DNA from: Paenibacillus silvisoli
Lineage (GTDB): Bacteria; Bacillota; Bacilli; Paenibacillales; Paenibacillaceae
Assembly: GCF_030866765.1 (NCBI RefSeq)
Contig: NZ_CP133017.1
Location: forward strand, 4,508,001-4,572,000
Length of the DNA: 64,000 nt
Direction: 5' to 3'
Position 1 is the first letter of the stretch. The number at the start of each line of letters is the position of its first letter. The position numbers and the translations under genes were made by a program. Under the pieces are notes generated by a model. That model ran no database searches, was not told the origin of the DNA, and was given only the letters and a program-made list of their open reading frames with translations. Of this stretch, positions 1-64,000 are shown piece by piece.

Positions 1-1
1 A

Positions 2-571
2 GAGATGATTAACTGGAAGGCGATCGACAACGATGTTCCGGAGATTGCTGTCATCTCGCAATCGCTGGCCAAATTTTACAAACTCAGTCTGAACAAAGGC
101 AAAGATATCGTAACGGTCAAGGACGAAATCGACCATATCCAACTCTATGTCAAAATACAAAATTTGCGTTTTGACGATAAAATCCAGCTGGATATTCATC
201 TCGACCCCGATTTATACAGCTGCAATATATTGAAGCTGATTCTCCAGCCTATCGTCGAAAATGCCATCATTCATGGCATACGGGAAGACAGGGATAAAGA
301 GAAAGGCTCCATTACCATTACAGGGGTTCTGGATAAGCATGAACTTGTTCTGACGGTCCAAGATGACGGCGTTGGCATGCCTCAAGAAAAAGCCGAAGAC
401 ATCCTTGCCAACGGGAACACAACCGATGAAATCCACGGTTACGGCGTACGAAACATCAATCACCGGATCAAGCTGTGCTACGGCCCGGAATACGGCCTCA
501 CCTACCGCTCCTCGCCAGGTAACGGAACGGTAGTCGAAATACGGATTCCGGCCGAACGCACTCCCGGATAA
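2..571 (+). CDS. Sensor histidine kinase, YesM type (C-terminal part, cut by window edge)
   Basis: Only the last ~190 residues are in the window; the frame is open to base 2, so the true start lies upstream. The ATP-binding domain is clear: the N box LQPIVENAIIHG, the G1 motif DDGVGMP and the G2 motif GYGVRNI. It is preceded by the conserved helix (DEIDHIQLYVKIQNLRF) that follows the phospho-acceptor His in YesM-like kinases; that His itself is outside the window. These kinases sense extracytoplasmic signals and phosphorylate AraC-type regulators that control nearby sugar importers. It converges on the solute-binding gene at 633-2180, and the two share a terminator. A link to that importer is an inference. 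Confidence 0.9.
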   Translation, partial: EMINWKAIDNDVPEIAVISQSLAKFYKLSLNKGKDIVTVKDEIDHIQLYVKIQNLRFDDKIQLDIHLDPDLYSCNILKLILQPIVENAIIHGIREDRDKEKGSITITGVLDKHELVLTVQDDGVGMPQEKAEDILANGNTTDEIHGYGVRNINHRIKLCYGPEYGLTYRSSPGNGTVVEIRIPAERTPG

Positions 572-575
572 CGAC

Positions 576-620
576 AAAAAGGTTCAGGCAGGAACTCGCG
601 AGTTCCTCCTGAACCTTTTT
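576..620. terminator. Bidirectional rho-independent terminator
   Basis: A long inverted repeat (AAAAAGGTTCAGG..., mirrored as ...CCTGAACCTTTTT) around GGAACTCGCGAGTTCC lies between the convergent kinase and solute-binding genes. It has A and T runs on both sides, so it can stop transcription from both directions. Confidence 0.9.
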
Positions 621-632
621 CGTTAGAGCCGA

Positions 633-2180
633 TTATTTATTCGCTGCAAGGAATGCGTCAAGCTGCTTCTGCATTTCGGCGATGATCTTATCGGAGCCTG
701 CGCTCTTGATCTTGTCTACCAATGTTTTCAGTCCTTCTTCAGGATCCTTCACATAGCCGTAGTTGAGCGGAAGCGCGTATTGCTGCACGACGTTGTTCAC
801 GGCAGCCATTTCGTTCTTGACCGGTTCGAAATCCGGCGTAAACAGCGCATATGGATTATCCAGGGCTCTGTCGGCCAGCACTTTTCTTACATCCTCAATG
901 TTCGGCGGCGAGTCAACCGCTTCTTTATAGAACTCCGGCGACTTGAAGCCCCACGAGCAGTAGCCTTCCGGCGCAAAGCCATCCAGGTCAAGCGCCTTCA
1001 GCTTGTTGTCGGCCGTAATCTCGTAATGCTTGCCCTCGATGCCGTACGTCAGGAGGTTATAGTAGCTTTGATCCGTTCTAAGCAGTTCCAGGAACATCAG
1101 CGCTCTCTCCGGATTTTTGGCCGATGCCGGGATCGCCATGCCATCCTGCATCGCGGACGTTTTGTACGTGTATTTGCTGTTCGGGAAGAAGCGGATATCC
1201 CAATCCGGATGCTTCATGTACGCGCCTTTCCAGGAATCCTGGTTATGCAGGTTGCTGGCCGCTTTGCCGTTCTCGAACATTTTATCGTCTTTATTGGACA
1301 GAATCGATTTCGACCAGTACTTCTTGTCGCCCCATTCTTTCATCTTCTTATAGTAATCCGCGATGCCGTCGGTTTCGTACAAGTTCACGATTTTGCCGGA
1401 CGGATCGTCCATGCTCACAAGAAACGGAGAGTACTGCGTCGCTAAAATATTGTAGTAGCCATTGGCGGCATAATAGTAGCTTTCAAGTCCGCCCGACGAG
1501 CTGATCTGACCGCTTGGATCCAGCTGTGGATCGTTCTTCACGACCGCATCCATATACTTCCCGTAATCGTCCAAGCTTTCGATCGATTTCAGACCGTATT
1601 TGTCCATCAGATCGCCGCGGACAATGTACCCCATGTCGCCGTACTGATAGAATTGCGCAGGCATCGCGTAGAGATGGCCGTCCACTTCCGTCTGCTTATA
1701 AGCGTCAGGCGTAATTTGAGCCAAGCTCTTCGGCGCATAGGTCTTTGCCAGATCCTCGATGGCTAGGAAGGCGCCTTTGCGGGCATTGGAGTAGAAGTTC
1801 GTCCAAGTCGATGCGTAGATCAGATCGATCGGTTCGCCGGACGCGAGCAGCAGCGGGTATTGCGTGCCGAAATCGGCCCAACCGACCCAGTTTACTTTGA
1901 CGGTCGCATTGATATCCTTCTCCAGCTTCTTGTTGACTTCGGCAAGCACCGCATCGTAATCCTTGGCAGGCGAGCCGATGAGGTACATGTTCAGCTCCAC
2001 CTTCTTGGACGTATCGATGGCAGCAGCATTACCTTCATTTTCCTTTGTGCTGTTTTCCGTCGAGCTGTTCGTGTTGGAGCTTGATTCATTGTTGGAATTC
2101 GCGCCGCCGCAGCCTGCAAGCACAAGCCCCATACTGAGCGTTGCCGATAAGAGAAGCGTTAGAACCTTTGCCTTCCTCAC
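633..2180 (-). CDS. Extracellular solute-binding lipoprotein of carbohydrate ABC importer (LplA-like)
   Basis: 515 residues. The N-terminus is a lipoprotein signal with lipobox LVLAGC (Cys about residue 23), followed by a Ser/Asn/Thr-rich linker up to about residue 50 and a large family-1-type binding domain. Size and style match LplA/YtcQ-like proteins of Paenibacillus, which deliver oligosaccharides to an LplB/LplC permease pair. It is the last gene of the operon nucleoside hydrolase - permease - permease - binding protein. The substrate cannot be read from sequence; the co-transcribed nucleoside hydrolase suggests a glycoside or nucleoside. Confidence 0.88.
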   Translation of the reverse strand: MRKAKVLTLLLSATLSMGLVLAGCGGANSNNESSSNTNSSTENSTKENEGNAAAIDTSKKVELNMYLIGSPAKDYDAVLAEVNKKLEKDINATVKVNWVGWADFGTQYPLLLASGEPIDLIYASTWTNFYSNARKGAFLAIEDLAKTYAPKSLAQITPDAYKQTEVDGHLYAMPAQFYQYGDMGYIVRGDLMDKYGLKSIESLDDYGKYMDAVVKNDPQLDPSGQISSSGGLESYYYAANGYYNILATQYSPFLVSMDDPSGKIVNLYETDGIADYYKKMKEWGDKKYWSKSILSNKDDKMFENGKAASNLHNQDSWKGAYMKHPDWDIRFFPNSKYTYKTSAMQDGMAIPASAKNPERALMFLELLRTDQSYYNLLTYGIEGKHYEITADNKLKALDLDGFAPEGYCSWGFKSPEFYKEAVDSPPNIEDVRKVLADRALDNPYALFTPDFEPVKNEMAAVNNVVQQYALPLNYGYVKDPEEGLKTLVDKIKSAGSDKIIAEMQKQLDAFLAANK

Positions 2181-2233
2181 ATGTACTCCCCCTAGAAATT
2201 GTCGTTTTATTCGATAAACCGGATGGACCGATA

Positions 2234-3121
2234 TTATCCTTTTATCGCACCAACAGTGAGACCTTTAACGAAATATTTTTGTACATAGGGATAAACAAGG
2301 ATAATCGGACCCGTAGCAATGACCGCCATCGCCAGCTTCAGCGACAAGGTGGGAACATCCAGACTGGCTACGCTTGCGATACTCGATATTCTGGAGATGG
2401 CTTCGGACGATTGCAGCGTCGAGAACAGCAGGTATTGCAGCGGATATAGCTTAATGTCCGTTATGAAGAGCATGGCGTTATACCAGTCATTCCAATATTC
2501 CAGGGCATAAAACAATCCGATTGTGGCGAGCCCCGGCTTGGTCAGCGGCAATATCAGCTTTAGAAAAATCGTAAAGTCTCCCGCTCCGTCGATCTTCGCC
2601 GATTCGCTGATCGAATCCGGGATGGAGCTGATGAAGGTTCTCATGACGATCAAATAAAACACGTTGATCAAGAGCGGAAGAATCAAGGAAAGCAGGCTGT
2701 TTTTCAAATGCAAGTATTTGACAAAGAAGATATACAGCGACAAAATCCCGCCATTGAACAACGTCGTGAAGTAGAAGAAGAACGCGAGCTTGTTGCGGTA
2801 TAAGAAGTCCTTACGGTTCAACACGTAGGCCGTCATAGACGTAACGAAAAGTCCGATAGCGGTTCCGATAACCGTGATGAAAATCGATACGCCATAGGCC
2901 CTTATGATGTCCTGCGGGTACTTGAACAGCACTTTGTACGCTTGTAACGAGAATTCGGTCGGTATGATTCCGTAGCCGTGCTGCGTGATGGCGCTTTCCG
3001 AAGTGAAGGACCCGGATACCAGCATTTCGAAGGGAAGCAGGCAGAGAATAACGGCCACGATCACGATCGAATAGCTGATTATATTGAATAACAGGTACGT
3101 GCCTTCTATTTTTCTGTGCAT
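2234..3121 (-). CDS. Carbohydrate ABC transporter permease (LplC-like)
   Basis: 295 residues from the ATG at 3121, chosen because GGAGAGGAG stands just before it; a longer frame to 3169 lacks a ribosome site. Six hydrophobic segments are visible. The cytoplasmic EAA-type loop reads ISESAKIDGAGDFTIFLKLILPL, which contacts the ATPase in binding-protein-dependent importers. The C-terminal PYVQKYFVKGLTVGAIKG is the hallmark of the LplC/YtcP branch. It pairs with the LplB-like permease immediately upstream. No ATPase gene is in the cluster, as is usual for this subfamily, which shares an MsmK-type ATPase encoded elsewhere. Confidence 0.9.
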   Translation of the reverse strand: MHRKIEGTYLLFNIISYSIVIVAVILCLLPFEMLVSGSFTSESAITQHGYGIIPTEFSLQAYKVLFKYPQDIIRAYGVSIFITVIGTAIGLFVTSMTAYVLNRKDFLYRNKLAFFFYFTTLFNGGILSLYIFFVKYLHLKNSLLSLILPLLINVFYLIVMRTFISSIPDSISESAKIDGAGDFTIFLKLILPLTKPGLATIGLFYALEYWNDWYNAMLFITDIKLYPLQYLLFSTLQSSEAISRISSIASVASLDVPTLSLKLAMAVIATGPIILVYPYVQKYFVKGLTVGAIKG

Positions 3122-3169
3122 AATTCTCCTCTCCCGTTTGCAAAGCTTAGTAGATGCAGCCTCTAGCAT

Positions 3170-4090
3170 CTAGAATAGCGCGTTTTCCGGTCTTGTCCTC
3201 TTGATGATCCCGTTCACGACCATGATCGTCACGAAGCAAAGCACGGATTGATAGAAGGTGGCTGCAGCCGGCATCGCGATATCGCCGCTCGTAATCAGCG
3301 ATCGGAATACAAACGTGTCGATCACATCGGTCGCATCGAAGAGCTGGCCGTTATTCCCGATAATCTGATAGAACATCTGGAAGTCGCCGCGAAGGATTCT
3401 GCCCAGATTCAGAAGGAACATAATGAAGATCGTCGGCATGATCGACGGGATCGTAATATAGAAGATTTTTTGAAAAATGTTGGCTCCGTCTATTTCGGCC
3501 GCTTCGAAGCACTCGTTGTCGATGCTGACAATGGAGGCGATATAAATGACCGACGTGTAACCTACCCATTTCCACGAATTGAAGAAGCAAATGATGATGA
3601 CCCACACATAAGGCATGCTGTACAGATTGACCGGATCCATGTTCAACGCTTTCAGGATCGTATTGAGCGTCCCGGTTTCATAGTTGAAGATGTTATAAAC
3701 GAACACGCCGACAATCGTCCATGAAATGAAGAAGGGCAGGAAGATGATCGATTGCGATACCTTCTTGAAATATCTCCCTCTCATCTCGTTGATGAATATC
3801 GCGATCATAATCGCAAACAGCTGCGAGGTGATCAGATTCATCAGATTGTAGAGAATCGTGTTGCGAGTGACCAACAACCCCGTCCCCGACGTAAAGAAGT
3901 ACTTGAAGTTGTCCAACCCGTTCCATGGACTGCCGAAGACGCCAAGGTTAAATCGGTACTCCTTGAAGGCCAGAATAATGCCGGCCATCGGGATATACGC
4001 GATCAATACAATCAAGCAAATCGCAGGTAATGCCATTAGAAACAACGTTCTATTCTTCCTAAGCTCATAAATAAAGCCGTGCTTGTTCAA
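3170..4090 (-). CDS. Carbohydrate ABC transporter permease (LplB-like)
   Basis: 306 residues. A short cytoplasmic N-terminus is followed by a first membrane helix (LFLMALPAICLIVLIAYIPM) and the motif GIILAFKEYRF typical of LplB proteins. The EAA loop is ECFEAAEIDGANIFQKIFYITIPSI. The C-terminus IIKRTRPENALF matches the family signature ending in ..E.ALF. It forms the heterodimeric channel with the LplC-like protein encoded 48 bases downstream. It lies 68 bases after the nucleoside hydrolase gene, so both are probably on one transcript. Confidence 0.9.
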   Translation of the reverse strand: MNKHGFIYELRKNRTLFLMALPAICLIVLIAYIPMAGIILAFKEYRFNLGVFGSPWNGLDNFKYFFTSGTGLLVTRNTILYNLMNLITSQLFAIMIAIFINEMRGRYFKKVSQSIIFLPFFISWTIVGVFVYNIFNYETGTLNTILKALNMDPVNLYSMPYVWVIIICFFNSWKWVGYTSVIYIASIVSIDNECFEAAEIDGANIFQKIFYITIPSIMPTIFIMFLLNLGRILRGDFQMFYQIIGNNGQLFDATDVIDTFVFRSLITSGDIAMPAAATFYQSVLCFVTIMVVNGIIKRTRPENALF

Positions 4091-4158
4091 ACCGAATCAC
4101 TTCCCTCATCTGTGCTTCATTATGTAAAGATGATTGAAAGGGCTTACAAATCTCGTTA

Positions 4159-5058
4159 CTAATAGCAAACTCTGTCCAGATACAATTTGATAAAAGCTTC
4201 CGCATCCACCGTTTTGGCCGCCTCGATGACGGACTGATCGGCATTTCCGCGCCAGTAAAGCGCGGTCTTGTTATACGTCGCGCCGCGCGTAAACTCGCCC
4301 TGCGTTTCCACTACGATCTCATCGCGCTGGAATTCCAGCATTTTGCCGTTATCGAATACCGCGCATATGGCCAGCGGATCGTGCATCATCGGCGTATGAT
4401 CCGTTACTTGCTGCCAACGTTGGACTAATTCCGGAAGATAAGCTGCCGTTTGTCTAGGCTTGTTCATCAACCGGTTCACATCATCCTGGGACAGGACGCA
4501 TTGCACCGTAACATCCAGGCCGACGGCCTTGATCGGGATGCCGGATTCGAACACGATTCTCGCCGCTTCCGGGTCGCACCTGATGTTCCATTCGCTCAAA
4601 TGGCTGTAGAAGCAGCCGCCCATCATGACGATTTCCTTTACCTTCGTTTTGAGCTTCGGCTCCTTGAGAATCGCGATCGCGATATTGGTTAGCGGTCCGA
4701 TCGGCACCAAGGTCAGATCGCCATCCGATTTCATAACGGAATCAATGATGAAATCGATCGCCGTCGGCTCGAAGCCGTCCGCGTGTCCGTCCTTCTCTTC
4801 CGAGTATTGGTTCGGAATTTCATTCAAGTCCACCTTGTTAAGGATCGGGCTGCCGATTCCGGCATAGACGGGAATGTCTTCTCTCCCGGCTGTTTTCAGC
4901 AGGTTAACCGCTATTTTCGCTCTGGCAGTCACGTTTTTGAACACCGTCGTGATACCGATCACTTCCAGCTCAGGCGATTCCAGCGCAAACGCGATCGCCA
5001 GCGCGTCGTCGATATCGTCGCCGATATCCGTATCGATAATTATTTTTGTTCGCTCCAT
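4159..5058 (-). CDS. Inosine/uridine-preferring nucleoside hydrolase family protein
   Basis: 299 residues, a full-length member. The N-terminal DTDIGDDIDDA is the calcium-binding DxDxxxDD motif of nucleoside N-ribohydrolases, which split ribonucleosides into base and ribose. Downstream come VMMGG and EWNIRCDPEAARIVF, the family's substrate/metal-binding stretch (NxxxDPEAA). It is the first gene of an operon with an LplABC-type importer, so the importer may bring in nucleosides or another N- or O-glycoside to be split in the cytoplasm; that is inference. A promoter and an operator-like palindrome lie just upstream. Confidence 0.9.
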   Translation of the reverse strand: MERTKIIIDTDIGDDIDDALAIAFALESPELEVIGITTVFKNVTARAKIAVNLLKTAGREDIPVYAGIGSPILNKVDLNEIPNQYSEEKDGHADGFEPTAIDFIIDSVMKSDGDLTLVPIGPLTNIAIAILKEPKLKTKVKEIVMMGGCFYSHLSEWNIRCDPEAARIVFESGIPIKAVGLDVTVQCVLSQDDVNRLMNKPRQTAAYLPELVQRWQQVTDHTPMMHDPLAICAVFDNGKMLEFQRDEIVVETQGEFTRGATYNKTALYWRGNADQSVIEAAKTVDAEAFIKLYLDRVCY

Positions 5059-5081
5059 GTTGACCCTCCATGCAATAGGTT

Positions 5082-5096
5082 TTGTAAGCGCTTATT
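5082..5096. promoter_or_regulatory. cre/LacI-type operator-like palindrome
   Basis: TTGTAAGCGCTTATT contains the perfect palindrome AAGCGCTT and matches the catabolite-responsive element consensus except at one position near the 3' end. It lies between the putative promoter (5111-5140) and the nucleoside hydrolase start, where a bound CcpA or LacI-family repressor would block transcription. Confidence 0.55.
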
Positions 5097-5110
5097 CCTG
5101 ATGTACCTTC

Positions 5111-5140
5111 ATTTTACGTATTTGGCTGTAATGGAAACAA
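5111..5140 (-). promoter_or_regulatory. Putative SigA promoter of the nucleoside hydrolase/ABC importer operon
   Basis: Read on the minus strand: -35 TTGTTT, 18-base spacer, -10 TAAAAT. The -10 element lies about 50 bases before the ATG at 5058, with the AAGCGCTT palindrome between. Confidence 0.5.
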
Positions 5141-5204
5141 TGTAATTAAATATGATTTTCAAGTAAAAATATACGGTATTTCGGTAGAGGTGGATATAAA
5201 CAAT

Positions 5205-5236
5205 AAAAAAACGCAACCCGTTTAGGTTGCGTTTTT
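5205..5236 (-). terminator. Rho-independent terminator of the helicase gene
   Basis: Stem ACGCAACC / GGTTGCGT with a CGTTTA loop and A/T runs on both sides, just after the stop of the large helicase gene. It may also insulate the operon on the other side. Confidence 0.88.
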
Positions 5237-5256
5237 GAACATGAATATGGGCAAAT

Positions 5257-8200
5257 TCAAGCTTTGATTAACTGTCCGTCTCGATCGTGCAATTTATTGC
5301 TGCTGGTCATTTCGGCCAATACTTTTTCAGTATAAGACCTCATATCCTCGGTCAACCTCGAGAACCCAAACAACTGCGAAACATGCTGCGATATGTCATC
5401 CTTCGAAATACCGAAGCTCTCCGACACCACCTTCGTGATGGCAGCCTCGACTTCCCTTGGATCAATCAATCCTGCTTTTTTATTGGACATATCCGCGCGA
5501 TTTCGCAAAGGAACCTCCTGCGTCCCCGGAAGCCATAAAAAATCGTTCAGCCTTTGTACGGCCCTTTGCTTCTCTAAAGACCGAACGGCTTCATCGATTG
5601 CGGCCTGAATACGGTTCCCTGCTCTTTTAATCCCCGCTGCTTCGCAAATTCGTTTGATCACTTCGCTGATGTGAACGGGAGCCTCCACCCGGACTACCTC
5701 TTGCACCCATGAAGCGATCGTTAGGGTCGGGATCGTATGGAACTCTTTGCCTGACAAATCAATGCTCAGATCGGCGTGTACGTACTTCAGAATGTCGTTT
5801 TCTTTGGGCTTCACGGCTTCAATGGGATCCCGCCGGATGTCTGGCTTACGTTCAGCGCTTTTTTCAATCTCGGGCTTTCTACTGCGCACAGTCACTTTGC
5901 TGACTAGCTTCGCTTGTTCAATGGCTTCCACGACTCGCTTAAGCTCCCGCTCCGGCTGCTTGAACCAGCCGGTGCTCCATATGCGGTGAATGCTCCAGCC
6001 GAGCCCTTCCAGCACTTCCTGCCTTAGTCGATCACGGTCTCTTGCCGAGCGCGCGCTATGATAGGCAGCTCCATCGCATTCAATGCCAAGCACATACCTT
6101 CCGGGCTGTTCAGGATCGACAACCGCTAAATCCACGAAGAACCCTGCAGATCCCACCTGCTTCTGGACGATATAACCCGCATTGGTGATTGATCTGTAAA
6201 CAGCCTCCTCAAACGGCGAATCAAAGTCCTTGCCCGTCTCAGCGGGAATATCCAGATGGCCCTTATCCGCATAGTTCAAAAAGGTCTTTAGCGCCTTCAC
6301 CCCGCGCGCCCCTGAACGGTTCAAATCGATATCCTCCGGCTTCAGGTTCGTGAACACCTCGCAGCGAATTCGCGCGCGCGTGACAAGTACGTTGAGTCTA
6401 CGCTCTCCGCCCTCCCGATTCAGAGGTCCGAAGTCCATAGCCAGGTACCCTTCTTTCGTTTTCCCGTAGCCGATACTGATAAAGATGACGTCACGCTCAT
6501 CGCCTTGAACGTTTTCCAGGTTTTTCACAAAAAACGGCTCATGCGCGTGTTTATGGAAGAAGGGCTCCGCCTCCTGATCCGCTCTTCGAAGCAATTCCAC
6601 CTCGTCCATTACGGCCTGCATCTGCGCCATACTGAATGCGGCTACTCCTAGCGATAAGCCGGGGGAATGCTTCGCATGGCGCATGACGGCAAGCGCGACG
6701 GCTTTAGCTTCGAGCTTATTCGTCCTTGTCCTTCCGCGGTCATACCACGTTTCCGGAAGGTAGCGATAAAGGAGCCCGGAATCGAGCTTCTCCGCATCAG
6801 GGCTTGGGAATACGACGAGCTTGTCGTCATAAAACTCATGATTCGAGACCGTTATCAACGATTCATGCCTGCTTCTATAATGCCAGCGCAGCATGCGCTG
6901 CGGAGCATTCTGACCGACGAACAAACCGAGAATACTCTCCATGTCGCTAACGAAGTCGTCATCCTCCGCCGTATCGTCCTTCGACATGGAATCGAAGAAA
7001 TTCGTAGGCGGCATCTGTTTGCTGTCACCGACAACAACCGATTGCTTGCCGCGGATGATTGCGCCAAACGCATCCACCGGCTTCACTTGGCTTGCTTCGT
7101 CGAATATGACCAAATCGAATTCCAGGCTCCCGGGCGGAATGAACGTGGCAATCGACAGCGGTCCCATCATAAATACGGGCTTGATCGCCTGAATGGCATT
7201 GCCCGCGGATTGCATGAGTTTGCGGATCGGCATATGTCTCGTCTTCTTTGCCATCTCGCGCTGCAAGATGCCCAGTTGTCCGCCGCCTTCATGCCGGGGC
7301 AGCTTATTCCAATGTGCGAGAGTGAGCTTCAGTCGGTTAAGTAGAATGAGCTCCTTATCGAGCTCCCTGAACTTCTTCACAACCTGGTCGTGCCTGCTGC
7401 CATCGAAATGAGCCAGCGCCTCCCGCTCCATGAACGCTTTCTCCACCAGCTTCCGATACCGGTTCCATCGCAAGCAATCCGTCAAATAATCGGAGGATAA
7501 GCTCCAGGATTCAGCCAAAACCGCAAATTCCCGCAGTTCCTCCTTCCCGCAGCATGCAACGATATGATTAAAGGAAGTCATTTCATGGATCGCATCGGCC
7601 CGCTCCGCCCATTGCTTCACCAGGTCGTGCAAATCCGTAAATTTTTGCTTATGCAATGGCTGCTTATCCTCGAAGCGGAGCGCACCGTCGAATTCGAGCA
7701 TTTCGGTCAGCACGGTCAGGCTTTTCAAGCACGCGTCAGAAGCTTGCTCGACCTCCGACACGAGCTGATTCAAATTCGGCAGTTGCTCCGCACCGGATAG
7801 GAAAGCAACGGCCCACGACTGCAGCCGTCCGGACACGCTTTGATGCAGCTCCACCATCCAATCGATCAACCGCTGCAGCGCGTTCCAATCGGTCTTCATT
7901 CCGTTCCAATAAGAAGGGAATAACTCCCTCGCGAGCGTCTCGCCATCCATAACGATTGATCGGCTGCTCTGCGCTTCCAGTATGGCATCGACAATGGTCA
8001 GATCAGACTCATTTTTCGCTTTCGGATTGCGCAATAAAGCTTTGACCTTATTTTTCGCCGAGCGGTATCGTCCGGAAAGAAACCTCCACCATTGGTCCTG
8101 ATACGCGAGCAGCGCATACCTGATGTCCATCACGTCCTGATCCCATGCGGCGGGCAGTACGGCTTCATCGTATTTTGCACGGATTGCGGCATAACTGGCA

Positions 8201-9960
8201 CCGCTAGCGACGAATCGGTGAAGATTGTCCTTCAGATTCAGCCACTTGTCTGAAGCGATATTCACTTCCATTAGCTTAGGCGCATGCAGCGCTCTTCTGG
8301 CTATATCCAGAAACCGCCGCGCTTCATCCAGATGCAGAGGCGCAGGAGCAGGCGTGTTCTCGGCGATATTGCCGCACTGGCGGATGAGATCGGAGCACTT
8401 GGCAGCGGCCGTCTCAGCCGCTTTTCTCAACAGATCCGCTTCGCCGGGTACGACTACCTTTTTCCGGCTCCCCCAAAAAAGATGATCCGTAGGCACACCC
8501 ATCCTGCCGATAAGACCTTGCAGTTCCTCCATTAACGCTTCCCGCTTGAGAAACGTCTCTTCCGTCCATTCCGTCATTCCATCGGATTGAACGCGCGGAA
8601 ATTCAATTTCTTTCATATTGGCCTGATATTGCACAAGCTCGCCTAATGCTTTGTACGGCGTGACGCCGGAGCTGCCAACAGGCGTATTCATCGACTCGCT
8701 GTAACGGTTCAGGCGACTGCGCAGATCCTCCAATACGGCGATCTGACTCCTAATTTCTTTGTTGGGCTCCCCTAATTGGAGCGTATTCGCAAGATCGTTC
8801 AAGAGCAGCTTTTTATTCGTTTTGTGGCTGTGCAGCTCCAAGCAAGCGATACCGAGGCCGGCTTCATCGAGACGGCGCTTAACGACCTCTAATGCTGCCA
8901 TTTTTTCCGAAACGAAGAGTACCTTCTTGCCGTGCCCGATCGCATCGGCGATCAGATTGGTGATCGTTTGCGATTTGCCTGTTCCCGGCGGCCCTTGAAT
9001 AACTAGGTTACGTCCCCGATTGGCATCCAGTACGGCCAGCAGCTGCGAGCTGTCCGCATCCTTGATGAGATTGCTGTCCTCATAGTTGATGTGCGGATCC
9101 AAACTTTCATCGTCGCGGAACGCGGACGAAGGCTCGCGAAAGCCATCCTCAAGCAGCGCCTTCAGCACGGCGTGATCCAGCGGCTTCGTATGGTCAGGCC
9201 AATGCTCCACATCCAGGTCCCAATACATCAGAAACTTCCCAAACGAAAAAAACCCAATCACGATAGAGTCATGATCCATACTCCATCTTTTTTGAGCTTC
9301 TACGGATTCCTTTACTTTTTCAAAGTACTCGTTCACGGTCATGCTGTCTTCGTCAAAAACAGGAATCTCGATGCCGAACTCGGCTTTCATTTTGGCAACG
9401 AGCGAAATATTATGTCCGATCTCATCTTCCGTATAGGTCACCGTAAACCGCTCTCTCGCACTCACCCTGTCTAATTGAACGGGAACAAGCAGCAGAGGCG
9501 CTTTCCGAGCCTCCTGGCTCTGGTCGGAATCGTACCAATTGAGCATGCCAAGCGCCATATAGAGGACATTGACACCTTGCTCCTCGATATAGGTTTTGGC
9601 GGCCGTGAAGGTGGCAAGCAGCCGATTTTGAAGCTGCGTTTCGTTGTAATTCGTTTGCAATTTGGAATCTAGGTATGCCTTAGCCGCTTCCAATTCGTCG
9701 GGCTCATCACTGTATGAGCCTTCGGTTGGCGGCGGTTCAACTGACTTTAATGCCGGCACTTTCTCCGATGCTTCCAAGAACGTCATCTTCTTTTTATCGG
9801 AAACTAAAATCCGGTAAACGTCGGATGGCTTTTCATTCGCTATTTCAAGTCCGCGCGCTTTAAAGGTTCGATAGTTTAGTAATGGATTCCGGAGACCGAG
9901 ATCTAGCAGCTCTTCTCTAGCCACATTTAGTTTCGCAGCAATGCTGCCTTTTTCATTCAT
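5257..9960 (-). CDS. Giant DUF4011 / superfamily-1 helicase / Vsr-like nuclease / DUF3320 protein
   Basis: 1567 residues. In order: N-terminal DUF4011-like region (about 10-200, with ELLDLGLRNPLLNYR); split SF1 helicase with Walker A GPPGTGKSQT near residue 323, Walker B LVIFDEASQVKP near 955 and motif VVVGDSKQMPPTNFF near 985; helicase C-terminal part with QGDERDVIFISIGYG and a VTRAR motif; a Vsr/MTES_1575-type endonuclease domain near 1243-1335 (SPFEEAVY, GFFVDLAVVD, IECDGAAYH, RIWSTGWF); and a DUF3320-like winged domain near 1410-1480. This order resembles a single-gene antiphage system (DUF4011-helicase-Vsr, which I recall as Hhe). No partner defence gene is adjacent. ATPase and nuclease residues look intact. 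GGAGG precedes the ATG. Confidence 0.85.
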   Translation of the reverse strand: MNEKGSIAAKLNVAREELLDLGLRNPLLNYRTFKARGLEIANEKPSDVYRILVSDKKKMTFLEASEKVPALKSVEPPPTEGSYSDEPDELEAAKAYLDSKLQTNYNETQLQNRLLATFTAAKTYIEEQGVNVLYMALGMLNWYDSDQSQEARKAPLLLVPVQLDRVSARERFTVTYTEDEIGHNISLVAKMKAEFGIEIPVFDEDSMTVNEYFEKVKESVEAQKRWSMDHDSIVIGFFSFGKFLMYWDLDVEHWPDHTKPLDHAVLKALLEDGFREPSSAFRDDESLDPHINYEDSNLIKDADSSQLLAVLDANRGRNLVIQGPPGTGKSQTITNLIADAIGHGKKVLFVSEKMAALEVVKRRLDEAGLGIACLELHSHKTNKKLLLNDLANTLQLGEPNKEIRSQIAVLEDLRSRLNRYSESMNTPVGSSGVTPYKALGELVQYQANMKEIEFPRVQSDGMTEWTEETFLKREALMEELQGLIGRMGVPTDHLFWGSRKKVVVPGEADLLRKAAETAAAKCSDLIRQCGNIAENTPAPAPLHLDEARRFLDIARRALHAPKLMEVNIASDKWLNLKDNLHRFVASGASYAAIRAKYDEAVLPAAWDQDVMDIRYALLAYQDQWWRFLSGRYRSAKNKVKALLRNPKAKNESDLTIVDAILEAQSSRSIVMDGETLARELFPSYWNGMKTDWNALQRLIDWMVELHQSVSGRLQSWAVAFLSGAEQLPNLNQLVSEVEQASDACLKSLTVLTEMLEFDGALRFEDKQPLHKQKFTDLHDLVKQWAERADAIHEMTSFNHIVACCGKEELREFAVLAESWSLSSDYLTDCLRWNRYRKLVEKAFMEREALAHFDGSRHDQVVKKFRELDKELILLNRLKLTLAHWNKLPRHEGGGQLGILQREMAKKTRHMPIRKLMQSAGNAIQAIKPVFMMGPLSIATFIPPGSLEFDLVIFDEASQVKPVDAFGAIIRGKQSVVVGDSKQMPPTNFFDSMSKDDTAEDDDFVSDMESILGLFVGQNAPQRMLRWHYRSRHESLITVSNHEFYDDKLVVFPSPDAEKLDSGLLYRYLPETWYDRGRTRTNKLEAKAVALAVMRHAKHSPGLSLGVAAFSMAQMQAVMDEVELLRRADQEAEPFFHKHAHEPFFVKNLENVQGDERDVIFISIGYGKTKEGYLAMDFGPLNREGGERRLNVLVTRARIRCEVFTNLKPEDIDLNRSGARGVKALKTFLNYADKGHLDIPAETGKDFDSPFEEAVYRSITNAGYIVQKQVGSAGFFVDLAVVDPEQPGRYVLGIECDGAAYHSARSARDRDRLRQEVLEGLGWSIHRIWSTGWFKQPERELKRVVEAIEQAKLVSKVTVRSRKPEIEKSAERKPDIRRDPIEAVKPKENDILKYVHADLSIDLSGKEFHTIPTLTIASWVQEVVRVEAPVHISEVIKRICEAAGIKRAGNRIQAAIDEAVRSLEKQRAVQRLNDFLWLPGTQEVPLRNRADMSNKKAGLIDPREVEAAITKVVSESFGISKDDISQHVSQLFGFSRLTEDMRSYTEKVLAEMTSSNKLHDRDGQLIKA

Positions 9961-10109
9961 CCCGCCATCCTCCGCATTTTACAATATAAACTATAATTCG
10001 ATCGCAACCGCCATAATCCTCCAGACAAACCGTCTCGAATCGTATATTCAACATCGTTTACAAAAAGAAGGGGATGTAAACCGCTTGTTTGTCTATCCAT
10101 AATCGAGAT

Positions 10110-10137
10110 TTGTGGCATGATAGAGCTGTGGTATGAT
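10110..10137 (+). promoter_or_regulatory. Possible promoter of the VOC gene
   Basis: TTGTGG, 16-base spacer, TATGAT, ending 43 bases before the ATG at 10181. It is a moderate match to the SigA consensus. Confidence 0.4.
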
Positions 10138-10180
10138 AACTAGTAAGTTCAATCCATTATTTAACTATTGGAGGAATATT

Positions 10181-11089
10181 ATGAGCCATCTCATCACCCC
10201 TCACCTGTGGTTCGACAAAGAAGCGATCGAAGCCGCCGAGTTTTATTGTACCGTGTTCCCCGATACCTCGATTACGAGCACGACGAAGCTGCAAAATACC
10301 CCTTCAGGCGATTGCGATATGGTTTCGTTCAACGTCTTTGGGCAGCCTTTTATGGCCATCTCGGCCGGGCCTTATTTTAAGACGAACCCTTCCATCTCGT
10401 TCATCGTCAATTTCGATCCTTCTCGATTAGAGAACGCGAGAGAACGGATCGACGAGGTGTGGAACAAGTTATCCGACGGCGGTGCCGCGCTGATGGAGAT
10501 TGGCAAGTACCCCTTCAGCGAGCGGTATGGCTGGATTCAGGACAAGTACGGGATCTCCTGGCAGCTCATGCTGACAAACCCGGATGGCGAGCCGCGGCCT
10601 GCGATTATTCCTTCCATGCTGTTTGTTGGCCATAACTGCGGCAAAACGGAAGAGGCGCGTGCATTTTATCTTTCGGTCTTCCGCAATACGAAACCGGGCT
10701 CTCTCCTCCGATACGGCCCTGGCATGGCGCCGGACGTCGAGGGGACGGTCATGTTCACCGACTTTATGCTGGAGAACACATGGTTCGCGGCAATGGACAG
10801 CGCCCATAATCATGCCTTCCAATTCAACGAGGCCGTTTCTCTGCTGGTCACGTGTGACACGCAAGAGGAAATCGACTATTATTGGGACAAGCTCTCTGCG
10901 GTACCTGATGCCGAACAGTGCGGATGGCTGAAAGACAAGTACGGCGTATCGTGGCAAATTTCCCCCGCCGCAATGGACGACATGTTGACCAAAGGCACGC
11001 CGGAACAGCTTGAGCGAGTCACTACTGCTTTTCTAAAGATGAAGAAGTTTCATTTAGCGGAGCTGCAAGAAGCTTTTCTCGGGCATTGA
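10181..11089 (+). CDS. Two-domain VOC/PhnB-like (3-demethylubiquinone-9 3-methyltransferase fold) protein
   Basis: 302 residues from the ATG at 10181, which follows GGAGGAATATT; an in-frame start at 10133 has no ribosome site. Two repeats of the PhnB-type glyoxalase fold are visible. Each begins with a segment like TPHLWFDKEAIEAAEFY or PSMLFVGHNCGKTEEARAFYLSVF and ends with GWxxDKYGxSWQ (residues ~110-125 and ~260-275). Members are small cytoplasmic proteins, many of unknown substrate; no demethylase function can be assumed. It is a monocistronic gene, convergent with the importer operon that ends at 11500. Confidence 0.85.
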   Translation: MSHLITPHLWFDKEAIEAAEFYCTVFPDTSITSTTKLQNTPSGDCDMVSFNVFGQPFMAISAGPYFKTNPSISFIVNFDPSRLENARERIDEVWNKLSDGGAALMEIGKYPFSERYGWIQDKYGISWQLMLTNPDGEPRPAIIPSMLFVGHNCGKTEEARAFYLSVFRNTKPGSLLRYGPGMAPDVEGTVMFTDFMLENTWFAAMDSAHNHAFQFNEAVSLLVTCDTQEEIDYYWDKLSAVPDAEQCGWLKDKYGVSWQISPAAMDDMLTKGTPEQLERVTTAFLKMKKFHLAELQEAFLGH

Positions 11090-11227
11090 AGACATGGTAA
11101 TCGGGTAGCTAATACACGGTGTGAAGCACATACCGCTTCCGTACGTCTTGTTCATCGGACAATGACATATTGGGGCGGTTTTTGTTTTTATTAATAATGG
11201 GTTAGTAAACAGTTTTAGTAGAGTACG
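11090..11227. other. Intergenic stretch before the 185-bp element
   Basis: No gene or clear terminator is seen directly after the VOC gene. Together with 11413-11459 it flanks the repeat element. Confidence 0.5.
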
Positions 11228-11412
11228 CTAACGGTTGCCAGAGCGGCTATTTCGCGAAAAAGGCAGCTTTTGCAACGCTAACGGTTGCCACAGCGCCTAT
11301 TTGCCGCAAAACGGTCGATTACGACCGGAAAATCAACAAATAAGCGCGCTGGCAACCGTTAGCTAATAAAAACAGTCGTTTTCAGCGAAATAGGCGCTGT
11401 CACAACCGTTAC
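11228..11412. repeat. 185-bp nested inverted-repeat element, copy 1 (CTAACGGTTG type)
   Basis: Four arms. Two direct copies start with CTAACGGTTGCCA at 11228 and 11278 (50 apart). Two reverse-complement copies end at 11362 and 11412 (50 apart; the last base is changed). Each arm continues into a GCG.CTATTTCG-like block. Arm 1 pairs best with arm 4 and arm 2 with arm 3, so the whole folds as two nested hairpins. It lies between the convergent VOC and importer genes. The same arm spacing and total length recur at 54569-54753 with a different arm sequence. Confidence 0.85.
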
Positions 11413-11459
11413 AATTTTTGACTGCGGCGGCGCGGCCTTCCCCAACCACGCCCGCATAC

Positions 11460-11484
11460 AAAAAGCACGCCAATAATGGCGTGC
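11460..11484 (-). terminator. Terminator of the importer operon
   Basis: GCACGCCA / TGGCGTGC stem with a short ATAA loop. On the minus strand it is followed by a T run, just after the stop of the LplC-like gene at 11500. Confidence 0.85.
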
Positions 11485-11499
11485 CCTATGCACGAACGC

Positions 11500-12387
11500 T
11501 TATCCTTTTACCGCGCCAACGGAGATCCCTTTCACGAAAAACCTCTGGAAGAACGGATAAATGACCAGAATCGGCAGAACGCCCAGCACGGCAACAGCCA
11601 TTTTGATCGCCGTCGAAGGCAGCCTCGCCGACAAGTCGCTGCCCAAGCCGGACGATGCGCTGCTCATGAGAAACTGAACATCCATTAGCATTTTATTCAA
11701 GAGAACCTGAATGCTGAACAAGCTGTCGTCCGTGACGTAATAGAGTCCATTGAGCCAATCATTCCAGTAGGACAGTCCGACAAGAAGCCCCAAGGTCGCC
11801 AATATCGGCAACGACATCGGAAGAACAACCTTCATCAAAATATTGGACTCGCTTCCCCCGTCGATTTTCGCAGCTTCCACGACGGCATCAGGTATATTCG
11901 TCGTAAAGTAGGTCCGCATCATAATGATGTTAAACGCCGAGAGCAGCATCCCCGGCACGACGAGCGCCCATAGCGTATTTTTAATATGAAAATATTGCGT
12001 CCACATCATATACGAAGGCACCAAGCCGCCGCTGAACAGCATCGTGAAGAAAATGAAAAACGCGACGACATTACGTCCAGGCAGCTCTTTCCGGGATAAC
12101 GGATAAGCCATCAAGGTCGTTAACACGATATTCGTAACGGTCCCGATGACGGTTACAAGCACCGTGACGCCATAGGCTTTGAGAATGGAGTTGGAGTCCA
12201 TCAACAAAAATTTATACGCCGACATATTCAATGCCGATGGAATAAACGAGTACCCATTCGTAATGAGCGCCTCTTCATCCGTAATCGATGAGATGATGAG
12301 AAGCGCGAAAGGAAGCAGGCAAAACAGCGCCAGCAGCAGCATCAGAAGATGCGCGGCAAATTGAAATCCCCTATTATTCTCAACCAA
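11500..12387 (-). CDS. Carbohydrate ABC transporter permease (LplC-like)
   Basis: 295 residues, six membrane helices. The ATPase-contact loop is AVVEAAKIDGGSESNILMKVVLPM, and the C-terminus FQRFFVKGISVGAVKG is the family signature. The start appears to be a TTG at 12387 with GGAG about 10 bases upstream; a nearby ATG is out of frame and soon stops. It is the last gene of the operon binding protein - LplB - LplC, whose transport genes lie downstream of a dedicated sensor kinase/response regulator pair. Confidence 0.88.
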   Translation of the reverse strand: MVENNRGFQFAAHLLMLLLALFCLLPFALLIISSITDEEALITNGYSFIPSALNMSAYKFLLMDSNSILKAYGVTVLVTVIGTVTNIVLTTLMAYPLSRKELPGRNVVAFFIFFTMLFSGGLVPSYMMWTQYFHIKNTLWALVVPGMLLSAFNIIMMRTYFTTNIPDAVVEAAKIDGGSESNILMKVVLPMSLPILATLGLLVGLSYWNDWLNGLYYVTDDSLFSIQVLLNKMLMDVQFLMSSASSGLGSDLSARLPSTAIKMAVAVLGVLPILVIYPFFQRFFVKGISVGAVKG

Positions 12388-12405
12388 GTTGCATTCACTC
12401 CGTTC

Positions 12406-13358
12406 CTAAAACAAGGCGCTTTCCTCATCGATTTTTTTGACAACAAAATTGGAAACCAGGACCAACAGGAACCCGACAATGGATTGATAAAACCCGGCCG
12501 CAGAGGCCATGCCTACATTGTTCAGCTCCGCCAAGCCCCGGTAAACGTACGTATCGATCGTATTCGTAATATCAATTAAGGAGCCGCTGTTCATCGGAAC
12601 CTGATAGAATAATCCAAAGTCGGAATAGAAGATTTTGCTGATGCTCATTAATGTCAAAATAATGATGATGGACTTGAGCCCCGGGAGCGTAATATGGAGC
12701 ATTTGCTTCCACCGGTTCGCTCCGTCAATAACGGCAGCCTCGTAATACGATTTATCGATCCCGACAAGCGTCGCGTAATAGATAATGCAGCTATAACCGA
12801 ACGATTTCCAAATGCCAACGATGACGATGATGAACGGCCAGTACTTTGAAGCCGAATACCAAGAGATCGGTTTGATCCCCAGCGGCTCCAAAATACTATT
12901 GTTCACGAAGCCCGATTCCGAGCTCAGAAAAGCAAAAACGAGGTAGCTCACGACGACGATCGAGATCAAATGAGGCAGCAAAATGATCGTTTGATAAGAC
13001 TTCCTCGCCGTATTTTGCCGGATCTGATTGAGCAATAATGCGACTCCGACAGCGATGATCGTGCCTAAGACGATAAAGGCCAAATTATACAGAATCGTAT
13101 TTCTCGTTATAATCCAGGCTTCCTTCGTTGTGAACAGAAACTCGAAGTTTTTAAATCCGACCCATGGACTATCCAATATACCAAGCCGGTAATTCATCTT
13201 TTTGAACGCGATGATAAGACCGCCCATCGGGATGTAATTATTAATAAAAATATAGATACATCCCGGGATGAGCATCAAGTATAGGGGAATGAACCTCTTA
13301 AACCGATCTATCTTTTTTTTTTGAAAAAGGGTGACGCCACAGCAGCTTCCAGTTTCAT
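12406..13358 (-). CDS. Carbohydrate ABC transporter permease (LplB-like), frame broken at a 10-A run
   Basis: From 13278 downwards the frame encodes an intact LplB-like permease (LIPGCIYIFINNYIPM, EAA loop SYYEAAVIDGANRWKQMLHITLPG, C-terminus VKKIDEESALF) but lacks its N-terminal cytoplasmic segment. The natural start is the ATG at 13358, preceded by GCGGAGGTTACC. From there the frame reads MKLEAAVASPFFKKKR and then stops, because the homopolymer at 13313-13322 has 10 A. With 11 A it would run straight into KIDRFKRFIPLYLMLIPG. Either a sequencing indel, a phase-varying tract, or transcriptional slippage restores the ~317-residue protein. The rest of the gene shows no decay. Confidence 0.8.
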
Positions 13359-13400
13359 GGTAACCTCCGCCTATCTTCTACCCGCGCATGTCAACAGGTT

Positions 13401-14939
13401 TTATTTTTTTTCGTCCAGCCATGCATCCAGCTGCTTTTGCTTCTCTTCGATAATACGCTCCACGCCGGCAGCCTTCAGCTCATCCAAATACTTCGGCAGC
13501 GTAGACGCAGGATCCAACGTACCCGATTCCAGAGCCAGACTGTATTTCGCATCGACGTTGCTGACCATCGTAATTTCATTTGCTACGCTTTCCGGATTGA
13601 AACGGAAGCCTTTGGCCGGCGATTGCTGCGCTGCGCCGTTATACTGCTGCAAGTAATCCCACTTATTCTCAGGCTCGCCTTTCCAGAGATAGGTGATTGC
13701 GGCATTCGGCGTTGCCCAAGGCAACGAGGTCCAGCCGGTATTACCCGAATTGACGCCTTCCGGATAGTCGATAATGCCTTTAGCTTCATCCACCATCACA
13801 TAATGCTGGCCCTTAATGCCGTTTACCAACAGGTTGGAAATATCTTTGTTCGTATGCGCAAGGTTCAAAAATTCAATCGCTTTTTCCGGGTTTTCGCTGC
13901 CATTCGCTAACGACCAGCCCATACCGGATACATGGCCCGTAATCGAGAACGGCTTGGTGAGTTCGATCACGACGAATTGTTGGCCTACTTGTTTCGCGAT
14001 ATCATCGACGTTGCCCGGATTCAAGCCGCTGAAGCCGCCCATGACTTTGCCCGCTTTGAGCAGGCTGATCCGGCTTTCCGAGTTGTTCGCTGCATCCGGC
14101 ATGACCAAGCCGTTCTGCGACCACTTGTACATATTGTTCACGAAGCTCTTGTAGCTGTCCGTCTCAATCATATTCACAACCGTCGTGCTATCGCCCACCG
14201 CATCGATAATCCCCGGGCCTGTGCCTAGATTGTCTTCCGTATTCGGACGGTACACGTTCGTAAAGTCAAGACCGATCGGATACATGTCCGGATGCTTCTC
14301 TTTCGCTTTGGTCATGATCGCTTCAAGCTGTTCGTAGGTCTTCACCTCTTCAGGCTTGACGCCGATTTCATCGGCAATGTCCTTCCGCATAATATATCCG
14401 TAATTCGTTGCTTTCTCTTTCGCGGTCGGAATCGCATAGATTTCGTTATTGATTGATACGCTGCGGCGATCCTCCACGCTCAGGTTGTTCAGAATGTCTT
14501 TGCCGTGGCTTTCCAGCAATTTGGTCATCGGCAAAATCTGGCCGCTATTCGCCAGCGTGCTAATATCCAGCGCGAAGGTAACGAACAGATCCAGCTTTTC
14601 GCCGGAAGACAGCGCCAGGTTCGCTTGCTGCTGGAACGAGCCGAAGCCGACTCTCGTAATATTGACATCCGCGTTCATGAGCTTTCTAGTCATTTTACTG
14701 ATTTCTTCCGACACTTTTTTGGTGTCCTCGGTTTTGGCGTCTCCGACCATCATGAGGTCCACCGTGTACGGCTTCTCTGTCGATGTCTCACTCGATGTCT
14801 CGGTCCCTGCTCCTGCCTCTGTCCCTGCCGCATTTGACTGCGCCGCATTCTCATTCGCCCCGTTGCTGCCGCAAGCGGAGATCAATGAGGTCAACAACGC
14901 GATCACCGTCATGGATCCAAACAATTTCTTCATTCTCAT
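13401..14939 (-). CDS. Extracellular solute-binding lipoprotein of carbohydrate ABC importer (LplA-like)
   Basis: 512 residues. Signal peptide with lipobox SLISAC (Cys about 23), then a Gly/Ser/Thr/Glu-rich linker to about residue 60, and a long binding domain. Size and layout match LplA-type proteins. It is 42 bases upstream of the LplB-like gene and is the first structural gene of the importer. The YesM/YesN-type pair encoded just upstream on the same strand probably controls it. The ligand is unknown. Confidence 0.87.
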   Translation of the reverse strand: MRMKKLFGSMTVIALLTSLISACGSNGANENAAQSNAAGTEAGAGTETSSETSTEKPYTVDLMMVGDAKTEDTKKVSEEISKMTRKLMNADVNITRVGFGSFQQQANLALSSGEKLDLFVTFALDISTLANSGQILPMTKLLESHGKDILNNLSVEDRRSVSINNEIYAIPTAKEKATNYGYIMRKDIADEIGVKPEEVKTYEQLEAIMTKAKEKHPDMYPIGLDFTNVYRPNTEDNLGTGPGIIDAVGDSTTVVNMIETDSYKSFVNNMYKWSQNGLVMPDAANNSESRISLLKAGKVMGGFSGLNPGNVDDIAKQVGQQFVVIELTKPFSITGHVSGMGWSLANGSENPEKAIEFLNLAHTNKDISNLLVNGIKGQHYVMVDEAKGIIDYPEGVNSGNTGWTSLPWATPNAAITYLWKGEPENKWDYLQQYNGAAQQSPAKGFRFNPESVANEITMVSNVDAKYSLALESGTLDPASTLPKYLDELKAAGVERIIEEKQKQLDAWLDEKK

Positions 14940-15126
14940 TTCTGTAGACTCCCTTCGAATCTTGTTATCTGTAGCTCATATTTATCTTAATCGATGCGAA
15001 TTTGCCGCTCTATCGTTCTTGTTACGGGTGTTATCACTTTTAATCCTGTCTTGCGCAGGCAGCTCCGCCAGTATCGAAAATGTATCCTGTCATTATTCAT
15101 TTTGTAACTTTTTTGCTCAAAACGAA

Positions 15127-15159
15127 GCCCTCTCACATGCGGACAAGCATGCGGAGGGC
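15127..15159 (-). terminator. Possible terminator after the response regulator gene
   Basis: Hairpin GCCCTC..CATGC / GCATG..GAGGGC between the response regulator and binding-protein genes. The T run on the minus strand is short (CGTTTT), so it may be partial. Confidence 0.5.
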
Positions 15160-15182
15160 ATGGCGTTCTTCGTGCTCATCGG

Positions 15183-16766
15183 TTATTGCCGATCCTCGGC
15201 GGGCGTAACATTCCAGGTCTTCTTGTACACTTGCGAGAAGTGGGAGAAGTTCGTGTAACCGACCTTCATCGCAATGATGCTGATCGGCAGCTTGGTCGAT
15301 TTCAGCAGCGCTTGCGCCAGCTTCATCTTCTCCATAATGATAAATTCTTTGAGCGACATTCCCGTTTCGACCTTGAACAATCTGGACACGTAATTGGGGT
15401 TCAAATAGACTTCCCGCGCGATATCCGTGCGCCGAATATCTTGATCGATATGATCGCGTATATATTGGATGATCACATCGACCTGATTCTTGATCTCTTC
15501 TTCGGAGCCGGGAAACGAGTTGAAAAATTTCGTCGTATAGGCGATTAATTCTTTCATATCGTCCACATTGGCATAGGAGCTTAACCCTTTTTCCAAGCTA
15601 TGCTCGTCTTGAAAAATGCGTTGAAGCGAAATTTCCTTCAGCTCCGCGGTCGTATACAGCATTTGCATGTACTGCTGATAAAATCGCTTTAAAAATTCGG
15701 CATCGATTTTCTCGTCAATCGCGAGCTGGTTTAACAAGGCGAAGGCTTGATCGCGAACGACCTCCGTATCGCCCTGCTCGAGCAATTTGCTCCACATTTT
15801 CATATTCGGCATCTGATAAGAAAGCGTATGCTGCTGTTCGCTGCGATCCTTCAGCAGAAACACTTTGCTTGCCAACGATACGTTATTTTGCTTCATTTCC
15901 ATCAACATCGCAGCCTGCTCGGGCGCTTCGGAAATGGATATTTTGTCTCCGGTATAACATGCGATATCGCAGCCGTAATAGGCCCGATAGACGTCGATAA
16001 ATTTATTCAGCTGCCGCTCGACTCCCTCGTGATCGATCAGCAGCCGGTTGGGGGAGTAAATGAGAAACGCGAAGCTTTCGTCCTGGATCTGGGCGGTCAA
16101 TACGTTCTGGCCATAGCGCGCGAACAGTTCATTCATGATATTGCCGATCGAAAACTTTAACAGGCCGCTGCGCCAATTGGCCATATCCTTCTTCAAATGA
16201 AACACGTCCAGCATCACGAGATACATCTCAGCTTCCGGCTCCAACGCAACTTGGATTTGGCTTAAATCCGCCATGAAACGCTCAGCATCTCTGTTTTTTC
16301 GGAAGATCCAATCCTTGATCAGGTTATCTAGCAGAATCTCTTTATTTTTCTGGAACATTTTACCGTAGGCGTAATATTTGTTCGTTTCCTGCTTCAGCGT
16401 TATTTTATGGATCGCATTCACGATCGCGTTCTCGATCGTTTCGTACCGGGCAGGCTGGAGGATATAATCGAAGCCGCCCAGCTGCATCGCCGTTTTCGCG
16501 AACGTAAAATCGGCATGCGCCGTTAAAAAAATGCATTCCGTATCGATATCCTGCTCCCTCGTCCACCGGTACAATTGCAGACCGCTCTCGGCCGGCATTT
16601 CAATATCGCATAGCATAATATCGATGGGCTGACTGCTTAGCAGCTCGCGCGCTTCGAAAGCATTGTAAGCCTTCAGAACCTGCTTCACGCCGATTTTCGC
16701 CCAGTCGATGCCAAGAAACAATCCGTTAACCACTTGTGTTTGATCATCAATAATAAGTACGTTCAA
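15183..16766 (-). CDS. Response regulator with AraC-type DNA-binding domain (YesN-like)
   Basis: 527 residues from the TTG at 16766, which follows GGGAG and begins directly with the receiver strand NVLIIDDQ; a longer frame would overlap the kinase gene. The receiver spans about 1-120, with the phospho-acceptor Asp in IMLCDIEMP and the Thr/Lys positions in FLTAHADF. A long middle region (~120-420) of the YesN type follows, then two AraC helix-turn-helix motifs (about 430-527; DIAREVYLNPNYVSRLFK and GYTNFSHFSQVYKK). It starts 20 bases after the kinase stop, so the two are co-transcribed. Expected target: the adjacent importer operon. Confidence 0.92.
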   Translation of the reverse strand: MNVLIIDDQTQVVNGLFLGIDWAKIGVKQVLKAYNAFEARELLSSQPIDIMLCDIEMPAESGLQLYRWTREQDIDTECIFLTAHADFTFAKTAMQLGGFDYILQPARYETIENAIVNAIHKITLKQETNKYYAYGKMFQKNKEILLDNLIKDWIFRKNRDAERFMADLSQIQVALEPEAEMYLVMLDVFHLKKDMANWRSGLLKFSIGNIMNELFARYGQNVLTAQIQDESFAFLIYSPNRLLIDHEGVERQLNKFIDVYRAYYGCDIACYTGDKISISEAPEQAAMLMEMKQNNVSLASKVFLLKDRSEQQHTLSYQMPNMKMWSKLLEQGDTEVVRDQAFALLNQLAIDEKIDAEFLKRFYQQYMQMLYTTAELKEISLQRIFQDEHSLEKGLSSYANVDDMKELIAYTTKFFNSFPGSEEEIKNQVDVIIQYIRDHIDQDIRRTDIAREVYLNPNYVSRLFKVETGMSLKEFIIMEKMKLAQALLKSTKLPISIIAMKVGYTNFSHFSQVYKKTWNVTPAEDRQ

Positions 16767-16786
16767 GCTGAAGCACTCCCTGTCGC

Positions 16787-18496
16787 TTATTCCATACGAA
16801 ATGGAACGAAAATATCGATGCATGCCCCATTCGAGGTGCTGAATAAAAAGGTGCTTTTATTTTGGAAAATCACGTTGCATCTGCGGATGACATTCAAAAT
16901 CCCAACATGCTCTTTGGCGGGATATTGATTATGGTTGGAATCATTGATTACGGCCAGCATTTCGTCCGTGAATCCGGTCCCATTATCCATAATGGTAAGA
17001 TTCACGAACTCTCCGTCATCGGTTTCAAGCAGGCTAGCTTTGATCGAGATGATGAGCTGCTTATGGATGGAAACCGCATGCTTAATGGAGTTCTCGACAA
17101 ACGTCAATATCGAAATCGGCGGGATGTGAAAATTCTTTAAACGCTCATCCACGTTCACTTTGCAAATCAGCTCATGGGACGCGCTCATTTGCTGCAATTG
17201 GATATAGTTCTGCACATTGGAGATCTCATCCGCGAGAGGAACGACCGAATCGTTTTCTTGAAACATATATCTTAAATGCCGCGACAGCAATAGAATCATG
17301 TCCTGGATTTGATCGTACTTCCTCTGCTCCGCGATGCCGAACAAGTTCTTCAGACAGTTCAAGTAGAAATGCGGCTTGATCTGGATCTGCAGAAATTGCA
17401 GCTCGGCCTGCTGCTTCTTCATCTCTTTCTCATAGCTTTCGATTTTCAAGTCTTTGATCTCCGCCATCATGTCATTGAAGGTATTGCTCATCTGCCTGAA
17501 TTCGTTTACCCCGTAGCTCGTGCTCATGACTTCGTCTAGACGCCCGTTTTTAATTTGGTTCATGGTAGCCATCATCCGTGTAAGCGGTTTAAAATACGAT
17601 CGCTCCAGCAGCAAAAACGAGATGAACATGAGGATAATGATGAATACGGAACCGACCAAGAAAGCCACTTGAACCGTATCCAAATAAAACAGAAACCCAC
17701 GGTAAGGCATGATATAAATATAGTGGAGTTTGGATGAAGCTGAATAGTTCTGTACGACAAAATAGTTCTGAGAGCTGCCCGAAATATAATGACCGTCGCT
17801 ATTCTTCGAGATGGCAATCCCCTTCCGCTTCATCAGGTCGATCGAAGTTAGCGGAACGCCGTCTTGATCGGCGAACACGAAAAAGCTGTTATCGTTATTT
17901 TCGCTGAAATGCTGCGGCACGACCACATTATTGAAATCGATCATGCTGATGGCGTAGGTATCGCGATTTCCTACAATTCGAAATAAATAATAGCTGCCGT
18001 CAATCTCATGCGCGAACCATCCCCAGGACCTATAGTTGTCATCCGTCTGAACAATCGTTTTCAAATAACCTTCCGCGCCCTGACGGATGTTATGGGAATA
18101 GTTTTGGCTGTACGTTTTGTAGAACAGATCGTTCTTTTTCGAATAAATGAACATGCCTCCGATATTTTCGTTCGTCTGAAAATACCCCTGGTATTTGCTC
18201 ATGATGTCTTGCGCGTACAGCTGTAACGATAGCGGGTCCTGTTTGAACATTAATTTCAGGAAGCTGTAATCGTTCGACGCGAGGTTCGACATGAACATTT
18301 CGGCATTGTTCAGATTTTTCTCGAATGCGCTTTGATAGAGCAGAATCGAATTTCGATTCGTTTGCTCAATCTTGTTGTTGAGTACATGGACGACATAGAA
18401 ATTATATATCGTTAGCAGCAGTACGAGCGGAATAACGAAAATCATCATAATCCATACAACTTGCTTTTTCGAAGTGAAATTCAATCTATTTTTCAC
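16787..18496 (-). CDS. Sensor histidine kinase (YesM-like)
   Basis: 569 residues, GTG start at 18496 behind GGGGA. The first membrane helix is about 14-35, then an extracellular sensor domain to about 275, a second helix about 277-300, a HAMP linker (PLTRMMATMNQIKNGRLDEV), the His motif QIKPHFYLNCL near residue 375 (family usual HFLFNTL) and an ATPase domain with N box FVENSIKHA, G1 DNGTGF and G2 VGILNV. It would sense an extracellular sugar-related cue and phosphorylate the AraC-type regulator encoded next to it. Confidence 0.92.
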   Translation of the reverse strand: MKNRLNFTSKKQVVWIMMIFVIPLVLLLTIYNFYVVHVLNNKIEQTNRNSILLYQSAFEKNLNNAEMFMSNLASNDYSFLKLMFKQDPLSLQLYAQDIMSKYQGYFQTNENIGGMFIYSKKNDLFYKTYSQNYSHNIRQGAEGYLKTIVQTDDNYRSWGWFAHEIDGSYYLFRIVGNRDTYAISMIDFNNVVVPQHFSENNDNSFFVFADQDGVPLTSIDLMKRKGIAISKNSDGHYISGSSQNYFVVQNYSASSKLHYIYIMPYRGFLFYLDTVQVAFLVGSVFIIILMFISFLLLERSYFKPLTRMMATMNQIKNGRLDEVMSTSYGVNEFRQMSNTFNDMMAEIKDLKIESYEKEMKKQQAELQFLQIQIKPHFYLNCLKNLFGIAEQRKYDQIQDMILLLSRHLRYMFQENDSVVPLADEISNVQNYIQLQQMSASHELICKVNVDERLKNFHIPPISILTFVENSIKHAVSIHKQLIISIKASLLETDDGEFVNLTIMDNGTGFTDEMLAVINDSNHNQYPAKEHVGILNVIRRCNVIFQNKSTFLFSTSNGACIDIFVPFRME

Positions 18497-18623
18497 GTGA
18501 TCGTCCCCATCTTCTGTCCATTTTATCTATCATGAGTGACTTGCGAGGGAGGTGTCAAGGTAGTTTCATTGAATAGTTTACCAATTAGTGGGATCTAGTT
18601 CGAAATAACACTGCTTGTGTTGG

Positions 18624-18690
18624 CTAACGGTTGCCACAGAGGCTATTTCGTCAAAAAGTCGCCTTTTGAACCGCTAACGGTTGCCAAGGG
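18624..18690. repeat. Half copy of the 50-bp-step repeat element (CTAACGGTTG type)
   Basis: CTAACGGTTGCCA occurs at 18624 and again at 18674, exactly 50 bases apart. The first is followed by CAGAGGCTATTTCG as in copy 1 at 11228. The second is cut off after GCCAAGGG, and the two inverted arms are missing, which suggests a truncated copy. Confidence 0.75.
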
Positions 18691-18722
18691 ATCCTTGTTA
18701 ATCAGCGCACCTCAGCAAACAC

Positions 18723-18753
18723 AAAAAACACGTCAACAACTGGCGTGTTTTTT
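18723..18753. terminator. Orphan rho-independent terminator-like hairpin
   Basis: AAAAAACACG.CA / TGGCGTGTTTTTT hairpin. No intact gene ends next to it; it may be a relic of a lost gene between 18690 and 19110. Confidence 0.6.
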
Positions 18754-19110
18754 ATGTCTCTTTCATAAATAATACTAATAATTGTCATGTTGTCTTTTTC
18801 AGAGATGGTGTAAAACACCGAGCGCTTGTCGACAACTAGTCGAATACACCTACAACAACCCCGCCTCCCCCATCCAAACAAACACTAAATAAGTCTCACA
18901 AATCCACCCCATATTCCATGCCTACAAGTGCCTACCGATGTGCTTTCGCATAGAATTCTCCCCATGATAAGCATTTTGTGTCTTCGAAGACTTCCATCTT
19001 TATGCAAATTTATCCTCCGATCATAGAAATATAGCCCTACCCATAATTTACTAATAATTTTATTCTGGAAATAGATACATAACCCATTCCTATTAGGAGG
19101 TTCCACTATC

Positions 19111-20433
19111 ATGAAGAAGAAAAGTCTTCTCGTCTCATCGCTCGGCATGGTCCTTGCAGCGACAACTGTCCTAAGTACGGTTGGCGCAGCGACAAAAACC
19201 GATACCATCGTGATCAGACATACGCAATTGGGCGAGGCGAAGCAACATCGTCTTAATATTCTAAATGATGTTTTGAAAAGGGTGGCAAAAGAAGTTCCAG
19301 GCGTTAAATACAAGCTGGACGGCGTAGATTCGGACGTAAACCGTAAAGAGAAATTGCGTTCCGAGATGGTCGTGAACAGAGCTCCCGCGATATTCGATCT
19401 ATTCGGCGGAGCAGACACGCAATTGTACGTTGAAGCAAACCGGCTGTTGGATCTTACGCCGATTCTGAAAGAGCTTGGCTTGTCGAACAAGTTTATTTCG
19501 TTGGACGAATTCAAAGTCAACGGAAAAGTATACGGTTTGCCTATAGGCGGCTACCAAGAAGGATATTTCTACAACAAAGAATACTTTAAAGCCAAAGGTC
19601 TCAAAGTTCCGAAAACATTGAGCGAGCTTGAGAAATTAGCCGATACGATCAAGAAAGACGGGAAAACGCCTTTTGCTCAAGCTTCCAAAGCTGCATGGGT
19701 GCCGCTAATGACTGCCAATACGCTGTGGTCCCGTTATGCAGGTCCGGAAATTACGAACGGTTTCGCAACCGGTAAAACGAAGTGGAACAGCGCTCCAATG
19801 GTGCAAGCTTTTACAAAGTACCAAGAGTGGGTGAAGAAAGGCTACTTTAAACAAGGCGAGCTCGGTTTGGATTACGCCGAACAGCGCAACCAACTCATCC
19901 GCGGCGAAGCGATCATGATGTATGACGGCTCGTGGGCATCCAGCGTATTCGCGGATCCTAAACAAGCCGGGGATCTAACGAACAAAGTAGGTTACTTCCC
20001 ATTGCCATCGGTAGCTGGCGGCAAAGGCAGCCAAACTGCCGTAAACGGCGGCTTCTCCAACGGGTACGGTTTCTCCGCGAAAGTGAAAAACGACAAAAAG
20101 CAATTAGCATTCGTCAAGTCGTTCATTAAGAACATGTACAATGACGAAATGCAAATTCGCGGACTCGAAGCGGACGGCGTCCTGCCTTCCATGAAAGTAA
20201 ACAGCACGAAATTGGCTAATGCGAAAGCATCCGCTCTGGTTAAAGAAATCATTGAAGTAGGCAACAAAGCAAGCGGCGCATTCCCTGCATTCGATTCGCT
20301 GGTTCAACCTGACGTAAATACGGCGCTCAGCGAAGGCATTCAAAAACTGATCGCCGGCAAAGTGACGCCTAAGGCCATGCTGGACAGCGTTCAAAAAGCG
20401 CAGAATACGGCAAACAGCGACGACGACTTCTAA
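19111..20433 (+). CDS. Sugar ABC transporter substrate-binding protein without lipobox
   Basis: 440 residues behind TAGGAGGTTCC. The N-terminus is a classic signal peptide (MKKKSLLVSSLGMVL... ending VGAA) but has no Cys, so the mature protein would be released by signal peptidase I rather than lipid-anchored. The rest is a family-1 sugar-binding fold (GKVYGLPIGGYQEGYFYNKEYF; C-terminal LIAGKVTPKAMLDSVQ). Two MsmF/MsmG-type permease genes follow on the same strand, but a terminator stands between, which should make this protein more abundant than the permeases. Confidence 0.88.
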   Translation: MKKKSLLVSSLGMVLAATTVLSTVGAATKTDTIVIRHTQLGEAKQHRLNILNDVLKRVAKEVPGVKYKLDGVDSDVNRKEKLRSEMVVNRAPAIFDLFGGADTQLYVEANRLLDLTPILKELGLSNKFISLDEFKVNGKVYGLPIGGYQEGYFYNKEYFKAKGLKVPKTLSELEKLADTIKKDGKTPFAQASKAAWVPLMTANTLWSRYAGPEITNGFATGKTKWNSAPMVQAFTKYQEWVKKGYFKQGELGLDYAEQRNQLIRGEAIMMYDGSWASSVFADPKQAGDLTNKVGYFPLPSVAGGKGSQTAVNGGFSNGYGFSAKVKNDKKQLAFVKSFIKNMYNDEMQIRGLEADGVLPSMKVNSTKLANAKASALVKEIIEVGNKASGAFPAFDSLVQPDVNTALSEGIQKLIAGKVTPKAMLDSVQKAQNTANSDDDF

Positions 20434-20447
20434 TTGATGATAAGGAT

Positions 20448-20487
20448 AAAAAAATACCACCCTCCTCAGAGTGGGTGGTATTTTTTT
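20448..20487 (+). terminator. Intra-operon terminator/attenuator
   Basis: ATACCACCC / GGGTGGTAT stem with A and T runs directly after the binding-protein stop and 48 bases before the permease start. It should allow only partial read-through. Confidence 0.88.
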
Positions 20488-20534
20488 ATAACAACGCTGC
20501 AACCAGCAAACGTCTGATGATCCCGGAGGAACCG

Positions 20535-21416
20535 ATGAATAAAACATTAAGAAACCCATGGACATACGTCCTGTTTTTGCTGCCCCTCCTTCTGCTCTAT
20601 GTCATGTTTTTCATTTATCCGATGATTTCCGCCTTCACTACGGGTTTTATGAAATGGAACGGTCTGACCGAACCGCGGTTTAATGGGTTGACAAACTTTG
20701 AGCATGCGTTTGGAGACGATAAATTTTGGGCTTCCGTCCTCAATAACGGTAAATTCATTCTCTTCTCGGTGTTCGTGCAAGTTCCGGTGATTATCTTTTT
20801 CTCGCTCTTAATCAGCAACGTCAAAAAACTCAAAGGTTTATATAAAACGGCCGTATTTATCCCTTCCGTCATGTCGACCGCGGTGATCGGAATTCTGTGG
20901 AGTTTTATCTACGAGCCGGATATCGGCTTGTTCAATCTCATTTTGACCAAACTTGGATTGCAGCCCGTCATGTGGTTATCCGACTCCCATTGGGCCATGT
21001 TTTCGATCCTGATCACCAATGCCTGGCAGTGGACGGGATTCTATATCGTAATGGTCCTTGCTGCCATATTGGCAATTCCAAAGGAAATCGATGAAGCCGC
21101 AATCGTCGATGGAGCCAGCGCATATACGCGCGCAACCCGAATTACGGTGCCGCTTATTATGCCGATCATCTCCGTCGTGATCATGCTATCCATCGCAGGA
21201 GCGATGAAAGCGGCCGATATTATCATCGTAATGACGGATGGCGGCCCGGGCGGGATCACGGATGTCATGGCCACCTATTTAATTAAATACGGGATCACGA
21301 ACGCGAAATACGGGTATGGCAACTCCATTGGGGTGCTGATTTTCGTTTTCTCTCTCATTCTTACAGCCTTGTACCAATTTTTAATAGCCAGAAGAGTCGA
21401 AAGGGTCGAATACTAA
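20535..21416 (+). CDS. Sugar ABC transporter permease (MalF/UgpA/MsmF type)
   Basis: 293 residues from the ATG at 20535, preceded by CGGAGGAACCG; an in-frame start further up would lie inside the terminator. Six membrane helices. The ATPase-contact loop is EIDEAAIVDGASAYTRATRITVPLIMP, and the conserved TDGGPGGITDVMATYL segment is near the C-terminus. It forms the channel with the next gene product and overlaps its start by one base (TAATG), so translation is coupled. The energising ATPase is not in the cluster. Confidence 0.92.
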   Translation: MNKTLRNPWTYVLFLLPLLLLYVMFFIYPMISAFTTGFMKWNGLTEPRFNGLTNFEHAFGDDKFWASVLNNGKFILFSVFVQVPVIIFFSLLISNVKKLKGLYKTAVFIPSVMSTAVIGILWSFIYEPDIGLFNLILTKLGLQPVMWLSDSHWAMFSILITNAWQWTGFYIVMVLAAILAIPKEIDEAAIVDGASAYTRATRITVPLIMPIISVVIMLSIAGAMKAADIIIVMTDGGPGGITDVMATYLIKYGITNAKYGYGNSIGVLIFVFSLILTALYQFLIARRVERVEY

Positions 21417-22270
21417 TGACGATGACGCTAAGATCCGTGAAAAAAAGTATCCCCCACATTCTCTTAATCGGTTATTTAATCGCGACTCTCTACCCGTTCC
21501 TGTTCGTCCTCTTCTCGTCCATTAAGTCGGATAATCAGGCGATTGCGAGTAATCCGTTCGGTTTCCCTTCTTCGTTTCATTTTGAAAATTATTATGAAGC
21601 TTGGGTGAATGCGAAAATCAGCGTTTACTTTTTAAATAGCTTATATATCTCAACGCTTTGCTCGATTGCGACGATTATTTTCTCGTCCATGGGAGCCTTC
21701 GCGATTACGCGGATGCGTTATTTGAAAATGAGCAAAGGCTTGTACCAATTCATCCTGATCGGCTTGCTCATTCCGGGTAACGCTTTGCTGCTGCCGATTT
21801 TCATCATGCTGAACAAAATGGAAGTTTTCGGTCAACCGATCTTGGGTACCCATATGGCGCTGATCCTTCCTTACACCGCGGGGGCTATTCCGTTTACGGT
21901 AATCATCTTGTCGGCGTTCATGCGATCGATTCCGGGCGAAATCGAAGAAGCCTCCGTCATGGATGGTTTGAGCGCAAAGGGTATTTTCGCAAAAATCATT
22001 TTACCCATTACTGTTCCGGCATTGGTAACCGTCTTTATCATCAACTTCATCGGAAACTGGAACGAGTTTATATTGGCGAACTTCTTCATCTCCACGGATG
22101 AATTGCGCACGCTGCCGGTCGGAATGGTCGGCTTCCGCGATATTTACAATACGAACTACGCCCAAATGTCGGCGGGAATCGTGTTCAGCATCCTTCCGGT
22201 CATGATTATCTACGCGGTCCTGCAAAAACAGATCATAGAAGGCTTGACCGCCGGTGGCGTTAAAGGCTGA
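21416..22270 (+). CDS. Sugar ABC transporter permease (MalG/UgpE/MsmG type)
   Basis: 284 residues. The start codon shares an A with the stop of the upstream permease. Six membrane helices, an ATPase-contact loop EIEEASVMDGLSAKGIFAKIILPI, and the C-terminal LQKQIIEGLTAGGVKG typical of MalG/MsmG proteins. It completes a three-gene sugar importer with the genes at 19111 and 20535 and is followed by a strong terminator. Substrate unknown. Confidence 0.92.
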   Translation: MTMTLRSVKKSIPHILLIGYLIATLYPFLFVLFSSIKSDNQAIASNPFGFPSSFHFENYYEAWVNAKISVYFLNSLYISTLCSIATIIFSSMGAFAITRMRYLKMSKGLYQFILIGLLIPGNALLLPIFIMLNKMEVFGQPILGTHMALILPYTAGAIPFTVIILSAFMRSIPGEIEEASVMDGLSAKGIFAKIILPITVPALVTVFIINFIGNWNEFILANFFISTDELRTLPVGMVGFRDIYNTNYAQMSAGIVFSILPVMIIYAVLQKQIIEGLTAGGVKG

Positions 22271-22279
22271 TTAACGCAC

Positions 22280-22315
22280 AAAAAGTCGCCATCCCTATAC
22301 GGATGGCGACTTTTT
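22280..22315 (+). terminator. Terminator of the MsmEFG-type operon
   Basis: AAAAAGTCGCCATCC / GGATGGCGACTTTTT with a short CTATAC loop, 10 bases after the permease stop. Confidence 0.93.
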
Positions 22316-22564
22316 CGTGTCAATGATAGATATCTTGATTAATTCGAGCTCGAATTTACCAAGGTAATAGGACTCGCATCGCTCGTCTATCTATCATGGG
22401 ATGTCCGAATCTTTTTGATTGAAGTTTTAGCGGTGGATTCAGACGCCGTGCTCCTCCGCTTACGTTCCGTCCGCGCGGGCGAACCCATAGGGGTTCATCT
22501 CCCCCTCGACATTCCACCAAATAAAAAACGCAACCCTTTAAAAGGTTGCATTGAAATTCTTATT

Positions 22565-22583
22565 TGGTGGAGCCAAGGGGGAT
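22565..22583 (-). pseudogene. tRNA-Ala 3'-end remnant
   Basis: Nineteen bases identical to the last part (CCA, acceptor strand, start of the T stem) of the tRNA gene at 22781-22856. The rest of the tRNA is absent. It may be a recombination footprint or an old attachment-site duplication. Confidence 0.7.
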
Positions 22584-22732
22584 ATGACTCGCCATAGCTC
22601 GTCTATCTATCATGGGATGTCCGAATCTTTTTGATTGAAGTTTTAGCGGTAGATTCAGACGCCGTGCTCCTCCACTTACGTTCCGTCCGCGCGGGCGAAC
22701 CCATAGGGGTTCATCTCCCCCTCGACATTCCA

Positions 22733-22764
22733 CCAAATAAAAAACGCAACCCTTTAAAAGGTTG
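22733..22764 (-). terminator. Terminator of the tRNA-Ala gene
   Basis: ACGCAACC / GGTTGCGT hairpin with a run of A on the left (T on the minus-strand transcript), about 16 bases after the tRNA 3' end. A near-identical hairpin is in the duplicate at about 22517-22548. Confidence 0.75.
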
Positions 22765-22780
22765 CGTTGAAATTCTTATT

Positions 22781-22856
<76 letters not shown>

Positions 22857-22878
22857 GTGCGAAGTGTTCACTTCATGG

Positions 22879-22908
22879 ATTATAGCACGCTGGCGAGAGT
22901 TTAAGCAA
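22879..22908 (-). promoter_or_regulatory. Promoter of tRNA-Ala
   Basis: On the minus strand: -35 TTGCTT, 18-base spacer, perfect -10 TATAAT, ending 22 bases before the tRNA 5' end. Confidence 0.8.
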
Positions 22909-22936
22909 GCCTAATTTCCAAGCTTCAGCCCGCTGC

Positions 22937-24310
22937 CTACGGATGGAGCACAGTCAAGTAAACCGTGAGCACAACGGCCATCGCTGCGGCGAATTTGTAA
23001 TTCGGTGACGCCAGTTCAAACACCGATTTTTTGAACAAACCGGCAAGCAGGTTGTTCACGGCCGAAGCCGGTGAAATCGGGTTGGACATCCCCCAGCTGC
23101 CGAGCAGCAGGACAGCAAAATAGACCGGGCTAATATGCACGTCCAGCGGGTTAATCCCATTGGCGAGTACGGTAACGAACACGATTGGGTGCAAACCGAT
23201 AATCGATGTCGCTATAAGCAGCACAATGACAAATACGGTGAAGCTCACATCGATCGGAAACGGCAGCGGTCCGAGCAGCTTCGGAACGTATTCGCCGAAT
23301 CCGGCCGCACCGACGGAGCCGCTAAAGAAGCCGGCTGCCAGAAACAGGGTAATCTCTTTTTTCAATGCAGGCAGCGTCACCGTGGCATGATTGACGAGAC
23401 CTTTGCGATAAGCGCCTATGTCCCTCTTCGCCCAACACCACAACAGCGGAAACGCGACAGCCGCCATGCAGGTTATGATCGTCATCGGCAGCGCGACCAA
23501 ACGCTCCAGCAGCAAAATCGCAACGATCGCGGTTGCCAGATAGAGTCCGAGGCCGACGGGGAATCCAGATTTCCCTTCCGGTCCCGCTTCTACCGCCACC
23601 GTAGCCTCCCCACTGCTACCTTCAATCTTTGTACCTCGCAGCTCCCGCCAATCGATGGCGAGACTCACGAGGAGGCTGAGCACGGCTAACCCGAGCAAGT
23701 ACGGCAGCATCGCGGACCAATCGAGCCCAAGCGCAGAAGTGACAAGCGCCATAGCGGCAAAATAAGGCGACCAGAAGATCGCCCCCGCGAATCCGCGATT
23801 GAGTGCGCCTGCAAGCAGCTTCGCCATATCCGGCCGCGGCTTTACGAAAGCCAAATGATAGACGACCGGAATCGAGCCCACATTAATGAACACGCCCATT
23901 ATTTGCGTCAACGCCTGCGTCCCCAGAAACATAACCGTCCGGTTTTGCGCTCGCGCCTCATAGAATCGCTTCAAGGCGTCCACATATTCGGGAAGACGGA
24001 CGGGTATGCCAAAGAGCGGTGCGAATACAAAGAGCGTTACAATCGTCGCGTTAATGCCCGCTGCATCGAACCACACGCTTAGATCCGCTTGCTGTACGAG
24101 CAGAAGAACAGCCCCGCCAACGACAAAAGCTCCCGTCAACAGCAGGTTGATCCCTTTTAATTGCGGCAGCAGCAGCGCGATGGCGAGGAACACCAAGCCT
24201 CCAAGCACCCAATTCAGCAGCTCCCAATGCGTCAGCTGCGCGACAATATAGACGGCGGCAAGCGCAAATATGACCGTCCGTTCCGCTGCAGCTCCATATG
24301 CTGCTTTCAT
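22937..24310 (-). CDS. Multi-pass membrane protein, putative transporter
   Basis: 457 residues, about 11-12 hydrophobic segments, no signal peptide. Two similar halves are separated by a charged loop (about 215-245, rich in Glu/Lys/Gly). Segments such as LIATSIIGLHPIVFVTVLANG and GSWGMSNPISPASAVNNLLAGL, with Pro/Ser/Asn-rich breaks, resemble ion-transporter-superfamily permeases that have paired re-entrant loops (TRAP large subunit, ArsB/NhaD, C4-dicarboxylate types). I cannot assign a substrate. It lies 23 bases after the dioxygenase gene on the same strand and may be its co-transcribed partner. Confidence 0.65.
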   Translation of the reverse strand: MKAAYGAAAERTVIFALAAVYIVAQLTHWELLNWVLGGLVFLAIALLLPQLKGINLLLTGAFVVGGAVLLLVQQADLSVWFDAAGINATIVTLFVFAPLFGIPVRLPEYVDALKRFYEARAQNRTVMFLGTQALTQIMGVFINVGSIPVVYHLAFVKPRPDMAKLLAGALNRGFAGAIFWSPYFAAMALVTSALGLDWSAMLPYLLGLAVLSLLVSLAIDWRELRGTKIEGSSGEATVAVEAGPEGKSGFPVGLGLYLATAIVAILLLERLVALPMTIITCMAAVAFPLLWCWAKRDIGAYRKGLVNHATVTLPALKKEITLFLAAGFFSGSVGAAGFGEYVPKLLGPLPFPIDVSFTVFVIVLLIATSIIGLHPIVFVTVLANGINPLDVHISPVYFAVLLLGSWGMSNPISPASAVNNLLAGLFKKSVFELASPNYKFAAAMAVVLTVYLTVLHP

Positions 24311-24333
24311 TGAGCCAGACCTTCTCTCCTCGA

Positions 24334-25107
24334 TTAGTTAAACTGCCAGCAGCTTAAGCTTAAGCTGCCCATTTGATAGCTGCGGTGCAGCAGCTTAGCC
24401 TGCCGGGTCTCATCTCCCGCGCCCATAGCTAGCAGCAGCGGTATGAAATGCTCGTTTGTCGGGACGGATTCGCGGGCATACGGAGCCTGCTGCTCGTAGT
24501 CGAACAAAGCGGCTGTATCCCATTGCTCCAGCTTCTCCTGCAGCCACTGGTCAAAGGCAACCGCCCACTCATCGGCCTTATCCCCTGCATGCCAATTGAG
24601 TCTGCGCAGGTTATGCACGGTGCCGCCGCTGCCAATAATCATTACATCCTGTTCCCGAAGCTCGGCTAACGCTTTTCCTATATTATACTGCTGTTCGTTG
24701 GTCAAGTAACGGTTTACGGACAACGCGATAACCGGAATGTCGGCATCGGGGTAGAGAAGCTTGAGAACGGCCCACGCCCCGTGATCGAGGCCTCTCGTCT
24801 CGTTCGACTTGCTTGGAATGCCATGCTTGGCAAACAGAGCCTGGACGCGTTCGCTCAGCCCACGATCGCCGTGAGCGGGATAGGTCAATGTATACAGCTC
24901 GTCTTGAAACCCCGAGAAATCATAGATCGTATCGTAGGTTTTGACGTCGCTGACAGCTTGAACGCTATCTTCCCAATGAGCGGAAAACAGAACGATCGCT
25001 TTAGGCTTCGGCGTGTCCGCGGCGAATTGCTTCAAAAAATCGGTATAGGCATGACGTTCCAAAACAAGCGACGGCGCGCCATGGGCGAAAAAGTAAGAGG
25101 GCATCAT
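24334..25107 (-). CDS. LigB-type extradiol ring-cleavage dioxygenase (DOPA dioxygenase family)
   Basis: 257 residues, full length for the YgiD/4,5-DOPA-dioxygenase branch of the class III extradiol dioxygenases. Conserved metal/substrate positions are seen in YFFAHGAPSLV (N-terminus), VLFSAHWE, ETRGLDHGAWAVLKLLYPDADIPVIALSVN and IIGSGGTVHNL. These enzymes open catechol-type rings with Fe or Zn in the cytoplasm; the substrate here is unknown. It is divergent from an XRE-cupin regulator across an AT-rich region with a long inverted repeat, so that regulator probably controls it. Confidence 0.88.
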   Translation of the reverse strand: MMPSYFFAHGAPSLVLERHAYTDFLKQFAADTPKPKAIVLFSAHWEDSVQAVSDVKTYDTIYDFSGFQDELYTLTYPAHGDRGLSERVQALFAKHGIPSKSNETRGLDHGAWAVLKLLYPDADIPVIALSVNRYLTNEQQYNIGKALAELREQDVMIIGSGGTVHNLRRLNWHAGDKADEWAVAFDQWLQEKLEQWDTAALFDYEQQAPYARESVPTNEHFIPLLLAMGAGDETRQAKLLHRSYQMGSLSLSCWQFN

Positions 25108-25130
25108 ATGATCAATCGCTCCTTATCGAA

Positions 25131-25244
25131 ATAATATTAGTAATAACAAATTATATTTTGTGTAACTAATGTAGTTTATTTAGGGCTGGTCTGTCAACAA
25201 TAAAATTGTTAATATAAAACTAAGTTTTGTATTACTAATATTAT
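25131..25244. promoter_or_regulatory. Divergent promoter region with 20-bp inverted repeat (likely regulator binding sites)
   Basis: ATAATATTAGTAATAACAAA at 25131-25150 is mirrored by TTTTGTATTACTAATATTAT at 25225-25244, one next to each gene start. Further AT-rich half-matches lie between. The arrangement fits binding of the XRE-cupin protein near both promoters. Confidence 0.6.
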
Positions 25245-25262
25245 CGTAAGGGTGACGAACAT

Positions 25263-25823
25263 ATGGATATCGGCTCCTCCATCAGAGCGATCCGCAAGCG
25301 CAAGCACATCACCATCGCGCAAATTTGCGAAGAAACCGGCTTGTCCCAAGGCTTCTTGAGCCAAGTGGAAACGAATAAGACGTCTCCCTCCATCGCGACG
25401 CTGGAGAGCATCGCGCGGGCGTTGAAGGTTCCTCTCGCCTACTTGCTGCTTCAGAAGGAGGACCGGATGAACATCATACGCAAGGACGCCAGAGCTCAGA
25501 CGACCAGCGGCCCCGGCCGCCTGAAGGTCGAGCATTTGAGCCGCACGGATAAGGTGCGCACGGTTATCGTCGAAATGCCCCCAGGCAGCTCCACCGGCGA
25601 TGAGCCGCACGCCCATGAAGGCGAGGAAGTCCACGTCGTCCTCAAAGGACGCATCTATGCCGAGCAAGGCGAGGATGCCGCTGAATTCGAGGAAGGAGAC
25701 TCCTTTAGCTGGAATGCCTGCATTCCCCATCTCGTCCGAAACATCGGCAATGAGATCGCCGTCATTCTGATCTCCATCTTCGCGGAGTCGGAGTCTTCGG
25801 ATTACCCTCAAACCTTAGTGTGA
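25263..25823 (+). CDS. XRE-family transcriptional regulator with C-terminal cupin domain
   Basis: 186 residues. The N-terminal helix-turn-helix spans about 6-62 (SIRAIRKRKHITIAQICEETGLSQGFLSQVE) and the C-terminal cupin sensor about 105-178 (EMPPGSSTGDEPHAHEGEEVHVVLKGRI, then EGDSFSWNACIPHLVRNIG). In this family the cupin binds a small effector or metal. It is divergent from the LigB-type dioxygenase gene and likely regulates that gene and itself. Confidence 0.92.
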   Translation: MDIGSSIRAIRKRKHITIAQICEETGLSQGFLSQVETNKTSPSIATLESIARALKVPLAYLLLQKEDRMNIIRKDARAQTTSGPGRLKVEHLSRTDKVRTVIVEMPPGSSTGDEPHAHEGEEVHVVLKGRIYAEQGEDAAEFEEGDSFSWNACIPHLVRNIGNEIAVILISIFAESESSDYPQTLV

Positions 25824-25845
25824 CGGTTCCAAGGGAAAATATGAG

Positions 25846-25890
25846 AAGGGCCGCCCGTGTCATGCATCGATGACGATCGGGACGGCCCTT
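25846..25890. terminator. Bidirectional terminator
   Basis: AAGGGCCG / CGGCCCTT outer stem with inner CCG/CGG pairing, between the convergent regulator and glycosidase genes. Confidence 0.75.
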
Positions 25891-25895
25891 ATTCA

Positions 25896-26909
25896 TTATT
25901 TATTACTCTCAGAAATAACGTAATCCACCAGCTCATCCAACGGTACCGTTGCCAAGCCAATTGCTGTATCCGTGCAGCCATAGTAAATGTACAGCAATCC
26001 GTCCTTCACCACGTTTGCGGTCGGGAATACCACGTTTGGTATGAACAGGCCGAATTTCTCATAATACGTTTCCGGTTCCATGATGAATCCCGGCGCGCGC
26101 GCGATTACCTTCTCAGGCTGCTCCAGATCGAGCAGCATGGCGCCAACGCGGTACACATGGTCCGGCCCTACGCCGTGATACAGCGTCAGCCAGCCTTTGT
26201 CCGTCTTGATCGGCGGCGTGGAGCCTCCGATCTTCTTGAATTCCCACTCCTGCTCCACCACCGCGAGCAAAATCGGATCCTCCCAGTGAATCAAATCCTC
26301 GGAATAAGAAATCCACATCGCCGGCTTCTCGGTGCCGTATTCCTCGCCGATGTACTCTTCGGGTCGGCGAAGCAGCGCGTATTTGCCGCCGATTTTTTCC
26401 GGGAACAAAATATTGTCGCGATCGTTGATCTCAAGCGGCGTTGTATCGCACAGAAACTCCCAATGGATCAAATCCTTGGACGTCGCGATCGAAGAGCGCG
26501 TCAGCCAGTCTCCCGGCTTGCCCCATCCATCCGGATAGTCCGGCTTGGCATGGTTCGGAATGCCTACGCCCGTCGGGAAGTAGCTCATCGAGCATGGACG
26601 AAGCGCATAGTTCAAATAAAACGTATCGTCGATTTTGACGAGCCGCGGATCCTGAATGCTGCCGTACGGGAAGCCGAACTGCTCCGGATGGATGACAGGC
26701 TTGTCCAGCACATGGCGGAAATGAATGCCGTCGTCGCTCTCGAGCAGGCCGAAGAAGCACTGGAACGGATCCAGGCTCCCTGCCGTCCGCTCCATCATAT
26801 AAAATTTATCGCCTTCGATAATGACGGCCGGGTTAAAAACGGTCGCTTTGCGCCAATCGTACAAGCCGGGCGTCACGATCGGGTTCGCTTCGCAGCGCGT
26901 AATTTTCAT
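25896..26909 (-). CDS. GH130-like glycosidase / glycoside phosphorylase
   Basis: 337 residues from the ATG at 26909, which follows AAAGAGG; an upstream in-frame start lacks a ribosome site. The five-bladed propeller pattern of GH130 and related families is evident: NPAVIIEGDKFYMMERT, SIQDPRLVKIDDTFYLNY, a repeated [S/T]xDLIHWE strand (two copies), GWLTLYHGVGPDHVYRVGAMLLDLEQPEKVIARAPG, and NVVFPTANVVKDGLLYIYYGCTD. GH130 enzymes act on beta-mannosides, by phosphorolysis or hydrolysis; which one applies cannot be told. No signal peptide, so it is cytoplasmic. A GGAACCGGTTTC palindrome at 26968-26979 near the putative -35 region may be an operator. Confidence 0.82.
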   Translation of the reverse strand: MKITRCEANPIVTPGLYDWRKATVFNPAVIIEGDKFYMMERTAGSLDPFQCFFGLLESDDGIHFRHVLDKPVIHPEQFGFPYGSIQDPRLVKIDDTFYLNYALRPCSMSYFPTGVGIPNHAKPDYPDGWGKPGDWLTRSSIATSKDLIHWEFLCDTTPLEINDRDNILFPEKIGGKYALLRRPEEYIGEEYGTEKPAMWISYSEDLIHWEDPILLAVVEQEWEFKKIGGSTPPIKTDKGWLTLYHGVGPDHVYRVGAMLLDLEQPEKVIARAPGFIMEPETYYEKFGLFIPNVVFPTANVVKDGLLYIYYGCTDTAIGLATVPLDELVDYVISESNK

Positions 26910-26967
26910 CCTTGGATCAACCTCTTTCCTAATATTGACCACACTATAGCACGCATTTCGATCCGCT

Positions 26968-26979
26968 GGAACCGGTTTC
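26968..26979. promoter_or_regulatory. Operator-like palindrome upstream of the glycosidase gene
   Basis: GGAACCGGTTTC (core GAAACCGGTT on the other strand) sits at the -35 position relative to a -10-like TATAGT at 26943-26948 (minus strand). It is typical of LacI-family sites, but no cognate regulator is adjacent. Confidence 0.4.
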
Positions 26980-27034
26980 GGACAAGTTCAAACAAAAACA
27001 AACCCGGTTCGAACAATTTTCGGCCTTCAGACGC

Positions 27035-27080
27035 AAAAAAACCTGCCCCATCGTAACTTGTACGGCGGACGCAGGCTTTT
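27035..27080 (-). terminator. Terminator of nrdR
   Basis: AACCTGC / GCAGGCTT stem with a long loop and a 7-A run (T on the minus-strand transcript), 15 bases after the nrdR stop. Confidence 0.65.
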
Positions 27081-27094
27081 CCATACGTTTCTTT

Positions 27095-27559
27095 TTAGGC
27101 CAACGGATCCTTGTTCAACAAGCTGTTCAGCTCTTTCATAAACATGTCGATATCCTTGAACTGACGATATACGGATGCGAAACGGACGTACGCCACTTCG
27201 TCGACCGGATACAGCTGCGACATGACCAGCTCGCCGATCTCGCGGCTTTCCACCTCGGCTTGCGCGGTCGTGCGCAATTCCTTTTCCGCTTCGGACACAA
27301 TAATTTCCAGTTGGTCCACCGAGACCGGACGCTTCTCGCAAGCGCGAATCAGACCGCGTAAAATTTTGTCGCGGCTGAATTCTTCGCGGCTTCCGTCTTT
27401 CTTGATGACGATAAGGGGCGTTTCCTCCACCATTTCAAAGGTCGTGAAACGGCGGGTGCATTTTTCGCATTCACGGCGACGGCGTATCGATTTATTTTCG
27501 TTAGCGGGTCTGGAATCGAGCACTTTCGTCCCAGCGTAATCGCAATACGGACATTTCAT
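27095..27559 (-). CDS. nrdR: Transcriptional repressor NrdR
   Basis: 154 residues, standard length. The N-terminal zinc ribbon has [10 protein letters not shown] and [17 protein letters not shown] (four Cys). The ATP-cone domain follows at about 49-139 ([29 protein letters not shown]). NrdR binds NrdR boxes and represses ribonucleotide reductase genes when ATP/dATP levels signal sufficient dNTPs. It is divergent from a SASP gene. No ribonucleotide reductase gene is in the window. Confidence 0.97.
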
Positions 27560-27611
27560 CGTCTGAATTTCCTCCTAAATAGCGCTTCCTAGCCGTTTCC
27601 CATTCGTTACC

Positions 27612-27642
27612 TGTTATGAAAAATGAACTGCCGCACATAATA
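27612..27642 (+). promoter_or_regulatory. Putative SigG promoter of the SASP gene
   Basis: The -10 element CATAATA fits the forespore sigma-G pattern (CATAMTA), 18 bases after TGTTAT, which is only a weak -35 match. It is 30 bases before the GTG start. Confidence 0.5.
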
Positions 27643-27672
27643 CAGTTACCAACCGCAAGGAGGTGAACGACA

Positions 27673-27888
27673 GTGGCCAACAACAACAGCGGCAGCAACC
27701 AACTAGTTGTACCACAAGCTAGCGCTGCATTAGACCAAATGAAATATGAGGTCGCGCAAGAGCTGGGTATCTCCCTTCCACAAGATGGATACTACGGTAA
27801 CATCACAACGAAGGATGCCGGTTCCATCGGGGGCAGCATTACCCGTAAGCTGGTACAAATCGCTGAACAATCTCTTGCAGGTCGTTAA
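27673..27888 (+). CDS. Alpha/beta-type small acid-soluble spore protein
   Basis: 71 residues, GTG start behind AAGGAGGTGAACGACA. The two SASP signatures are present: KYEVAQELGI with a GPR-protease-type site, and DGYYGNITTKDAGSIGGSITRKLVQ. These proteins coat spore DNA, protect it from UV and are degraded at germination. It shows that the organism is a spore former. A GC-rich hairpin terminator follows. Confidence 0.96.
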   Translation: MANNNSGSNQLVVPQASAALDQMKYEVAQELGISLPQDGYYGNITTKDAGSIGGSITRKLVQIAEQSLAGR

Positions 27889-27914
27889 TCTGACGGTTTA
27901 AATCTTCAAGCTTC

Positions 27915-27952
27915 GGCTGGTCGCCTGCGGGCGGCCGGCCTAAGTGTTTTTT
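27915..27952 (+). terminator. Terminator of the SASP gene
   Basis: GGCTGGTCGCC / GGCGGCCGGCC stem (two G-U pairs) with a TGCG loop, followed by a T-rich tail. Confidence 0.8.
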
Positions 27953-28067
27953 GTCATGTTTCGAGCAATTTCGAAATAATACAACCTTGTTCTTATTATA
28001 ATACAAAGTGGGAAGCACCACAAAGCAATTATCCCCAACATTGGCGATGCTAATCGGCAAGAGCAAA

Positions 28068-28105
28068 TAAAAAAGCTGCCCCCATTAACGGGGTGCAGCT
28101 TATCT
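28068..28105. terminator. Terminator of the Agr-like operon
   Basis: AAGCTGC.CCCC / GGGG.GCAGCTT hairpin with an A run on the left that reads as a T run on the minus strand, directly at the end of the LytTR gene. Confidence 0.85.
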
Positions 28106-28501
28106 TTTTACAAATAGTAATTGTCCGTCACCGTATTCGGCCTTCAATTTTTTAAATTGCTGATCCGATATGGTGCAATATTTCGACTTCGGGTGAGTCA
28201 CCTGCTCGAAATACACTTTTTTCGACGCCGAGTCAATGAAGGCTACATTGTCTAGGTTTGCGGCATTATTGCGATCAACAATGCGAAACGCGTAGCCTGA
28301 GCTATTCAAAGCCTCAGTCCAATACTTCAGAGAACCCATTGTATAATATTGATCCTGCATGGTATGGATGATCAACCTGTCATAGACTCCGTCGAAATAG
28401 AGCAGCAAGACATCACTAATAAGGACGGACACCAGACCGGACTTTCCGTCGATATCCCTTGATACTGCTAAATATTCACAGCGCCGCTGCAAACCGATCA
28501 T
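28100..28501 (-). CDS. Stand-alone LytTR-family DNA-binding protein
   Basis: 133 residues made almost entirely of a LytTR DNA-binding domain; no receiver domain precedes it. Visible features: SDVLLLYFDGVYDRLIIHT, then YYTMGSLKYWTEAL and FRIVDRNNAANLDNVAFIDSASKKVYFEQ, the strand-turn pattern of the fold. It is the last gene of the operon membrane protein - agrB - agrD - LytTR and probably regulates it or distant targets. In known LytTR systems lacking receivers, such regulators are held inactive by a membrane partner; that role here for the 210-residue protein is inference. The start is uncertain, since GGGG abuts the ATG. Confidence 0.85.
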   Translation of the reverse strand: MIGLQRRCEYLAVSRDIDGKSGLVSVLISDVLLLYFDGVYDRLIIHTMQDQYYTMGSLKYWTEALNSSGYAFRIVDRNNAANLDNVAFIDSASKKVYFEQVTHPKSKYCTISDQQFKKLKAEYGDGQLLFVKR

Positions 28502-28515
28502 CCCCTATTGATTGA

Positions 28516-28638
28516 TTACTTAAGTAGTTCCTCCGGCGTTTCCGGCTGGTGAATGAATGCCCAGCTTGCTGTGGATACGATCAGTACTGCGCCCAGTGCC
28601 ATCACGGTTGCCAACTTGTACAGAATACGTTGTTTCAT
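28516..28638 (-). CDS. agrD: AgrD-like cyclic autoinducer peptide precursor
   Basis: 40 residues, start behind AAGGAGGTGAGACAAG, 6 bases after the agrB stop. An N-terminal amphipathic/hydrophobic helix (MKQRILYKLATVMALGAVL) is followed by the signal region STASWAFI and the conserved acidic tail HQPETPEELLK. In AgrD proteins AgrB cuts before the tail and closes a ring between Cys and the new C-terminus. Here the Cys position is Ser25, predicting a five-residue SWAFI lactone. The family call rests on position, size and the PEEL tail. Confidence 0.9.
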   Translation of the reverse strand: MKQRILYKLATVMALGAVLIVSTASWAFIHQPETPEELLK

Positions 28639-28644
28639 CTTGTC

Positions 28645-29160
28645 TCACCTCCTTGTCCGAATAATCGTAAGGGATTGCGCGAACAAGCTCGCGGTAAGCA
28701 CGGCAGATCCGATCAAATAGCTGGAAACGATGATAAGAAGTGATATGACCTTTAGAAGCGGGAAATACTTTTGCGGTATACGGGTTTGTTTTGCGATGTT
28801 GGACGGCGAGAAGACTAAACATAGAAGGAATGAAACCAAACTGAGCACGTTCATCGCAATGGGTTCCAGCGACACCAGGGATAGAACCGTCATAAGCAGG
28901 ACGGAAGCGAAGATGCATAGCCAGCCGGAGTTCAGGTGGTAGCCACCTGAAACCTGCCTTAATGCGGCGAATGCTATCAACGCGATAACCGATTCCTGCA
29001 CATGACCTGTGAAGCATGCAATAATCAGGGTGAACCCGATGATAAAGACAATATTGAAAAAATTTAACAGGAAATATTCAAGCACCTTCACGCTCGAAGG
29101 ATGCTCCGGTACCCTTGATTTAATGGATACGGCGATTTTATGGGACAACGTGTTTATCAA
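28645..29160 (-). CDS. agrB: AgrB-like membrane endopeptidase, autoinducer processing
   Basis: 171 residues, four to six membrane helices. The catalytic pair is present with the family's exact spacing: His75 and Cys82 in RQVSGGYHLNSGWLC (H-x6-C). AgrB is a membrane cysteine protease that cleaves the AgrD tail and cyclises the peptide. The gene starts inside the end of the upstream membrane-protein gene (ATGA overlap) and its last codons form the ribosome site of agrD, so all three are translationally coupled. Confidence 0.93.
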   Translation of the reverse strand: MINTLSHKIAVSIKSRVPEHPSSVKVLEYFLLNFFNIVFIIGFTLIIACFTGHVQESVIALIAFAALRQVSGGYHLNSGWLCIFASVLLMTVLSLVSLEPIAMNVLSLVSFLLCLVFSPSNIAKQTRIPQKYFPLLKVISLLIIVSSYLIGSAVLTASLFAQSLTIIRTRR

Positions 29161-29789
29161 CGGTTGATCTCCCTTTCTTTACGTAAAGAATAGAGCAGCA
29201 ACAAGATAAGGGATACCACAAAACCGATCAAACTGCCAAATACGTCAAGGAAGTACATCATGAACCCTAGCAGCACGATAAACGCGCCAGTCATGAATAA
29301 CACTAGCATATGTTCCCATTTAAATCTAAATTTTTCAAAATCCTTCGCGAAACCATACCCTCTTTTATAAATCTGCCAGCCCGTAATAATGCCGATCATT
29401 CCTGTAAGCAGCTGCACGATATGACCCTTCAACGGGTGAGCATGGATCTGATCCAAGGAGAACAACGAAAAAATAAGTCCCGCTTGAATCGCGATCATAC
29501 TCGCATATCCAAAGCATGCCATAACTAGCGATCCTAGTAAAGGGATTCGGGCTATAGTCCTAAAAAATATTATCGTCACGATCAGATTAATGACCGGAGC
29601 CAAGTTAGAAACAGCCGTTACTTCTTCTCGGGTTAGAAAATTTTGCAGGTTAATAATCTCGATAATAATCAAAGAATGACCTATGTATCGTTTGAAATCA
29701 AAGCGGAATACATAGAAAGCTAAAGCATAAACGGCCAGTCCTTCAAAGGTTGAGAAGAACATAAACGGAAAAAAATCCAATAACATCAT
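29157..29789 (-). CDS. Membrane protein of the Agr-like operon (AgrC-sensor-like, no kinase domain)
   Basis: 210 residues with about six membrane helices and a very short charged C-terminus (LRKEREINR); start behind GGGGACGATAG. It resembles in size and layout the membrane sensor half of an AgrC/ComP-type kinase but ends where the kinase would begin. No kinase gene is nearby. It overlaps agrB by four bases. Possible roles: peptide receptor acting directly on the LytTR protein, peptide exporter, or immunity. No family name can be given from sequence alone. Confidence 0.7.
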   Translation of the reverse strand: MMLLDFFPFMFFSTFEGLAVYALAFYVFRFDFKRYIGHSLIIIEIINLQNFLTREEVTAVSNLAPVINLIVTIIFFRTIARIPLLGSLVMACFGYASMIAIQAGLIFSLFSLDQIHAHPLKGHIVQLLTGMIGIITGWQIYKRGYGFAKDFEKFRFKWEHMLVLFMTGAFIVLLGFMMYFLDVFGSLIGFVVSLILLLLYSLRKEREINR

Positions 29790-29930
29790 CTATCGTCCCC
29801 GATCCAGCTATTCTCGTTGTATCGCCCCAGATCTGATTCGCTGGGACTATTTTTTAGTTGTCGAAAATTCACTCTCCCTGAAAATTATTATACAGCAAGA
29901 GTAGAGGGATTCAAGAGATAGAAAAAGAGA

Positions 29931-29962
29931 AAAAGTCGCCAGCCCCATCGGCTGACGACTTC
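29931..29962 (-). terminator. Terminator of the lytic transglycosylase/coaE operon
   Basis: AAGTCGCCAGCC / GGCTGACGACTT stem with a CCATC loop; A-rich on the left, so T-rich on the minus-strand transcript. Confidence 0.85.
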
Positions 29963-29981
29963 CTGTCGGTTAAACGCGCGA

Positions 29982-30560
29982 TCATTCTACGGATAAGTCA
30001 GGATACAATGTTTTGTACTTGTTGTAGTAGTAAATGACGCGTTGTATGTAGTGTCTCGTTTCCCCGAACGGCACATGATTTACCGTTTCCAGGTTGCCGT
30101 CCCAAGTACCGTCCGAGAGCCATCTGCTCACATTGCCCGGCCCGGCGTTGTACGCGGCGATGACCGTGTACATGTTGCCGCCAAATTGTTGGTTTAGCGC
30201 ATTCAAGTACCAGGAGCCGATTTCAATGCTGACGTCGGCCCGGTTGGAAATGGCCTCCGTCGACACATTGTTGAAGCCGCCCTTTTGAATGATCCAGGTC
30301 GCCGTATCCGGCATCAGCTGCATGACGCCGATTGCGCCTTTTCGCGATACAACCCCAGTCTTATAATTCGTCTCGACTCGTATGATAGCGGCCACCAAAT
30401 GCGGTTCCAGCTTGTAATTTTCCGCGCTAATGACGATATCCTTCCGAAAATGGACCGGGTACAGCCAGTGACTCATCCACTCCGACCGGACAAACAGCAA
30501 AACAAGAAAAGCCAGCGTCAAAATGAGCAGGACCCTTCTTCGAAATTTTTTCATCTTCAT
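29982..30560 (-). CDS. Lytic transglycosylase, SLT family
   Basis: 192 residues. An N-terminal membrane anchor (about 8-25) is followed by an SLT70-type catalytic domain: catalytic Glu in AAIIRVETNYKTGVVSRKGAIGVMQLMP, then AAYNAGPGNVSRWL and the end motif ETRHYIQRVIYYYNKY. The enzyme cuts the MurNAc-GlcNAc bond of peptidoglycan, forming 1,6-anhydro ends, outside the membrane. The start overlaps the coaE stop (ATGA), so the two are co-transcribed. In B. subtilis a comparable gene (ytcC/slt-like context) is found near coaE; the exact role here is unknown. Confidence 0.92.
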   Translation of the reverse strand: MKMKKFRRRVLLILTLAFLVLLFVRSEWMSHWLYPVHFRKDIVISAENYKLEPHLVAAIIRVETNYKTGVVSRKGAIGVMQLMPDTATWIIQKGGFNNVSTEAISNRADVSIEIGSWYLNALNQQFGGNMYTVIAAYNAGPGNVSRWLSDGTWDGNLETVNHVPFGETRHYIQRVIYYYNKYKTLYPDLSVE

Positions 30561-31156
30561 CGCGAAAGCCCCTGCCCATGCAAGAAGAGCTCGATCTGCC
30601 TTTCCGTTTCTTCCAAGGTCCCGCTGTTATCAATAACGAAATCAGCCAGCCGCTTCTTCTCCTCGATATCCATCTGCAGCGAAACCCGCTGCTCGGCCTG
30701 TTCCCGCGGAATCGAATTGCGCTGCATGAGCCGTTCGATCTGAACCGCCCTCGGGACGTAAACGACCATAACTCCCTCGTACAGCGAAGCTTGTCCGGTC
30801 TCATAGAGCAGCGGAATGTCAGCCACGATCAGCTGATCCGGATTTTCCGCCTTATAGGCACGGATGCGCGACCACATGCGCTCGCGGATCGCCGGATGCA
30901 GGATGCTTTCAAGCTTCGCCAGCCGTTCGGCGTTGCCGAATACAAGCTTGCCGACTTCGGCCCGGTTCATGGTGCCGTCTTCCTGCAATACGGCTTGTCC
31001 GAACTCGGCTACGATCGCCGCCAGCGCAGGCTCACCGGGGAGGACGACCTCCCGGGCGACCTGGTCGGCATCGACCAGCTTGGCGCCATGCGCGACGAGC
31101 ATGGCGCTGACGGTGCTTTTGCCACAAGCGATGCCGCCGGTTAGTCCCAATATCAC
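30557..31156 (-). CDS. coaE: Dephospho-CoA kinase
   Basis: 199 residues, normal length. The P-loop GLTGGIACGKST is at residue 4, and the CoA-binding Asp is in KLVDADQVAREV. Further family blocks are LESILHPAIRERMW, VADIPLLYETG, VYVPRAVQIERLMQRN and DFVIDNSGTLEETERQI. It catalyses the last step of coenzyme A synthesis, phosphorylating the 3'-OH of dephospho-CoA. It belongs to the conserved polA-mutM-ytaF-coaE order of Bacillales. Confidence 0.97.
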   Translation of the reverse strand: MILGLTGGIACGKSTVSAMLVAHGAKLVDADQVAREVVLPGEPALAAIVAEFGQAVLQEDGTMNRAEVGKLVFGNAERLAKLESILHPAIRERMWSRIRAYKAENPDQLIVADIPLLYETGQASLYEGVMVVYVPRAVQIERLMQRNSIPREQAEQRVSLQMDIEEKKRLADFVIDNSGTLEETERQIELFLHGQGLSR

Positions 31157-31197
31157 TGTTATTCACCTCAAATTCAATTGCTGCACTACACTTCCAT

Positions 31198-31899
31198 TTA
31201 CATTAAACGCATGACGCCCATTACAATCAGCATAATGCCCGGGAGCACCGACAACGCGCGCATGCCGCGCCAAGCCGCAAACCGGAAACCGAGCCGCATC
31301 CCGGCAAGCAGGAAGACGCCGCTTGCGCCGGAGATGACGATTGCGGTGAGCAGCGGATTAAAGCCGACCATCGCCGCTCCGAGTCCCGCTCCGAAGCTGT
31401 CGAGCGACAGCGCGAAGCCGAGCAGCACGGCTTCCGACGCGGAAATGATGCCCGAACGGTCCACGTCGGCCATCTGCGGCGTCCGCAGGATTTGAATCAC
31501 GATACCAAGCCGTTTCAGCTCCAAAATAACGATCGTCGACATTCGCTCGGCTACCATGAGCGTCCCGGCGGCATTGCTCCCGCCTCCCGGCCCGGCATCC
31601 GGCTCGGAGTCCGAATCCTCTTCGTTTCTTCGCTTCCAATACTGGACCAGCGCCCAAACGCCAATCAGCATCAGCAGTACGGCGCCGATCCATTTCGCCG
31701 CGGCTGGCGACATATAGCCGGTGAGCAGCGTGCCGATCTGCATCGACAGCCATACGACTAAGCCGGAACAAAATGCGATAATCGCGATCGACGGCACCGG
31801 AATCCGAATCCGCCGAAGTCCGTACGTCACGCCGACCCCGAATCCATCCAAGCTTACGGCAAACGCAAGCAACAGCAATGATGCAGCATGAATGAGCAA
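31198..31899 (-). CDS. ytaF: Sporulation membrane protein YtaF (MntP-like fold)
   Basis: 233 residues, six membrane helices in two similar halves that start AFAVSLDGFGVGVTYG and GFALSLDSFGAGLGAAM, the paired Asp motifs of the MntP/YtaF family. A hydrophilic loop (about 90-120) joins the halves. YtaF is conserved in spore formers; MntP relatives export manganese, but transport by YtaF is not established. It sits between coaE and mutM as in Bacillus. Confidence 0.93.
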   Translation of the reverse strand: MLIHAASLLLLAFAVSLDGFGVGVTYGLRRIRIPVPSIAIIAFCSGLVVWLSMQIGTLLTGYMSPAAAKWIGAVLLMLIGVWALVQYWKRRNEEDSDSEPDAGPGGGSNAAGTLMVAERMSTIVILELKRLGIVIQILRTPQMADVDRSGIISASEAVLLGFALSLDSFGAGLGAAMVGFNPLLTAIVISGASGVFLLAGMRLGFRFAAWRGMRALSVLPGIMLIVMGVMRLM

Positions 31900-31995
31900 C
31901 TTGATGTCCCTCCCATGATGACGAAAGCGCAGGTTCTGTGCACTCGCCTAGAACATGAATGGTACATCATATGCGCGCTGCCCGCAGGAGTGCCT

Positions 31996-32865
31996 CTATT
32001 TGGCGTTCGGCTTGGCTGCCGCGCGGCGTTTCTTAGGAAGCGGCTGACAGCGGAGGCAAATATGCGTGCCCCGTCCGCCGACCACGGTTTTATCGATGCT
32101 GGCGCCGCAAGCGCGGCATGGCTGCTTCTCTCTGCCGTAAATCAACAGCTCATGCTGGAACATGCCCATCTCGCCTTGACCGTTCACGTACGATTTGATC
32201 GACGATCCGCCGGCATCAACCGCCCGCGAAAGCGTCGACTTGATCGCATCGTACAGCTTCGCCCATTCCGCGGGCTTAATGGTATCCGCGGTCCGTTCCG
32301 GATGGATGCCGGCCGTGAAGAGCACCTCGTCCACATAAATATTGCCGAGCCCCACGATATATTCCTGATTGAGCAGGAGCGGCTTGATTTTGGTCGTACG
32401 GTGCGCGAGAGCCTTTTTGAACGTCTGCAACGTAAACGCCGTTTCGTCCAGCGGCTCGATCCCGAGCTTGTTGAGCGGCGGCAGCGTCAAATCATCGCCG
32501 GGCACGAACAGATGCATCGTGCCGAATTGCCGCACGTCCTTGTAACGGAGCTCGGAGCCGTCGTCAAAATGAAAGCGGACATGCGTATGCAGCTCCACCG
32601 GCTCATCCGCTGGATAAACGCCATAGCGGCCCTCCATCCGAAGATGGGACACGAGCACTAAGCCATCCAACATGATTCGCAAAAATTTGCCCCGCCGTTC
32701 GACGCCTTGAATCGTATGGCCGGCAAGCGCGGCGGCGAAAGCCTCCGGCTCCTGCGGCCGTTGTATGATACGCGGAAGCGAGACGGTGACCCGCTCGATC
32801 CGTTTGCCTTTCACGAGTTCGTTCAGCGTGCGCCGAACGGTTTCAACCTCCGGTAATTCCGGCAT
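31996..32865 (-). CDS. mutM: Formamidopyrimidine-DNA glycosylase
   Basis: 289 residues. The N-terminus MPELPEVETVRRTL provides the catalytic Pro1/Glu2, followed by the Lys of GRRGKFLRIML-type sequence (here VERRGKFLRIML). The H2TH region is VGLGNIYVDEVLF, and the C-terminal zinc finger has CRACGASI and CLRCQP. It removes 8-oxoguanine and ring-opened purines and nicks the strand. Normally it is next to polA; here an ADP-ribosylglycohydrolase gene separates them. A Lys/Arg-rich tail follows the zinc finger. Confidence 0.96.
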   Translation of the reverse strand: MPELPEVETVRRTLNELVKGKRIERVTVSLPRIIQRPQEPEAFAAALAGHTIQGVERRGKFLRIMLDGLVLVSHLRMEGRYGVYPADEPVELHTHVRFHFDDGSELRYKDVRQFGTMHLFVPGDDLTLPPLNKLGIEPLDETAFTLQTFKKALAHRTTKIKPLLLNQEYIVGLGNIYVDEVLFTAGIHPERTADTIKPAEWAKLYDAIKSTLSRAVDAGGSSIKSYVNGQGEMGMFQHELLIYGREKQPCRACGASIDKTVVGGRGTHICLRCQPLPKKRRAAAKPNAK

Positions 32866-33199
32866 TTCTTCAATTCCCTCCCATGCCTTGGTTCAGACCT
32901 ATATTATACCTCAGAGAGGGCTAAACTCCTAGAGAGGGGAAGATTGAACGTACGATTTACAGAGAGTACCTCGCTGCGCGTGCGGATCGTTGTTCCGATC
33001 GCTGTTGTCCCCCGGGTTTCTTTGATTGTATAAATGATTTAGAGGTAGAAACCACGTTTGACAAAGGCGAACGCTGACGCTTCTCCACAACGATTCCGCC
33101 CTCTCCGCTTCGTACTTTGCTGATCTTTCGTCCACCAAAAACAGCAAAAAGCCTATCGGCCCGACAAGCATCGGCCGATAGGCTTTATTTCAATAATAA
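32866..33199. other. 334-bp intergenic region
   Basis: Between mutM and the ADP-ribosylglycohydrolase gene. It holds the terminator at 33146-33187; no gene or other clear signal is seen in the remainder. Confidence 0.5.
33146..33187 (-). terminator. Terminator of the ADP-ribosylglycohydrolase gene
   Basis: AAAGCCTATCGGCC / CGGCCGATAGGCTTT stem with a 10-base loop, 12 bases after the stop; poly-A on the left reads as poly-T on the minus strand. Confidence 0.92.
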
Positions 33200-35335
33200 T
33201 TACAATCCGCGCACCGCGAAGCGCTTATAATGCGTATGGCTTCCGCCTATGCTGGCGAAGCCGACTTGGCCGGTCAGGTATGGCCGGTCCGCGTCTTCGC
33301 CCATCAGCACCTGCTGGCCGTTGATTGAAACGGCAAACCGGTTTCCGACGGCAGCGACCGTAACCGTATAGTCTTGGCCTGCCTCCCATTCGAAGCCGGC
33401 CGAAGCTAGCTCCGTGTAGCCGTTGCCATTTTTCAAGAGACGGACGCGGCCTTCGTCACCTAAACCGACGGCATAAGAGCGGATGCCGCCTTGCACGCGG
33501 AACAGTAGATAATGGCCGCTGCCGGCTTGTGGCGAGACGACGGCTTCAAACGAGTAGTCCTTCCACTTCAAATCGCCGGTATAGCACTCCGCCGGTTCGC
33601 CGCTGTAGCTCCCCGACAGCTCGCCGTTCTCCAGAGCCCAAAGCCCGCGCAGGTAGGTGAACTGGCTCACTTCCTGGTGCAGTCCATGCCAGCGCTCCAT
33701 GCGCTCGTACTGGAAGTCGACGGAGTAATTCGGAACGCCCGAGAATTGCATGCTGTCGATGTAGCAGATCAAATTATCGTTCCAGCCCGCCGTCGGTAGA
33801 AGTTCCATACCCGCTTCTTCGAGACAGACATTCGCCATTGCAGGCAGCTCAAACGAGAGCGGCGTCCATTCTCCCTTCGCGAGCGTGACCGACTCCCCAT
33901 AATGGCGGACATTCGCGTTCCCGTCCTTCACGTACAGCCTCGCCTTGATCGTCTGATCGGTAAATGAAGGAATCATGACCGTCGCCGAGATCTTCTGCCC
34001 CGGATAAATCAACGGCGAGAAGCTCGGATCGTACCGGCTGTCATTAAAATCATGCGGCCGATAATACGTCTGAACATACGCCCGGTAGCCATACCCGCCT
34101 GTCGCCCGATCGAACACAACCTTGAGCGAACGCGATCCGCTAGCTGCAGACTCCGTGACATTCTCGACGAAGCTCGTGACATGTGTTCCGTTGTCGTCCG
34201 CATCGGTGCGGAACGCATGCGTGGAGCCCGGCAGCTCGAAATGGAACCTCGGCGCTTCGCCGTTCAGAATGGCTGCCCAACGCTCCGGCACGTCAGAGCC
34301 TGCGATGCGATAGCCGAAGCCCGCGATGTACGCGGCGCACCAAGGGAGGTCGAGCATATTCAACGTCCCGATGACGCTCGAGCAGCATAGAAAATCATTG
34401 ATCGGCTTGCGCCAGGAATCGTCGATGCCTTCCAGTCCGTTCATGACGCCCATGATCGTCCCGACGTTGGCGACGTTGCAGTCGGTGTCCCAGCCGCACA
34501 TGTTGCAAATATTAATGGCGCGCGAGAAATCGCCGCCCCCGTACAACAAGGAAAGAATAATGACCGCTGCGTTCGGGATAATGTGGCATTCGCCCGGATA
34601 GAGGTGGTAGCCGTAATTCGCTTCGACGAAGCGAAAGGCCTCACGCCAGTTTTCCGGCTGCCCTGCATGATACTCTATTACGGCACGCGTCATTCGAGCG
34701 TAATCGCAGTCCGCCGGAATGACGGATAGTCCGGCATTCAGAATGTCATGAACGTTGCGATGCGTGAATGCAGCCGCAATACATGCCGCGATGAACATGC
34801 CGCCGTACTTGCCGTTCCCGTCATGGGAAACGCTTGCAATTTTTTCCGCGTATTCAGCGGCGAGCGCCGGTTGGCCGGGCGCAATCAAGCCCCAGACGTC
34901 GATAAAAATTTGCCCGCCGATCTGCTCCGCGACGGCAGGCCCATTTTGCTCGATGGAACCGGAACGAGGCGCCATAATGCCGTTTTTCAAATTCTGATAA
35001 GCCGTATGCTCCGTCGATTTGCCATAGCCGCCCCACCAGTAGAAGCCGTGGCCGTCCGGCGCGTAGTTGAGCCAGGTAAGCCCCATCTGCTCCGCCGTAA
35101 TGTCGCGCGTGTATGTATAATCCTCAAGCGCCCGAAGGAAAAACATCGGTCCGTTCGTATCGTCGTCGGCCGCGAAGTTTTTGAACTGGTGCAAATAACC
35201 GGTAATTTCGCCGAACGTCCGCGCAATCCGCTCGTACGTCCACTGCTCGATATTGCCGCCATGCCGCACGCCGATCACTTTGCCAAGCCAGCCTGCGTAA
35301 ACGCGTTCTACATAATCGCCAGGAATTGTCGTCAT
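33200..35335 (-). CDS. ADP-ribosylglycohydrolase-family protein with C-terminal beta-sandwich domain
   Basis: 711 residues, start behind GGAGGCCATT. Residues 1-350 are an ADP-ribosylglycohydrolase/crystallin-J1-type domain: metal sites in FKNFAADDDTNGPMFFL and NICNMCGWDTDCNVANVGTIMG. Residues about 380-710 are two beta-rich segments; the last (DYSFEAVVSPQAGSGHYLLFRVQGGIRSYAVGLGDEG..) looks like a concanavalin-type lectin/laminin-G fold. No signal peptide. The family removes ADP-ribose or splits other N-glycosides; fused lectin-like parts suggest a glycoside substrate. It interrupts the usual polA-mutM adjacency, so it is probably an insertion. Confidence 0.85.
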   Translation of the reverse strand: MTTIPGDYVERVYAGWLGKVIGVRHGGNIEQWTYERIARTFGEITGYLHQFKNFAADDDTNGPMFFLRALEDYTYTRDITAEQMGLTWLNYAPDGHGFYWWGGYGKSTEHTAYQNLKNGIMAPRSGSIEQNGPAVAEQIGGQIFIDVWGLIAPGQPALAAEYAEKIASVSHDGNGKYGGMFIAACIAAAFTHRNVHDILNAGLSVIPADCDYARMTRAVIEYHAGQPENWREAFRFVEANYGYHLYPGECHIIPNAAVIILSLLYGGGDFSRAINICNMCGWDTDCNVANVGTIMGVMNGLEGIDDSWRKPINDFLCCSSVIGTLNMLDLPWCAAYIAGFGYRIAGSDVPERWAAILNGEAPRFHFELPGSTHAFRTDADDNGTHVTSFVENVTESAASGSRSLKVVFDRATGGYGYRAYVQTYYRPHDFNDSRYDPSFSPLIYPGQKISATVMIPSFTDQTIKARLYVKDGNANVRHYGESVTLAKGEWTPLSFELPAMANVCLEEAGMELLPTAGWNDNLICYIDSMQFSGVPNYSVDFQYERMERWHGLHQEVSQFTYLRGLWALENGELSGSYSGEPAECYTGDLKWKDYSFEAVVSPQAGSGHYLLFRVQGGIRSYAVGLGDEGRVRLLKNGNGYTELASAGFEWEAGQDYTVTVAAVGNRFAVSINGQQVLMGEDADRPYLTGQVGFASIGGSHTHYKRFAVRGL

Positions 35336-35452
35336 AATGGCCTCCTCGTCTTCTCTCGTCTGCCCATCGGGAGCGCTGCTGCCCGTCCACTCTAGCTTAC
35401 ATCATGGAAGCGCTGCCGAAAATAGACAATTACGAACAGACTGACGATTCGT

Positions 35453-35499
35453 ACAAAAAAAGAAACCCGCAGCCATAAACGATCCGGCGCGGGCTTCCT
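35453..35499 (-). terminator. Terminator of polA
   Basis: GAAACCCGC / GCGGGCTTC stem; the minus-strand transcript ends in a seven-T run. It lies directly after the polA stop. Confidence 0.82.
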
Positions 35500-35503
35500 A
35501 TTA

Positions 35504-38161
35504 TTATTTCGCTTCGTACCAGTTGTCCCCGAAGCTCACGTCCGCCTTCAACGGCACGTCCAGCTTCAAGGCGCTCTCCATCACTTGCGGGACGAGCGTC
35601 TTCATCAGCTCCAGCTCCTCGGCCGGCACTTCGAAAACAAGTTCGTCATGCACCTGCAGCAGCATGCGGCTGCGCAGTCCGCGCTCGCGGAGCTCCTTGT
35701 CCATGTTGACCATGGCCAGCTTGATAATATCCGCCGCGGTGCCTTGGATCGGCGTATTCATCGCCGTCCGCTCCGCGAAGGAACGCAGGTTGAAGTTCGA
35801 CGCTTTAATATCCGTCAAGTACCTGCGGCGCTCCAGCAGCGTCGTCACATAGCCGTCGTTCCGGGCCTGCGCGACGATATTGTCCATATACGCCCGGACT
35901 CCTTGGAACACTTCGAAATACTGCTCGATAAACATTTCCGCATCCTTGCGCGCAATGCCGAGGTTATTCGCCAAGCCAAAGCCGCTGATGCCGTACACGA
36001 TGCCGAAGTTGACCGCTTTCGCCTGGCGGCGCATATTCGCATCCACCTGGTCGGCCGTAACGCCGAAGACGTCCATCGCGGTTTTCGTATGGATATCGGT
36101 ATCCTCGATAAACGCCTGCTTCATCTTCTCGTCGCCGGAAATATGGGCGAGCACGCGAAGCTCGATCTGCGAGTAGTCCGCCGCGAGAATATGCCAGCCC
36201 GGCTCGGACGGCACGAACGCCTTGCGAATGCGGCGGCCTTCCTCAAGCCGGATCGGGATGTTCTGCAGGTTCGGGAATTGGCTCGACAAGCGGCCCGTCG
36301 CGGCAATCGTCTGGCGGTAGTACGTATGCACCTTGCCCGTATCGCGGCGGATCTCCTTCAGCAAGCCTTCCACGTACGTCGACTGCAGCTTCGCCAGCTG
36401 GCGGTAATGGAGGATCAGCTTGACGATTTCATGATACGGCTCCAGCTTCTCCAGCACTTCCGCATCGGTCGAATAGCCCGTCTTCGTCTTCTTCCACGCC
36501 GGCAAGCCCAGCTTCTCGAACAGCACCTCGCCTAACTGACGAGGCGAGTTAATGTTGAACTCCATACCCGCATGCGCGTAAATATCGCTCATATATTGCG
36601 CGACGTTCTTCTCCAGCTCGGCGCCAAGGTCCTCCAGCACGGAGGCGTCAACCTTGATGCCCTGCTTCTCCATACCGGCGAGGACAACGGCGAGCGGCTG
36701 CTCCAGCTCATAGCAAAGCTTGCTCATATGGCCCTTCTCCAGCTCCTCGGTCAGCAGCGGCACGAGCCTGCGTACGGCATCCGCCTTCGCCGCCAAGTGG
36801 GCAGCCAGCACCTCCGCGCCCGGCACCTGGAACTTCGCTCCTTTGCCGTAGACCGCTTCGTCGGTCTGAATCGCCGCGAGCCGGTGGCGCTGAATGAGCG
36901 CCGCCAGCGTCTGGCTCGTTTCCGTCGGATCGAGCAGGTACGCGGCAAGAAGCGCGTCGAAGGTGACGCCGCGCAGCTCGATGCCAAGCCAAGATAGAGC
37001 CAGCTCGGCTTTATGCAGATCGTAGCCCTTCTTCGGCGCCTTCTCATCTTCCAGCCAGCTGCGGATCGTGCCCGAAAGCGCACCGCCCATGAGATCGTCG
37101 TACGTCAGCACGGCGACGCGCTCGCCGCTTGCCACGGCCAGGCCGATCAGCCTCGCCTGATGCGGGTTGTCGCCGATTCCTTCGATGTAGATGCTTTCGG
37201 CATTCGCAAGCAGCGAAGACAGTCCATCCGCCGTCAATCCGCCAGCCGTCTCAACCGAATAGGTTGCTTCGGCAAGCTCCGCATCAACCGCACCGCCCGC
37301 TTCCGGCAGCGCAAGCCGCTCAATAAGCGACCTAAACTCCAGCTTGCGGAACATATCGCCAAGCGCCGCTCCGTCGTAGCCGTTATAAACAAGCTCGTCC
37401 GCTTTGTTCTCCAGCGGCACCTCGCGGTAGATCGTAGCCAGCTTCTTGCTCATCAGCGCATCGTCTTGATGGGCTTCGACCTTCTCTTTCATCTTGCCTT
37501 TAATCTCGTTCGTATTGGCCAGCACGCCTTCCACGCTGCCGAATTCGTGCAGCAGCTTGAGCGCCGTCTTCTCGCCGACGCCCGGAATGCCCGGAATGTT
37601 ATCGGACGTATCGCCCATAAGCCCTTTCAAATCGATGATTTGCAGCGGCGTCAAGCCGTAGCGCTCTTGGATTTGAGCCGGGTCGTACCGCTCGACGTCG
37701 GTTACGCCTTTGCGGGTCAGCGCGATCGTCACATGGTCCGAAGCAAGCTGCAGCATGTCCTTATCGCCGGAAACGACAACCGTCTCGACGCCGTTCTCGT
37801 CGGCGATCCGGCTGAGCGTGCCGATGATATCGTCGGCCTCATAGCCGGGGAGCTCGTACTGCGCGATGCTAAACGAGCGCAGCAGCTCCTTAAGCACCGG
37901 AAACTGCTCCGATAGCTCCGGCGGCGTCTTCTCGCGTCCGCCTTTGTACTCCGCATAGCCCTCGTGGCGGAACGTCACCTTGCCCGCGTCGAACGCGACG
38001 AGCATGTGGGTTGGCCTCTCTTCCTCCAGCAGCTTCAGCAGCATGGTCGTGAAGCCGTACACCGCATTGGTGTGCAGCCCCGAAGAATTCGTCAGCGGCG
38101 GCATCGCGAAGAACGCGCGGTAAATGATGCTGTTGCCGTCAATCAATACCCATTTATCCAT
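35504..38161 (-). CDS. polA: DNA polymerase I
   Basis: 885 residues from the ATG at 38161 (GAGGTG upstream); an in-frame extension to 38218 is unlikely. The 5'-nuclease domain spans about 1-290 (LIDGNSIIYRAFFA, GYEADDIIGTL, GDKDMLQL). A 3'-5' exonuclease-like domain follows at about 310-470, with its metal ligands lost (IYIEGI where active enzymes have DxE), as in thermophilic Bacillus enzymes. The polymerase domain spans about 480-885 (DYSQIELRVLAHIS, RRQAKAVNFGIVYGISGFGLA, QVHDELVFE). It fills gaps and removes RNA primers. It begins the conserved block with mutM, ytaF and coaE. Confidence 0.97.
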   Translation of the reverse strand: MDKWVLIDGNSIIYRAFFAMPPLTNSSGLHTNAVYGFTTMLLKLLEEERPTHMLVAFDAGKVTFRHEGYAEYKGGREKTPPELSEQFPVLKELLRSFSIAQYELPGYEADDIIGTLSRIADENGVETVVVSGDKDMLQLASDHVTIALTRKGVTDVERYDPAQIQERYGLTPLQIIDLKGLMGDTSDNIPGIPGVGEKTALKLLHEFGSVEGVLANTNEIKGKMKEKVEAHQDDALMSKKLATIYREVPLENKADELVYNGYDGAALGDMFRKLEFRSLIERLALPEAGGAVDAELAEATYSVETAGGLTADGLSSLLANAESIYIEGIGDNPHQARLIGLAVASGERVAVLTYDDLMGGALSGTIRSWLEDEKAPKKGYDLHKAELALSWLGIELRGVTFDALLAAYLLDPTETSQTLAALIQRHRLAAIQTDEAVYGKGAKFQVPGAEVLAAHLAAKADAVRRLVPLLTEELEKGHMSKLCYELEQPLAVVLAGMEKQGIKVDASVLEDLGAELEKNVAQYMSDIYAHAGMEFNINSPRQLGEVLFEKLGLPAWKKTKTGYSTDAEVLEKLEPYHEIVKLILHYRQLAKLQSTYVEGLLKEIRRDTGKVHTYYRQTIAATGRLSSQFPNLQNIPIRLEEGRRIRKAFVPSEPGWHILAADYSQIELRVLAHISGDEKMKQAFIEDTDIHTKTAMDVFGVTADQVDANMRRQAKAVNFGIVYGISGFGLANNLGIARKDAEMFIEQYFEVFQGVRAYMDNIVAQARNDGYVTTLLERRRYLTDIKASNFNLRSFAERTAMNTPIQGTAADIIKLAMVNMDKELRERGLRSRMLLQVHDELVFEVPAEELELMKTLVPQVMESALKLDVPLKADVSFGDNWYEAK

Positions 38162-38219
38162 CCGAAAGGCACACCTCACCTTATTTTTCCTAGTGCTATC
38201 ATAGCATAAAGCAAACAAG

Positions 38220-38256
38220 CTTTCCCACTCCCGGCCATGCGGGAGGAACAGGAAAG
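38220..38256 (-). terminator. Probable terminator of the GGDEF/EAL operon
   Basis: CTTTCC..CTCCC / GGGAG..GGAAAG interrupted stem between the EAL gene stop and the polA start, followed on the minus strand by a T-rich tail (CTTGTTTGCTTTATG). Confidence 0.6.
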
Positions 38257-38278
38257 TTGTCTCATGTGAATAACCCGG

Positions 38279-39463
38279 TTAACCGGTAATCGGTCCCGGT
38301 CTGCCGAGCAAATACCCTTGCGCGTAATGCACGCCGATGGATCGGATGTACTGCAGCTCGCTCTCTTCCTCGATGCCTTCGGCTACGAGCGAAATGCCCA
38401 TCTTGGCGGCTAAATCCGTAAACGTCTGTACCAGATGCGCCTTCATGCCGTCCTGATGGATGCCGTGAATGAGCGAGCGGTCGATTTTAATATAATCCGG
38501 CTCGAGCTCCACGATCGATTGCAGCGACGAATAGCCTGCGCCTGCGTCATCGATGGCGATCTCATAGCCTTGATTGCGATAATGCTGCAGCACCCGCTTC
38601 GCGGCGCCGAAATCCTCGATCGAGCTGCGTTCCGTAATCTCGAATACGACATGATGAGGAGACAGACCGCATTTCTCGAGCATCAGCATCGTGCGCCCTG
38701 TCGTGAACGACGGGTCGTTCATGATTTTGGCGGTGATGTTGATGAACAGCTTCTGGCCCGCGGCGAATCCGGCGCTGCCTTCGATCGCACGCTCTCTCGC
38801 TAAGCGATCCAGCGAATAGATAAGGCCTTCCTCCGCGGCAAAATCAAACAGCTGCAGCGGTCCGTCGAACCAGCGCCGATCCGGCAATCGCGACAGCGCT
38901 TCATAGCCGTACACCTCTTCCGTTCCGCCTTGCAGCGAAATAATCGGCTGATACGCCGGCTGGATGAGCCGATCCAGCAGAATCTGCTCCAGCGCTCTGC
39001 GTCTCAGGCTCCGTTCCGTTGCCCCGTTATGCTGTCCGTGGATGATCGCTCGTTTAATCCCGTCGTAAATTCGCTCCTCTTCCGATGAAATTCCCGCATT
39101 GAGGCAAGATACGCCCGCATGAAGCTTCAGCTCCGGCACGACGCCGCCGAAAAAGGTTTCCATGAAGCGCGTTTCCCACTCCTGTCTAAGTCTGCTTCCC
39201 AGCTCAAGCAGCTGTTCTTCCGGCTGCTTGCGGTGCACGAACGGGAGGGTGAGGCACACGAACAGGTCGTCCCGCAGCCATAGCCTCGTTAGGCCGTTCA
39301 CGCCGCAGGCTTCCTGTTCTTTAATAAGCTGTTCGGCAAAACGGCGCCATTTCGCCTGAAGCCGTGCCCTGACCTCGGGTTGATCCGCAGCCTTGCCCTG
39401 CCAAGCGAAATATATAATTCCCATTCGATCGGCTTCTTGAGCCGTATGTAAAATCGCGTTCAC
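38279..39463 (-). CDS. EAL-domain cyclic di-GMP phosphodiesterase
   Basis: 394 residues from the GTG at 39463, which overlaps the upstream GGDEF gene stop by GTGA and has GGGAGAGGGAG before it. The N-terminal ~150 residues are of unknown fold. The EAL domain spans about 155-390 with the catalytic set: YGYEALSR, FINITAKIMND, FEITERSS, AIDDAGAGYSSLQSI, DYIKIDRSLI, VAEGIEEESEL and AQGYLLGRP. All metal- and base-contacting residues seem present, so active c-di-GMP hydrolysis is likely. Its partner is the CBS-GGDEF protein. Confidence 0.93.
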   Translation of the reverse strand: MNAILHTAQEADRMGIIYFAWQGKAADQPEVRARLQAKWRRFAEQLIKEQEACGVNGLTRLWLRDDLFVCLTLPFVHRKQPEEQLLELGSRLRQEWETRFMETFFGGVVPELKLHAGVSCLNAGISSEEERIYDGIKRAIIHGQHNGATERSLRRRALEQILLDRLIQPAYQPIISLQGGTEEVYGYEALSRLPDRRWFDGPLQLFDFAAEEGLIYSLDRLARERAIEGSAGFAAGQKLFINITAKIMNDPSFTTGRTMLMLEKCGLSPHHVVFEITERSSIEDFGAAKRVLQHYRNQGYEIAIDDAGAGYSSLQSIVELEPDYIKIDRSLIHGIHQDGMKAHLVQTFTDLAAKMGISLVAEGIEEESELQYIRSIGVHYAQGYLLGRPGPITG

Positions 39464-41070
39464 GTTACTCCCTCTCCCAGATGCATTCCGAATACGTCCG
39501 CTGCAACACAGGCGCTGCCCCGGATCGCTTTTGCCTGTTTCTTCACGCGAGCTGCCGCTTGCGAGATATCCGCGGGCGTGACGGGCTTCTCCCCGTCCCA
39601 ACACAAGAGCGACAACGATAACGAAACGCCTTCCTGCTGTACCGAAGTGCCATTCCGGTCCACGACGCCGCCGGCAGGCTGGTCCGAGTCACCGTAATAG
39701 CCGCGAACGCCGCTGTCAAATCTGGCAAGCAGCAGCCGGCACAGCTTCTCCGCATCCTGCCGTTCGGTGAGCACGATAAAGTCGTCCCCGCCGATATGGC
39801 CGATGAAGCTGTCCTTGCTCCCGCCGAGCTGCTCGATTTCCTGCAGCACCGACGCGAGAAAACGGATCAAGGCGTCGCCCTGGCTAAACCCGAAGCAATC
39901 GTTGAACCATTTAAAATAATCCAAATCCGCATAAATGATGGCAAAAGGTTTCCCCAAATCGATCCGCCGCTGCAATTCGCGCTGAATGGAGGCGTTGCCG
40001 GGCAGGCCCGTTAACGGATTGGCCTTCATCGCTTCCTCCGTCCGGAGCTGCGTCATACACTCCAGGATGGAGCGGACCGAAGCCGCGCCAAGCAGCTTGC
40101 CGCCGCGCGTAATGAGCACGAGATGGTAGAGGCGCGATATATCCCGCGCCATCGCGAGCTGCACGACCTGCTCAACCGGAAGCTCGGCGTCGACCGCCAG
40201 CGCTTCCTGATCCATGATTTTCGAAATGGCCCGGTTCCAATAAAGCGGCAATCCGAATTGGCCGGCGAGCAGCTGATTCATGTTTTCTTTCATCACAAGA
40301 CCGACTGGCTTGCCGTCTTCCACGACCGCCGCGCCTTGAACATGCGGGTTGGTTTCGAAGAGCCGGGACAAGTCGGAAACCAGCGCCGTCTTCGATACGA
40401 CGAGCGCCGTCTTGGCCAGCGACCCGATCGACGCGAAGGATGGCATGCTTCTCACATGCACTTCTTGCACGTCCTGTTCTTCCTCGCGGTCGCGCAGCGG
40501 ATTCAGCTCTGCTTGTACCGCTGCCGACTGCGCGTCCTCGGTGTGGCGGTCGCGCGAACGCAATGCGCGCATGTCGCGAATGCGCTGCCGGATCATTGAA
40601 GCTATGGCCTCTTTCATAGCTGTATATATACTCGCTTCAATCGACCTGGCATTCCCTGTCGGGTAAGCAACGGCATGTCCGATCGCGTAGGCGGCTTTCC
40701 CGTTCGCCCGGCGCAGCTGCGCCTCGCGGTCCGCGGAAAGAGCATCTTTAAGCCATCGGCCAAGCGAATCCACGCCTTTGCGAAGCAGCTTCTCCAGGCG
40801 ATCCTCCGTTGAACCGGTCCGTTCGAAGAAGAAATAACGGTCCGTGCCCATCCGGTAGTGCCAAACGATCGAGCGCTGCTCCCTCATCCAATCCGTTATT
40901 GCCTCTTGAGCCGCGGCGGGTGTACCGCCAAGCAGCTGCAGAGCGATAATGCCGATACCGCCTTGATGCCATCGCTCCGTAAGCCGATGCAGCATCGCTT
41001 TGTCTAATAGTCCATAGCCGATTTCGTCCACAACAATCCCTCTTAGGCGTAAGTCATTTTGACTATCCAT
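39460..41070 (-). CDS. Tandem-CBS and GGDEF-domain protein (diguanylate cyclase)
   Basis: 536 residues. The N-terminal ~220 residues resemble a helical or EAL-remnant region. Two CBS domains lie at about 225-340 (AAVVEDGKPVGLVMKENMNQLLAGQFG; ISKIMDQEALAVDAELPVEQVVQLAM; HLVLITRGGKLLGAASV), then a GGDEF domain at about 350-505 (NPLTGLPGNASIQREL, AIIYADLDYFKWFNDCFG, IGHIGGDDFIVL). GGDDF is a mild variant of GGDEF, probably active. CBS pairs bind adenine nucleotides. Its CBS region is similar to that of the protein at 47350-48474 in the second pst operon. A two-unit PHO-box-like repeat is upstream. Confidence 0.92.
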   Translation of the reverse strand: MDSQNDLRLRGIVVDEIGYGLLDKAMLHRLTERWHQGGIGIIALQLLGGTPAAAQEAITDWMREQRSIVWHYRMGTDRYFFFERTGSTEDRLEKLLRKGVDSLGRWLKDALSADREAQLRRANGKAAYAIGHAVAYPTGNARSIEASIYTAMKEAIASMIRQRIRDMRALRSRDRHTEDAQSAAVQAELNPLRDREEEQDVQEVHVRSMPSFASIGSLAKTALVVSKTALVSDLSRLFETNPHVQGAAVVEDGKPVGLVMKENMNQLLAGQFGLPLYWNRAISKIMDQEALAVDAELPVEQVVQLAMARDISRLYHLVLITRGGKLLGAASVRSILECMTQLRTEEAMKANPLTGLPGNASIQRELQRRIDLGKPFAIIYADLDYFKWFNDCFGFSQGDALIRFLASVLQEIEQLGGSKDSFIGHIGGDDFIVLTERQDAEKLCRLLLARFDSGVRGYYGDSDQPAGGVVDRNGTSVQQEGVSLSLSLLCWDGEKPVTPADISQAAARVKKQAKAIRGSACVAADVFGMHLGEGVT

Positions 41071-41113
41071 GAGACTATTGTAGGAATTATTTGTGATGGG
41101 AGAATTGCCCTAC

Positions 41114-41130
41114 TGTAAAGTCAATGTAAA
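41114..41130 (-). promoter_or_regulatory. PHO-box-like direct repeat upstream of the GGDEF gene
   Basis: On the minus strand TTTACA-N5-TTTACA (units at 41125-41130 and 41114-41119, 11 bases apart), the PhoP half-site pattern, 44 bases before the GGDEF start. It partly overlaps the A run of the phoU terminator, so chance is possible. Confidence 0.4.
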
Positions 41131-41169
41131 AAAATCCGGCTGCCGCGCCATATGCGCAGCAGCCGGATT
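41128..41169 (-). terminator. Terminator of the first pst-phoU operon
   Basis: AATCCGGCTGC / GCAGCCGGATT stem, 12 bases after the phoU stop, with an A run on the left (T on the minus strand). Confidence 0.88.
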
Positions 41170-41180
41170 CGGACGGAAAA

Positions 41181-41840
41181 TTACATATTCAAATCAGGGC
41201 GCTTGCCGGTTACGAGATAAACGACGCTTTCGCCGATATTCGTGGCGTGATCGGCGATCCGCTCGATATAGCGGCCGACGAAGCTGATCAAGCTGGTCTG
41301 CGAAACGGTCATAGGATTCTCGATCATGAGCGCGAACAAATCGCGAATCACTTCGCTGAACAGCGCGTCGACCTTATCGTCGTCCTGCGCCATTTTGCAA
41401 GCGAGATTCACGTTTTCATCCACGTACGATTGAATCGATTCGTGAATCATCTGGGCGGTAATTTCGGCCATCCGCGGCAAATCGATCAGCGGCTTGACCA
41501 GCTGCTGGCCTTCCAGACGAACGACGACCTTCGCGATGTCGACCGACAGATCGCCCATCCGTTCCAAATCGGCAGCCATCTTGAACGCGGTCAATATCCG
41601 GCGCAAATCCTTTGCCACCGGCTGCTGCGTCGCGATCATGCGGGCGCCCAAATCATTGATGCTCTCTTCCAGCTGATTCAGCTTCATGTCTTCCGCAATA
41701 ATATGGCGGGCGCGTTCGGCGTCTACGGCCTGGAGCGCCTCCATCGCATCGGTAAGCCCCTTCTCCACGCGGACGCCCATCTCGACCAGCTTCTCCTTCA
41801 GAAGCAATAAACCTTCGTCCAGCTCTTTCCGTTTGATCAT
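41181..41840 (-). CDS. phoU: Phosphate signalling protein PhoU (copy 1)
   Basis: 219 residues: two repeated three-helix bundles. The repeated metal-binding motif is seen in AFKMAADLERMGDLSVDIAKV and FVGRYIERIADHATNIGESVVYL. PhoU dampens Pho-regulon signalling and phosphate uptake by contacting PstB and the PhoR kinase. It is the last gene of pstS-pstC-pstA-pstB-phoU. It is strongly similar to the second copy at 45771-46433, pointing to an old operon duplication or acquisition. Confidence 0.96.
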   Translation of the reverse strand: MIKRKELDEGLLLLKEKLVEMGVRVEKGLTDAMEALQAVDAERARHIIAEDMKLNQLEESINDLGARMIATQQPVAKDLRRILTAFKMAADLERMGDLSVDIAKVVVRLEGQQLVKPLIDLPRMAEITAQMIHESIQSYVDENVNLACKMAQDDDKVDALFSEVIRDLFALMIENPMTVSQTSLISFVGRYIERIADHATNIGESVVYLVTGKRPDLNM

Positions 41841-41864
41841 CCGCTGCGCCCCCTTTAGGATCCG

Positions 41865-42632
41865 TTACCCGAATCGACCCGAAATGTAATCGTCGGTCGC
41901 CTTCTCCGATGGGTTCGTGAAGATTTTGTCCGTAACATCATACTCCACCACTTTACCCATGTAGAAGAAAGCGGTCTTATCCGATACGCGAGCCGCCTGA
42001 TGCATGTTATGCGTCACGATGACGATCGTATAATCCTGCTTCAGCTCCGAGATCAGCTCTTCGACCTTCGCGGTCGAAACAGGGTCAAGCGCGGAAGCCG
42101 GTTCGTCCATTAAGATCACCTGCGGCTTAACGGCAATCGAGCGCGCGATGCAGAGCCGCTGCTGCTGGCCGCCGGAAAGCGCGAGCGCGGATTGGTGAAG
42201 ACGATCCTTCGTCTCGTCCCAAAGCGCGGCTTTACGCAAGCAATCCTCGACGATCGCGTCCAGCTCCCGCTTGCTGCGCACGCCATGATAGCGCGGACCG
42301 AAAGCGATATTTTCGTAGATGGACTTGTGAAACGGATTCGGACGCTGCCATACCATACCGATCTTCTGCCGCAGCAGGACAACATCGACACCGGGGTCAT
42401 TTATGTTTTCGCCGTTCATCACGATTTCTCCTGTTGTGCGAACGCCGTCAATGGTGTCGTTCATCCGGTTCAAGCTGCGCAGAAACGTCGATTTGCCGCA
42501 GCCGGAAGGGCCGATCAAGGCCGTTACTTCACGGGGAGCGAAATCGAGCGAAACGCCCTTGATCGCTTCCTTCTCCCCGTAGAACACGCGGAGATTCTTT
42601 GATGACAATCCTTCGTTATGCATGTTCGTCAC
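41865..42632 (-). CDS. pstB: Phosphate ABC transporter ATP-binding protein (copy 1)
   Basis: 255 residues. Walker A is GPSGCGKST, the Q-loop region [11 protein letters not shown], the signature [15 protein letters not shown], Walker [12 protein letters not shown] and the switch His [11 protein letters not shown]. The C-terminus DYISGRFG is typical of PstB. It drives phosphate import through PstCA. It lies 6 bases after pstA. An oddity is DEPASAL where most PstB proteins have DEPTSAL. Confidence 0.97.
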
Positions 42633-42638
42633 CCTTCC

Positions 42639-43526
42639 TTATTTAGTCGCCGTAAATCTGCGGTGCAGGTATCTTCCGAACCATCTGGCCCCGAAGTTGA
42701 AGATCAGAACGGTTAGCACGAGAACTGCCGATGCGCCTGCCGCAATTTCAGCCGCGTCCGGAGCCAGGCCTTCACTGTTGATTTTCCAAATATGAACCGC
42801 CAGCGTTTCGGCCGGACGGAACGGATTCAGCGGCGATGTCGGGCTCAGCGGATTCCAGTTCGAGAAGTCTAGACGAGGCGAGCTCATGCCCGCCGTGAAG
42901 AGCAGCGCCGCCGCTTCGCCGAATACGCGGCCTGCAGCAAGAATCGTACCCGTTACGATCGTAGGCGTAGCAATCGGCAGCATGACCGACGTGATCGTTT
43001 TCCAGCGCGAAAGGCCAAGCGCAAGGCTGGCTTCCTTCTGCTCGCGCGGCACGCCCTTCAACGATTGCTCCGTGATCCGCACCATGAGCGGCAGGTTAAA
43101 CACGGTCAGCGCAAGCGCGCCGGAGAATAGCGAGAAGCCAAAACCGAATACGTTAACGATAACCAGCAAGCCGAACAAACCGACGACGATCGATGGGAAG
43201 GACGAAAGCACTTCGACCACGAGACGGATCGAATCCGTCAAGCGTCCCGGTTTGGCATATTCGCTCATGTAGATGCCGGCGCCAAGGCCAAGCGGAATAG
43301 TAATGATCAGGGTCAACAATAATAAGAAGATCGAGTTAAACAGCTGCGGGCCGATCCCGCCTCCCGCCTTAATCGTCTGCGGGGCTGAAGTCAAGAAGTC
43401 AAAGCTGATATGCGATACGCCGCGGACCAGAATAAAGCCGAGCATGCCCGCAAGGATCAGGACGATAAGCGATGCGACTCCGATAATAACGGCTGTGGCG
43501 ATGCGATCTGCAGATTTGGCGTTCAT
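42639..43526 (-). CDS. pstA: Phosphate ABC transporter permease PstA (copy 1)
   Basis: 295 residues, six membrane helices. Conserved features: GGIGPQLFNSIFLLLLTL near the N-terminus, IYMSEYAKPGRLTDSIR, and the ATPase-contact loop GVPREQKEASLALGLSRWKTITSVMLPIA. It overlaps the pstC stop by four bases (ATGA). It forms the inner-membrane phosphate channel with PstC. Confidence 0.96.
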   Translation of the reverse strand: MNAKSADRIATAVIIGVASLIVLILAGMLGFILVRGVSHISFDFLTSAPQTIKAGGGIGPQLFNSIFLLLLTLIITIPLGLGAGIYMSEYAKPGRLTDSIRLVVEVLSSFPSIVVGLFGLLVIVNVFGFGFSLFSGALALTVFNLPLMVRITEQSLKGVPREQKEASLALGLSRWKTITSVMLPIATPTIVTGTILAAGRVFGEAAALLFTAGMSSPRLDFSNWNPLSPTSPLNPFRPAETLAVHIWKINSEGLAPDAAEIAAGASAVLVLTVLIFNFGARWFGRYLHRRFTATK

Positions 43527-44461
43527 CGATTATTTCTCCTTTCCAGAAAGCGGACGACGAATACGAATACGAACGTCATGCTCAGCAAGATCAGCGCAAG
43601 CGACCACAATGCATTGTTATGCGTGGAGCCCATTACGGTGTTGCCCATGCTAAGCGTAATCGCGCTTGTTAATGTCGAAGCCGACTCGAACAGCGAGTGC
43701 GGGATATGCGGCGAGTTGCCGATGACCATCTGAACGGCCAAAGCTTCGCCGAATGCGCGGGACATGCCGAGTACAACGCCGGTTAACAGAGACGGCAATG
43801 TTGTCGGAATGACAATGCGGTAAATCGTTTGCCAGCGAGTGGCGCCCAGCGCGAAGGAGCCTTCCTTCAAGCCGCGCGGCAAGGCAGCAAGCGCGTCGGT
43901 TGCGATTGTCGTAATCGTAGGCAAAATCATAAGCGACAGCACGATCGCACCCGCCGCGATACCAATCCCTTGACCCGGGAAAATAGCGCGCAGCGCAGGA
44001 ACGACTACGCTCAAGCCGATAAAGCCGAATACGACGGAAGGAATGCCGGCCAGCAATTCAATGACCGGTTGAAGCACGCGTTTGCCGAAGCCCGGCATAA
44101 TTTGCGTCATGAACACGGCAGCGCACAAGCTGAGAGGCGCAGCCAGCAAAGCGGCCAGCAGCGACGTGCTGAACGAGCCGAAAATAAACGGTAACGCCCC
44201 ATAAAGCGGAATATCAGCCTCCGGATCCCATTTCAAGCCGCCAAGCAGCCCGCTTAGGCTGACGCCATCTACAAAAAACGTAGCCAGACCTCGGGAAGAA
44301 ACAAAATAGACGATCGCACCGATTGTGATCACGAGGACCAAAATACAAAGCGTCGTATAAACTTTGCCTACCCACTCCTCCATGACATGCGGTTTAACGA
44401 TTGCTCTAGTTGATCTGCCCGAATGACTCCGTTTTTTGTTATCAACAGCGGACTGCTCCAT
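43523..44461 (-). CDS. pstC: Phosphate ABC transporter permease PstC (copy 1)
   Basis: 312 residues, six membrane helices after a basic cytoplasmic N-terminus. Typical segments are PLYGALPFIFGSFSTSLLAALLAAPLSL, IELLAGIPSVVFGFIGL and the ATPase-contact loop ALPRGLKEGSFALGATRWQTIYRIVIPTTLP. It lies 88 bases after pstS in the same operon. Confidence 0.96.
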   Translation of the reverse strand: MEQSAVDNKKRSHSGRSTRAIVKPHVMEEWVGKVYTTLCILVLVITIGAIVYFVSSRGLATFFVDGVSLSGLLGGLKWDPEADIPLYGALPFIFGSFSTSLLAALLAAPLSLCAAVFMTQIMPGFGKRVLQPVIELLAGIPSVVFGFIGLSVVVPALRAIFPGQGIGIAAGAIVLSLMILPTITTIATDALAALPRGLKEGSFALGATRWQTIYRIVIPTTLPSLLTGVVLGMSRAFGEALAVQMVIGNSPHIPHSLFESASTLTSAITLSMGNTVMGSTHNNALWSLALILLSMTFVFVFVVRFLERRNNR

Positions 44462-44549
44462 GCTTGTTCTCTCCTTCGACTAACATTCTCATGACAATCA
44501 ATTAGAGGCGGAGCGCCTCCACCTCTAATCGATTTGATATATTCGGTTC

Positions 44550-45488
44550 TTACTTCGTGATGTTGCCGTCAACGTCGCGTTTTACTTCCATTTTGTTCAT
44601 TGGGATGTAGCCAAGCTCAACTACGTCGCCGCTTTGAACCGAATCGCTAAGCATGTAGTCCAGGAAAGCTTTTGCGATTTCGTTAGGCTCGCCTTTCGTG
44701 TACATGTGCTCGTAAGCCCATACTGGGTATTCGCCAGTTACTACTGTTTCTTCTTTAGGTTCTACGCCTTCGTACTTCACTGTTTTTACAGTGTCATCGA
44801 TGTAGGACAGTGCCAGGTAGCCGATTGCGCCAGGTGTTTCGGAAACGAGCTTCTTAACTGTACCGGACGAATCTTCTTGGATCGAACCTTGAACGTCTTC
44901 GGATTTCGTGCCAAGCGCGTATTTCTCGAACGTTTTGCGAGTACCGGAGCTGCTTGGACGGTTAACGATCGTGATTTTCTCGTCTGCGCCGCCAACTTCT
45001 TTCCAGTTCGTTACTTTACCCGTGAAAATGTCAACCAGTTGTTGCTTCGTCAGGTTATCAACTGCGATGTCTTTATTGATGACAGTAGCCATTGCGACTA
45101 CCGCTACTTGATGGTCAACCAATTCTTTCGCTTTGTCAGCGTCAGCGTCTACGAATTTCTCTTCAGCGAAGATGTCGGAGTTACCGATGTCGGCTTGGCC
45201 GCCGCTTACTTGAGTAAGACCGGTACCGCTGCCGCCGCCTTGAACTTGAACCGTGATGCCGGAGTATTTCGCGTCTTCCATGAATTTCTTCGAAACTTGC
45301 TCAACAAGCGGTTGAAGCGCCGAAGAACCAGTTGCCAACAGCGAGCCGCTCAGCGATGCTGTTTCGTTAGTTGTGCCGCTATTTTGCGAGTTGGTGTTCG
45401 TGCTCTCTCCGTTATTATTCTTCGAGCCGCAAGCCGCCAAACCGATCGTCAACATCAGTGCTACTACAACAAGCAATACCTTTTTCAT
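44550..45488 (-). CDS. pstS: Phosphate-binding lipoprotein PstS (copy 1)
   Basis: 312 residues from the ATG at 45488, chosen because MKKVLLVVVALMLTIGLAACGS is a lipoprotein signal (lipobox LAAC); AAGGAG is upstream. The mature protein has the PstS phosphate-binding loops: ATGSSALQPL, GGGSGTGLTQVSGGQADIGNSD, and NRPSSSGTRKTFEKYA. It captures phosphate outside the membrane for PstCAB. Its promoter has a -35 element that is also part of a PhoP-type repeat. Confidence 0.96.
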   Translation of the reverse strand: MKKVLLVVVALMLTIGLAACGSKNNNGESTNTNSQNSGTTNETASLSGSLLATGSSALQPLVEQVSKKFMEDAKYSGITVQVQGGGSGTGLTQVSGGQADIGNSDIFAEEKFVDADADKAKELVDHQVAVVAMATVINKDIAVDNLTKQQLVDIFTGKVTNWKEVGGADEKITIVNRPSSSGTRKTFEKYALGTKSEDVQGSIQEDSSGTVKKLVSETPGAIGYLALSYIDDTVKTVKYEGVEPKEETVVTGEYPVWAYEHMYTKGEPNEIAKAFLDYMLSDSVQSGDVVELGYIPMNKMEVKRDVDGNITK

Positions 45489-45558
45489 TTCAGTTGATTT
45501 CTCCTTCCGCCCCATCGCGGTTTTTTTTGTTTCTTACAAGACTAATAATAGTCGCGGC

Positions 45559-45598
45559 GTATTAATCTGATATTTTCTAAATGTTAACGCATTGTAAA
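45559..45598 (-). promoter_or_regulatory. Promoter and PHO-box-like repeat of pst operon 1
   Basis: Minus strand: TTTACA-N5-TTAACA, the second unit (45582-45587) acting as -35, then a 17-base spacer and -10 TAATAC (45559-45564). Two PhoP half-sites with 11-bp spacing overlap the -35 region, as expected for a PhoP-activated promoter. Confidence 0.65.
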
Positions 45599-45678
45599 AA
45601 AACGAGCCTAGTATTAACACATATAAACGATTTGAAAATGCTGCTGCGGAGCATCGGCACGCACTGCATAAAGCAATA

Positions 45679-45713
45679 CAGCCGATCCGAAGCGAGATGC
45701 TTCGAACCGGCTG
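45679..45713 (-). terminator. Possible terminator of pst operon 2
   Basis: CAGCCG..GAAGC / GCTTC..CGGCTG hairpin about 60 bases after the phoU copy 2 stop. The T tail on the minus strand is imperfect. Confidence 0.5.
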
Positions 45714-45770
45714 CCACGGGGCATGCTATATAAGGATAATTGCTGAAATAGGCCCGCTTGCTTTGCGTTG

Positions 45771-46433
45771 TTAGGAGTTCAGATCCGGCCTTGTGCCTGT
45801 AACCAGGTACACGACGGACTCGCCGATGTTGGTCGCGTGATCCGCGAAGCGCTCGATATAACGGCCAACGAAGCTCAGCAGGTTGGCTTGCGAGATCGTC
45901 TTCGGGTTTTCCATCATGACCGTAAACAGCTCACGGATGATTTGCGAATACAGGGCGTCGACCAAATCGTCGTCTTTGGCCATCTTGTAAGCCATGTTGA
46001 CATTTTCCTGCACGAACGATTGGATCGCTTCGTACGTCATCATTTTGACGATTTGCGTCATGCGCGGCAAATCGATTAGAGGCTTGATCAGCGTTTGGCC
46101 TTCCAAGCGAACAACGACCTTCGCCACGTCGACGGCCAGATCGCCCATACGCTCCAAATCCGAGGCAATCCGAAACGCAACGAGAATGCGTCTTAAATCT
46201 TTCGCGACCGGCTGCTGCGTCGCGATGAGCATCGCGCCGATCTCCGAAATTTTTTCTTCGATTTTGTTCAACGATTTGTCGTCGGCAATGATCTGCTTCG
46301 CGGCCGCAACGTCGATATTTTCCAATGCTTCCATGGAATTCGCGATCGCCGCTTCAACACGCTGTCCCATTTCGACGATAAGCTCGTTCAGTTCTTCGAG
46401 CCCGTGGTCAAACTCCTTGCGTTTCGTCATCAT
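45771..46433 (-). CDS. phoU: Phosphate signalling protein PhoU (copy 2)
   Basis: 220 residues with the same two helical-bundle repeats as copy 1 (AFRIASDLERMGDLAVDVAKV; FVGRYIERFADHATNIGESVVYL). The proteins are close throughout, including the LVTGTRPDLN/LVTGKRPDLN ends. It is the last gene of the second pst operon, 30 bases after pstB copy 2. Having a PhoU in each operon suggests each transporter has its own control. Confidence 0.95.
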   Translation of the reverse strand: MMTKRKEFDHGLEELNELIVEMGQRVEAAIANSMEALENIDVAAAKQIIADDKSLNKIEEKISEIGAMLIATQQPVAKDLRRILVAFRIASDLERMGDLAVDVAKVVVRLEGQTLIKPLIDLPRMTQIVKMMTYEAIQSFVQENVNMAYKMAKDDDLVDALYSQIIRELFTVMMENPKTISQANLLSFVGRYIERFADHATNIGESVVYLVTGTRPDLNS

Positions 46434-46463
46434 GACTAGTTTGCGCTCCTCTATAGTAATGAA

Positions 46464-47249
46464 TTAGCCGAATCGTCCGCTGATATAATCCTCTGTGCGC
46501 TGATCGCGCGGATTGGAGAACAGCTTCTCCGTTTCGGAAAACTCGACGACTTCTCCGTTCAGGAAAAACACCGTCTGGTTCGATACGCGCGCCGCTTGAT
46601 GCATGTTGTGCGTAACCATGACGATCGTATATTTATCCTTCAGCTCTTGAGCCAGCTCTTCGATCTTCAGCGTCGAGATCGGATCAAGGGCGGAAGTCGC
46701 TTCGTCCATGAGCAAAATATCCGGGTTCACGGCAATGGCGCGAGCGATGCACAAGCGCTGCTGCTGACCGCCGGAAAGGCTTAGCGCGGAACGCTTCAAG
46801 TAGTCTTTCACTTCATCCCACAGTACCGCGGAACGAAGGCTCGTTTCGACGATTTCGTCCAGCTTCTGCTTGCTGCGGATGCCGCGAAGACGCGGGCCGT
46901 AGGCTACATTGTCGTAAATCGATTTCGGGAATGGGTTCGGCTGCTGGAACACCATGCCGACCTTCTTTCGGAGCGTTTCGACGTCGACTTCTTTCGAATA
47001 AATATCGGCGCCGCCGATTGTAATCTTTCCTTCGATGCGCGTGCCGGGAATCATGTCGTTCATCCGGTTCAGCGTACGAAGCAGCGTCGACTTGCCGCAG
47101 CCCGACGGACCGATGAAAGCGGTGATCGCTTTCTCCGGAATGTCCATCGTGACGTCCTTCAAAGCATGGAACTGACCGTAGTACAGGTTTAATTTATGAA
47201 TGTCGATCAAAGATTGAGTTGCTACGGATTGCATGGCTTTTTCCTCCAT
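46464..47249 (-). CDS. pstB: Phosphate ABC transporter ATP-binding protein (copy 2)
   Basis: 261 residues. Walker A is [10 protein letters not shown]-loop [14 protein letters not shown], signature [15 protein letters not shown], Walker [14 protein letters not shown] and switch [11 protein letters not shown]. The end DYISGRFG is as in copy 1. Unlike in operon 1, it is separated from pstA by a CBS-MCP gene. GGAGG overlaps the start region. Confidence 0.96.
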
Positions 47250-47349
47250 CTTGGTGGACGTTTCCGTCCGACTCAGGCTTACCCTTTCAAAGGATAGCTC
47301 GATTTTGTTTCTCGAATATGTTCGTTTTGTAAACGCAGTATTAAAATTA

Positions 47350-48474
47350 TCAATCTTTCATGAGCAAATCGTTCGTGAGCTGCTTCATCTGCAGCGTTAC
47401 GCGCTGCGATTGCAGACACGCTTGATCCGACAGACGGCCGATTTCTGCGGAGCTCTTGCTGCTTGCCGCCGCGGCTTGGAACAACTGTTGAAAGACGTCG
47501 GATGCTTCGCTAATATACGACTGGCTGGCAGCAGCCTCTGCCTTGCCTTGACCAACCAAATGAACCGTTTCTTTGACCGCTTCCATGATCGAGCTGATCA
47601 TCCGGTTAATGTCCTCCGCCGATTGCTTCGTTTGCGTCGCCAGCTTGCGAACCTCTTCGGCTACGACCGCGAAGCCGCGTCCGTGCTCACCCGCGCGCGC
47701 AGCTTCGATGGAAGCATTGACGGCAAGCAGGTTGCACTGGTCCGCTAGCCCGCGAATCAGCTTCGACACCTTGTCGATGGATCCGGCTCTATCCTGCAGC
47801 TCGCTGATTTGGCTTTCCTGCACATCCGTCCGTTTCGTCAGGTTATGGAACACAAGCGATACTTTATCGAGCTCGTTCTTTCCTCTGAGCGTCAAATCCA
47901 GCATCTCCTTGGACATCGCTTCGCCATGCTGCGAGGCTTCCTGTACGTGTACGATCGAGCTGTCGATCTCGCCGATCATCGCTTCTGCGCCTTGAATCAT
48001 GTTGACTTGCGCGCCGGCGATTTGCTTCTGAAGCAGCCGCGACATTTTCAGCAAATCCGACATGGTCAAAATGCCAGCGAAACGATCGTTATGCGTCACG
48101 ATAACGCAGTCGTACAGCGTTTGGTCTTCGCGGCTCAGCGCGCGATCCAGGAGTTCCTGAGCGGAAATGGTTTTCGCCACGGTCAAAGGTTGTTCATCCA
48201 TTAGCTTCGAGATGGAACGGCCATAATAAATCTCTCTGCCGAACCGGTGAGTTTGAATAATGGTCAGCTTGCCGCGCATGACAAGCCCCATCGGCTTGTC
48301 GGCTTCGTCGCAGACAACGACGCATTCATGGTCCGGCGTTAGCGCAAATTGCGCAATGACTTCTTCGCAAGTATGAGATACGCGCACGATGGCCGCCTCC
48401 CGGATGAATCGCGCAAGCAAAGCGTCCTCCACAGCGGGAATGATGAATTCCCGCTCCAAAACGGAAACTGACAT
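47350..48474 (-). CDS. Soluble CBS-domain/methyl-accepting chemotaxis signalling protein
   Basis: 374 residues, no membrane helices. A CBS pair lies at about 20-145 ([63 protein letters not shown]), then a coiled coil and an MCP signalling domain with the hairpin tip [31 protein letters not shown] (about 255-290). It would pass a nucleotide or ligand signal to CheA/CheW. It sits inside the second pst operon between pstA and pstB, linking phosphate status and chemotaxis by inference. The CBS part resembles that of the GGDEF protein at 39460-41070. Confidence 0.92.
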
Positions 48475-48550
48475 GCAGCTCTCTCTCCTTCCAAGCCGAA
48501 GCTTTCTATCTCTATTTCTCTTTTCTATTTCTCTTACTCTGATGCTTGAT

Positions 48551-49444
48551 TTAGCGTGTTCTGCGCTGATTCAGCCACAGCGGCACGCGGAAAACGATAT
48601 TGATGAGCAGGACGACGAAGACGAGTACGGCCGCCGACTTCTCGGCAATCATTTGAGCGTCCGGCACGATGGCCTCGGACTGAACGTACCACAGGTGCAC
48701 GGCAAGCGTCGCGCCTGGCGAGAACAAGCTGAAGTCCCACATTTCGCCCGAAGAGGATACGCCCGCCGTCAAAATGATAACGGCGCTCTCGCCGAACGCG
48801 CGGCCGGCAGTCAAGCAAATGCCCGTAATAATCCCGTTAAGCGCCACCGGAATGAGAACGGTGCGGATCGTTTGCAGGTGCGTGCCGCCAAGCGCGAAGG
48901 AAGCATGCTTCATTTCCTTCGGAACGGCGCGGATCGCTTCTTCCGTTACCCGCGTCAGAACCGGCAGGTTCAAGAAAGCCAAACTGACGGCGCCGCCGAT
49001 GATCGTCAAACCGATATCAAATGCTTCGACGAACAGGGCGATGCCGAACAAACCGAAAATAATCGAAGGTACCGATGCGAGACCTTCAACGCAAATGCGA
49101 ATGAACGCGATAAATTTCGTAGCCGGGGCAAACTCCGCCAAATAAATGCCTGCCGCCATCCCGAGCGGAATCGAGATGATAAGCGAGATCATCAATACGT
49201 AGAACGAGTTGAAGATCAACGGGCCGATACCGCCGCCCTCTTCCATCTCGCTAGGCAAACCGTACAGAAAGCTCCAGTCGAGCTCGGGCAACCCTTTTTT
49301 CAAAATCAGAAACAGCAAACCGCAAATAAAGACGATGGTACATACGCCGATCAGCCACACCACGCCGGTAAACAGCCGGTTGACGACCGTATTGAAGCCT
49401 CTGCGGGCAGCGAACGGATTGGAGGCGGTCGTTACTTTGCTCAT
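48551..49444 (-). CDS. pstA: Phosphate ABC transporter permease PstA (copy 2)
   Basis: 297 residues from the ATG at 49444, which overlaps the pstC stop (ATGA) and follows GAGGGG; a longer open frame upstream lies within pstC. Six helices, with [37 protein letters not shown] and the ATPase-contact loop [32 protein letters not shown]. It partners PstC copy 2. Confidence 0.95.
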
Positions 49445-50406
49445 GCTTTTACCCCTCTGCCTTGAAGTAAACGAACGATGACGATCATAAGAAGCGAGAT
49501 GATGAGCAAAATAAAGCCCATCAAGTAAAGCGCGTAGTTCCACGTCGAATCGAACGGCACGTTCGCGATTTGCATGACGATGTTACTCGTCAGGACGGAG
49601 GTTGGCTTGAACAGCGCATCCGCCAGCTGCGGCGTGTTGCCGATAACCATAACGACGGCCATCGTCTCGCCGATCGCGCGCGCCATGCCGAGAATGACCG
49701 CATACATAATGCCGCTTCTCGCTGCTGGCAGAACAACCTTTACAATCGTTTGGAACCGCGTGGAGCCAAGCGCATACGAAGCATCGCGGTATTTCCTCGG
49801 AACGGCGACGATGGAATCGTCCGTAATCCGGCTGATGGTCGGCAGCACCATAATGGTGAGCACGATCGCGGCCGCCAGAATCCCGTCACCCATATTCGTG
49901 CCTGTTACCGTACGAAGCATGGGAATAAGTACAGTCAAACCGAGGAAGCCGTACACGACGGACGGAATGCCGACAAGCAGGTCGAGAATCGGGCGAAGCG
50001 CCGTTTTCAGCCAGCCTGGCGTCATTTCCGACAGAAAGACGGCGATAATGACCGACAGCGGCACGGAGATGACCATCGTCAACAGGGTGAGGGCGAAGGT
50101 GCCGAAGATAAAAATAAACGCGCCGTACTGATCGTTTTCCGGTACCCATTCCGTCGAGAAGAAGAAATCTTTCACCGAAACCGTTTCAAAGGTCAATACG
50201 CCCGTACGTCCCATTAGGAACAAGATCGAAAACAAAATGACGCACACGAATACCGCGCTGGCGATGCAGACGATACGGAACGTGCGATTATAGAACGAAA
50301 GCCTTGCCTTGCGGCTGAATATCCGGCCGGATGAAGCCTCGAGGCTCCGTCCAAGCTCGCTTGATGCGGACGCCTTGCCTGAAGTCGGGATATCAATCAT
50401 GCTCAT
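49441..50406 (-). CDS. pstC: Phosphate ABC transporter permease PstC (copy 2)
   Basis: 321 residues from the ATG at 50406 behind AAAGGAGAGCAGCGTC. A cytoplasmic N-terminus of about 45 residues precedes six helices. Family segments are YGAFIFIFGTFALTLLTMVISVPLSV, ILDLLVGIPSVVYGFLGL and AVPRKYRDASYALGSTRFQTIVKVVLPAA. It overlaps pstA by four bases. Confidence 0.95.
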   Translation of the reverse strand: MSMIDIPTSGKASASSELGRSLEASSGRIFSRKARLSFYNRTFRIVCIASAVFVCVILFSILFLMGRTGVLTFETVSVKDFFFSTEWVPENDQYGAFIFIFGTFALTLLTMVISVPLSVIIAVFLSEMTPGWLKTALRPILDLLVGIPSVVYGFLGLTVLIPMLRTVTGTNMGDGILAAAIVLTIMVLPTISRITDDSIVAVPRKYRDASYALGSTRFQTIVKVVLPAARSGIMYAVILGMARAIGETMAVVMVIGNTPQLADALFKPTSVLTSNIVMQIANVPFDSTWNYALYLMGFILLIISLLMIVIVRLLQGRGVKA

Positions 50407-50488
50407 GACGCTGCTCTCCTTTCGAATGTTCATACATAGAGCCGGCCTCGCATGTTTCGGGTGCGATAAGCCGGCTCCGCTGCATTAC

Positions 50489-51346
50489 CTATTTCATAGC
50501 CGAGATCGGGATAAATTTAAGCTTCTTCAGCGATCCGGTTTGGAATTTTTTGCTTTGTACGTACTCGATGAATGCTTTTGTTGCGCCGGTCGGTTGACCT
50601 TTCGTCATGTAGTAGCCATAGCCCCACACTTTGTAGCTGCCGTTGATTACGTTTGCTTCGGTAGCGGCTACGTTGTTGATTTTTACGGCTTTCATTTTGC
50701 TTGTTACATAAACAAGGTCGATATAACCGATTGCGTTAGGCGTCGTTTCGATGGCTGTTTTCATGTCGCCGCTCGATTTCACTTCTTTGTAGTTGGAGCC
50801 CTTCGTCATGAAATCTTTGCCTGCCAGAGCTTTCATTTGGAAGTTAACGCGCGTACCGGAACCGAATGCACGGTTTACGACGATGATGTCCGCGTCCGAA
50901 CCGCCAACGTCTTTCCAGTTCGTGATTTTACCGGAGAAAATGCCTTGCAGTTGAGCCGTTGTCAGGTTGTTTACGCCTACGCCGCTGTTTATAACCGCCG
51001 CGAAAGGAATAACCGCGACCTTGTGAGCCACTTGGCCGTCAAACTTCTTGAAGCCCGGTACGTCTTTCGTTGCATCCCAGTCTACTGCGCCGATGTCCGC
51101 GATGCCTTTACGAACCGATTGCGGACCCGTGATGGAGCCTGCTGCCGATGCGGAGATGCGAACCTTCGGGTTCAGCTTCTTGAACTCGTTCGCTGCTTGC
51201 AGCGTCAATGGAAGTAGTGCCGAGGAACCGTTAACTACGATACGGCCGCTCAATTTGCTTGCTGCGCCCGCGGAGGAAACCGACCCGAACGCTACTGCGA
51301 GCGCCATAAGAGTCAGTGCCATGCCTTTAAGCCATTTTCTTTTCAT
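50489..51346 (-). CDS. pstS: PstS-like phosphate-binding protein, secreted type (copy 2)
   Basis: 285 residues from the ATG at 51346. The signal peptide (KWLKGMALTLMALAVAFGSV, ending SSAGAA) has no lipobox Cys, so the protein would be secreted or wall-held rather than lipid-anchored. Binding loops are VNGSSALLPLTLQAANEF, SAAGSITGPQSVRKGIADIGAVDWD and NRAFGSGTRVNFQ. It is the third-type component that feeds PstCA copy 2; loss of the lipid anchor is unusual for a Gram-positive importer. Confidence 0.9.
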   Translation of the reverse strand: MKRKWLKGMALTLMALAVAFGSVSSAGAASKLSGRIVVNGSSALLPLTLQAANEFKKLNPKVRISASAAGSITGPQSVRKGIADIGAVDWDATKDVPGFKKFDGQVAHKVAVIPFAAVINSGVGVNNLTTAQLQGIFSGKITNWKDVGGSDADIIVVNRAFGSGTRVNFQMKALAGKDFMTKGSNYKEVKSSGDMKTAIETTPNAIGYIDLVYVTSKMKAVKINNVAATEANVINGSYKVWGYGYYMTKGQPTGATKAFIEYVQSKKFQTGSLKKLKFIPISAMK

Positions 51347-51386
51347 CTGTGTAAGTTCTCCTCTCAATTTTGGAACAAAATAGGAA

Positions 51387-52778
51387 TTAGTTCGTTACTT
51401 TTTTAAGCGTGCCGTTCCAGTTCACATAAACCGCGTCATCGATTACGAATGCCGTTGGCGTGCCAGCCGAAGCAACGACTTCGCTTACGTTGCCTTCCAC
51501 AGCGCCAAGGCTTGCTGTTGCGCCTGTTGCGATTGTTACGGAGATAACTTCTACGCCGGTTGCATTATCGGCCAGCGCGTAGATTTTGTCGCCTGCGATC
51601 GTCGCTGCAAGCACGTCTTTGTTGCCGATTACTTTCGTAACCGTTTTGTCAGCGGCTACCGCTACGAGCGAGGATGGCTTGTTGTCTTCTACGCTCACGT
51701 AGTATGCTTTGCTGCCGTCAGCAGCTGCGCCTACGAATACTTTGTCGTCCGTCGAAGCAGTCAGCTTCACGGCTTTATCCTTCATTGTCGAAGCGTCGAA
51801 GTAGTAGATATGCGGCTCCGTGCCCGTGTTGTCGATGGCAACGTCGTCTTCTTCAACCGGTTTATTCGCGTCTGCCGTAACAGCGCCTGGCTTAATGACG
51901 GTGTAATAGAACTTTTTGCCGTCTTCGGAAACAGACAAGCCGGATTTGTAATCGACTTTATCGTCCAGCACTTTCGAAATCGCGCCGTCAGCCACGTTGA
52001 TCTTCGCGATTACGCTGCCTTTGTCGCCTTGCAGGAAGAAGATCGATTTGCTGTCCGCCGACCATACCAGCTCAGGCTTGATCGAGTTGTCGGACGAAAT
52101 CGCTTTAGGAGCCGGTCTCTTCGCCGTCAAATCAATGACGAATACAATGCCTTCGTTATTCGTGTATGCTGCTGCTTGGCCATTCGGAGCAACCGATAAT
52201 TCGGATGCATCGCCGGCGTTAACCAGCTTCTTGTAAGCGCCTGTGTGCGCGTCCACGATGTAGTCGATGCGGCCTTCTTCCGACAGCGAGCCAGCAAGCA
52301 GTTGATCTGCGTTCAACCAGCGAATGTTGTCGGCATGGATTTTGCCGATCGCGTCGATCGCGATTTGGCCGGTTTCGTTTTCGAACGATTCAAGACAGAA
52401 TGCAGTTACGAAATCTTCAAGCGATACATAGTAGCTGCCGTTTACGCTTTGCACGGCTTGGAGCAGGTCTAGCGGCTCGCCATCGACAATCGCTGCGTTC
52501 GAGCCTGCATGAAGCTCAATCGCGTGGTTGTTGAAGTACGCAGTAACGCCGGCTTTAACATTGACTTCGAACAGCGCGCCTGCAGCCGCACCTAGATCGC
52601 GCAGCGAGTAGAGCGCTTCGCTTCCCGCTTGAATCGAACGAACGTTAACCGCTTGGTCGTTGATCATGAGGTCGACTGTTTTCGCGTTTGGCGCTGTCGC
52701 GGCCGATACCGCACCTGCTGCCGTCGTGCTGAGTGCCGCTGCCAGAGCGGAAATCATAAGCGTTTTTTTCATGGACAT
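51387..52778 (-). CDS. Secreted protein with copper-amine-oxidase-like N-terminal domain and beta-propeller
   Basis: 463 residues from the ATG at 52778 (GGGTG upstream). A signal peptide ends near AVSAATAP. Residues about 35-140 resemble the copper amine oxidase N-terminal-like (stalk) domain common in Paenibacillus (DLMINDQAVNVRSIQAGSEALYSLRDLGAAAGA). Residues 150-463 form repeated strands of a TolB/WD40-like propeller (ELVWSADSKSIFFLQGDKGSVIAKINVADGAISKVL). It is the first gene behind the PHO box and 40 bases before pstS copy 2, so it is expected to be made under phosphate starvation. Function unknown. Confidence 0.85.
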   Translation of the reverse strand: MSMKKTLMISALAAALSTTAAGAVSAATAPNAKTVDLMINDQAVNVRSIQAGSEALYSLRDLGAAAGALFEVNVKAGVTAYFNNHAIELHAGSNAAIVDGEPLDLLQAVQSVNGSYYVSLEDFVTAFCLESFENETGQIAIDAIGKIHADNIRWLNADQLLAGSLSEEGRIDYIVDAHTGAYKKLVNAGDASELSVAPNGQAAAYTNNEGIVFVIDLTAKRPAPKAISSDNSIKPELVWSADSKSIFFLQGDKGSVIAKINVADGAISKVLDDKVDYKSGLSVSEDGKKFYYTVIKPGAVTADANKPVEEDDVAIDNTGTEPHIYYFDASTMKDKAVKLTASTDDKVFVGAAADGSKAYYVSVEDNKPSSLVAVAADKTVTKVIGNKDVLAATIAGDKIYALADNATGVEVISVTIATGATASLGAVEGNVSEVVASAGTPTAFVIDDAVYVNWNGTLKKVTN

Positions 52779-52836
52779 GTAGCTCGTATCACCCTTCTGA
52801 TTTTGGTTTCTTGTCAACCCGTTAAGTACATTTTTG

Positions 52837-52923
52837 ATTATAGAAACGCATTGTAAAGCGTCCGTTAATGGAGAATGGTGGTATTGTAAAGCGTCCGTTA
52901 ATGTATTGTGAAGCTATTGTAAA
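52837..52923 (-). promoter_or_regulatory. PHO box and promoter of pst operon 2
   Basis: Six PhoP half-sites on the minus strand in one 11-bp register: TTTACA 52918, TTCACA 52907, TTAACG 52896, TTTACA 52885, (52874 degenerate), TTAACG 52863, TTTACA 52852. A perfect -10 TATAAT is at 52837-52842, about 10 bases from the last half-site. The -35 position matches no SigA element, as expected for PhoP activation. The run is longer than the usual four-unit box. Confidence 0.85.
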
Positions 52924-52951
52924 TTAATGCTATGGACCTCTTGCCAACGAC

Positions 52952-52998
52952 AAAAAGCCGTCCCTCCAGCCTGTCCGGCGCTGGAGAAACGACTTTTT
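52952..52998. terminator. Terminator of the membrane-protein gene
   Basis: AAAGCCGTCCCTCCAGC / GCTGGAGAAACGACTTTTTT hairpin between the PHO-box region and the stop at 53030; it could act in both directions. Confidence 0.75.
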
Positions 52999-53029
52999 TC
53001 GACATGAATATTGACAACATACTAGTCTT

Positions 53030-53893
53030 TTAGATCGGAGTCGACTTCGTAAAATTAATCATTTTACTAGTCAAATACCCCCCGTTGCTGATGCCGATCA
53101 GGCCTATGAACGCCTCCGGAAGCTCGGGAAAGCTAGTGATTTGGCCTGATTCGTGGGTCATGAGCATTGTGAATATAGTCGCCCCGTAAATGAGCAGCGC
53201 CATAATCGTGAACAGAAACATCTGGACCTTCGCTACGTCGATGTACGCGTGGTTCTGCATCTCTTCCCCTTCGAAAATATCGCTGAACTGCGCGTCCTTA
53301 TAAGACGGATTCGCGTACAGCGTCCCCTGCATGCTCCCTTCGATCTCCTCGGAGGTCTTGTTGTAGCATTTCGCCGCGCCTTGAACAAGCTGGGCCTTCA
53401 GCGTCCCATCGATTTCCCGGTTCTTCTTCGCGGCTTGGATCATCGGACTTAGAAAGGCCGATGCGCTGCTGATGCCCATCAGCGCCAGCATCGTCGAGTC
53501 GAACTGCAGCTGCAGCGGCTCGCCGGGATTGTTGGCCAGGTTTTCGATTAGAATCGTAAAATAGCTCGATGTCAGCAGCACGGTCCACAACGTGATCTGC
53601 AGCCGGGATAAGCTCATCAAATTTCGTTCGTTGATGAGGATGCCGAGCAGATGGTTCATCTTGCCTTTGCCGATGACGGCAACCATGTACAGCTCCATGA
53701 CGATGACGGCCGCCAGGCTGTAGCCGTTCGGCAGAAACCACGCGCCAAGAAATGCAAGCGCAACGGCGATGGCCAGATGGATCGCGACCTTGACGGATTT
53801 CCATTGCGGCGGCGAGTTCGGCAGCGTCATGCGGAATCCGCTCTTCGGCGGGCCAGGCGGAACAGAACCGTTCGTTTCGATGTCGCTTCTCAT
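53030..53893 (-). CDS. Conserved membrane protein of unknown function
   Basis: 287 residues from the ATG at 53893, preceded by AAGGAGGGGAGCT. The hydrophilic N-terminus (~35 residues) is Pro/Gly-rich. Membrane helices lie near 40-80, 105-125, 140-160, 220-245 and 260-280. A cytoplasmic middle part (about 165-215) is acidic. Striking segments are MSLSRLQITLWTVLLTSSYF, LALMGISSASAFLSP and LPEAFIGLIGISNGGYLTSK; the paired LxLxGIS.A/G motifs suggest an internal repeat. I do not recognise a named family. It is monocistronic, between the pst operon and a secreted-protein gene. Confidence 0.7.
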   Translation of the reverse strand: MRSDIETNGSVPPGPPKSGFRMTLPNSPPQWKSVKVAIHLAIAVALAFLGAWFLPNGYSLAAVIVMELYMVAVIGKGKMNHLLGILINERNLMSLSRLQITLWTVLLTSSYFTILIENLANNPGEPLQLQFDSTMLALMGISSASAFLSPMIQAAKKNREIDGTLKAQLVQGAAKCYNKTSEEIEGSMQGTLYANPSYKDAQFSDIFEGEEMQNHAYIDVAKVQMFLFTIMALLIYGATIFTMLMTHESGQITSFPELPEAFIGLIGISNGGYLTSKMINFTKSTPI

Positions 53894-53971
53894 AGCTCCC
53901 CTCCTTCGATGGTTCAACTGTATCAGACGGAGGGTAATAAAACTGTCAGTCGGCGGCGTCGATTGAACGGA

Positions 53972-54385
53972 TTAGCGGCTTGATTTGTCGATCAGCCACA
54001 TGTCGTTTTCGCGCTTGAACACGTACGTTATCGTGGCGATCATGGGCTTCTTCTTCATTTTGCTGTCAACATCGACGTAGGCGATATAATCGCCGGATGT
54101 GGTCTTGTTTACGTTGCGCAGCTTGGCTTCCGTGATCGTATAATCTGGCGTGAAGTCTTCGAACGCCGCTTTATAGTTCGACGTTAAGAGCTGCTTGTTG
54201 GCCGCGCTATCGCCGGCATTCAGATAGGCCAGATTGAGGTTGATCAGCTTGATGCAAGCTAGCAGATCGCCATCGTAGCCGCTTTCGTCGATATAGGGCG
54301 CAGGCTGGGCCGCATGTGCGCGCTGGTTCGGCGAGGCCGCGGTTATTGTGAGCGCCAGCAGCAGGGCCGCCAATGTTTTGTTCAT
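53972..54385 (-). CDS. Small secreted protein, possible NTF2/SnoaL-like fold
   Basis: 137 residues from the ATG at 54385; AAGGAGG is 12 bases upstream, while a nearer in-frame ATG directly abuts it and is unlikely. The signal peptide ends near RAHAAQ. The mature part has helices (DLLACIKLINLNLAYLNAGDS, LLTSNYKAAFEDF) and then strands (GDYIAYVDVDSKM, ATITYVFKRENDMWLIDKS), the order of NTF2-like folds. Function unknown. It is 78 bases upstream of the membrane-protein gene on the same strand. Confidence 0.7.
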   Translation of the reverse strand: MNKTLAALLLALTITAASPNQRAHAAQPAPYIDESGYDGDLLACIKLINLNLAYLNAGDSAANKQLLTSNYKAAFEDFTPDYTITEAKLRNVNKTTSGDYIAYVDVDSKMKKKPMIATITYVFKRENDMWLIDKSSR

Positions 54386-54479
54386 AGTGGATCGCATCCT
54401 CCTTATGCTATCCAATATGAACAAGATTGGGCGGGCTTAAACAGGGTGGTCGTCGCGGAGCGCAGCATGGAGAGCGGAA

Positions 54480-54542
54480 TAGCCGCTATCGGCGGCTAGT
54501 TCGGCTCTTATTTGCTTGCGATAGCGGTATATCCGCTATCGC
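54480..54542. repeat. Adjacent GC-rich palindromes
   Basis: GCGATAGCGG-TATAT-CCGCTATCGC at 54518-54542 is a perfect palindrome with a 5-base loop. The preceding TAGCCG..CGGCTA at about 54480-54500 is another. Both share the CCGCTATCG motif and border the 185-bp element. Confidence 0.65.
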
Positions 54543-54568
54543 ATCGCTGGCCGAGAGATGATAAAAGT

Positions 54569-54753
54569 CTAACGAACTGTATAGCGCTTATTTGCCCGCA
54601 AACGGCCATTTTGGCGAGCTAACGAACTCCAGCGACGTTATTTGGCGGTTTTCATGCGTATTAGGATCATTTGAGCCGAAATAACGTTTCTGGAGTTCGT
54701 TAGCGCTCAAATAGCCATCATTTCGGCGAAATAAGGGTTATACGGTTCGTTAG
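54569..54753. repeat. 185-bp nested inverted-repeat element, copy 2 (CTAACGAACT type)
   Basis: Direct arms CTAACGAACT start at 54569 and 54619; inverted arms ending ..TTCGTTAG finish at 54703 and 54753. The spacings (50, 134, 184) are identical to copy 1 at 11228. The outer pair shares GTATA, the inner pair shares GAACTCCAG, and all arms share a TTATTT(C)GGC-like block. Sequence differs from copy 1, but geometry and the CTAACG end are kept. Confidence 0.85.
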
Positions 54754-54790
54754 CCTTGTTTTACTGGGAGCGCAGAGATCCCAACACCAC

Positions 54791-54821
54791 AAAAAAGTGC
54801 CGCCCATATCCGGGCGGCACT
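54791..54821 (-). terminator. Terminator of the padR-MFS operon
   Basis: AGTGCCGCCC / GGGCGGCACT stem; the minus-strand transcript ends in six T, 8 bases after the MFS stop. Confidence 0.93.
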
Positions 54822-54829
54822 ACGATACC

Positions 54830-56365
54830 TTAATGCGAGCCGTACTCGCTGCTCTGCGCCATGGCGTCGAGCTTCTCGCGGCCCATGAAGAACGCGAACA
54901 AGAGCGCCAACACGGAAGGGATGATCGCCCACATGAACGTGTAGGTGATCGAGGACGACAGCGCGCCAACGATTTTGTCGAGCACCTCCTGCGGAATAAG
55001 CTTTCTCGTCTCAGGCGTCAAGATCGCGCGCGGGTCGCTCAAATCCAGCCCAGCCGGCAGCTGCGCAGCTCCGCCTTCCGAGCCTGCGAACGCGGACGTC
55101 AGCTTGCTCGTCATCACGTGGCTTTGGATAATGCCGAATACGGTAATGCCCACCGTCATGCCGAGCGATCGAAGGAAGTTCAGCGTCGCGCTCGCCGCGC
55201 CGCGTTCTCTTGGCGAGAACGAATAGATCGCGGCATTGCTCAAGACGGAGAAGGATGCGCCGATGCCAAGACCGACCAGAATCATGAACACCGTGACGAT
55301 GAACCGGCTCGAGTCTACGCCGATCGTTGTCAGCAGCACGTTACCCAAAACAAGGAGGGCCAGCGTTGGAATCATCGTATTGCGGAACGTCATCTTCGTC
55401 ATTGCGAAGCCGCCTCCGGTCGCCGTCACGACGGTACCGAGCATCATCGGCAGCAGCACCAGACCCGCGTTTGTCGCTTTACCGCCGAGCACGCCTTGGA
55501 TGAAGATCGGAATGTAAACGGACGCGGTAATGAACGCCGCGCCGCTGAACATCGCGATCGCGTTGCTGGTCCAATACAGCCGTTTGCGGAACATGCCGAA
55601 CGAAATAATCGGCTCCGCTACCTTGCGTTCAATCAGCACGAAGGCGATAACCAAAGCGGCAAAGCCTGCAAACAAGCCCAGAATCATTGCCGAATCCCAT
55701 GCATACTCTTTACCGCCGAGCTCAAGCGCGAACATGAGGCAAACGATCGCCGCGACGAGCGTTGTGGCGCCGCCCCAGTCGATCCGCTGTTTGGCGTGCT
55801 CGACCGATTCTTTATAGAAGAAGGCGATCATTCCGAAGGCAATCAAGCCTAGCGGCAGGTTGATGTAGAAAATCCATTCCCAAGCGATATAATCCGTGAT
55901 ATACGCACCAAGGAGCGGTCCGAAAATACTCGACATGCCGAATACGGCGCCGAACAAGCCGCCAAGCTTTCCCCGGCTCTCAAGCGGCACGGCGTCGAAC
56001 ATGATCGTGAAGGCGATCGGTACGAGCGCGCCGCCTCCGATCCCTTGAATCGCACGGTAGATGCTTAGCTCGATAATGGTATTAGCGGTACCGCAAAGGA
56101 TCGAACCAAGCATAAACATTAAAATACCGAACATAAAAAACCGTTTCCGTCCATACATATCGGACAGCTTGCCGAAGATCGGCATGCAGGCCATTTCGGC
56201 GACCATGTACGCCGATGTAACCCAGACGAATTTGTCCATGCCGCCAAGGTCATGAACGATCGTCCCCATGGCCGTAGCCACGATGGTATTGTCCATGGAA
56301 GCCATAAGAATGCTGAGCAGCAGGCCTGCCACGACAATGCCGACATTGTTGCGTTGTGACATCAT
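54830..56365 (-). CDS. DHA2-family MFS drug exporter (EmrB/QacA type)
   Basis: 511 residues, about 14 membrane helices. Motif A is GKLSDMYGRKRFF after helix 2; the DHA2 motif ASMDNTIVATAMGTIVHDL is in helix 1; motif C is GAVFGMSSIFGPLLGAYI in helix 5 and motif B IYRAIQGIGGGAL in helix 4. The longer extracellular loop near residues 425-470 is typical of 14-helix exporters. These antiporters expel toxic compounds using the proton gradient. It is 53 bases after padR in one operon, so the PadR protein likely represses it. The substrate is unknown. Confidence 0.93.
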   Translation of the reverse strand: MMSQRNNVGIVVAGLLLSILMASMDNTIVATAMGTIVHDLGGMDKFVWVTSAYMVAEMACMPIFGKLSDMYGRKRFFMFGILMFMLGSILCGTANTIIELSIYRAIQGIGGGALVPIAFTIMFDAVPLESRGKLGGLFGAVFGMSSIFGPLLGAYITDYIAWEWIFYINLPLGLIAFGMIAFFYKESVEHAKQRIDWGGATTLVAAIVCLMFALELGGKEYAWDSAMILGLFAGFAALVIAFVLIERKVAEPIISFGMFRKRLYWTSNAIAMFSGAAFITASVYIPIFIQGVLGGKATNAGLVLLPMMLGTVVTATGGGFAMTKMTFRNTMIPTLALLVLGNVLLTTIGVDSSRFIVTVFMILVGLGIGASFSVLSNAAIYSFSPRERGAASATLNFLRSLGMTVGITVFGIIQSHVMTSKLTSAFAGSEGGAAQLPAGLDLSDPRAILTPETRKLIPQEVLDKIVGALSSSITYTFMWAIIPSVLALLFAFFMGREKLDAMAQSSEYGSH

Positions 56366-56418
56366 TTTGACGTGTTCCCTCCAATTTACATCATTCTAAG
56401 TTCGGTTCAAACTGCATG

Positions 56419-57045
56419 CTACAGCCCATCGCCGGCACCCGAATCAGGCGTCGAAAAAAACCACACCCGCTCCCCTTCCTGCAGCTCCGTGAGGCCGCCA
56501 TTCCGAATGTCCCGAATGAACGCCTCCAGCCAAGCCAGCTCCGCTTCCAACTGATGCACGACATACTCCTGCTCCACGATGAAAATCCGGGCAAGACCTT
56601 TCGATACCGCGAACTCATTGCTGGCACGCCGCCGCACCACATCCATCTGAAGGCTGGCGATTCGCTGCTCCAGCAGCGCCACCGTTTCCTTCGGCGAAAG
56701 ATGCGCGATAAACGAAAGCGCGGCCGGAAACCGCGGATACTCCTTCGCCGGCGTATCGATCAGCTCCCGAAGCCAATCGTAAAACTCGGCAACCCCCGCA
56801 TCGGTCGGCGCATAGATCGTCCGTTCCGGATGCTTTCCTTCCCGCTGCGTCTCGACCGGCACGATCAAGTTCTGTTTGAGCAGCGATTCCACCACCGAGT
56901 AGAGCGATCCGTTCGTGAGCTTGATCACGTCGTAGATGCCGCGCTGCTTCATCGTTGCGGCGATCTCGTACGGATGCATGGGCCGTTCGTTGAGCAGCGA
57001 CAACACCGCCAAAGCCAGCATGTTCGTTACTTTTCGTTTGGCCAT
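56419..57045 (-). CDS. PadR-family transcriptional regulator
   Basis: 208 residues. The N-terminal winged helix (about 5-85) has LAVLSLLNERPMHPYEIAATMKQRG, KLTNGSLYSVVESLLKQNLI and the wing EGKHPERTIYAPTDAG. The C-terminal half is a long helical dimerisation domain of the AphA-like PadR subfamily. PadR proteins repress drug or phenolic-acid exporters and are released by small ligands. A TATAGTC-N6-GACTATA palindrome overlaps its own -10, implying autoregulation of the padR-MFS operon. Confidence 0.93.
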   Translation of the reverse strand: MAKRKVTNMLALAVLSLLNERPMHPYEIAATMKQRGIYDVIKLTNGSLYSVVESLLKQNLIVPVETQREGKHPERTIYAPTDAGVAEFYDWLRELIDTPAKEYPRFPAALSFIAHLSPKETVALLEQRIASLQMDVVRRRASNEFAVSKGLARIFIVEQEYVVHQLEAELAWLEAFIRDIRNGGLTELQEGERVWFFSTPDSGAGDGL

Positions 57046-57082
57046 CCTTCGCTTGACTCCTTAACAAAACGATTCGAACTCA

Positions 57083-57102
57083 TATAGTCCATTTCGACTA
57101 TA
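57083..57102. promoter_or_regulatory. PadR operator
   Basis: Perfect palindrome TATAGTC-N6-GACTATA. Its right half is the -10 of the padR promoter, so binding would block RNA polymerase. Confidence 0.75.
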
Positions 57103-57125
57103 CGAAGTAGAGCAAATACTGTCAA
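57097..57125 (-). promoter_or_regulatory. SigA promoter of padR-MFS
   Basis: Minus strand: perfect -35 TTGACA (57120-57125), 17-base spacer, -10 TATAGT (57097-57102). Confidence 0.88.
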
Positions 57126-57163
57126 CCGCCCACAGGCGTAGTTGCAAAAATAATGCTGCCTGC

Positions 57164-57391
57164 TTATCCGATTTTTCATATCATCGTTCTGCCAAACCGG
57201 CTGCCCAAGCACTTTTATACGATTTTTCGTACAACTCCCCCATTTCAGCCGTCCGTTTAAGCTCATTTATACGATTTTTCATACAAACTGCGACATATAC
57301 TTGACTGCTCGTGCCATTTTGTATGATTAATCATACAAAATCCCCATCTCGACCGTTATTTCCTGCCTATGTATATGATTAATCGTACAAA
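57164..57391. repeat. 52-bp-period array of five palindromic sites
   Basis: Cores at 57170, 57221, 57273, 57325 and 57377 (steps 51, 52, 52, 52). Each is about 22-24 bp of the form TTTATACGATTTTTCATACAAA. The fourth, TTTTGTATGATTAATCATACAAAA, is a perfect 24-bp palindrome. The intervening ~30 bp are degenerate copies of one another (CCCATCTC..CCGT). It lies upstream of the padR promoter and fills most of the 57046-57472 gap. Confidence 0.8.
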
Positions 57392-57424
57392 TTTCCCATC
57401 TGCGCCATACCTCAGTCACCTATG

Positions 57425-57468
57425 AAAAAAACCTTGGAAGCTCGTCACTCCGAGCCCCCAAGGTTTCA
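57425..57468. terminator. Terminator of the amidohydrolase gene
   Basis: AACCTTGG..GCTCG / CGAGC..CCAAGGTT stem beside the stop at 57473; a long A run on the left gives T on the minus strand. Confidence 0.88.
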
Positions 57469-57472
57469 TCAT

Positions 57473-58321
57473 CTAAGCCAGTTCCACGCCGTAAAACGCA
57501 GCCGCGTTTCCGCCGTACAGCGCCTCGCGCTCACGTTCGGTAAGCGTCGGCGGCAGCGCCGCTTCCAGCACGTCGCAGACGTCCTGGTAGCTGCCCGCCA
57601 GCAGGCAAACCGGCCAGTCGCTGCCGAATAGGATGCGGTCCGTGCCGAACGCCTCGACGATATGCCGCACATAGGCCGTGAACTGCTCCGGCTGCCAGTC
57701 ATCATGCGCCGCCTCGGTCAGCATGCCCGACAGCTTGCAGTAGATGCCGGGATACGTCGCGGCGATTTCGCTCATCTGGCCGGCCCACGGCTCGAAGACG
57801 CCTTCGCGGATCGCAGGCTTGCCGATATGGTCGATGACGGCGTGCAGTCCCGGCACCTGGCGAAGCAGCTCGATCGTAGCTGGCAGCTGCTTCGAATTGA
57901 TAAGTATATCGACGGGCAGCTTGATCTCCGCCAAATACCGCAGCGCCTCAAGGGAATTCGGATGATGGCTCTCGTACGGATCGCTCATATCCTGAATCAT
58001 GATGCGAATGCCGACGAACTTCGGATGGCTGCGGAAGCTCTCCAATACGCCTCGCCAGTTCGGATCATGGAAATCGAGCCAGCCTACGACGCCAGCGATC
58101 GAGTCGTTCGCATCGCTCAGCTGCAGCATATAGGCCGTTTCTTCGTGCGTCGCCGCGGCTTGCACGACAATCGTGCGCGCGACGCCGGCTTGCGCCAGTG
58201 CGGGAGCCAAATCCTCCGGGGCGTAATCGCGATATAATACCGGGCCGGCCTGCGGCGTCAGCCAGCCGTAATCGCCGCGGTCCAGCTTCCAATAATGCTG
58301 GTGGGCATCGATTTTAATCAT
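57473..58321 (-). CDS. Amidohydrolase-family protein, L-fuconolactonase-like
   Basis: 282 residues. The N-terminal metal motif is IDAHQHYW (HxH) followed by GWLTPQ, the C-terminal metal Asp is in RILFGSDWPVC, and YCKLSGM/VIDHIGKP are as in the COG3618 lactonase branch. These TIM-barrel enzymes hydrolyse sugar lactones such as L-fucono-1,5-lactone. Two further genes of an oxidative deoxysugar pathway (FAH-family hydrolase and SDR) lie nearby on the same strand, supporting a lactonase role, though the sugar is not known. Confidence 0.88.
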   Translation of the reverse strand: MIKIDAHQHYWKLDRGDYGWLTPQAGPVLYRDYAPEDLAPALAQAGVARTIVVQAAATHEETAYMLQLSDANDSIAGVVGWLDFHDPNWRGVLESFRSHPKFVGIRIMIQDMSDPYESHHPNSLEALRYLAEIKLPVDILINSKQLPATIELLRQVPGLHAVIDHIGKPAIREGVFEPWAGQMSEIAATYPGIYCKLSGMLTEAAHDDWQPEQFTAYVRHIVEAFGTDRILFGSDWPVCLLAGSYQDVCDVLEAALPPTLTEREREALYGGNAAAFYGVELA

Positions 58322-58439
58322 AAATAGTTCGCACCTCTTTATCGAAATGAATATAGGTTGTGAAATGAAACGCTTCCATGTTATATTTTGGGTTCGGAAT
58401 GCTACTCAAGTTCGAACCTGATTGGAGGCTATGTATACG

Positions 58440-59204
58440 ATGAAAATCATGTCGTTCAACCTGCGCGTAAACGTCGAAAGCGACGGCGGCAATGCTTGGC
58501 CAAACCGGATCCAAGAGGCGGCCGAAGCGATTAAACAGGCGAATGCGACCGTAATCGGCACGCAGGAAGGCACCTATTCCATGCTGCAGGAGCTGCATGC
58601 GCAGCTGCCCGGATACAGCTGGCTTGGCATTAGCCGGACGGGCGAGCAGGACGGCGAATATTGCGCGATCTTTTATCGCCATGACCTTGTCGAGCCCTTG
58701 GAGAGCGGCCACTTCGGACTGTCCGAGAAACCGGAGCAGTTGGGCTATATGAGCTGGAACACCGCCTGCCCGCGCATGTGCACATGGGTCAAGCTGCGCG
58801 AAACAAGCGGACAAGAATGGATCCTGTACAACACCCATCTCGACCATATCAGCAGCGAAGCGAGAACGAACGGCATCCGCCTCATCGTCGATCGGATGAA
58901 GCAGTCCTCCGCGGTAGGCGGCTCGATCCCCGCCGTGCTTACGGGCGATTTCAACTGCGAGCCGGATAGCGACGTTATCGCCTGCTTAAACGACGAGCTC
59001 GGACTCATCAATGCATACTCGACCTTAACCCGCGTCGGGAGAACGTTCCATGACTTCAAAGGCGGCGAAGCCGGCGAGCCCATCGACTACATTTGGGCCA
59101 CGCCGAACGTCTCCTTCACGGCGGTTCATATCGACCGGAACACCTATAACGGCCGATATCCGTCCGACCATTATCCGGTCGCGGCGGAGCTCGCCCTCAA
59201 GTAG
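58440..59204 (+). CDS. Endonuclease/exonuclease/phosphatase-family protein
   Basis: 254 residues from the ATG at 58440, 11 bases after GGAGG; an in-frame ATG at 58431 lies too close to it. Family motifs: MSFNLRV, IGTQEG (metal Glu), YNTHLDHIS, LTGDFNCEPDSD and PIDYIWA...PSDHYPVAAEL. These are Mg-dependent phosphodiesterases or phosphatases; sugar-cluster members may act on phosphorylated metabolites. No signal peptide. It is divergent from the amidohydrolase gene. Confidence 0.9.
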   Translation: MKIMSFNLRVNVESDGGNAWPNRIQEAAEAIKQANATVIGTQEGTYSMLQELHAQLPGYSWLGISRTGEQDGEYCAIFYRHDLVEPLESGHFGLSEKPEQLGYMSWNTACPRMCTWVKLRETSGQEWILYNTHLDHISSEARTNGIRLIVDRMKQSSAVGGSIPAVLTGDFNCEPDSDVIACLNDELGLINAYSTLTRVGRTFHDFKGGEAGEPIDYIWATPNVSFTAVHIDRNTYNGRYPSDHYPVAAELALK

Positions 59205-59207
59205 AAA

Positions 59208-59242
59208 AAAAGGAGTGCTCATCCATCATGGGCACTCCTTTC
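59208..59242. terminator. Bidirectional terminator
   Basis: AAAGGAGTGC.CAT / ATG.GCACTCCTTT stem between the convergent EEP and FAH-family genes. Confidence 0.88.
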
Positions 59243-59246
59243 CTCA

Positions 59247-60155
59247 TTACTCCGCGTCAGCGACGAAACGGTTCGTCAAAGCGCCGAGCTTCTCGATCTC
59301 GATCGTCACTTCGTCGCCCGGCTTCAAGTAAACCTGCTGCTCCGGCGGCAAACCGAGCACGACGCCTTCAGGCGTACCCGTCAAAATAATGTCGCCCGGA
59401 ACGAGCGTCATATGCTGCGACACATAGCTGACGATCTCGTCACATGGGAAAATCATATCCGACGTGTTGGACGATTGGCGCACCTCGCCGTTTACGGTCG
59501 ACTTGATCCACAGGTCGTTCGGATTGCCGACTTCGTCCGCCGTTACCAGATACGGTCCAAGCGGGCTGAAATCGTCGCAAGACTTGCCTAGCAGCCATTG
59601 CTGCGTGCGAAGCTGCAAGTCGCGCGCGGACAAATCGTTCACGGCGCAGTAGCCGAATACGTGGCTGAGCGCGTCTTCTTTGGCCACATATTTCGTTTTC
59701 TTGCCGATGACGATAACGAGCTCCGCTTCATAATCCAGCTTCTCGGTTACCTTCGGAACCGCGATGTCCTTCAGGTTGCCGGTCAGCGTATTGTTGAATT
59801 TATTGAACAGAATCGGGTAAGCCGGAATCGGCGCGTTCGTTTCTTCCGCATGCTTCCGGTAGTTCAGGCCGATGCAGATGATTTTGTTCGGATGCGTGAC
59901 GCAAGGACCCCACTCGATTTCGCTTTCTTGACGAAGATAAACTTCGCCGCCCGAAGCCGGCAGCGACTCGATATAGCCGCGCAACGACGCCAATGCCGCG
60001 TCTCCGCCTTCGATAACCGCCATCACATTCGATGGCACCTCGGCGCTGTTGCTGCCCGCTCCCGCTTGCAGCGCTGCCTCTACATCCACGACTCCGTTTT
60101 CCGTTACGACGCCAAGCGCGTTACGGCCTTGCTTGGAAATGCTGATCAGTTTCAT
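59247..60155 (-). CDS. Fumarylacetoacetate-hydrolase-family protein (2,4-diketo-3-deoxy-sugar-acid hydrolase-like)
   Basis: 302 residues. The catalytic His/Glu set is in KIICIGLNYRKHAEETN, and the metal ligands are in KLDYEAELVIVIGKK and CAVNDLSARDLQ. GDIILTGTPEGV is the FAH signature. Members cleave C-C bonds of diketo acids. With the SDR encoded just upstream it fits the last two steps of oxidative L-fucose/L-rhamnose-type pathways (diketo acid to pyruvate plus lactate-type product). The first residues form the typical N-terminal domain. Confidence 0.9.
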   Translation of the reverse strand: MKLISISKQGRNALGVVTENGVVDVEAALQAGAGSNSAEVPSNVMAVIEGGDAALASLRGYIESLPASGGEVYLRQESEIEWGPCVTHPNKIICIGLNYRKHAEETNAPIPAYPILFNKFNNTLTGNLKDIAVPKVTEKLDYEAELVIVIGKKTKYVAKEDALSHVFGYCAVNDLSARDLQLRTQQWLLGKSCDDFSPLGPYLVTADEVGNPNDLWIKSTVNGEVRQSSNTSDMIFPCDEIVSYVSQHMTLVPGDIILTGTPEGVVLGLPPEQQVYLKPGDEVTIEIEKLGALTNRFVADAE

Positions 60156-60216
60156 AAGTTCGTTAAGCCTCCAGTTTCATTTAGGATGTAGGATGAAAAT
60201 CATTCCGTGCAAACAA

Positions 60217-60990
60217 TTAAGCGTTCTTTCCGAATACGACGCCGCCGTCTACATATAGAGGCGCGCCCATGACGAACGAAGACTCGTCCGAAGCGAGGAA
60301 CAGCGCCGCCTTGGCTACATCATCCGGCAAGCCGAGCTCTTCGCTCAGCTGGCGCTTCTTCAGCCCTTCGATCGCCGAGGCAGGATCGGCGTAGGACGTC
60401 TTCAAATAATTTTCGACGAACGGCGTCATGATCGTACCCGGCAGCAGCGCGTTAACGCGAATGTTATATTGCGCGTAATCCACTTGCATGGACTTCGTCA
60501 GCGCCAGCACGGCGCCTTTCGTCGCTGCGTAGGATGCGCGGCGGGCAAGCCCGATCTCCGCGATGCAGGAGGACATGTTGATGATCGAGCCCGAACGGCG
60601 TTCGATCATATGAGGGATAACATACTTGCTTGGCAGGAAAACGCCGCGGATGTTGACGTTGATTACGCGGTCCCAAGCTTCCGGCTCGATTTCGTGCAGA
60701 ACGCCGACGCCGCTGATGCCGGCATTATTGAAGAGGACGTCGATGACGCCGTATTTCGCGATAATTTGATCGACCATTGCGGATACTTCGGCCGGATTCG
60801 TGACGTCGGCGCGGATGAAAACCGCTTCCCCGCCCGCCTCTTGAATTTCGCGGACCGTTTCCGTCCCGTGCTGCTCGGACAGATCGTTAATGATCAGCTT
60901 CGCGCCTTCGCGCGCGAACAGCAGCGCCGTGCTCTTGCCGATGCCGGAGCCGGAGCCCGTAATGAGAATAACTTTGTTTTGCAGACGCAT
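60217..60990 (-). CDS. SDR-family oxidoreductase (2-keto-3-deoxy-sugar-acid dehydrogenase-like)
   Basis: 257 residues. The cofactor motif is TGSGSGIG near residue 11, followed by NNAG, the catalytic Ser in SIINMSSCIAEIGLARRASYAATKG, and the YxxxK pair (Tyr/Lys). The acidic residue after strand 2 (IINDLSE) suggests NAD preference. It is 61 bases upstream of the FAH-family gene. With it and the lactonase-like gene, a deoxysugar-acid oxidation pathway is likely. Confidence 0.9.
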   Translation of the reverse strand: MRLQNKVILITGSGSGIGKSTALLFAREGAKLIINDLSEQHGTETVREIQEAGGEAVFIRADVTNPAEVSAMVDQIIAKYGVIDVLFNNAGISGVGVLHEIEPEAWDRVINVNIRGVFLPSKYVIPHMIERRSGSIINMSSCIAEIGLARRASYAATKGAVLALTKSMQVDYAQYNIRVNALLPGTIMTPFVENYLKTSYADPASAIEGLKKRQLSEELGLPDDVAKAALFLASDESSFVMGAPLYVDGGVVFGKNA

Positions 60991-61002
60991 GTTCTCATCT
61001 CC

Positions 61003-61761
61003 CTATGTGTTGGTTGTTACCGATAACCGGTCCGCCAGACCGATCATTTCACGCTTTGCTTCCGTCGCTTTCACTTCCCACTGGTGCAGCAGCATGGAGC
61101 AGCTGACCGCCGCCATCTCGCCCCCGCCGGACCGGATCGGCGCCGCCACGCAGCGGAAGCCCATGACGGACTCCTGATCGTCGATGGCGTAGCCTTGCTC
61201 GCGAATCGCGTCCAGCTGCGCGAACAATTCGTCGCGGTGGCCGATCGTGTAAGGCGTGAGCTTCTTCAGCTCGGGCTGCGGGTAGAGAGCCAGCAGCTCG
61301 TCCCGGTTAAGCTGCGAGAGCATCGCCTTGCCGAGAGCCGTTACATAAGCCGGCAGCCGCATGCCCGGCTCGGAATGGAGCCGTACGGGCGATACCGCTT
61401 CCATTTTGCCCAGGTACAGCACTTGATCGCCTTCCTGCTTCGCCAGCTGAACGGTCTCCTGCAGCCGGTCGCGAACCTTCGCCGCTTCGTCCTGGAAATG
61501 CTGGTGCAAATCATACTGCTTCAGATACGACGCGCCGAACCCGGCAAACGCATGGCCCAGCGTGTACGTGTCGCCTGCCGCCCGATTGACCCAGCCAAGC
61601 GCCTCCATCGTGCCGAGCAGCGAGAACATCGAGCTCTTGTTAATTTCCAGCCGCTTCGACAAATCGATCAGCTTGTGCTTGGCCGGATCCTTCGCGATCA
61701 TCGCCAGCACCTTATCCGCCTTTTCCAAGGCAGGCACCCAGTATTTGCGTTGCTCAGACAC
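61003..61761 (-). CDS. IclR-family transcriptional regulator
   Basis: 252 residues from the GTG at 61761 (GAGG eight bases upstream); an upstream in-frame TTG lies inside the promoter repeats. The N-terminal winged helix-turn-helix is about 10-70 (VLAMIAKDPAKHKLIDLSKRLEINKSSMFSLLGTMEALGWV). The effector-binding domain is about 85-250 (LPAYVTALGKAMLSQL; YAIDDQESVMGFRCVAAPI). It is 12 bases upstream of the SDR gene, so it probably controls and heads the SDR-FAH operon. Confidence 0.92.
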   Translation of the reverse strand: MSEQRKYWVPALEKADKVLAMIAKDPAKHKLIDLSKRLEINKSSMFSLLGTMEALGWVNRAAGDTYTLGHAFAGFGASYLKQYDLHQHFQDEAAKVRDRLQETVQLAKQEGDQVLYLGKMEAVSPVRLHSEPGMRLPAYVTALGKAMLSQLNRDELLALYPQPELKKLTPYTIGHRDELFAQLDAIREQGYAIDDQESVMGFRCVAAPIRSGGGEMAAVSCSMLLHQWEVKATEAKREMIGLADRLSVTTNT

Positions 61762-61784
61762 GCTGATCGCCTCATCTAGTTTCG

Positions 61785-61816
61785 TATAGTAAACCAACTT
61801 TTATATAGTAAACCAA
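61785..61816. promoter_or_regulatory. Direct repeat, likely IclR binding site
   Basis: TATAGTAAACCAA occurs at 61785-61797 and 61804-61816, 19 bases apart, upstream of the IclR gene. On the minus strand the copies provide TTGGTT and TACTATA promoter-like elements. The site fits autoregulation. Confidence 0.6.
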
Positions 61817-61953
61817 GCTGTACTTTCACTATAGCTCGCGCAGGAAGTAATTTCAATACAAAAATACGCCGCGCACGAATCTATTGCGCAAACCGCCGTG
61901 CCTCAGCAATAATAGACGCAACGACGCTCTGAGCGAAGGAAGGAGTGCGCTTC

Positions 61954-62856
61954 ATGCCGACTCATCCGTACGGATTGCCGGTCATTAACAACATCGGCGA
62001 CATTATCATTCAGGCCGGCGGCCATATTCTCGGTCCGCGCAAGATCGACGATTTTGAGCTGGTCTATTTTCCGGAAGGCACGGACACGGTCTACGAAGTC
62101 GAAGGCGAAACGCCGCAGCTGCTCGATTCTCCCTGCTTCGTGCTGACGCAGCCCGGCATCTATCACCGCTATCTCTTTGACCGCGAACGCAACGTCCGGC
62201 ATCAATTCATTCATTTCGAGCATGACCAGCTGCGCGGGAAAGATCCGCGGTTTGCCGCTTTACTCGGAAGCCACGAGGTCGTACCGGCTAAACACGCCAG
62301 TCTGGTCGTCGCGCTCATGAGCCAAATCGTCGTCGTCGCGAACCATCAATCCCACCACTGGCGGCGCAGACTGACGGCGCTCCTTGCCGCCGCGCTTGAG
62401 GAGCTGGCCGCATATGCCGACAAAACGCCCGAATTCGCGGTGAACAGCTACCCCGTTCAGATCGCCAACAGCATCGCCTATATGGAGGAGCATCTAGCGG
62501 AGCCGATTACAATCGAGAGCATCGCGAAACGCTCCGGCTGGTCGCATGAGCATTTTACCCGCATGTTCGTGGCGGCCGTCGGCATCTCGCCGAAGCGGAT
62601 GCTGCTGGAGCGCAGGCTTCACCGCGCCGAGGAGCTCATGATGAAAGGCGCGGGCACCGTGAAGCAAATCGCGTATTTGGCGGGCTTTGGAGACGAGCAC
62701 CATTTTTCGAAAATGTATAAACGCCTTCGCGGCATGACCGCAACCGAATATATGGAGCGTTGCAAGGAGCCGATCTTCCGGCATGCCGCTATCGGCGCCG
62801 ATCCGGGCCTGCCGTTCGTCAACCGCCATGTCGTCGTAAACCCGGATATCAAATAA
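61954..62856 (+). CDS. AraC-family transcriptional regulator
   Basis: 300 residues from the ATG at 61954 behind GGAAGGAG; the in-frame GTG at 61945 abuts that site. The N-terminal cupin-like ligand domain is about 1-140 (DTVYEVEGETPQLL, QPGIYHRYLFD). The two C-terminal helix-turn-helix motifs are about 185-280 (IAKRSGWSHEHFTRMFVAAVG; IAYLAGFGDEHHFSKMYKRLRG). It is followed after 94 bases by the phytanoyl-CoA-type dioxygenase gene and likely activates it. Confidence 0.92.
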   Translation: MPTHPYGLPVINNIGDIIIQAGGHILGPRKIDDFELVYFPEGTDTVYEVEGETPQLLDSPCFVLTQPGIYHRYLFDRERNVRHQFIHFEHDQLRGKDPRFAALLGSHEVVPAKHASLVVALMSQIVVVANHQSHHWRRRLTALLAAALEELAAYADKTPEFAVNSYPVQIANSIAYMEEHLAEPITIESIAKRSGWSHEHFTRMFVAAVGISPKRMLLERRLHRAEELMMKGAGTVKQIAYLAGFGDEHHFSKMYKRLRGMTATEYMERCKEPIFRHAAIGADPGLPFVNRHVVVNPDIK

Positions 62857-62950
62857 AGACATCGATTATCGTTTTCGCTCCATTGAAACCGCTCTCTATC
62901 TATTGCACAATGAACGTATATCATCTTCTTTAATTGGAGGAATTCAAGAG

Positions 62951-63940
62951 ATGGGAACGTACTATACGCCTAAGTCCCGCGAGCGGGAGGACCGCTATCT
63001 GGTCAGTGTCGAGGAATATACGCATTACCAGCGCAACGGCTATCTGGTCGTCAAAGGTCTGGTGTCAAAAGAAGACATCGCCGAGCTGTTCGAGCTGGCG
63101 GAGCAAACAAGAAACGAGCACCAACATAAACGCGTCGATGACCACAGCAGCGATCCGCTAAACGAAGAATTTAAGCAAGCGACGCGCGTGCACATGCTCT
63201 CCCGCAAAGAGCCTGCCGCCGAGCGCGGCTTGCTGAATCCGCGCATTCTGGACGTCACCGAGGCGCTGATCGGTCCGGACGTCTATGCGGTGCAGTCGAT
63301 GATGTTCTTGAATCCGCCGGGCCGCGGCGGCCAAGGCTGGCATCAGGATGCCTGCTATATCAAGACGCATCCCGATACGCTCATCGGCGCCTGGATCGCG
63401 CTTGAGAAAGCCGATGAAGAGAACGGCTGCCTATGGGTTGCGCCGGGCTCCAACCATGAGCCGATCTATCCGCCGGTCGAGATCGGCGGCGGCAATATCC
63501 ACGCGCTCGACGCCTTCTCGAATTTGAACAGCGTCAGCAATGTCAGCCATCTCGACGACGAGGTGAACACGCTGTCGAAGGTGGTCGCGAACTATCCGCC
63601 GCCGATTTCCGTCCCGCTTGAGCCGGGCGACGTGCTGTTCTTCCACTCGCACCTGTTCCACCGGTCCTACCCGAACAAGACGACGGACCGTTTCCGCCGC
63701 TCCTACGTGTGCCATTACTGCAACGCCCGCTCCTGGGTGCCATGGGATCATGACGGCTTCGAGGGCGACTCCGGCAATTACCGGCAAATTCTCGCCCGCG
63801 GCCGCACGCATCTTCCTTACGCGGAGCCGATATTCGGCACCGAGGTGTACCTGTACGAGGGCGACGACGGTGACGGCAGCAGCGTCAGCATGATGGGCAT
63901 GGACAACGGCATGATGATGCCGGTTGTGCAGAAGAAATAA
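62951..63940 (+). CDS. Phytanoyl-CoA dioxygenase-family protein
   Basis: 329 residues from the ATG at 62951, behind GGAGGAATTCAAGAG. The Fe(II)/2-oxoglutarate set is HQD in GWHQDACYI (His, Asp), the distal His in FHSHLFHRSYPN, and the Arg in DRFRRSYVCHY. The facial triad looks intact. These enzymes hydroxylate varied small molecules; the substrate is unknown. A Met/Gly-rich tail ends the protein. It is expected to be under control of the upstream AraC-type gene. Confidence 0.9.
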   Translation: MGTYYTPKSREREDRYLVSVEEYTHYQRNGYLVVKGLVSKEDIAELFELAEQTRNEHQHKRVDDHSSDPLNEEFKQATRVHMLSRKEPAAERGLLNPRILDVTEALIGPDVYAVQSMMFLNPPGRGGQGWHQDACYIKTHPDTLIGAWIALEKADEENGCLWVAPGSNHEPIYPPVEIGGGNIHALDAFSNLNSVSNVSHLDDEVNTLSKVVANYPPPISVPLEPGDVLFFHSHLFHRSYPNKTTDRFRRSYVCHYCNARSWVPWDHDGFEGDSGNYRQILARGRTHLPYAEPIFGTEVYLYEGDDGDGSSVSMMGMDNGMMMPVVQKK

Positions 63941-63944
63941 GGAT

Positions 63945-63972
63945 AAAGGCCTCCCGTATTCGGGAGGCCTTT
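63945..63972 (+). terminator. Terminator of the dioxygenase gene
   Basis: AAAGGCCTCCCG-TATT-CGGGAGGCCTTT, a perfect stem 4 bases after the stop. Confidence 0.93.
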
Positions 63973-64000
63973 AGTCTGTAGAGAAAGTCATTCGTACTGC

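Follow-up and report, generated by a model that had tools for sequence, protein, structure and literature searches.

Agr-type peptide sensing is known to work through a kinase and response-regulator pathway, and an agr-like operon of Paenibacillus silvisoli raises the question of how a peptide signal could reach the DNA when the operon encodes neither a kinase domain nor a receiver domain. The operon lies in the window analysed here, a stretch of 64,000 nucleotides, in which a sequence-only reading had described four tightly packed minus-strand genes at 28100-29789, encoding a membrane protein, AgrB, AgrD and a LytTR protein. All four were present as placed and are listed here with the sites around them, in 5' to 3' order of the minus strand:

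29887..29914, minus strand: promoter-like site TTGAAT-16-TATAAT, 10/12 matches
29791..29833, minus strand: direct repeat GATCTGGGGCGATA / GATCGGGGACGATA, 14 bases, 29 bp apart, 12/14 identical, a candidate regulatory site only
29157..29789, minus strand: membrane protein (sensor) of 210 aa, kinase-less and putatively AgrC-type, from its open reading frame, homologs in related genomes, a predicted structure and profile matches to AgrC-like proteins
28645..29160, minus strand: AgrB peptidase of 171 aa with a TTG start and conserved His75 and Cys82 (Pfam AgrB, 7.8e-17)
28648..28653, minus strand: AGGAGG within the agrB end, ribosome site of agrD, read from the sequence
28516..28638, minus strand: AgrD propeptide of 40 aa, predicted ring S25-W-A-F-I29, tail HQPETPEELLK (NCBIfam AgrD TIGR04223, 1.4e-8)
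28100..28501, minus strand: LytTR DNA-binding protein of 133 aa without receiver (Pfam LytTR, 8.6e-7; predicted structure)
28080..28093, minus strand: terminator-like stem 3' of the LytTR gene (4 terminator-like sites against a shuffle mean of 2.5)

Profile searches agreed with the gene assignments of the sequence-only reading. AgrB with its His75/Cys82 pair, the 40-residue AgrD-like peptide (34.7 bits for TIGR04223 against a cut-off of 19) and the bare LytTR protein were all recovered, and Pfam found no kinase domain and no receiver domain in the operon. The membrane protein matched no Pfam or NCBIfam family at E<=1. His75 was kept in 179/182 rows (the other three being gaps) and Cys82 in 177/182 (four gaps, one Ala), while the AgrD ring position held S in 140, C in 18 and K in 6 of 164 rows, these AgrB and AgrD counts including the window two times, once directly and once as locus L004. 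The claimed overlap between the membrane protein gene and agrB exists, formed by the sensor stop and the AgrB TTG start, but it reads TTGA and not ATGA; the ribosome site within the agrB end does precede agrD (AGGAGG at 28653-28648). The promoter-like site and the terminator-like stem bracket the operon, such matches being near chance numbers: six promoter-like sites were found against a shuffle mean of 5.1, which is weak evidence by itself. The direct repeat is positioned in the leader, downstream of the promoter-like site and ahead of the first start codon; its score was matched in 2/500 shuffles of the 110-base leader, and its pattern has four occurrences genome-wide, two of them in this leader. 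A small helix-turn-helix-like gene, sometimes overlapping the operon start, was often seen just upstream of the sensor gene in related loci (13/85, judged by eye, including L005, L008, L010, L053 and L080). The copy in L005 gave no Pfam match, and the window operon has no such gene.

Relatives of the membrane protein were found in 79/196 related genomes by a search with the protein itself, and in 267/392 sampled genomes of the order by a 59-row sensor profile (E<=1e-6). At the class level this profile matched 41/398 genomes, of which 19 belong to the same family as the window; at the phylum level it matched 29/398, weakly outside that family and in short or kinase-length frames. From the search matches, not at random, 226 loci were fetched and 197 with distinct sensors were kept. 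The order sensor (TM), agrB, agrD, LytTR (L) recurred in 130/197 distinct loci, so that the four-gene arrangement is not due to chance and the conserved neighbourhood that the sequence-only reading had proposed to look for does exist. The remaining gene sets were TM-B-D (30 loci), TM-B-L (17), TM-D-L (5), TM alone (5), TM-L (4), TM-D (2), a kinase-fused TM with B (2) and others (2). The 39 named loci belonged to Paenibacillus and Cohnella, and plasmid pHD02 also carries the cassette. The operon type is a real, common and colinear agr variant without kinase and receiver, and no description of the four-gene system was found in the open-licence papers searched.

The origin of the membrane protein was approached through more distant matches of the sensor profile, which, in other families of the class, included AgrC-like proteins with frames of 412-453 aa (E 1.5e-14 to 2.0e-6). 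At four loci from three genomes of other Bacilli (L274-L277), an AgrC-like sensor was followed by AgrB, AgrD and a LytTR protein of 240-245 aa, in which Pfam identified Response_reg and LytTR in the three scanned (L274-L276). Residues common to the kinase-free and longer sensor forms were S13, E16, position 50, R54 and G94. E16 was kept in 96% of kinase-free rows and R54 in 91%, and Ser was present at position 50 in 88%, where the window has Asn; each of these three occurred in 12/13 longer forms. Judged from these alignments, the membrane protein is a homologue of the sensor portion found in AgrC-type proteins and is best read as a peptide receptor. Owing to this homology and to the identical gene order in L274-L277, the window operon appears to correspond gene by gene to an agr operon in the order C-B-D-A without the two phosphotransfer domains. 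It shares with the classical AgrBDCA system an AgrB with His and Cys, an AgrD with a ring and a PEEL-like tail, an AgrC-type sensor and an AgrA-type LytTR domain; it differs in its sensor without kinase domain, its regulator without receiver and a ring residue that is mostly Ser (140/164 rows).

Longer relatives of the sensor were not all kinases. The AgrC-like proteins of L274-L281 were rejected as such and called degenerate, since the five scanned (L274, L275, L276, L280, L281) had no HATPase match and the phospho-accepting His motif was absent by eye. L282 is a kinase by Pfam, and a separate HATPase kinase gene was found beside the degenerate AgrC in L279-L281 (HisKA-HATPase by Pfam in L279). 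The nine AgrC-like rows (L274-L282) grouped together, with support 0.97, in a FastTree tree that was built from 79 rows and midpoint-rooted. At L071 and L073, one protein each, beside AgrB, carries HATPase_c by Pfam and represents a sensor-kinase fusion; the four L071/L073 kinases (support 0.997) are nested within the kinase-free sensors, a position that points to a fusion at a later stage and possibly to a regain of the kinase. A 425-aa frame in L055 was rejected as a further fusion, Pfam finding nothing and the sensor standing at its C-terminal end, and was attributed to a long 5' extension. In three phylum-level loci (L320, L321, L323) a short sensor of 155-170 aa was seen as a separate gene beside AgrB; from their gene content these are read as a split AgrC, with a separate kinase gene in two of them (L321, L323).

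Structure prediction of the 210-residue protein alone, another proposed check, gave an AlphaFold model with pLDDT 88.6 and pTM 0.83. The sequence-only reading had correctly seen a membrane protein without kinase, but its estimate of about six helices fell short of the seven long helices of the model. The C-terminus and a loop near residues 143-157 are predicted to be cytoplasmic according to the positive-inside rule, applied by eye. A fold search of the PDB with this model gave no match at E<=0.001 (the best VIA-align Z, 6.6 over 59 residues, being uninformative), and a sequence search of the PDB gave no relative at E<=1. For the LytTR protein, the AlphaFold model (pLDDT 93.5) had as its nearest solved fold the LytTR domain of S. 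aureus AgrA (4g4k, E 7.4e-7).

Partial distance correlations among the four proteins were computed on the 130 loci with all four genes. On a log scale, AgrB-sensor (0.47), LytTR-sensor (0.42) and AgrB-AgrD (0.35) were followed by LytTR-AgrB (0.22), LytTR-AgrD (0.21) and AgrD-sensor (0.11). Over three scalings LytTR-sensor reached 0.34-0.43, against 0.21-0.24 for LytTR-AgrB and 0.17-0.22 for LytTR-AgrD, despite the location of the sensor and LytTR genes at opposite ends of the operon. Among pairs of loci at middle distance, LytTR-sensor (0.49) and AgrB-AgrD (0.41) ranked above AgrB-sensor (0.28) and the other pairs (0.11-0.15). After redundant loci had been thinned out to leave 89, LytTR-sensor stayed above LytTR-AgrB in 94% and above LytTR-AgrD in 97% of 300 subsamples, each of 60% and scored on linear distances. 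It also ranked above LytTR-AgrB in 90% of 30 draws that used 100 columns from each protein. The known pair AgrB-AgrD exceeded AgrD-sensor in 98%. AgrB-sensor was higher than LytTR-sensor in the whole sets (0.47-0.50) but lower at middle distance (0.28 vs 0.49). AgrD-sensor was the lowest of the six (0.03-0.11, and 0.15 at middle distance), the ring having only five residues. The pattern for LytTR and the sensor is compatible with an interaction of the two proteins, short of proof.

The most likely mechanism, which we regard as fairly probable, is that of a reduced agr operon (C-B-D-A) without phosphotransfer, whose sensor directly controls the bare LytTR protein. AgrB would cut and cyclise AgrD into a five-residue lactone (Ser-Trp-Ala-Phe-Ile), which would be received outside by the membrane protein, acting as an AgrC-type sensor without kinase. 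Through direct contact at the membrane, the sensor would then hold or release the LytTR protein, which is AgrA-like but has no receiver, so that binding of this protein to DNA would follow the peptide level without phosphorylation. We infer the processing of the peptide, its binding to the sensor, the contact between sensor and LytTR protein and the sign of that contact, as well as the phosphorylation-free nature of the signalling. Counted in favour of direct control were the LytTR-sensor correlation, the homology to AgrC-type sensors, the conserved unit, the short LytTR proteins of the own genome, the AgrA-like fold and the loci that hold sensor and LytTR without AgrB. Against it we counted the higher AgrB-sensor correlation in the whole sets, the kinase-less loci without a nearby LytTR gene (37/194, the 197 loci minus the three long-frame loci L055, L071 and L073), the weak AgrD-sensor correlation and the two-component genes beside some distant relatives.

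The loci without LytTR keep the conserved cytoplasmic loop and the C-terminus of the sensor at similar levels at most positions, the main exception being F149 (76% vs 35% in loci without LytTR). Docking of the LytTR protein at the conserved cytoplasmic loop was dropped as a line of evidence, since these loci keep most of the same residues. A LytTR profile search covered 29 genomes (G000, 27 with a TM-B-D locus, and G425). At E<=1e-3 five of them (G337, G340, G345, G296 and G308) gave no match at all, and in another six every matching frame was longer than 270 aa. By Pfam, G345 and G308 each contain a short LytTR frame, G340 has one of 171 aa, and G337 and G296 have none; in G323 a LytTR gene was located about 2.3 kb upstream of the sensor. 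Five loci among the 197 hold sensor, AgrD and LytTR without AgrB, and four hold sensor and LytTR alone.

Another possible explanation, which we consider unlikely, is a split phosphorelay: the sensor would recruit a kinase encoded elsewhere, which would signal by way of an unrelated response regulator, and the LytTR protein would be an independent DNA-binding protein. The genome (6.73 Mb, one contig, one AgrB match) does supply candidate kinases, with 13 HATPase_c_5 matches of which 12 are above the cut-off, but none of them lies at this locus. Its only two LytTR matches, in frames of 134 and 149 aa, are too short to include a receiver, and the failure to find any receiver-LytTR protein in this genome also speaks against such a relay. 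Within the 16 kb around the second bare LytTR protein of this genome (L093, 8444-8866), searches for sensor, AgrB and AgrD gave no match. The separate kinase gene beside the degenerate AgrC in L279-L281, and the short sensor, separate kinase and AgrB found as neighbours in L321 and L323, would fit a split relay. Against this, a same-strand gene for a kinase or response regulator lay no farther than 200 bp away in only 4/195 loci (L064, L065, L076, L078; the 197 less two kinase fusions, scanned with profiles built for this analysis within the fetched flanks, which for L004-L033 end downstream a few hundred bases past LytTR), and these were of other kinds, namely OmpR- and NarL-type regulators and HisKA kinases. 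An adjacent GHKL kinase, which the sequence-only reading had named as grounds for refuting its proposal, was absent in close relatives within these flanks, although kinase or receiver genes occurred among distant ones: a GHKL kinase stands 311 bp away in L052, a receiver-LytTR protein and a GHKL kinase follow the cassette in L285 (class level), and in L286 (class level) a receiver-LytTR protein replaces the bare one. A kinase acting in trans is possible because of these three loci and of the separate kinase beside a short sensor in the two phylum-level loci.

It is less probable still that the operon is a LytTR Regulatory System (LRS) with an agr signal attached, its membrane protein being an inhibitor of the LRS type that keeps the LytTR protein sequestered. 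Such a system would be mechanistically close to direct control by an AgrC-type sensor, and in HdrRM and BrsRM, as presented in PMC6193735, the gene for a receiver-less LytTR regulator likewise shares its operon with that of a membrane protein. The systems listed there, however, begin with the regulator gene and have repeats of 9 bp, spaced about 12 bp, just upstream of the -35 (PMC6193735); LRS-like operons of Bacteroides are given there with the reverse gene order. In the present operon the membrane gene comes first and LytTR last, with the agr peptide genes between them, no shared Pfam family was found for the membrane protein, and the sensor profile finds AgrC-like proteins. A scan for 9-bp repeats in 197 upstream regions of 220 bases gave 11 regions with at least 8/9 matches at offset 21 against 3 in shuffled sequences, and 6 and 0 regions at offsets 20 and 22 against 2 and 4; there was no clear excess of LRS-like promoter repeats. 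The fusion of agr and LRS ideas put forward in the sequence-only reading was therefore not sustained, and the sensor homology and the gene order of L274-L277 argue for an agr operon minus its phosphotransfer domains.

Finally, a role of the membrane protein as a helper of AgrD processing or export (like MroQ of S. aureus), or as an immunity or decoy protein, with LytTR answering another cue, would suit the high AgrB-sensor correlation (0.47-0.50) and the 30/197 TM-B-D loci without LytTR, but is very improbable in view of the missing protease family match, the homology to AgrC-type sensors and the 4/197 loci with sensor and LytTR without AgrB and AgrD.

Relatives of the sensor were also present in the temperate phages Abouo, Davies, Emery and Harrison. 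Genes gp44-gp47 of Abouo encode the sensor, AgrB, a product annotated as cyclic lactone autoinducer peptide, and LytTR. Davies, Emery and Harrison carry sensor, AgrB and LytTR-like genes (2.1e-8, 7.9e-9 and 2.7e-9, respectively, with our own LytTR profile) with, in between, a gene of AgrD size that the AgrD profile did not recognise in these three phages. The Harrison regulator was above the Pfam LytTR cut-off, those of Emery and Davies below it, and Davies and Emery have two sensor genes each. Sixteen viral contigs held the sensor, 13 of them with all four genes, some of which may be prophage edges. AgrB, AgrD and membrane proteins without ATPase domain had been noted in Abouo, Davies and Emery, according to excerpts of Hargreaves et al. 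2014 (PMC3901668), and these phages carry relatives of the present operon. The same excerpts mention no LytTR gene, whereas the gene next after the cassette was LytTR-like in all three (Abouo gp47, Davies gp48, Emery gp57); AgrA is stated to be absent from agr-bearing phages of Bacillus and C. difficile in the excerpted part of a 2025 review (PMC11945551).

A wider reading, plausible but in our view slightly doubtful, is that of a widespread and stable agr class without phosphotransfer, in which a peptide receptor with seven helices directly gates a bare LytTR transcription factor, and which temperate phages of Brevibacillus and Paenibacillus carry near integrase- or repressor-like genes, where it may serve to count lysogens. 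The variant without kinase and receiver would then be a natural, minimal pair of peptide receptor and transcription factor, in which the way an AgrC-type sensor relays peptide binding becomes testable without a kinase and which could provide small parts for engineered signalling. It would also draw attention to temperate phages as carriers of a peptide-signalling circuit, the regulator of which had gone under the annotation of a peptidase or a hypothetical protein. The LytTR-like phage genes annotated 'peptidase' were L094 4651-5019 (PHROG 15081), L315 3154-3519 and L316 3148-3504, and judging from their profile matches this annotation looks wrong.
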